This document shows positions 1-22,160 of a stretch of DNA of 22,160 nt, piece by piece; within the stretch, counting starts at the first letter, position 1, and every line of letters starts with the position of its first letter. Origin of the DNA: Paramacrobiotus metropolitanus (Eukaryota > Tardigrada > Eutardigrada > Parachela > Macrobiotidae); contig NW_026570660.1 in the NCBI RefSeq assembly GCF_019649055.1, forward strand, positions 1-22,160. Reading direction: 5' to 3'. A program made the position numbers and the translations under genes. The notes below the pieces were generated by a model that did not search any database, had not been told where the DNA came from, and saw nothing but the letters and a program-made list of their open reading frames with translations.

Positions 1-391
1 GCAAATCTGCACCGTTAGTTTCCATTAAAACGTTAGACATTGTGTCGGAAAATAAGTGATGGTTTGTGCCTTTGCGGAGAAAAGTAGATGAAAAGTTTCA
101 CTGGCAAGAGGAAGAATACCTGAAGAACTTAACTTCAAGAGAAGGATGCACAAACGCTGGACGGTTGGAACCGTTTAAGACCAGATCGACGATAAACTTG
201 CGACGAGCGAGTGATACGTGAGCATCGTGATGCTGATCAAGATTGCTGACAATGAGCGCTCTCTGTTCTCTTGCTCACGTTGCGCAATAGGCAATAGCCG
301 GTGTACAATGGACACACTACACTCGTACGTCTACTACGTAGTACGTACGTTTAATACACAGGTACTGTCTGGCCAGTTCAAGCAGATATAA
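1..391. other. no gene recognised
   Basis: No open frame with protein-like character, RNA gene or transposon end was recognised here. A run of ACGTA/TACGT words lies around 325-352, just before the MITE-like element. The left edge could be part of an interrupted gene, but nothing supports one. Confidence 0.4.
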
Positions 392-626
392 TAAGGGACC
401 ATCCATAAATTACGTACGCAAAAAACCACGATTTTTTCACCACTACCTCCCCTTCGTAGCGGTCCGTCACGTTTGTTTGACCCCTCCCCCCTGGTTCGTT
501 CAATCGTAATACATGGAGCTGTCCAACCCTCTCCCCCTGGGTTCGCCGAGGCCGTCACAGCTTGTCACATTTTTTGGACCCCTCCCTCCTGGTTCGCTGC
601 GTACGTAATTTATGGATCGCCCCTAA
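392..626. mobile_element. MITE-like DNA transposon with 26-bp TIRs
   Basis: A 229-bp element (395-623) is bounded by imperfect terminal inverted repeats. The left end is GGGACCATCCATAAATTACG and onward to 420; the right end read in reverse is GGGGCGATCCATAAATTACG and onward to 598. TAA lies on both sides (392-394 and 624-626), consistent with a 3-bp target duplication. The interior has three imperfect copies of a C-rich motif ending in GGTTCG (about 480-500, 523-545 and 578-597). It encodes nothing. Ends containing CCATAAATTACGTA are familiar from abundant non-autonomous elements in arthropod genomes; the superfamily is not assigned here. Confidence 0.8.
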
Positions 627-923
627 ATATTCCATTTATACGTGCGTGCCATGTATATCCAAAATTTAATGGAGTTTTCAACCCAAAAATTCAAACCCAT
701 ACAAAAAATGCATGAGCGGAAGTTCAACGTTGAACTGTGTACACCAAACTTAACCAGCCGTAACAGTCCTTACATTTCTGATTTAATAATCATAACTTAA
801 TAATTGTTCAATTTAAAAAAAGAATTTAACATTGTAAAGACTTGATTCAGTGCTGAAGTAATAAGAATCAACACTGAATGCTACGAGCAGCTAGATGCTC
901 GTACAGCTAGATGCTACGAGCAT
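627..923. other. AT-rich spacer, no gene
   Basis: No gene seen. It contains a perfect 16-bp palindrome, AGTTCAACGTTGAACT (721-736), and an 11-bp direct repeat AGCTAGATGCT at about 889-915 inside a GCTACGAGC-rich patch, directly before the retrotransposon remnant. Confidence 0.5.
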
Positions 924-1975
924 TTGGCCCTTATTGATGTCATGGACGAATGCGTACGTACCGGCATGCAATCAATCCTGAATGTGCGGGTTAATGATCG
1001 TCAGTGGAGCCAAATGACGCTGCCAGTAAGGGATGGTGGATTGGGACTACGGACTACTAAATCGCTAGTTTTTCCTGCCTTTTTGGCATCGGCGTATTCG
1101 GTAGTGTCGTTGGTTTCGAAAATCTACGAGTCCACTACGGCAGCTCTCATCGATCCAGTTGTTCAGAAGTGGGTAGAAGGAACTAATTGTGAACCTCCAG
1201 CCGAAGACTGTAGGATGTTTCAGCATACTTGGGATCGTCCAGCTATAGACCTGGTCGTTTTGTCGCTGAAGTCAACTGCCTCGAACGAAACGGACAAAGC
1301 AGTGCTCCTGCTGCCCTTCATCGAGAATCCGGAGCATGGATAAATGCCCTTCCAGCACCAAGTCTGCGTACACTCTACGTGACGAGGAAGTCAGAGGGTG
1401 TCGCCCTTCGATTCGACTTCCCGTGGTAGAAGAGCATCACTGCGCGAATTGCGGAAGCCTCGTGAAGTAAATGGCCATCACGGTCTATCCTGTTCAAGCA
1501 GCAAGGAGATGATGGTCACGTCATACTGAATTGAACAACGAAGTTAAACGCTCCTTGAGACTGCGGGTTACCCTGTCAGTCCGAACCGTCGGGCCTGTCA
1601 AATAAAGAAAACAAACGTCCCGATGGTATGACTTTGATTCCTGTACGCGATGGGAAGGCGGTTGTGGGATGCAACGTGCTGGGACACTGTAGCCGTCTCA
1701 CGTGCACGCTAGTTCTTTGAAAGCCGGAAGTGTAGCGCAGATGGCAGAAGACTACAAGCGCCGGAAATACGCCTTCGTCGAGGATTTGGGATATCTTTTA
1801 CGCTCTGGCCGTCGAGACATTTGGGACATTTGGATTGGCTTTCGGAGCTAATCCGTTTCGTCGGCCGCAAGATTCGTGTCATTACCGGAGAGCCTCGATC
1901 TACAGCCTTTTGAGACAACGTTTGCTTTAGCTGTAGTCAGAGGAATGCAGCTGTTTTGGGTACATTTAACGCACG
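924..1975 (+). pseudogene. non-LTR retrotransposon ORF2, degraded 3' end
   Basis: This is the C-terminal part of a non-LTR retrotransposon polyprotein, broken by several frameshifts and stops. The first frame (924-1343) reads through LPVRDGGLGLRTT and PAFLASAYS, a signature seen after the thumb region of many invertebrate non-LTR reverse transcriptases. A frame change then gives GAWINALPAPSL (about 1311-1365). Next comes a C-x2-C pair (CANC, 1441-1452), a matching HHGLSC (about 1476-1493), RPDGMTLIP (about 1616-1642), LWDATCWDT (about 1660-1690), and finally GEPRSTAF (about 1887-1910) and NAAVLGT (to about 1970). The order zinc-finger-like CCHC, then RPDG, then WDATC resembles the restriction-like endonuclease tail of R2/NeSL-type elements; that assignment is inference. 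The 5' part and catalytic RT core are absent. No poly(A) tail is seen, so the 3' end is uncertain. Confidence 0.85.
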
Positions 1976-2570
1976 TACTAAATTCGAAAGACGCTAATGA
2001 TTTTGGATGTTTTTTCAATGTTTAAAATTCGGAACTTTATTAGTGTAAACCCGCGCAGGCGTATTGTTATGTAATGGCAGATGCCGATTAAAGATTGGAC
2101 ACTGAATTATCAGGATTTGTTTGGACGGAGAATGGCGCGTGTAGAATGCGGAGATCCTGGCAGCAGCTAGGTTAGCTGCCGATAAGTGCGTGAACGGTTG
2201 AACCCAAAGTTTGTCTTAAAGAGTTTCTAGCTTTTATTAGGATAACTGTGTTTAAAAAAAGGGAAGCGGTGCTTTTCGCTTTTCTGTATTACGAGTTGCA
2301 TATGAAAATTGTAATTATCAAATTAAATTACCAAACTATAACTAATTATTATGTACTGATCGCCCATACCATATTTTTTGCAAAGCATTTAACGTACGAT
2401 ATTGATTTTATCATTGGTTGACAAGTTATCCAACGTATGTTGATTTTCACACAACTCACAAGAGGAAAACGGGACTGTGTAGCTGACCAGAACAAAATTA
2501 ATATCACGCAAACATATTCACGCAGGAGAAACGAAGAAAATGCACGATGCCAAACGAGCTACCACCCTTA
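1976..2570. other. retrotransposon tail and 3' flank of BTB gene
   Basis: No gene seen. It probably holds the 3' UTR of the retrotransposon remnant up to about 2100. On the minus strand AATAAA at 2238-2233 is the first poly(A) signal after the BTB gene stop, 333 nt downstream, so it is only a candidate. Confidence 0.4.
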
Positions 2571-3796
2571 TTACCAAAACCGCTCACTATCAGGATGAAT
2601 AAGGAGGTAATCCGAGATGGGCAGGGTTTCCCGATCCGGCACCATCGCCTCGGCGCTCTTCTCCAAATCCGGCAAACCCACCTGTCGCGCCATCTGCACA
2701 TAGTACATGGCATTCTCCGGCCGGACATTCTCCACCAGGACCTCTTCACACGCCGCCCGCAAACCGTCCATACCGTACCGTTGAGCCGCCAAACACAATT
2801 CCTCCACACGGTCTTCCGTGGTCGGCCGCTCTCGGGCGTAAGCGTAGCGGAGCATCATCTCCAGCAGCTCTCCGTCAATATCCGGCAGCTTACACGCCCC
2901 CGTCATCTTCACGGATTCATCGTGCCCGAACAGAAGGTCGAAGACAGGGAAGGCGGTGGAAAGGATGGCGCGGTGAACCGGGAAGACACGGTTATCGCTG
3001 GAGATGAGGGTGGCGTCTGCGAGTGGCCCGAGCGACAGGAGAGGCAGAAGATCAGCGCGCGGTGTGGCGATTTCGAACGTCAAGATCACCACGACCATCT
3101 GTCCTTTGCGGAGGGCCGTGCCTTTGGGCTCGACGAGGGTGGAAAGGTCATCGTTGCGTTGCTCGGAAGACACGTCCGTCCATCCCTTCGGGCCGATTTT
3201 CACGGTGGAATTAGCGCCGCCTTTCGCTCTGCAAAGGTCAATATTTAGTTGACAGTAAACACATACTTGGGGCAGCGAATACTGAGCGAAATCTTCCATT
3301 TTCATCTGCCTTTATGATAATTAAAAATAAGACTATTTTATTATATTGATATATTCAAGGTGAGCGCTAACTTAGTTCCCGGTAAACACGATGGCTAAAT
3401 GCTGTAAGTCACGCTTACTTCTCGTTCGACTCATTTTACAACTGTATTACAAACTAGCGAACCATCAGTACAAACAGTATTGTTTATCACGTACCGCACA
3501 GTGCAATGGATAAGCAGGCTCCTGGCCGAAACAATCTGCTTGTGATCGCTCTGGGGAAAGACCCGCGCCGTCACTTTCTTGGCCCACCGCTGCATCCACA
3601 TGGAGGACGGGATCTCCGGATAGTCCCGTTGGCGGTCCACGCGAAATTCGGCCACGAACCTACTCTCGCTGGGTTTCTTCAGGGCGTTCCCTTGTAGTAG
3701 AGGAGATTGGATGAAGTGTTCCGTGGGGATGGTGTACTGCAGGCTCCACGATAGTCGACGCTGCTGAGAGGGGAACGGCTCGCGAAAAGCGCTCAT
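2571..3796 (-). CDS. BTB/POZ protein with divergent MATH-like N-terminus
   Basis: Two-exon gene. Exon 1 runs 3796-3495 and ends in a GTACGT donor. Exon 2 runs from about 3309 to the TAA at 2571-2573. The intron is 185 bp. Two acceptors lie 4 nt apart (AAAG|GCAG|ATG); only the upstream one keeps the frame, giving 346 residues. The C-terminal half is a clear BTB/POZ fold followed by its helical extension: ADATLISSDNRVFPVHRAIL, then FPVFDLLFG, LLEMMLRYAYARERP, ELCLAAQRYGMDGLRAACEE and ENAMYYVQMARQ. The layout and length (SPOP is about 370 residues) match MATH-BTB substrate adaptors of Cullin-3 ubiquitin ligases. Residues 1 to about 190 sit where MATH would be but match it only weakly, so substrate specificity is unknown. 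The start is the first ATG of the exon 1 frame; no TATA box is evident. The intron and MATH call are less certain than the BTB call. Confidence 0.85.
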
Positions 3797-4330
3797 GATC
3801 ACCGATCACGTCAAAAAGTTAGTTTTATTATTACCGTAATAGAACGCGAAAGCTCGTTTCTGATCTGCAAATGCGACTAGTGATAGAATGATTTTACTGC
3901 TCGCACTGAGATGCTTTAAGCGCTCGAAGATTGTGAGGATCCTGTTTACGGACTATGGATCCGGGTGGAAAACGTGTTGTATACAGCTTGATTAGCGTCA
4001 CATCTGCCGTATTGTTACATAATCGTCTATCTGTGATATTATCATTATTTTTGTCGTCCTTTCATTAGTGTTGCTTGTACATGGTATCAGTATGTGATAG
4101 CTGCACCATCCAAGCGGTACTTGGAAGCGCGCACTGACGGCACACATGCAACTTTTCTATTGTACATGGCGGATTAAAACGGCATTTTATGTACAATTAA
4201 GTCGACGAATTGGCCGCACAAAAACCAACAGTTGAGTACTGTGTGAAACAACGCGAATCATCAAGCCATATTTTCTGCAAACATCTTACTTACCATTTGA
4301 CAACGTCCCAGCGCGAACGAAAACTTTGGC
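3797..4330. other. intergenic, no gene
   Basis: This is the upstream region of the BTB gene on the minus strand. No TATA box, open frame or repeat was recognised. Confidence 0.4.
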
Positions 4331-4396
4331 CATAATTACGCATTCTACAATGATGACAATAACTGTCATCATTGTACTGTAGAATGCGTAATTATG
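4331..4396. repeat. near-perfect 66-nt inverted repeat (hairpin)
   Basis: The left arm, 4331-4358, is the exact reverse complement of the right arm, 4364-4396, apart from a 5-nt insertion (TGTAC) in the right arm. The loop is 5 nt (ATAAC). This gives a 28-bp stem with one bulge. It could be a pre-miRNA-sized hairpin, the remnant of a short palindromic transposon, or a replication-generated palindrome. There is no direct sign of transcription. Confidence 0.85.
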
Positions 4397-5212
4397 TGTA
4401 ATACGTGTGCGTTGATCTCCAACAACTTAATTACTGTGGATAACTGTATTGTTTGCAGTTTAATTCCAACCCGGCAAATCATTATCAGTTTAGGATCTAG
4501 CTGAGAACGAAAAGAGCCAGATTAAAAGTTTGGATTACAACTTTAGAGCTGGCAAGCGACAGCTGACCTTTCGCAATCATTCGTGTAAAGTGTCAAAACG
4601 TAATAATATACACATACATATACGTAATAAGATACTCACATAGCTCGGTTAACGGTTACAACAGTGTGCCATAAAATACACCGTACTAAAATCGTGACTT
4701 TTGTTTGCTATTACTGCCGAGGTTCTGGATTGACGGGACATTCGTCTTTATCAACGTACAAAACCCACCATTAAATGGAAACAGGCTGTTTAAGGTAAAA
4801 TTTTTACTTGATTAAGTGGATATCATTTTCGAACGGCTTTTTCGTGATTGCATTAGCGGAAGTTGTCCTTTAGATCCAGCAAAATCAGAGCAGATACAGT
4901 AGCTCTGCCCACTATGCTACTGCATGTTTGCGGCGATGCTTCTGGTTATGGAGATGGTTGTTGTTTTGCAACTTTATAATGAACTCATAAACCTGAATTT
5001 ACTTTCAGAAAATATGCTATTGAGCGAAATAAACGAGAAAACTCGACTAAATAAATCCGAATATCGGATAACACAATTTAAAATAAGCAGATTACAGACC
5101 ACTGCCGAATCAATGCAAATCTTTAAATCATGGTATCAATATGGTACTAATAAAGTGCCACTCAAGCAGTAACGATCGCAGACTGTACAATCGAAATCAG
5201 GCATCCATAACC
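4397..5212. other. intergenic, no convincing gene
   Basis: An 82-codon frame at 4924-5172 (+) begins with methionine and hydrophobic residues, but it has no promoter, no clean signal-peptide shape and AT-driven composition. No RNA gene or repeat was recognised. Confidence 0.35.
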
Positions 5213-5425
5213 TTAAGGATGTTGGCCCTGCCTCCTGGCTTGTTCGGTAATGGACGGTGGTTTCGGGAGCGGCTTGTCTCCAGGCAAGGGAGGCAGCGGT
5301 TTGTTCTTGGGGTCTTTCGGATCCGGCAGCGGCTTGTTCTTGTTGCTCTTTCCGGCTTCGATGAAACCGGCAAAGATGGCCAAGCACAAGGTCAATACAA
5401 CGAGCAATCGTCCCAAAGAAACCAT
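5213..5425 (-). CDS. secreted Lys/Pro-rich 70-aa peptide, copy 1
   Basis: Intronless gene for a 70-residue preprotein. Residues 1-24 form a classic signal peptide (charged start, LLVVLTLCLAIFAGF core, likely cleavage after IEA). The mature part of about 46 residues starts GKSNKNK and has three KPLP units (NKPLPDP, NKPLPPLPG, DKPLPKPP), then the tail ARRQGQHP. It has no cysteine, about 13 prolines and a strong net positive charge. It differs from copy 2 (7590-7802) by a single residue, Ser versus Thr in the PP(S/T)ITEQ segment. The two copies lie head-to-head with about 2.2 kb between their start codons. The composition suggests a proline-rich antimicrobial peptide or an extracellular SH3/WW-like ligand; no family is recognised, so the function is open. 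Confidence 0.85.
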   Translation of the reverse strand: MVSLGRLLVVLTLCLAIFAGFIEAGKSNKNKPLPDPKDPKNKPLPPLPGDKPLPKPPSITEQARRQGQHP

Positions 5426-5540
5426 CGTGGTTAATGTATGAAGCGCGTCGAGAAAGAAATGAAAATCGGCGAAATTTAATTAACAATGTACTGACTTTTA
5501 GCTAGCTCAGAGTATGATGTTCATGGTGATCTGAACATTT

Positions 5541-5552
5541 GCTTTATAAAGC
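5541..5552 (-). promoter_or_regulatory. TATA box of Lys/Pro-rich gene copy 1
   Basis: GCTTTATAAAGC is palindromic. Read on the minus strand, TATAAAG starts 123 nt upstream of the ATG at 5425. A GAGCTAGCT motif at about 5500-5508 lies near the expected transcription start, and a similar AAGCTAGC (7515-7522) lies at the matching place in copy 2. Confidence 0.65.
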
Positions 5553-5769
5553 TTTTCACGTTCTCGACTGCTTGTTTTTGAAACGCTTAATGACAGCGAT
5601 GTCCGTCTTTTACGAACGTTTTCACAGGAATTTTCCGCGCACATGCACTAAACAATACGAAATCTCAATACAAGTTTCTTAGTACCCCGGATAATTTATG
5701 TGGCTCTCTTACTAATTTTGTTCATTCATAACAAATACATCCGGAGGCGCTCCAGTCCCGCGCTGTCAA

Positions 5770-7210
5770 TACAGGGCCGTAATTGTATTTTTGGTAAGTG
5801 CTCGTGCTTATTTCAAGATAGTCGATTTCATTGACATGTTTACGTTCGTTGCCGAAAAACAACCAACAGTGTACTAGTATACGTTTTCAATAACATTGCA
5901 TATGTAATATTAGTAGCATTTTTTCGGTTTTGATGAAGACTCGCTGTCCGTTTTACGTTGAAGAAATTGCTCAGAATTTTCAAATACCACCTTTTAGCCC
6001 GGCATATGGCTACAGGGCAGATGCTGTTTTACGAGTATAACGAAATGTGACAGAACTCACAGAAGTACCATAGTGGAAGTACTGTAAATGCAAGAATAAA
6101 TAACTGGTTTTACTACGCAACAAATTAACAAATAAAGGAAAATATATATAATTATTTAGAAATTATTAATAATCTTAACTAAAGAGTTTTAATCATGAAT
6201 AACTCAAGCGAACCCTATTTACGCTCAGACATGCTACTTCATTTCGAATTTCTGCTTTTCTGTACGTAAGCATACATTACAGTTAATATAGAAGAGCAAT
6301 CTGAAGAGCAGTCTGATTTTTTGTATGTGCAACGAATTATAATCAGCTTACGCATTGTTGGTCTTCTGTACCCTGTATACTTCTATAGATTAAATAACGA
6401 TATTACCAGTACCATTATTTATGTCTACAAATGTATCAGTTCTGTATTTGTATAAGTTGTATTAGTTCTGTATTTCAGCTACAGCGAGGCCATAACGACA
6501 GTAGAGCGCGCATCAGCGCATTACTTGTGAAAACTTGTATCTGTAAAGGAATTCACCTGTAATAAATTGTGTACTGGTACTTATTGTTAATTCAGTAAAT
6601 GTTTAATAAAATATAATATTTCTATTTCGTTTATAATATTATTATGCGTGGAAAAAAAATCGAAAGGGGTCAATGCACAAAGATGCCCCACAGATCTCAT
6701 AATGAGCCGATTCAATGCAAATTTTGCATGCAAACGGATAGTAACATTAAGATTGTTTCACAAAGAACCATGATTTTTGCATTATGTTTTTTCCAGATTG
6801 ATTTAAAAAGAACTTCAAAACTTTTAAAACTGTTTTGTAGCATGGTTGTAGTCAACTTTCTCCACCACAAAACATATGGAAGAACTTGTTTTTCAAAGAA
6901 ACTCAATTACGGCAAGTGCTCGTTCTCGGAAGGGAATTTTATTTTCTCTACAACAATCAAATTCGGTTGTACCCAGTGATCTTTTCATTTATGTTTACTC
7001 AGCGACATAACAGTCAATCATTCCACTACGACCACTACTCAGATACTGCACAATCAAGAATTAAAAAAAAACAACCAAAATCACTATTGTCAACAACTTT
7101 ATTCTTTCCCGGTAAAGTTTCTAAAATCGCGGCCGCATTGCCTTTAATAATTGCAAGGCTAACGCGCTGCTTTAAAAAAAGCCCAGTTTTACTGGAACCG
7201 TGAATCATTG
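5770..7210. other. AT-rich spacer between the inverted gene pair
   Basis: No gene supported. It is very AT-rich around 6120-6190 and 6540-6640. Frames at 6644-6979 (+) and 6712-6906 (-) overlap on opposite strands and look non-coding. The stretch 6680-6800 weakly resembles one arm of the foldback element at 15978-16621 (shared TCTCAT-AT, CCGAT, AAATTTTGCATG and AAGAT-GTTT in order). The 10-mer AAGTGCTCGT occurs at 5796, 6914 and 7263. Confidence 0.4.
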
Positions 7211-7474
7211 TTGACAGCGCGGTACTATACAGACGTTATTAGGTCAACCGTAGCGCCTCCGGAAGTGCTCGTATTCAACTGTTGTGAACGAAAAGCTTGA
7301 GTGTCTCATAATTTCTCAGAGGTACGAAGAAATTTCTATTAAGATTCACTATTCAGCGTTGTTTACGACATGTTCGTGGAAATTCCTTTTATAGAGGTAT
7401 TCACAAAAACAGAACAGCTGTTGACCCAATAACGTTTCAAAAGCAAACATTTGGAAGAACACCAAAAAGCCGGA

Positions 7475-7481
7475 TATATAA
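7475..7481 (+). promoter_or_regulatory. TATA box of Lys/Pro-rich gene copy 2
   Basis: TATATAA starts 115 nt upstream of the ATG at 7590. Just downstream, 7487-7510 forms an 8-bp stem (GCAGTGGT/ACCACTGC) with an 8-nt loop, close to the expected transcription start. Copy 1 does not keep this stem. Confidence 0.7.
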
Positions 7482-7589
7482 TACATGCAGTGGTATACAG
7501 AAACCACTGCACATAAGCTAGCGAGCCGTTTCTGTATTCTTAACTCTCTACAATTTTTAACGTTTCTTTATTGACACGCAACAGCTACG

Positions 7590-7802
7590 ATGGTTTCCCT
7601 GGGAAGATTGCTCGTTGTACTGACCCTGTGCTTGGCCATCTTTGCCGGTTTTATCGAAGCCGGAAAGAGCAACAAAAACAAGCCGCTGCCGGATCCAAAG
7701 GACCCCAAGAACAAACCGCTACCTCCCTTGCCTGGAGACAAGCCGCTCCCGAAACCACCGACCATCACCGAACAAGCCAGGAGGCAGGGCCAACATCCTT
7801 AA
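7590..7802 (+). CDS. secreted Lys/Pro-rich 70-aa peptide, copy 2
   Basis: This is the plus-strand paralogue of 5213-5425: same length, same 24-residue signal peptide, and one residue changed (Thr for Ser). Of the 12 nucleotide differences between the coding regions, 11 are silent (for example TCT/TCC, TTG/CTG three times, CGA/AGA, AAG/AAA, CTG/CTA). The flanking promoters have drifted much further. That pattern shows the protein sequence is under strong purifying selection and that both copies are probably functional. No intron is seen, and no AATAAA lies close downstream. The two genes diverge from a 2.2-kb interval, each with its own TATA box. Confidence 0.87.
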   Translation: MVSLGRLLVVLTLCLAIFAGFIEAGKSNKNKPLPDPKDPKNKPLPPLPGDKPLPKPPTITEQARRQGQHP

Positions 7803-7810
7803 GGGTAGGG

Positions 7811-8241
7811 ATGCCATTGTCAGTTGGACTGTCGGCGACCTTGATCAGTCGTTTTTTTCCGGCTAATATTCACATATTTTACGAAACCAGTTTGACTGCG
7901 TTTTTCTAAATTGCTTCGGCAATGTCTGTAATTTGTACTTTGTATAAGAATGTTGCTGTCCGATGTACTGTCCGATATTCGGATTTAAGCGAATTTGGAA
8001 CGATGTAAAGGCTTTGAGTCAAGATTGAATACGGATTTCTGGGATGGCGTTTCGAATATGAGCGAAGCAGATTTATTTATTCGCTGCTTCGTCTTTGACT
8101 CTCTGGTAGCACCAATTCGACTTGGACAAAATTACAAAGGGAAAAACGTATAGTGTAAACACATAAGTAATTTGCACGGATCCCATACAGATACGTATTC
8201 CGGCTAATGCGAGGGAAAGTTATGCTTTGGTTTTCTGACGT
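7811..8241. other. 3' flank, no gene
   Basis: No gene or repeat was recognised apart from AT-rich 3'-UTR-like sequence after the Lys/Pro-rich gene. Confidence 0.4.
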
Positions 8242-8632
8242 CTACCTTTCTATCTCACTGAGCCAGTAATTATTGAATCCCGTCTTCCGGGCAGGACCGG
8301 GCTCTTTGCTCTTTGATGAAGTTGCGCAACCGACAATAGCCGCCAGAAAACCGGTTGTGATGTAAAAGGTAACTGTCACGGCATAAGTACTGGCAGCTGT
8401 GTTGCAGAACATGCGGACGGAATAACAAGTCTCCTTTGCATCACTCGGAGTATGTAGTCGGGCCGTGCGAAATAGATTATGACAACTGGTGCCATTCTGC
8501 AAAATCTGTGTGCTTTTCGCCGTAAATTCCCTTCGGCGGTTGGTATTCACACGGCTCCTTCGAACTGTGTTTACTTTTTTTCCATTGACAAGTTCGATTC
8601 GCTCGCCAGTATTTTGAGAACGGGCTTACCAA
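8242..8632 (-). pseudogene. putative C-terminal exon of a membrane protein
   Basis: An open frame runs on the minus strand from about 8632 to a stop at 8242 without a convincing start. It has a protein-like look: an Arg-rich part, an ectodomain-like patch with cysteines (GTSCHN, ETCYSV, MFCNT), one hydrophobic segment (YAVTVTFYITTGFLAAIVGC), then a short polar tail ending NNYWLSEIER. This fits the last exon of a type I single-pass membrane protein. A GTAAG-type donor at about 8626 and further frames upstream (8830-9263) hint at a multi-exon or decayed gene. The family is not recognised. It could also be chance, since a plus-strand frame overlaps it. Confidence 0.35.
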
Positions 8633-8829
8633 ACAGTTACAAGTTAAAATTAGGGCGAATCTATACCCCTTTTCTGTTAGATATTTCCTGCACCTTGCAT
8701 TTTCCGCGGGCTATAGGCACCTATTTCTGTTTTATTTCTCAGAGGGCTGACAAAGATCTTTTGGACAGTTTTTTGGTTCACAAAAAATGTTTTGAAGATC
8801 TAACATGACTAAGACTCAGGCATTCACAT

Positions 8830-9263
8830 AAAAAGATATATTAGGCACTCCATCGGGCAATGGGCCGGTTTGGCTGTTCGGCCAGAACAGATCGAAGCGT
8901 ACGGCATATTCCACGCCAGTTCACGCGCATGACAATATCACCCTTCTGCAGGGTTTGCTTGTTCGCTTGTATCTGTTGCTTTCTGGGCATCTCAACAAGA
9001 TCTCAGTTTCTATAACCTCTGCCAGCCACGCACGTTGGGTGGGAGCTTTGTTCTGGCATGCGCTCTTCCACAGTTTCACCATTGCCCACAGTAATTTGTG
9101 TTGGGCAACTGTCGCCGTACAACCGGAAACTTAATGGTCGCATCACGCGTTTCACGTCCGTAGTGCATGATAACTGAAGGAGAAAGTGCTCCGGAAGTGC
9201 ATTTCAGGATACCCGCTTTAACAAACAGGTGGTCATTGGGCCATGTAAGGTGTACCTGCATTC
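8830..9263 (-). pseudogene. degraded coding-like stretch upstream of TM frame
   Basis: On the minus strand a pyrimidine-rich acceptor (CCTCCGCCCTCCGCAG, about 9263-9280) precedes a 61-codon frame beginning MQVHLTWPNDHLFVKAG and ending NTNYCGQW. Further down are protein-like pieces in changing frames: TLQKGDIVMRVNWRG, then VRFDLFWPNSQTGPLPDG. The pieces cannot be joined by obvious splice sites. TLQKGDIVMRV is faintly like ALRKGQMVVVI of the BTB gene at 2571-3796, so a decayed MATH-type relative is possible but unproven. Confidence 0.3.
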
Positions 9264-10284
9264 TGCGGAGGGCGGAGGCTAATAGATTCGATCATGTGCT
9301 CTGTGCAAAAAGAATAAATACATAAGGGCCCGCCTAATGCAATTACGTCCTACGGTACTGGCATTCCGAACAACCCTTAATGCACGGGGACTCCTTATAA
9401 TCTCAACTGAATGGCCTCTCAAACTTAAAGTTATGACATATTGGCTACGGCGGGGGCGGAGCTACTAAAGTACGGAACCAGAAAAACCGGAACGACTTAC
9501 GGGATGTACAGTTTATCAGCGCCTTGTGTACGGCGTATTATTTTGACCTTTGCCAGAGTGGTTATAACTTGTAATGAATCTTTCAACTGAACAAGTACTC
9601 TTACTCTCGTTAATTACGTAATGGCCCTTTGCATACGTTCGTAAATTTTCCAAACGCAGCGACTTTTATCCCATTTATTGTACAGTATACGATTGTGAGT
9701 TAGTTGTGAGATTTGTGACAAGACATATGTAGTTCACATGTAGTAGTTTGCGTTAGTATCAATCAGTATCAACAATTCTGCAAAAATACGGCCAGATTAT
9801 TATTAATTTTGTCTGGGATTCCGTCGGATTGTGATTAATTGATTTTGATATGGGTATTTGACTAGTCCCAAGTCGACACCGACACTGGGGAGTGTCCTAA
9901 GTGTTTGTTCATTAAGCCGACGAGCATTTTCAAGTAGATTTACCTGAGCACGATGGTATATTATGTGAAAAGCCTAATTTAATTTCAAGCACCTCTGGAA
10001 TTGTTTGGGGCCGGAAATGCATGGACCTTTAAAGTATGATCCATGCTTTACAACGCCGGCGCCCAGGAACTATATCTAGGTCTCGTGCTTATTGGAAAAC
10101 CGCATCCGATTGGTAGAAATCATGAAAGCGATTAGCATTATTAGTCCCAATCTTGCGGCTATTGTAACGTTTCATGGATAAAATGCACATTCTATTCGAT
10201 CATGAACCTCCTCCGTAGCGAAATCATCGAACTGGACGTCTTCGGATGTAACATCACGCAAGCAACCGCGAGGATTTAAGAAAC
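9264..10284. other. no gene recognised; two small hairpins
   Basis: No convincing frame. GACACT-GGGG-AGTGTC (9881-9896) is a perfect 6-bp stem with a tetraloop. GCATGGA...TCCATGC (about 10019-10046) can pair over 7 bp. Both are short enough to be chance. Confidence 0.4.
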
Positions 10285-10789
10285 ATGGATGCAGCCGAAT
10301 TTAATAATGTGCAAGATTCAATCGGGTTTGCGTTTGAAGATTCCGAAAAAAAGCACTTCTCCGGAATGTCACAGATATCCAGTATCGGACTAGTGTACTG
10401 CACCATCGCTACGCCGGAGCCCATACACGTTTACTCATTTACCGTTCTTGGAGAATTTGTTGCTCGAAGCTAGCGGGGCTATCATATGTGTCGGCTGACG
10501 ACGATCCCGAAATGTGCATCTTGGAACCGGGGATGCTCAGCGCCAAAGATTCCGAGTGGGTTCGGAAGCTGCATTGTGACTGATCGTATGTGTGGTACCA
10601 CAACTTCATTAAAAAGATACCAGATCTAATTACCGACAAGGATACAGACGAAACTGGCAATAAGACCGGCCGAAACCAATATTATACACTGAAAGCCCGT
10701 AGTCAAAATCGCGGCCAAATAGTACTCAATTCGTTTAAGGAGAATTTATACCATGGCAGCAAGATGAAAATTAAATTTTCGAAATTCTA
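10285..10789 (+). pseudogene. degraded gene, possible MATH-type relative
   Basis: The first frame (10285-10473, starting MDAAEFNNVQDS) runs through SSIGLVYCTIATPEP and VYSFTVLGEFVAR and then stops. A second frame overlaps the end and gives LAGLSYVSADDDPEMCILEP and SEWVRKLHCD before a TGA. A third continues PDLITDKDTDETGNKTG to a stop at about 10790. Two short motifs recall the MATH-like half of the BTB gene in the same order: VYC-x-(I/L), and (Y/D)VS...(N/D)D...(L/I)(V/L)EP-x-G. I read it as a frameshifted pseudogene or a badly split gene. The family link is weak. Confidence 0.33.
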
Positions 10790-11370
10790 AAGTGTAATAA
10801 GAAGGGTTACATTTGTTACTGAGCGGAAGTTAAATTACGTAAAAACGAAAAAAGTTATTCAAGGTTTTCCCATTCCTTTTTTTTGCAATTGTTACTTCCG
10901 CAAAATAGCGACTTTCTTTCAGCAACTTTTACAATTCAGAATCATTTGATCGAGTTCAGACTTTAGCAGCATGGAGTGAAAAATTTATCACTGCGTTATG
11001 TCTAGTGCGTAGTTATGTTGCAGCACACACGCGTTGTGCCAGAGAGCATAGTGAAAATATGTCGAAATTGGTATATTCTCTTGTTAAACCACCTTCCCTT
11101 CAAACACCGACGCAGGAACTGTTTCGAAGAATTAATTTCCATGATTGCGCAAAATTCAGTTTAACGCGGCAAACATCTTGTTTTGTAATGAAATGCTTCT
11201 GTGAAATGATTATTGTGGAAATTCCTACAAACAGCGGTTTGGCGGTGATGTAATTCCTTGAAATATTGTACGAGTACCACTGATGCCGTTAATATACCAG
11301 TACAATATACAGATATTATTGTAGCTCATATTTTGCGCTGCACATACTCGTAAAATTCTTGTTCTACTTT
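10790..11370. other. intergenic, no gene
   Basis: No gene supported. The frame at 11005-11253 (+) has no signal, promoter or family resemblance. Confidence 0.4.
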
Positions 11371-11375
11371 GCTGA

Positions 11376-11383
11376 TATAAAAG
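11376..11383 (+). promoter_or_regulatory. TATA box of small cysteine-peptide gene A
   Basis: TATAAAAG lies 116 nt upstream of the ATG at 11492, the same spacing as for its paralogues B (131) and C (118). Confidence 0.7.
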
Positions 11384-11491
11384 AAGAATGCGGTGCTGTT
11401 CGTATGGCGCATATCACCAAAATCAATTAAATCTAGGCATAATAGTTTATAAGTTTTGCCGAACCCAGCCGCGTATCTTGCTCTACCAAAC

Positions 11492-11959
11492 ATGAATGTT
11501 CTACGATCCGTCTGGATAATGTTGATCTTGATAGTCGCGAGTTTGGTAAGATGAAATCTAACATTTATTCTCAATTACCACCATATATCGATTCCACTAT
11601 TCGTTTATACGAGTACGCATTTGGAACAACCCAGAGCTTAGAGTGGATGACCTTGTGCTGATGTTGCAAAGTTTGATGGTTACAAAGCGAATCCATATCA
11701 GTCTTATAGCATATATATAGAGCTGTATACTGTACTTAATATTTTCATCAAATGGTATAGGTTTTTGACATAAATTATTTTGAGGTTGACCAGAAATTAC
11801 AGTGAAGAAATGGTACAGTACTAATCGTAAATAAATACTTTCATTTTGCAGCTGGTTGGACCTTCTGTATGTAGGATTTGCAACCCGGAAAACAGGCGAT
11901 TGTGTCACGTTCACGAGGAAATCGTTAGAGATCCATCGAATGACCAGGGATCACTGTGA
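11492..11959 (+). CDS. small secreted cysteine peptide, family member A
   Basis: Two-exon gene. Exon 1 (11492-11545) is exactly 18 codons, MNVLRSVWIMLILIVASL, followed by a GTAAGA donor. The 306-bp intron ends in a branch-like TACTAAT and CATTTTGCAG. Exon 2 (11852-11959) adds 35 residues and a stop, phase 0 to phase 0, for a total of 53 residues. The mature part begins near LVGPS and carries CRIC, then a third Cys after seven residues (NPENRRLC), then an acidic tail with EEIVRDPS. Exon 1 aligns with genes B (15117) and C (18705): all are 18 codons with M-x(6)-W at the same position and a hydrophobic run. Three cysteines is odd for a monomer; a disulfide-linked dimer is possible. No known family is recognised, and no AATAAA is seen close downstream. 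Confidence 0.72.
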
Positions 11960-12626
11960 ACGAAGCCGGCTATCCGATGGGCATCAAGGAAAACCTCAAC
12001 AAGAGTTTTTTTAAAGAATTGGACAAAAGGCTGATCATATAGCGTTTCTGTACATGCTGTAGACATGAGGGTCGTACTTCACTTGTAGCCTGTTGCTTAA
12101 ATCTCCGAGATTACGTGTACTAATTGTCGTCAGTAACCGGTGTCGGCCTTAGTGAATCACTGCCCCGTAGAAGGTAATATAAAATTTGCTCGGACATAAA
12201 TTTCCAAGTTGCTCTGCATTTCATAACGGTGAATGCTGTCGTTTTGTGAAAATGTACTCGGTTACGTAAGAAAACAGTGCTACTAGATCATCTTGACTAC
12301 AATGCTTAGCAATAACGCTTCGCAACGGGTTGTTCCTGCGTAGGGATCTAAGATTCTCCAAGACAGCTGCAACCCGAGAACACCAGGTCAGATTTAGTTT
12401 AGATGACGTTGATATCGTTTTTTATGTACGAAGGATCGAATTAAAACCATTGAAGTAGTCAGCTAGTTTACAAAAAGCTGACATGTACAGTCACAAACTC
12501 ATTTCCGGTTTAAAACATAATTATACATATGTACCGTGTCAAACACATTAACGACAATCGGCGCTGTAAAGAAGGGAAATCAACTGCCCGTTTTACAACG
12601 ACAGATACATATAAGCCCATAGTTTT
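11960..12626. other. intergenic, no gene
   Basis: A short protein-like frame follows the stop of gene A (VNEAGYPMGIKENLNK, from about 11956), but it lacks a start, and no splice sites connect it. Otherwise no gene or repeat was seen. Confidence 0.35.
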
Positions 12627-13573
12627 TTACTCTTTTATTAGTGATTCGACGGCCTGTACGGTTTCCGCGTAGACCTTGCCCAAAGTGCCTTCATATTTAA
12701 CCAGAAATCCAAGGAAATCTTGAGCGGCTCGGACGACTTCGGTATGATGCTGTGTGCTAGTGATGAGAACGGAGTCAGCAGCAAATTGGTATGCCGCCCC
12801 GATTTCCTTAGCAGCATGTGGCTTAAAATAGTCAACGACCTCGCTGACGCTCTTGATCAGTGCACTGTCATCAGCGGTAGCATCATTAGCCTTACCACTA
12901 CCATTCACAAAGCCATCTATGAAAGCGATCTGCAAAAAAGCATAGTTAGTACCATAACAAACTGCATACTGTGGGTAGGGAAACGCACCACACGATGGGC
13001 TATCCGGACAGCTCTTTTGAACCACCTCCAAATTCTTCCGAAAAACCCTTTGATGCCTGTAACCAGTATCAAGTTTGTTCAAAAGAAAGCATCGAAGGTC
13101 AAGCAAATGGTTGGGGAGACCTTGTTCGGTGATCTTCGTAATCAACTCTCTGGCAATGGCCTGTGCCCCGCCGGCGTTGTCAAAGCCGTTCAGCTGCAGC
13201 TGACCTTTAGCAACACGCAGATCCGACACAATTTCCGCGCGACGACCTCGGTGGAATGTGTAAGGTCGTCGAAAGCTGACAAGGTTTGATTGGCTTGCCG
13301 AAGTAAGCTGGATGGGACGGTTTCTTGCGTGGCCTGTTGCACCTCGGCAACAGCTCGTTTGATGTATGGCTGAGTATCTGTACACCGTCATCATCACAGT
13401 GTTAAATACTGTAGAGTTAAAGACTTCAACTTATTATTGTTAATTCAAATTTTAGATTTGTTTATAAATCATAAATAATTTTAGTCCACAGAGTACGGTA
13501 CTGTACTTTGTAAGATAGAGGAGGCAGTGGAAGCCGTAACCGCACAGGCAAGAATAACTACTAAACTATTCAT
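12627..13573 (-). CDS. secreted helical two-repeat protein, exon structure uncertain
   Basis: Exon 1 (13573-13507) encodes a signal peptide (MNSLVVILACAVTASTASS), with a GTACAG donor in phase 1. Exon 2 starts at 13377 after GTGTACAG and continues in frame (NTQPYIKRAVAEVQQATQET). The last exon (12929-12627) follows TACTAAC and TTTTTTGCAG. Exon 2 has two readings. With a donor at 13205|13204 (AAG|GTCAGC) everything stays in frame and gives 180 residues. Alternatively, a CG dinucleotide insertion near 13230 shifts an older frame running on through AEIVSDLRVAKGQLQLNGFD to about 13121. The second reading makes exon 2 resemble the last exon: IK-x2-V-x-EV, then H-x-TEVV, then a helical tail, so the protein looks like two tandem amphipathic-helix repeats. 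The family is not recognised; a lipid- or surface-binding secreted protein is a guess. Confidence 0.55.
12634..12639 (-). terminator. poly(A) signal overlapping stop region
   Basis: AATAAA on the minus strand lies inside the last codons of the helical-protein gene (CTA ATA AAA GAG TAA), implying a very short 3' UTR. Confidence 0.5.
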
Positions 13574-13703
13574 GTTGAGTGAACTGGTGCACGACTGAAA
13601 CTGTAATCGAAATTTTACCAAGCAGAAGAAAAAGGATAATGTTTAAAACAAAAGCTGAGTTAATTTTGGCTCGATAACTGTTTTACTTCGCAGCTTCGTC
13701 GGC

Positions 13704-13713
13704 TTTTTATATA
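13704..13713 (-). promoter_or_regulatory. TATA box of helical-protein gene
   Basis: TATATAAAAA on the minus strand starts 140 nt upstream of the ATG at 13573. A minus-strand frame that runs across it (13643-13846) is therefore unlikely to be the real gene here. Confidence 0.65.
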
Positions 13714-13714
13714 T

Positions 13715-14662
13715 GCCGGATGACTGACGGGTTAACCGGCTATTTTGCTCCAGAAGCAGCAGAAGGGCGGAACTTATATTTTGATCCTGTTCAAGCACAT
13801 CCTCATACTCACTGCTGCGGCTCCCCAGACGGATATTCAAGCTCACTCACAATACAATTGTATCTCTAACCAGTGATAAAGTCTTTGTAAAATCCTCAGT
13901 GCTATCAATCACGTCGAGAAATGTGTTGGTTTTAGAGCAGTTATTTCGTGAATACGGAAGTCTTATCAGTGTGTTTGTCTTCAAGTGCCTGTTTACTGTT
14001 TTCTCAAATGCAAGGTTAACCGCTACTCTAAATGCATTACTATTTGTTTTCGTGACAAACTCCATTATACGCATAACATAGTTATGTAGTATTTCTTCTA
14101 ATTCTCCATTTCCTCTCTGATGTTTTTGTGTCTTGCAAACGGTTAAGCATTACATAAAACGTGATGAAACAAAATGCAAAATACGGCTGAATAATACAAT
14201 ACGCCGGTGTAAACAACGGTACTTGTGATGTGGTACTCCAATTTTTGCTATTTACAATATATTAATTGTTGACCAGTAAGTAAGTAAACGACTGCGCACG
14301 TCTTATGTTTTCTTCATTTTAGCGGTGTTTGGATGGTATTCTACGAGTACGTTCGTTTTGTCTGCCTATCAATTTCCACAGCTAATGTCAGGTAAGGGTT
14401 TACACCAAATAAAAATCTTAATCATGGTGTTTTGATGAACGAATTTTCCGTGGTACTCTGTACAATGCAGAGCAAACATGTACTCATCTAATTTCGAGCA
14501 TCGGTCTAATGTCATATTTTTAAAAATCGCATAGTTAAAATAATATTATCGGAGTTAAGCGGAATCGGTTTAATTTGTTATTGTTTTTTTCTACATAAAT
14601 TTTGAGAACCGCTTAAGCTTTTGGTTCGTAAATTTGATATCCGTTTAACGATATATCATAAT
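13715..14662. other. intergenic, no gene
   Basis: Frames at 13643-13846 and 13847-14074 (-) show no start context, splice partners or family resemblance. A GTAAGG donor-like site at about 14391 follows a short hydrophobic frame from 14335 (MVFYEYVRFVCLS), but no TATA box or second exon was found. Confidence 0.35.
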
Positions 14663-14668
14663 TTTATT
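14663..14668 (-). terminator. poly(A) signal of gene B
   Basis: AATAAA on the minus strand lies about 105 nt after the stop codon of small cysteine-peptide gene B. Confidence 0.6.
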
Positions 14669-14771
14669 TCCATATTTCAGCTCAATTTGTATTGGCCAAT
14701 TGTGAGCAATAAGGATAAAAAACACACGTGAAAACGTTTCAGCTGCATCCATATACTTAATACTGCGCGCG

Positions 14772-15117
14772 CTATTTGTTTTGTTGCTCCGCGGTGCCGT
14801 CCGAGTCGACGACTTCGGATGGACTCTTACAATGGACTATTCCACAATTTTTTGGGGCCACGCCACCTTCAACGCCGGATATCGCAACAAGCTGAAAATG
14901 TTTTTTGTCAGTCTAGTTAGTTACTACAAGAGAGCTCTTATTATAATCTAGGAATACGTACTACGATCAGATTCAGTAAATGGATGAAAGGAAAGAAAAT
15001 TATGCTCCAAAATTCCTAATTAATTTTTGTCTTTATTGTCGTATGACAGACATTTACACTTACCGCAGCAACAAGCGCTACCAACAACAGCATCCAAAGT
15101 GATTTCAGCACCTGCAT
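14772..15117 (-). CDS. small secreted cysteine peptide, family member B
   Basis: Two-exon gene. Exon 1 (15117-15064) is 18 codons, MQVLKSLWMLLLVALVAA, followed by a consensus GTAAGTG donor. The 172-bp intron ends in CATTTTCAG. Exon 2 (14891-14772) adds 39 residues in phase 0 and ends in TAG. The mature peptide contains SGVEGGVAPKNC, a second Cys four residues on (CGIVHC), then an acidic tail (SEVVDSDGTAEQQNK). Total 57 residues. Signal exon, splice phase, SGV(E/D)G and the DGTAE end are all shared with gene C. Two cysteines could form one disulfide loop. No known family matches. A TATA box (15248) and a poly(A) signal (14668) complete the gene model. Confidence 0.85.
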
Positions 15118-15239
15118 TGTGGCTAACAAAACTGTATACCCAGAACGTTCAAATAATTGAAAACAGCTTAGTAGAACAATCTTTGACATAAATTCAACGT
15201 AACCGATAAGACAATTTCTTAAATATGCACGCAAACGAT

Positions 15240-15248
15240 CTTTATATA
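15240..15248 (-). promoter_or_regulatory. TATA box of gene B
   Basis: TATATAAAG on the minus strand starts 131 nt upstream of the ATG at 15117. A plus-strand TATAAAAG at 15314-15321 points the other way, 66 bp further on, making a possible divergent promoter pair. Confidence 0.7.
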
Positions 15249-15313
15249 CTTTATGAGAAATTTTTTTGCTGCAGTGAACGTTGTTATGCGGAGTTGTTAT
15301 GCATGTGATGTCA

Positions 15314-15321
15314 TATAAAAG
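15314..15321 (+). promoter_or_regulatory. orphan TATA box, divergent from gene B
   Basis: TATAAAAG is identical to the TATA box of gene A. The first ATG downstream (15399, MFVLFFEFH then stop) is hydrophobic but closes after nine codons, so this may be the promoter of a lost family member. Confidence 0.35.
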
Positions 15322-15977
15322 AAAAACATGGTGATTTGTGAGGTATTTCAGTGAACATTCAAAAGTTATACAAAATCAATTCGCGGATATATTTAGCCAT
15401 GTTTGTTCTATTTTTTGAGTTTCATTAATGATTCATAGGTACAAAATGTCAACAGCCGATACGTAGTACGTAAAAGTGTTTACTGCTGTTTAGTGGTTAG
15501 TAATCACTGATTACTATCATTAATAATAATACGTTCGTTCCTTCCAGCAGTAGTGAAGGCATACATCGGTTCTGAAAATTTATGTAGAACGAAAACAATA
15601 ACAAATTAAACGCTTCCGCAAAACGCCAATAATATTTTTGTAATTAAGCAGTCTATGAAAATATGACATTACACTAGACCGATTTGGACGTCAAGATCAT
15701 AAGCTCCGCTGTTTGGAATATTTTGCCGTGTACATAATGAATGAGTACTAGTAGTGTTCAGAGTATACAGTACAGGCAATTCTGTGTCCATTTACGACAA
15801 GAGTTCATTAAACTATAACTAAAGTTTTTGTTGCGATGCATTTTTTCTAGACCAAAGAAAATTAATACGTGAGATAATTGTTTTCATAATCAATATACTT
15901 ATTAACCAGCCTGGGTATGGTATTATCCTTCCCATATATCTGTAATTCACAGTCATTTTTGAGCAAGAATATTTTAA
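15322..15977. other. AT-rich, no gene
   Basis: Apart from the orphan leader at 15399 no coding, RNA or repeat feature was recognised. Confidence 0.4.
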
Positions 15978-16621
15978 GGAAGTGGCCCGGTACATGGTAC
16001 CAGATTCGTGTACATGCACGAATCTTTCTCTTTCGCGCCCTCCCAAACCCTTTTTCTCTTGTTTTATGACAATCTGTAGTCACATGATTTGTACACAGGC
16101 CTGAAAACCGTTTGCGCGCAACATTCGCGAGTTATGACTGTGAAAGAATTCCCAAAAGTTTAATACATTCAGGTGTATCAAAAGTCTCATTATGGACCGA
16201 TCTCTTTCAGATTTTGCACGTAAATGCATAACCACGAAGAACGTTTTACACCGATCCACTGTTCTAGCATGTTTTCAAATTTTAAAATGAATTTCAAAAA
16301 TTTTAAAATTCATTTTAAAATTTGAAAAAATCGTGGAAGTCTGGATCGGTGTAAAAACGATCTTCATGGCCATGTGCATTTACATGCAAAAATTTGAAGG
16401 AGATCGGTCTATAATGAGACGTTTGGTACACCGGAAAGCATTTAAACTTTTGGGAATTTTCTACCATAACTCGCGAACCTGATGTTGCGCGCGCAAACGG
16501 TTTTCAAGCATAAATCATTTGACTACAGAATGTTTTAAAACAAGAGAAAAAAGGGTTTGGGAGTGCGAAAGTGAAAAATTTTGTGCATGTATACGAATTT
16601 GTACCATGTACCGCCACTTCC
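15978..16621. mobile_element. 644-bp foldback (giant hairpin) element
   Basis: The two halves are near mirror images. The left arm, from GGAAGTGG at 15978, and the right arm, ending CCACTTCC at 16621, share in mirrored order: GGTACATGGTAC, a CTCCCAAACCC block, TCTCTTGTTTTA, AAAACCGTTTGCGCGC, TCGCGAGTTATG, TTCCCAAAAGTTT, TCTCATTAT, CCGATCT and ACACCGATCC. At the centre, 16272-16294 and 16306-16328 pair perfectly over 23 bp around an 11-nt loop. Arms of about 300 bp are roughly 80% alike by eye. No coding frame is credible. A clear target duplication was not found. If transcribed, it would fold into long double-stranded RNA. Confidence 0.85.
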
Positions 16622-17085
16622 CTAATTCGACAGGATACGGAAAGCATTAAAAGGGCTCTTTGCAAGCCGTGAAACATAGAAATGTACTACGATCACGACA
16701 AATGCACTCTAAAACGCGGGATGCCGCATTATTCCTGTAGAATGCATCCATTTCCGCACCTTTATTGCTTTTTGCGCAAACAAGTTCAGTAACGCATTTT
16801 AGATACATCGATCACGCATTGCACAGACAACAGTGGTCAATTAACTGGGACAGTGTAGCCGGGTTGGCTAATGTGCCCATTGAATTGTATTCCGTGCAGT
16901 TAATTATGCATTCGGTGCATTATCGAACTCCGGATGGCAGTGATCTTGGTAAAATGGTATTATACCCCACGATTACTATTACGTAACCGATGATGTCATT
17001 CGACTCAGTTTCTCTTTCTGAGTTGACTGGTCATAGCCTTTTGGGAGGAAAAGGTCATTTAAAGGTCACAGAGCACAATGCATTT

Positions 17086-17290
17086 CTATAGTGTTTTACC
17101 GTCACTCACGTCTAATTTGTTTGTTTTTACACAGTATCAAACTTTTCTCGACCTTTTCACAACAAACTCAAGGTCACCTAAAGGAAAAGTGTATAGAAAA
17201 CAATACATTTATATAGTGTACATTTATACCTTTTTATCACTGGCGTGTGATTTGTTTGTTTTTACACAGTATCAAACTTTTCTCGACGTT
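17086..17290. repeat. two direct copies of a ~75-bp unit
   Basis: ATTTGTTTGTTTTTACACAG and the following TATCAAACTTTTCTCGAC occur at about 17115-17152 and 17249-17286, with looser similarity just before (TATAGTGT...). This lies inside the TIR element. Confidence 0.75.
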
Positions 17291-17305
17291 TTACAAAAAA
17301 TTTAA

Positions 17306-17720
17306 GAACTATATCATGCAAAATATTTTAAGAACCCCAAGAAACCTAAGAAACCTAAGAATCCTATGAAACCTAAGAAACCTAAGAAATCTAAGAATCC
17401 TAAGAAACCAAAGAATCCTAAGAAACATAAGAAACCTAAGAAACCTAAGAAAATTATATCATGCAAAATATTTTAAGAACCCCAAAAATCCTAAGAAGCC
17501 TAAGAAACCTAAGAAACCTAAGAAACCTAAAAAAATTATATCATGCAAAATAGTTTAAGAATCCTAAGAAACCTAAGGAACCTAAGAAATCTAAGAATCC
17601 TAAGAATCCTAAGAAAGCTAAGAATCCTAAGAATCCTAAGAATCCTAAGAATCCTAAGAAACCTAAGAAACCTAAGAATCCTAAGAAACCTAAGAAACCA
17701 AAGAGATCTAAGAAACCTAC
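17306..17720. repeat. degenerate 9-bp minisatellite (CCTAAGAAA/T)n
   Basis: A long run of CCTAAGAAA and CCTAAGAAT units. It is organised in higher-order blocks, each opened by (A)TATATCATGCAAAATA-TTTAAGAA at about 17310, 17455 and 17536. It lies within the TIR element and gives artefactual LGFLGFLGFL and NLRNLRILR frames. Confidence 0.9.
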
Positions 17721-17722
17721 GT

Positions 17723-17940
17723 AAGAAACCACTGTTAAAATAAAACAGTAACATTATTGACCTAAGAAAGAAACCCTAAGAACCTAAGAAACCACCGCTG
17801 ATATAAAACAGTAACCTTATTGACCTAAGAAAGAAACCCCAAGAACCTAAGAAACCACCGCTAATATAAAACAGTAACCTGATTGACCTAGGAAAGAAAC
17901 CCTGAGAACCTGAGAAACCAACTGTAATGTAGAACGGTAA
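17723..17940. repeat. 63-bp tandem repeat, about 3.5 copies
   Basis: AAGAAACC starts at 17723, 17786 and 17849, with a diverged copy (GAGAAACC) at 17912: a constant 63-bp step. Each unit contains ATAAAACAGTAAC, ATTGACCTA and GAAAGAAACCC. It follows directly on the 9-bp array and reuses its words. Confidence 0.85.
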
Positions 17941-18071
17941 CTTGAATGACTTGATCACGTGATCCTGGATCCACGTGAACTATGCATTGTTCGACTCGCA
18001 GTCTTTTTCTGAACAAAATAACTATAGGATGTTCACTTCTGCGAAGAAAACACCAGAAATTTAATAACAAA

Positions 18072-18074
<3 letters not shown>

Positions 18075-18102
<28 letters not shown>
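18075..18102. repeat. (TA)n microsatellite
   Basis: About 14 TA dinucleotides in a row, just inside the right TIR of the element. Confidence 0.9.
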
Positions 18103-18417
18103 GCATTTTTGACCGTGACCTTTAGATGACCTTTTCCTCCCTTAAGGTCATCGCCATTCGACTCAGAAAAAAATACTGAGTCGAATGGAGCCATCGGTTA
18201 CGTCATAGCAATCGTGGGGTATATTACCATTATACCGTGATCTTGATGGTGCATTCAGATCAGCTGATCCATTCTTCGGGACGAAGAATCTAAGCGGAGG
18301 GTAATGTTACGATCGTGGAGGTTTACGATCATGGACACTGGACAGCGTGGATTGCATGGCTGTATGTATCTTTATGGTGATATTGAAGCAAGTGATATAA
18401 AATAGAAGCAAATGATA

Positions 18418-18423
18418 TTTATT
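18418..18423 (-). terminator. poly(A) signal of gene C
   Basis: AATAAA on the minus strand begins 12 nt after the stop codon of gene C. Confidence 0.6.
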
Positions 18424-18434
18424 TCTTTGCCGCA

Positions 18435-18705
18435 TTATTCGGCTGTGCCATCCGGATCGGCAACGGAGTCCTCCAGTTCCGGTACACAGCCGACCGGCGC
18501 GGGACAGCGGCGCTTCTTTCCGTCCACGCCGGACATTGCGCTGAACTACAATGGAATCATCAATAAACCAAGGGAATCAACATTGATTTACCAGAATCAG
18601 TGTATTAATCAGATATTTTCGACAAATATCATGAGCATCATGATGGCGTACCGTAGCGAGCACTGCAACCAACAGCACCATCCAAAGGAGCCTCACTGTT
18701 TGCAT
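18435..18705 (-). CDS. small secreted cysteine peptide, family member C
   Basis: Two-exon gene. Exon 1 (18705-18652) is 18 codons, MQTVRLLWMVLLVAVLAT, followed by a GTACGCC donor. The 106-bp intron ends in TTCCATTGTAG. Exon 2 (18545-18435) adds 36 residues in phase 0 and ends in TAA. Total 54 residues. The mature part has SGVDGKKRRC, a second Cys five residues on (CPAPVGC), then the acidic tail ELEDSVADPDGTAE. It matches gene B in the signal exon, in SGV(D/E)G, in the two-Cys loop and in the DGTAE end. Its mature N-terminus is far more basic (KKRR) than that of B. A longer plus-strand frame (18412-18798) is only its antisense shadow. Function unknown; a secreted effector, immune or signalling peptide is plausible. 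Confidence 0.85.
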
Positions 18706-18814
18706 GGTTTCTTTCTTTTTAAGTTAAGGAATATACAGGCAAAGAAATCTCTTATGCGCAGAACATTTATTTGCGGTAAACGGTTTGTGAAACGCTGATA
18801 TACATAAACGAGCG

Positions 18815-18823
18815 TTTTATATA
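18815..18823 (-). promoter_or_regulatory. TATA box of gene C
   Basis: TATATAAAA on the minus strand starts 118 nt upstream of the ATG at 18705. Confidence 0.7.
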
Positions 18824-19528
18824 CAAACTACAAAGCACAGACTATGTTAGCATAGGTAAATGCCGTACGCACTTGTAAGTTGTACATAACTTATAGCTTG
18901 CGAATTCATTGGTAAACAACAATTCAACGGTGGTTTGTCCATTAAATTCGTTATTAATATGAGTGTATCTGTGTATGTACTCGTACTGTATTATACTATG
19001 TACAGTAGATGTGGTGCATACGGTATCAGAGTTATTGTGACGCACCGTTGTTGTTTTGAGCATGACTTGCGGTACATCGTGCCGCTTTACCAGTAATTCT
19101 TACCAGTATCCTGCAGTATACACTGTACATCAGAAAATAATTGCAAATTTTGTATCCCTCGCGGAGTTTTTGTCGCGGAGTGCGTTCTGAATTGTTAACA
19201 ATTTCTTCGTGGCAAAACCCCATAAAACCACCCCATAAACTCGTAGTTGTGAACTGGTACTGCTGGATAAAATGATGGAATCGACGGCATAAACAATTTT
19301 CACTAGGAATAAAATCATATAAAATTATCTTCTCTGATGGATGCCTATGTGGCAGTTTAACTGGTGCTAGCGCTAGAATTCAAGGCGTGGCTTTACTTTG
19401 ACTAATCGGTAAACTTCTTTATTAATCACTCCAACCAAAGAAAACTCGATGCTGCTTGCACTGATAAATATTTCCATACAGTAACTGTCTTCTATTCGTA
19501 CAGCGGCACAAATAGTTATTTTCTTCCA
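18824..19528. other. intergenic, no gene
   Basis: Minus-strand frames at 18842-19318 overlap each other and lack promoters or splice partners. No RNA gene or repeat was recognised. Confidence 0.35.
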
Positions 19529-19735
19529 ATGGATAAGAAATCGGATTACTTGTTTCTATTATTGCTATGCTTAATCTTTTCTAAGCGTACGTTATTGATT
19601 GGCAGTTTAAAGTTTTATACGTTTCTCAAAAAGGAGCAACTGGGAAAAACACGAACATGTACAATACATTATCCAAACATCGGGAAGAAAAAAAGATTAC
19701 TAGCATCCAAGACATGTAAAGCTTTAAAGTACTAA
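19529..19735 (+). CDS. possible secreted basic 68-aa peptide
   Basis: Single-exon frame of 68 codons. It begins MDKKSDYLFLLLLCLIFS, which looks like a signal peptide. The remainder is very basic, with two cysteines (TRTCTIHY and SKTCKALKY) and a GKKKR cluster. Size and charge suit a cationic antimicrobial-type peptide, and it lies among other small secreted genes. There is no clear TATA box at the usual distance, no poly(A) signal nearby and no family match, so it may be a chance frame. Confidence 0.3.
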   Translation: MDKKSDYLFLLLLCLIFSKRTLLIGSLKFYTFLKKEQLGKTRTCTIHYPNIGKKKRLLASKTCKALKY

Positions 19736-20051
19736 GGCACTTACAGCTAATTATAAGGCACTTACACCGGCTGCGAAGAATGTATCACTTAAGGGATATT
19801 CCTCAATAACATGCTCACTACTGCTAATTAGCTCCGTCGATCATGTAATCACACATTCCTGCGCGAGCGTTGGCACGGATGCAGATTTGCTTTTCTTATT
19901 CCATGCACTCCACGGCAGCCAACACGATCTGATTTACTCTTAGGAACAGTTTACGGGGAAGCCGCAGCTGTCAGTGATGCAGTAACTGGAACTTTTTCCG
20001 CCGGCATTTGTTCCACACAGGGAACCTGATCATTACAGACGCTGTAATACA
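19736..20051. other. intergenic, upstream of defensin-like gene
   Basis: A 13-bp direct repeat TAAGGCACTTACA occurs at about 19733 and 19756. No TATA box was found ahead of the ATG at 20052. Confidence 0.4.
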
Positions 20052-20623
20052 ATGAGGAATTCCTTACTGTCCGCTTGCCTTACACTTTTGGTAATCGAGC
20101 AGATAACTGGTAAGCAATTCTCGTTCCCGTACCTGGTTCATTTTATTTACATTTAAGTTATGTAACTCAATTCAGTTTAGCTAACCTGCTGTTAAAATTG
20201 CACTTAAATATAAATGCTAACGCATTTAAAGATTTTAAGTACTTATTTGTTGCTTGAATTTTTTTTATTGGACAGAATCTATCCTATACATAGTCATTAT
20301 TAATAATTATCTGTACAGTAATTGCCGTTTTCAACATGTAGATTTTTTTTAACATGTTGAATATGGTTTTCGGGGTTAAGCGTAGGAAGCTTAATCTGAT
20401 TTCAATAATTGCAGGCAGCCAACGAACGCCCCTCACCGCCGCCGGTAACGAGCGAGCCTTGGCGCAGTCCGATGGCACGTGCGGATGTCCCTGGATTGAA
20501 TATCTCTGCGAGCGCCGCTGCGTGGAGAAGGGATACACGCGCGGTGGTAAATGTCATCGATATGTTAAATTATCCTGTGGATGCTACGGTGAACGAGGCC
20601 GGCTACGGTACAATGTATGCTGA
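20052..20623 (+). CDS. CS-alpha-beta defensin-like secreted peptide
   Basis: Two-exon gene for an 88-residue preprotein. Exon 1 (20052-20109) encodes the signal peptide MRNSLLSACLTLLVIEQIT with a GTAAGC donor in phase 1. The 305-bp intron ends in ATAATTGCAG. Exon 2 starts at 20415. After a linker of about 22 residues comes a domain with eight cysteines: C-x-C, x6, C-x3-C, x10, C, x7, C-x-C, x11, C. The C-x3-C helix pair, the GGKC turn and the C-x-C strand form the hallmark order of invertebrate defensins and related CS-alpha-beta peptides; the leading C-G-C and the final Cys are additions. An extracellular antimicrobial role is the simplest reading, though this fold also serves in ion-channel-active and signalling peptides. 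A diverged relative lies at 21601. Confidence 0.87.
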
Positions 20624-20691
20624 TACATGCTGATGCAGCCAACAGCTTCAGTGGCCACAGTGAACGAGCTGGTGGAAATACTATAATTTAC

Positions 20692-20697
20692 AATAAA
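20692..20697 (+). terminator. poly(A) signal of defensin-like gene
   Basis: AATAAA lies about 70 nt after the TGA at 20621-20623 and is followed by an A-rich stretch. Confidence 0.65.
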
Positions 20698-21600
20698 AAA
20701 ATTAAAAATTTGGCAGTGTAATTATTGTTGCTGGTTGATACATGCAGTATTGGTAACTTTTTGAGGGCCTAGCATTCAGCCCCGCTTATTGTGTTGGGTT
20801 CGTTGTGGAAAAGTATAAGTTGTTTGCGTAATTGTTAGCAATCATTTTACGTTGTTAATGAGCACAAATAAACCTGTTACAACTTGCTAGCTAATAAACC
20901 TAATTTTTCCTATGCTTCACTCAATTTTGCTTATCGAAGTTGCTATTTTGTAGCCTTGCATAACGTGACAAACGGTAAACGATCAATAAGGGTAATATAT
21001 TTCGAAGGGACAACTTCCGGGCTGTATACCGAAACAGCCGCGCAGATCTTAAAATGCCTTTTCTCTTTGTTAGCTATTTTCAGTTTTATGGATCATAGTA
21101 GTTATATATTTTGATATGAAATATGTTTACCGCTGCAGCCGAACAAATAAACAACGTGGAACTGAATAATCGTCGACGCCAGCGTGCATGAAATGTCCAT
21201 TCCGCATTTCATTACCAGCATATCAAAGGCTGCTTTACTCGGTGGTGCACCGCATACTGCATATGTACAGTCACTAGAAAAATGCGTAATACTACAGTGA
21301 AATTTCGACGCTTCCACAACGCCCAGTTTCTGGGATTCTGGCAGTACGAGCAGTTATATTTACGGCGTATTTACACATCAGATGTTATGTTCACTTTACG
21401 ATTGTTACTATCCCGTTATCTGCTTTGTCATACAGCACTTACGTGATGCGACAGAATGCGGAAGATATATATTTGGCGGAAGGTATACTGGCGATATTTT
21501 TCTTAGTAATCACATCTGGATACCAGCTTACTATTTGAAAAGGTCATCATATCCTGCATTACATATTCTGTATATGTTCTGGAGTTTTGTCGGATCAAAA
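20698..21600. other. intergenic, no firm gene
   Basis: A cysteine-bearing minus-strand frame at 21102-21317 (YAVCGAPPSK, KCGMDISCTL) follows an acceptor-like TTTTTCTAG, but no signal exon was found for it. A weak TATATAT at 21466 lies 135 nt upstream of the ATG at 21601 and could serve that gene. Confidence 0.35.
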
Positions 21601-22045
21601 ATGGCGAAATTAATATTACTGGGTGTTTTGGGTTTATGTCTCTTGTTAAACCACGTTGCGAGTAAGTCTAATAAGGCAGCAAAGTACGGATACGAATCAC
21701 ACAATGCATATAGTCACGCTCCGCTACCACTCAATATAATTAATTACTCAAAATTAATTAATTGAACAGTTCGGTCTTCTGTGGCACATGTGTTTGTAAA
21801 GCAAAAGCATACAGAGTTTTAGGAATGTTGATGATTATTAACTGCGCTACTTTCCTGAAGGTCAAGCAGGAAGAGGAAATGGGACGCGACCGGTCATTCC
21901 GCGACCGGTTATCTCGTGTGGATGCCCAAAAACTGAATTGTGCAACGAAACCTGCAAAAAACAGGATAACAAAAGGGACGTTGCCGTGGAAAATTGTGTG
22001 TGCCAGGATCAGCGGCTCAAATGGTCCTCCATCCAAAAGTGTTAA
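21601..22045 (+). CDS. diverged CS-alpha-beta-like cysteine peptide
   Basis: Two-exon gene for about 81 residues. Exon 1 (21601-21661) encodes the signal peptide MAKLILLGVLGLCLLLNHVA with a consensus GTAAGT donor in phase 1, the same phase as the gene at 20052. Exon 2 starts at about 21861 (TTTCCTGAAG|GTCAAG). Further AG sites at 21866 and 21869 would also keep the frame, so the exact junction is open. The mature part begins SQAGRGNG, passes an Arg/Pro stretch (TRPVIPRPVIS), then CGCP, C-x3-C, C-x-C and a last Cys: seven cysteines. CGCP-x-(T/I)-E and the C-x3-C...C-x-C...C order match the first gene, but the GGKC cysteine and turn are missing. Probably an ancient tandem duplicate. The odd cysteine number suggests a changed fold or a dimer. 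Confidence 0.77.
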
Positions 22046-22160
22046 GTCCAGAACCGGCTTAAGATGCGGAGTCCTTTTTCAAGCCCATATGGACTTCTTT
22101 ATCAATTCCTGCACACGGCTCCTATATTCATCTTTAACTGCTAAATATGATATCGGCTTT
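22046..22160. other. 3' flank to window end
   Basis: Nothing recognised; no poly(A) signal for the preceding gene appears before the window ends. Confidence 0.4.

What the first reader, a model, noticed from the sequence alone, without database searches (positions are those of the whole stretch)
11376..18823. A new family of intron-split micro-secreted cysteine peptides (three members)
Genes A (11492-11959 +), B (15117-14772 -) and C (18705-18435 -) each have an 18-codon signal exon with Trp at residue 8, a phase-0 GT-AG intron, a 35-39-residue mature exon with a close cysteine pair and an acidic tail, and a TATA box 116-131 bp upstream. B and C share SGV(E/D)G and DGTAE. Conservation of exon length, phase and promoter across three copies in two orientations is very hard to get by chance. 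Proteins of 53-57 residues in two exons are below most gene-finder limits, so the family is probably unannotated. I recognise no known family.
Basis: partly seen in the sequence, partly recalled or inferred. Interest (0 to 1): 0.88.

Follow-up and report, generated by a model that had tools for sequence, protein, structure and literature searches.

The report
Tardigrade family of tiny secreted peptides
A water bear's genome carries a family of at least seven tiny two-exon genes for probably secreted peptides with one cysteine loop each, some of them beside a defensin gene, so they may belong to the still poorly known tardigrade defence or signalling toolkit.

Summary
The window is a whole 22,160-bp contig of the tardigrade Paramacrobiotus metropolitanus. 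Genes A, B and C each have an 18-codon first exon with Trp8, a phase-0 GT-AG intron and a 35-39-codon second exon. All three recur with the same splice sites in a diverged copy of the block on contig C143. A genome-wide pattern led to four more members on C162: ten copies, seven distinct genes. Between the copies of A, B and C, exon gaps are multiples of three; pooled dN/dS is 0.28 (Fisher p 1e-4), though C alone shows no constraint. The peptides share one cysteine loop (CX4-8C), different in all seven genes, identical in the three copied pairs, and usually an acidic tail. No relative was found in Pfam, NCBIfam or PDB; the protein set searched looks poor in animals, so absence elsewhere is weakly tested. 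A defensin-like gene lies 1.3 kb from C. Best reading: a lineage-specific family of secreted one-disulfide loop peptides. Real genes about 0.97, secreted about 0.9; defence the likeliest role (about 0.4), ligand or pheromone next (about 0.3). Transcription, annotation status and presence in other tardigrades were not testable.

The parts
11376..11381 (+). TATA box of gene A (-116)
   Evidence: kept in the C143 copy
11492..11545 (+). gene A exon 1, 18 codons, MNVLRSVWIMLILIVASL
   Evidence: C143 copy at 105268-105321
11546..11851 (+). gene A intron, phase 0, GTAAGA...TTGCAG
11852..11959 (+). gene A exon 2, 35 codons and stop, loop CNPENRRLC, acidic tail
   Evidence: C143 copy at 105599-105706
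15241..15248 (-). TATA box of gene B (-131 to -124)
15064..15117 (-). gene B exon 1, MQVLKSLWMLLLVALVAA
   Evidence: C143 copy at 108818-108871
14892..15063 (-). gene B intron, phase 0, GTAAGT...TTTCAG
14772..14891 (-). gene B exon 2, 39 codons and stop, loop CGIVHC
   Evidence: C143 copy at 108520-108636
18816..18823 (-). TATA box of gene C (-118 to -111)
18652..18705 (-). gene C exon 1, MQTVRLLWMVLLVAVLAT
   Evidence: C143 copy at 110184-110237
18546..18651 (-). gene C intron, phase 0, GTACGC...TTGTAG
18435..18545 (-). gene C exon 2, 36 codons and stop, loop CPAPVGC, acidic tail DGTAE
   Evidence: C143 copy at 109965-110078

Best explanation
A, B and C are protein-coding genes of Paramacrobiotus metropolitanus and belong to one family of at least seven distinct genes (ten copies on contigs C440, C143 and C162). 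Each makes a precursor of 49-57 residues. The signal peptide (inferred) is coded by exon 1 and the first seven to nine codons of exon 2 and is removed by signal peptidase. That leaves a peptide of about 23-30 residues with one loop of 4-8 residues closed by a disulfide (inferred from the lone cysteine pair) and a C-terminal tail that is acidic in six of the seven genes. The loop differs in every gene and is presumably the recognising part. Most likely role: secreted effectors of host defence, working in the manner of other lineage-specific clusters of small defence peptides. Shown: gene structure, family, conservation between copies. Inferred: transcription, splicing, secretion, disulfide, function. 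Sub-odds: real genes 0.97, one family 0.93, secreted 0.9, defence 0.4; the confidence below is for the statement with its functional step.
For: Same 18-codon exon 1, Trp8, phase-0 GT-AG intron, TATA-like box at -116 to -132 and CX4-8C loop in 10 of 10 copies. Copies of A, B and C kept on C143 with gaps only in threes in exons and pooled dN/dS 0.28, Fisher p 1e-4. Exon-1 pattern made from six copies: all 8 zero-mismatch hits in 170 Mb are members, two of them new. A matrix trained on A/E/F/H ranks B, C and G above all 1,475 other open ATG stretches of the three regions, and one trained on B/C ranks the rest likewise. Tail pattern: A, its copy, E and F only, control 0. Loops differ between genes and are identical in 3 of 3 copied pairs. 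For defence: a defensin-like gene 1.3 kb from C (PDB 2ru0, E 2.9e-7) and other small secreted peptide genes on the same contig.
Against: No transcript or peptide was seen. C alone gives dN/dS 0.88 (3 silent, 8 replacement changes). Aligned intron columns of A and B are nearly as well kept as exons (91 and 88 against 91-94%). Against defence: net charges near zero or negative are unlike most membrane-killing peptides; the four neighbour peptides queried were not found in the 30 kb around the C162 members; the defensin match is below Pfam's cut-offs.
Confidence: 0.45

Rival explanations
1. The same secreted one-loop peptides are intercellular ligands: pheromones, seminal or egg-surface signals, or peptide hormones, each loop read by its own receptor.
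For: Each loop is identical between diverged copies while no two of the seven genes share a loop, as expected of distinct ligands. The species has males and females (PMC11191345, passages). Peptides are near neutral.
Against: No processing pattern of a hormone precursor is shared: basic pairs stand before the loop in C and G, inside the loop in A and in the tail of H, and none in B, E, F; no C-terminal amidation signal (read from the sequences). No Pfam hormone family matches.
Confidence: 0.3
2. They are gland, cuticle, eggshell or feeding secretions, for instance loop-type protease inhibitors, with no role in defence or signalling.
For: Secreted, small, proline-rich loops; neighbours include proline-rich secreted peptides.
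Against: No match to any inhibitor or structural family; nothing else speaks for it directly.
Confidence: 0.2
3. The pieces are chance open frames that look like exons.
For: Exons are short, no transcript was seen, and with one mismatch allowed the first pattern gave as many hits as its reversed control (39 and 39).
Against: Intact frames and splice sites in two diverged copies; the eight zero-mismatch hits are all members; four members on a third contig with the same layout.
Confidence: 0.02

Closest known systems
Bomanins of Drosophila (PMC4411088, passages)
   Same: Lineage-specific cluster of genes for very short secreted peptides with close cysteines; defined from sequence comparison before any biochemical activity was known.
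   Different: Bomanins share a conserved 16-residue motif with CXXC. Here the loop is CX4-8C and variable; only A and its copy have a CXXC, whose first cysteine may leave with the signal peptide. No member matches a Pfam family above cut-off.
CS-alpha-beta defensins, such as the gene at 20052-20623
   Same: Small secreted cysteine peptides with a signal exon, in the same contig.
   Different: Six cysteines and a phase-1 intron in the defensin-like gene; two cysteines (three in A) and a phase-0 intron here.
One-disulfide loop peptides (vasopressin/oxytocin type, CCAP, thanatin, bactenecin; recalled)
   Same: A single short loop closed by one disulfide.
   Different: No sequence similarity found; loop length varies within this family; no amidation signal.

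Membership tests
Family proposed here | 18-codon first exon with Trp8, phase-0 GT-AG intron, CX4-8C loop in exon 2 | tested here: met
   10 of 10 copies; the definition was drawn from these copies
Bomanin | conserved 16-residue motif holding CXXC | tested here: not met
   CXXC in 2 of 10 copies (A and its C143 copy), motif not conserved; no Pfam match above cut-off
Bomanin | induced by Toll signalling | not testable with these tools
   no expression data
CS-alpha-beta defensin | six or more cysteines in the defensin spacing | tested here: not met
   two cysteines after the first exon, three in A and its copy; no Pfam defensin match
Neuropeptide or peptide hormone precursor | shared basic cleavage sites and, often, an amidation signal | tested here: not met
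   basic pairs not in a shared place and absent in B, E, F; no amidation signal (sequences, read by eye)
Secreted peptide | N-terminal signal peptide | tested here: inconclusive
   basic n-region and hydrophobic core in 10 of 10 (by eye); no signal-peptide program available

The most novel reading that the evidence does not exclude
A tardigrade-specific class of one-disulfide, variable-loop secreted effectors, partly kept beside defensin-like genes, forms part of the unknown effector arm of tardigrade immunity; the conserved signal exon and tail are a fixed carrier on which new loops evolve.
Probability: 0.3. Interest if true: 0.72.

Novelty: new variant of a known kind. Interest (0 to 1): 0.52.

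Why it matters
A survey of tardigrade immune genes found much of the canonical fly Toll pathway missing and left open whether tardigrades possess novel antimicrobial peptides (PMC7056985, passages). A well supported family of secreted micro-peptides, three of them near a defensin-like gene, gives named candidates for that. It also shows that two-exon genes of about 50 codons can be found from diverged copies of a block without transcripts.

Tried and rejected
Relatives elsewhere: profiles of six and of ten members found nothing at E 10 in the large protein set. The same set gave no hit at E 1e-10 for the window's BTB protein, so it is probably poor in animals and the absence is weak evidence. 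Pfam DUF4044 and SecM_small (best E 0.0075 and 0.0087) are below cut-off (DUF4044: residues 7-21 of A, the hydrophobic stretch) and rejected. NCBIfam: best E 0.042, a bacterial hypothetical protein, rejected. PDB: two Tet4 variant chains (E 8e-5 and 2e-4) match profile positions 2-22 only, the signal region, rejected.

One-mismatch pattern hits: one search gave 31, of which one is member G; 23 of the other 30 were examined. One search gave 19, of which 7 were examined. Together 27 distinct loci. Two of 27 have an open 18-codon stretch followed by GT: C1:3195544 (score 23.5, charged core) and C18:64526 (score 28.8, upstream of what reads by eye like a LIM domain). Members scored 50.6 or more with a nearly identical matrix. 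I do not count these two; C18 stays undecided. An earlier count said that none of five has GT at codon 18; that is wrong, one has. Genome searches with single members by protein or DNA miss most paralogues, so seven genes is a lower bound. COX1 search, meant to name the species, found nothing.

In print: paper searches listed no such family (57, 58 and 79 show only the first 15 of 24, 10 of 12 and 8 of 13 papers; one found no paper with both words; one listed 12 of 74, plant papers). Supplements and gene models were not readable.
Full report
What the window is. The window is the whole of contig C440 (22,160 bp) of an assembly of 169,799,020 bp in 533 contigs. The gene-specific 19 bases of the published forward primer for ParTYO_TPS-TPP-2 (PMC8277472, passages) occur once in it and the reversed control never; the place, C84:81675, reads by eye as a trehalose-phosphate synthase. 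The published assembly of Paramacrobiotus sp. TYO, treated in later work as P. metropolitanus, is 170,483,395 bp in 684 scaffolds. I take the species as established; why 533 and not 684 contigs are held was not tested.

The three genes. All three introns are GT-AG, phase 0, after codon 18.

A natural test by a second copy. C440 aligns inside C143, both ends included and mostly collinear (one short stretch is inverted), at 72-82% identity over the blocks longer than 200 bp; some stretches, such as 15.7-18.4 kb, do not align. A, B and C each have a copy there with the same start, splice sites, phase, stop and TATA box. Exon identity is 91-94%; aligned intron columns are 91, 88 and 78% identical with 14, 9 and 5 gaps. 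By substitutions alone the exons of A and B are thus only slightly better kept than their introns; the contrast lies in gaps and in silent against replacement changes. Exon gaps are 3, 3 and 6 bases in the MAFFT alignment (a second aligner splits those of C as 5, 1 and 3). At the intron rate, 3 or fewer gaps in 486 bases has Poisson P 2e-8. dN/dS is 0.24 for A, 0.14 for B, 0.88 for C and 0.28 pooled over 162 codons, Fisher p 1e-4. C alone (3 silent, 8 replacement changes) does not show constraint. Whether C440 is a diverged haplotype left in the assembly or a duplicated block cannot be told; the published assembly had been haploid-merged (PMC8277472, passages).

More members. A degenerate 35-place DNA pattern of exon 1, made from these six copies, was run over the genome with one mismatch allowed. 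It gave 39 hits, as many as its reversed control, so one-mismatch hits are mostly background; but all 8 zero-mismatch hits were family members, two of them new, on C162, and one one-mismatch hit lay on the same contig. C162:170001-200000 then gave four members: G (+) at 173955, E (-) at 189645, H (-) at 192306 and F (-) at 194801; their peptides are. A matrix scan of the three regions (92 kb) gave ten hits above 20, all ten of them members scoring 50.6 or more and all followed by GT (nine of the ten were in the matrix). Trained on A, E, F and H with the A copy, it still put B, C and G above all 1,475 other open ATG stretches, and trained on B and C it did the same for the rest. A second pattern, drawn when all ten were known, found those ten without mismatch and no eleventh; 29 hits in all with one mismatch, 4 in its control. 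A pattern of the acidic tail, made from A, E and F, with 3 mismatches allowed found those three and the A copy, control 0. A tree has two groups, A/E/F/H/G and B/C, split with support 95/93; other forks are weaker, and the tool warned of long branches, G above all.

Anatomy. In 10 of 10 copies: 18-codon exon 1, Trp8, phase-0 GT-AG intron of 105-438 bp, a TATA-like box starting 116-132 bp before the ATG (TATTTAA in G, which has TATAAA nearer as well), and one loop CX4-8C. Loops of the seven genes: A CNPENRRLC, B CGIVHC, C CPAPVGC, E CPGDPRC, F CLPGSPRNPC, H CNPTWKPWEC, G CNPHVDVTC; all different, while the three copied pairs are identical. The stretch after the loop is acidic in A, B, C, E, F and G (-1 to -7 over their copies) and +1 in H. 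The extra cysteine of A aligns with a serine of E where the -3,-1 rule (recalled) would put signal cleavage, so mature A may also have just two cysteines; this is inference.

Setting. The contig also holds a six-cysteine peptide gene whose exon 2 matches an arthropod defensin in PDB (2ru0, E 2.9e-7), though its Pfam defensin and scorpion-toxin matches are below cut-off; a second cysteine-rich small gene without a PDB match below E 0.1; two copies of a proline-rich secreted peptide; a larger secreted protein; and a BTB gene. CS-alpha-beta sequences in tardigrades have been noted before (PMC5116183, PMC9751787, passages), so the defensin is not new as a kind. Four neighbour peptides sought in the 30 kb of C162 were not found there.

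How it may work. The simplest pathway is secretion with removal of the signal peptide only, then oxidation of the loop. A fixed carrier (signal exon, tail) with a new loop in each gene, each loop kept between copies, suggests that each peptide has its own target. I put defence first because of the neighbours and the likeness in kind to Bomanin clusters (PMC4411088, passages), at about 0.4; ligands or pheromones at about 0.3; glandular, structural or inhibitor roles at about 0.2. The near-neutral or negative charge speaks against plain membrane-killing peptides.

Known or new. None of the ten members has a Pfam or NCBIfam match above cut-off, the profile has no PDB match in its mature part, and two searches of the large protein set found nothing, a weak negative. 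Paper searches listed no such family. I call it a new variant of a known kind: lineage-specific secreted cysteine micro-peptides.

Noticed in passing
20052-20109 and 20415-20623 (+): Two-exon, phase-1 gene for a secreted six-cysteine peptide; exon 2 matches arthropod defensin 2ru0 in PDB (E 2.9e-7), below Pfam cut-offs. Its C143 copy differs by 8 replacement and 1 silent changes.
   Followed up: partly
21601-21661 and 21870-22045 (+): Second small secreted cysteine-rich peptide gene, likely two exons, kept on C143 at 69% identity; no PDB match below E 0.1.
   Followed up: partly
5425-5216 (-) and 7590-7799 (+): Two nearly identical, divergently placed single-exon genes for a lysine- and proline-rich secreted peptide, both kept on C143 (dN/dS 0.07 and 0.11).
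   Followed up: partly
1-22160: The whole contig lies within C143 as a diverged copy (72-82% identity; length): leftover haplotype or duplicated block.
   Followed up: partly
12627-13573 (-): Gene for a larger secreted protein without a Pfam family; its second exon is interrupted by a frame change in this copy while the C143 copy reads open.
   Followed up: partly
16000-16620: Long imperfect inverted repeat around a palindromic centre, looks like a fold-back mobile element (seen by eye).
   Followed up: no
17329-17941: Tandem arrays of a 9-bp unit (TAAGAAACC) and a 63-bp unit.
   Followed up: no
2571-3305 (-): BTB/POZ domain gene (Pfam E 5e-17).
   Followed up: no
L058 (C18:64476-64960), from position 51: MHTFKIMWAVLLPCCSAL followed by GT: weak possible distant relative or chance (score 28.8); no second exon was sought.
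   Followed up: no
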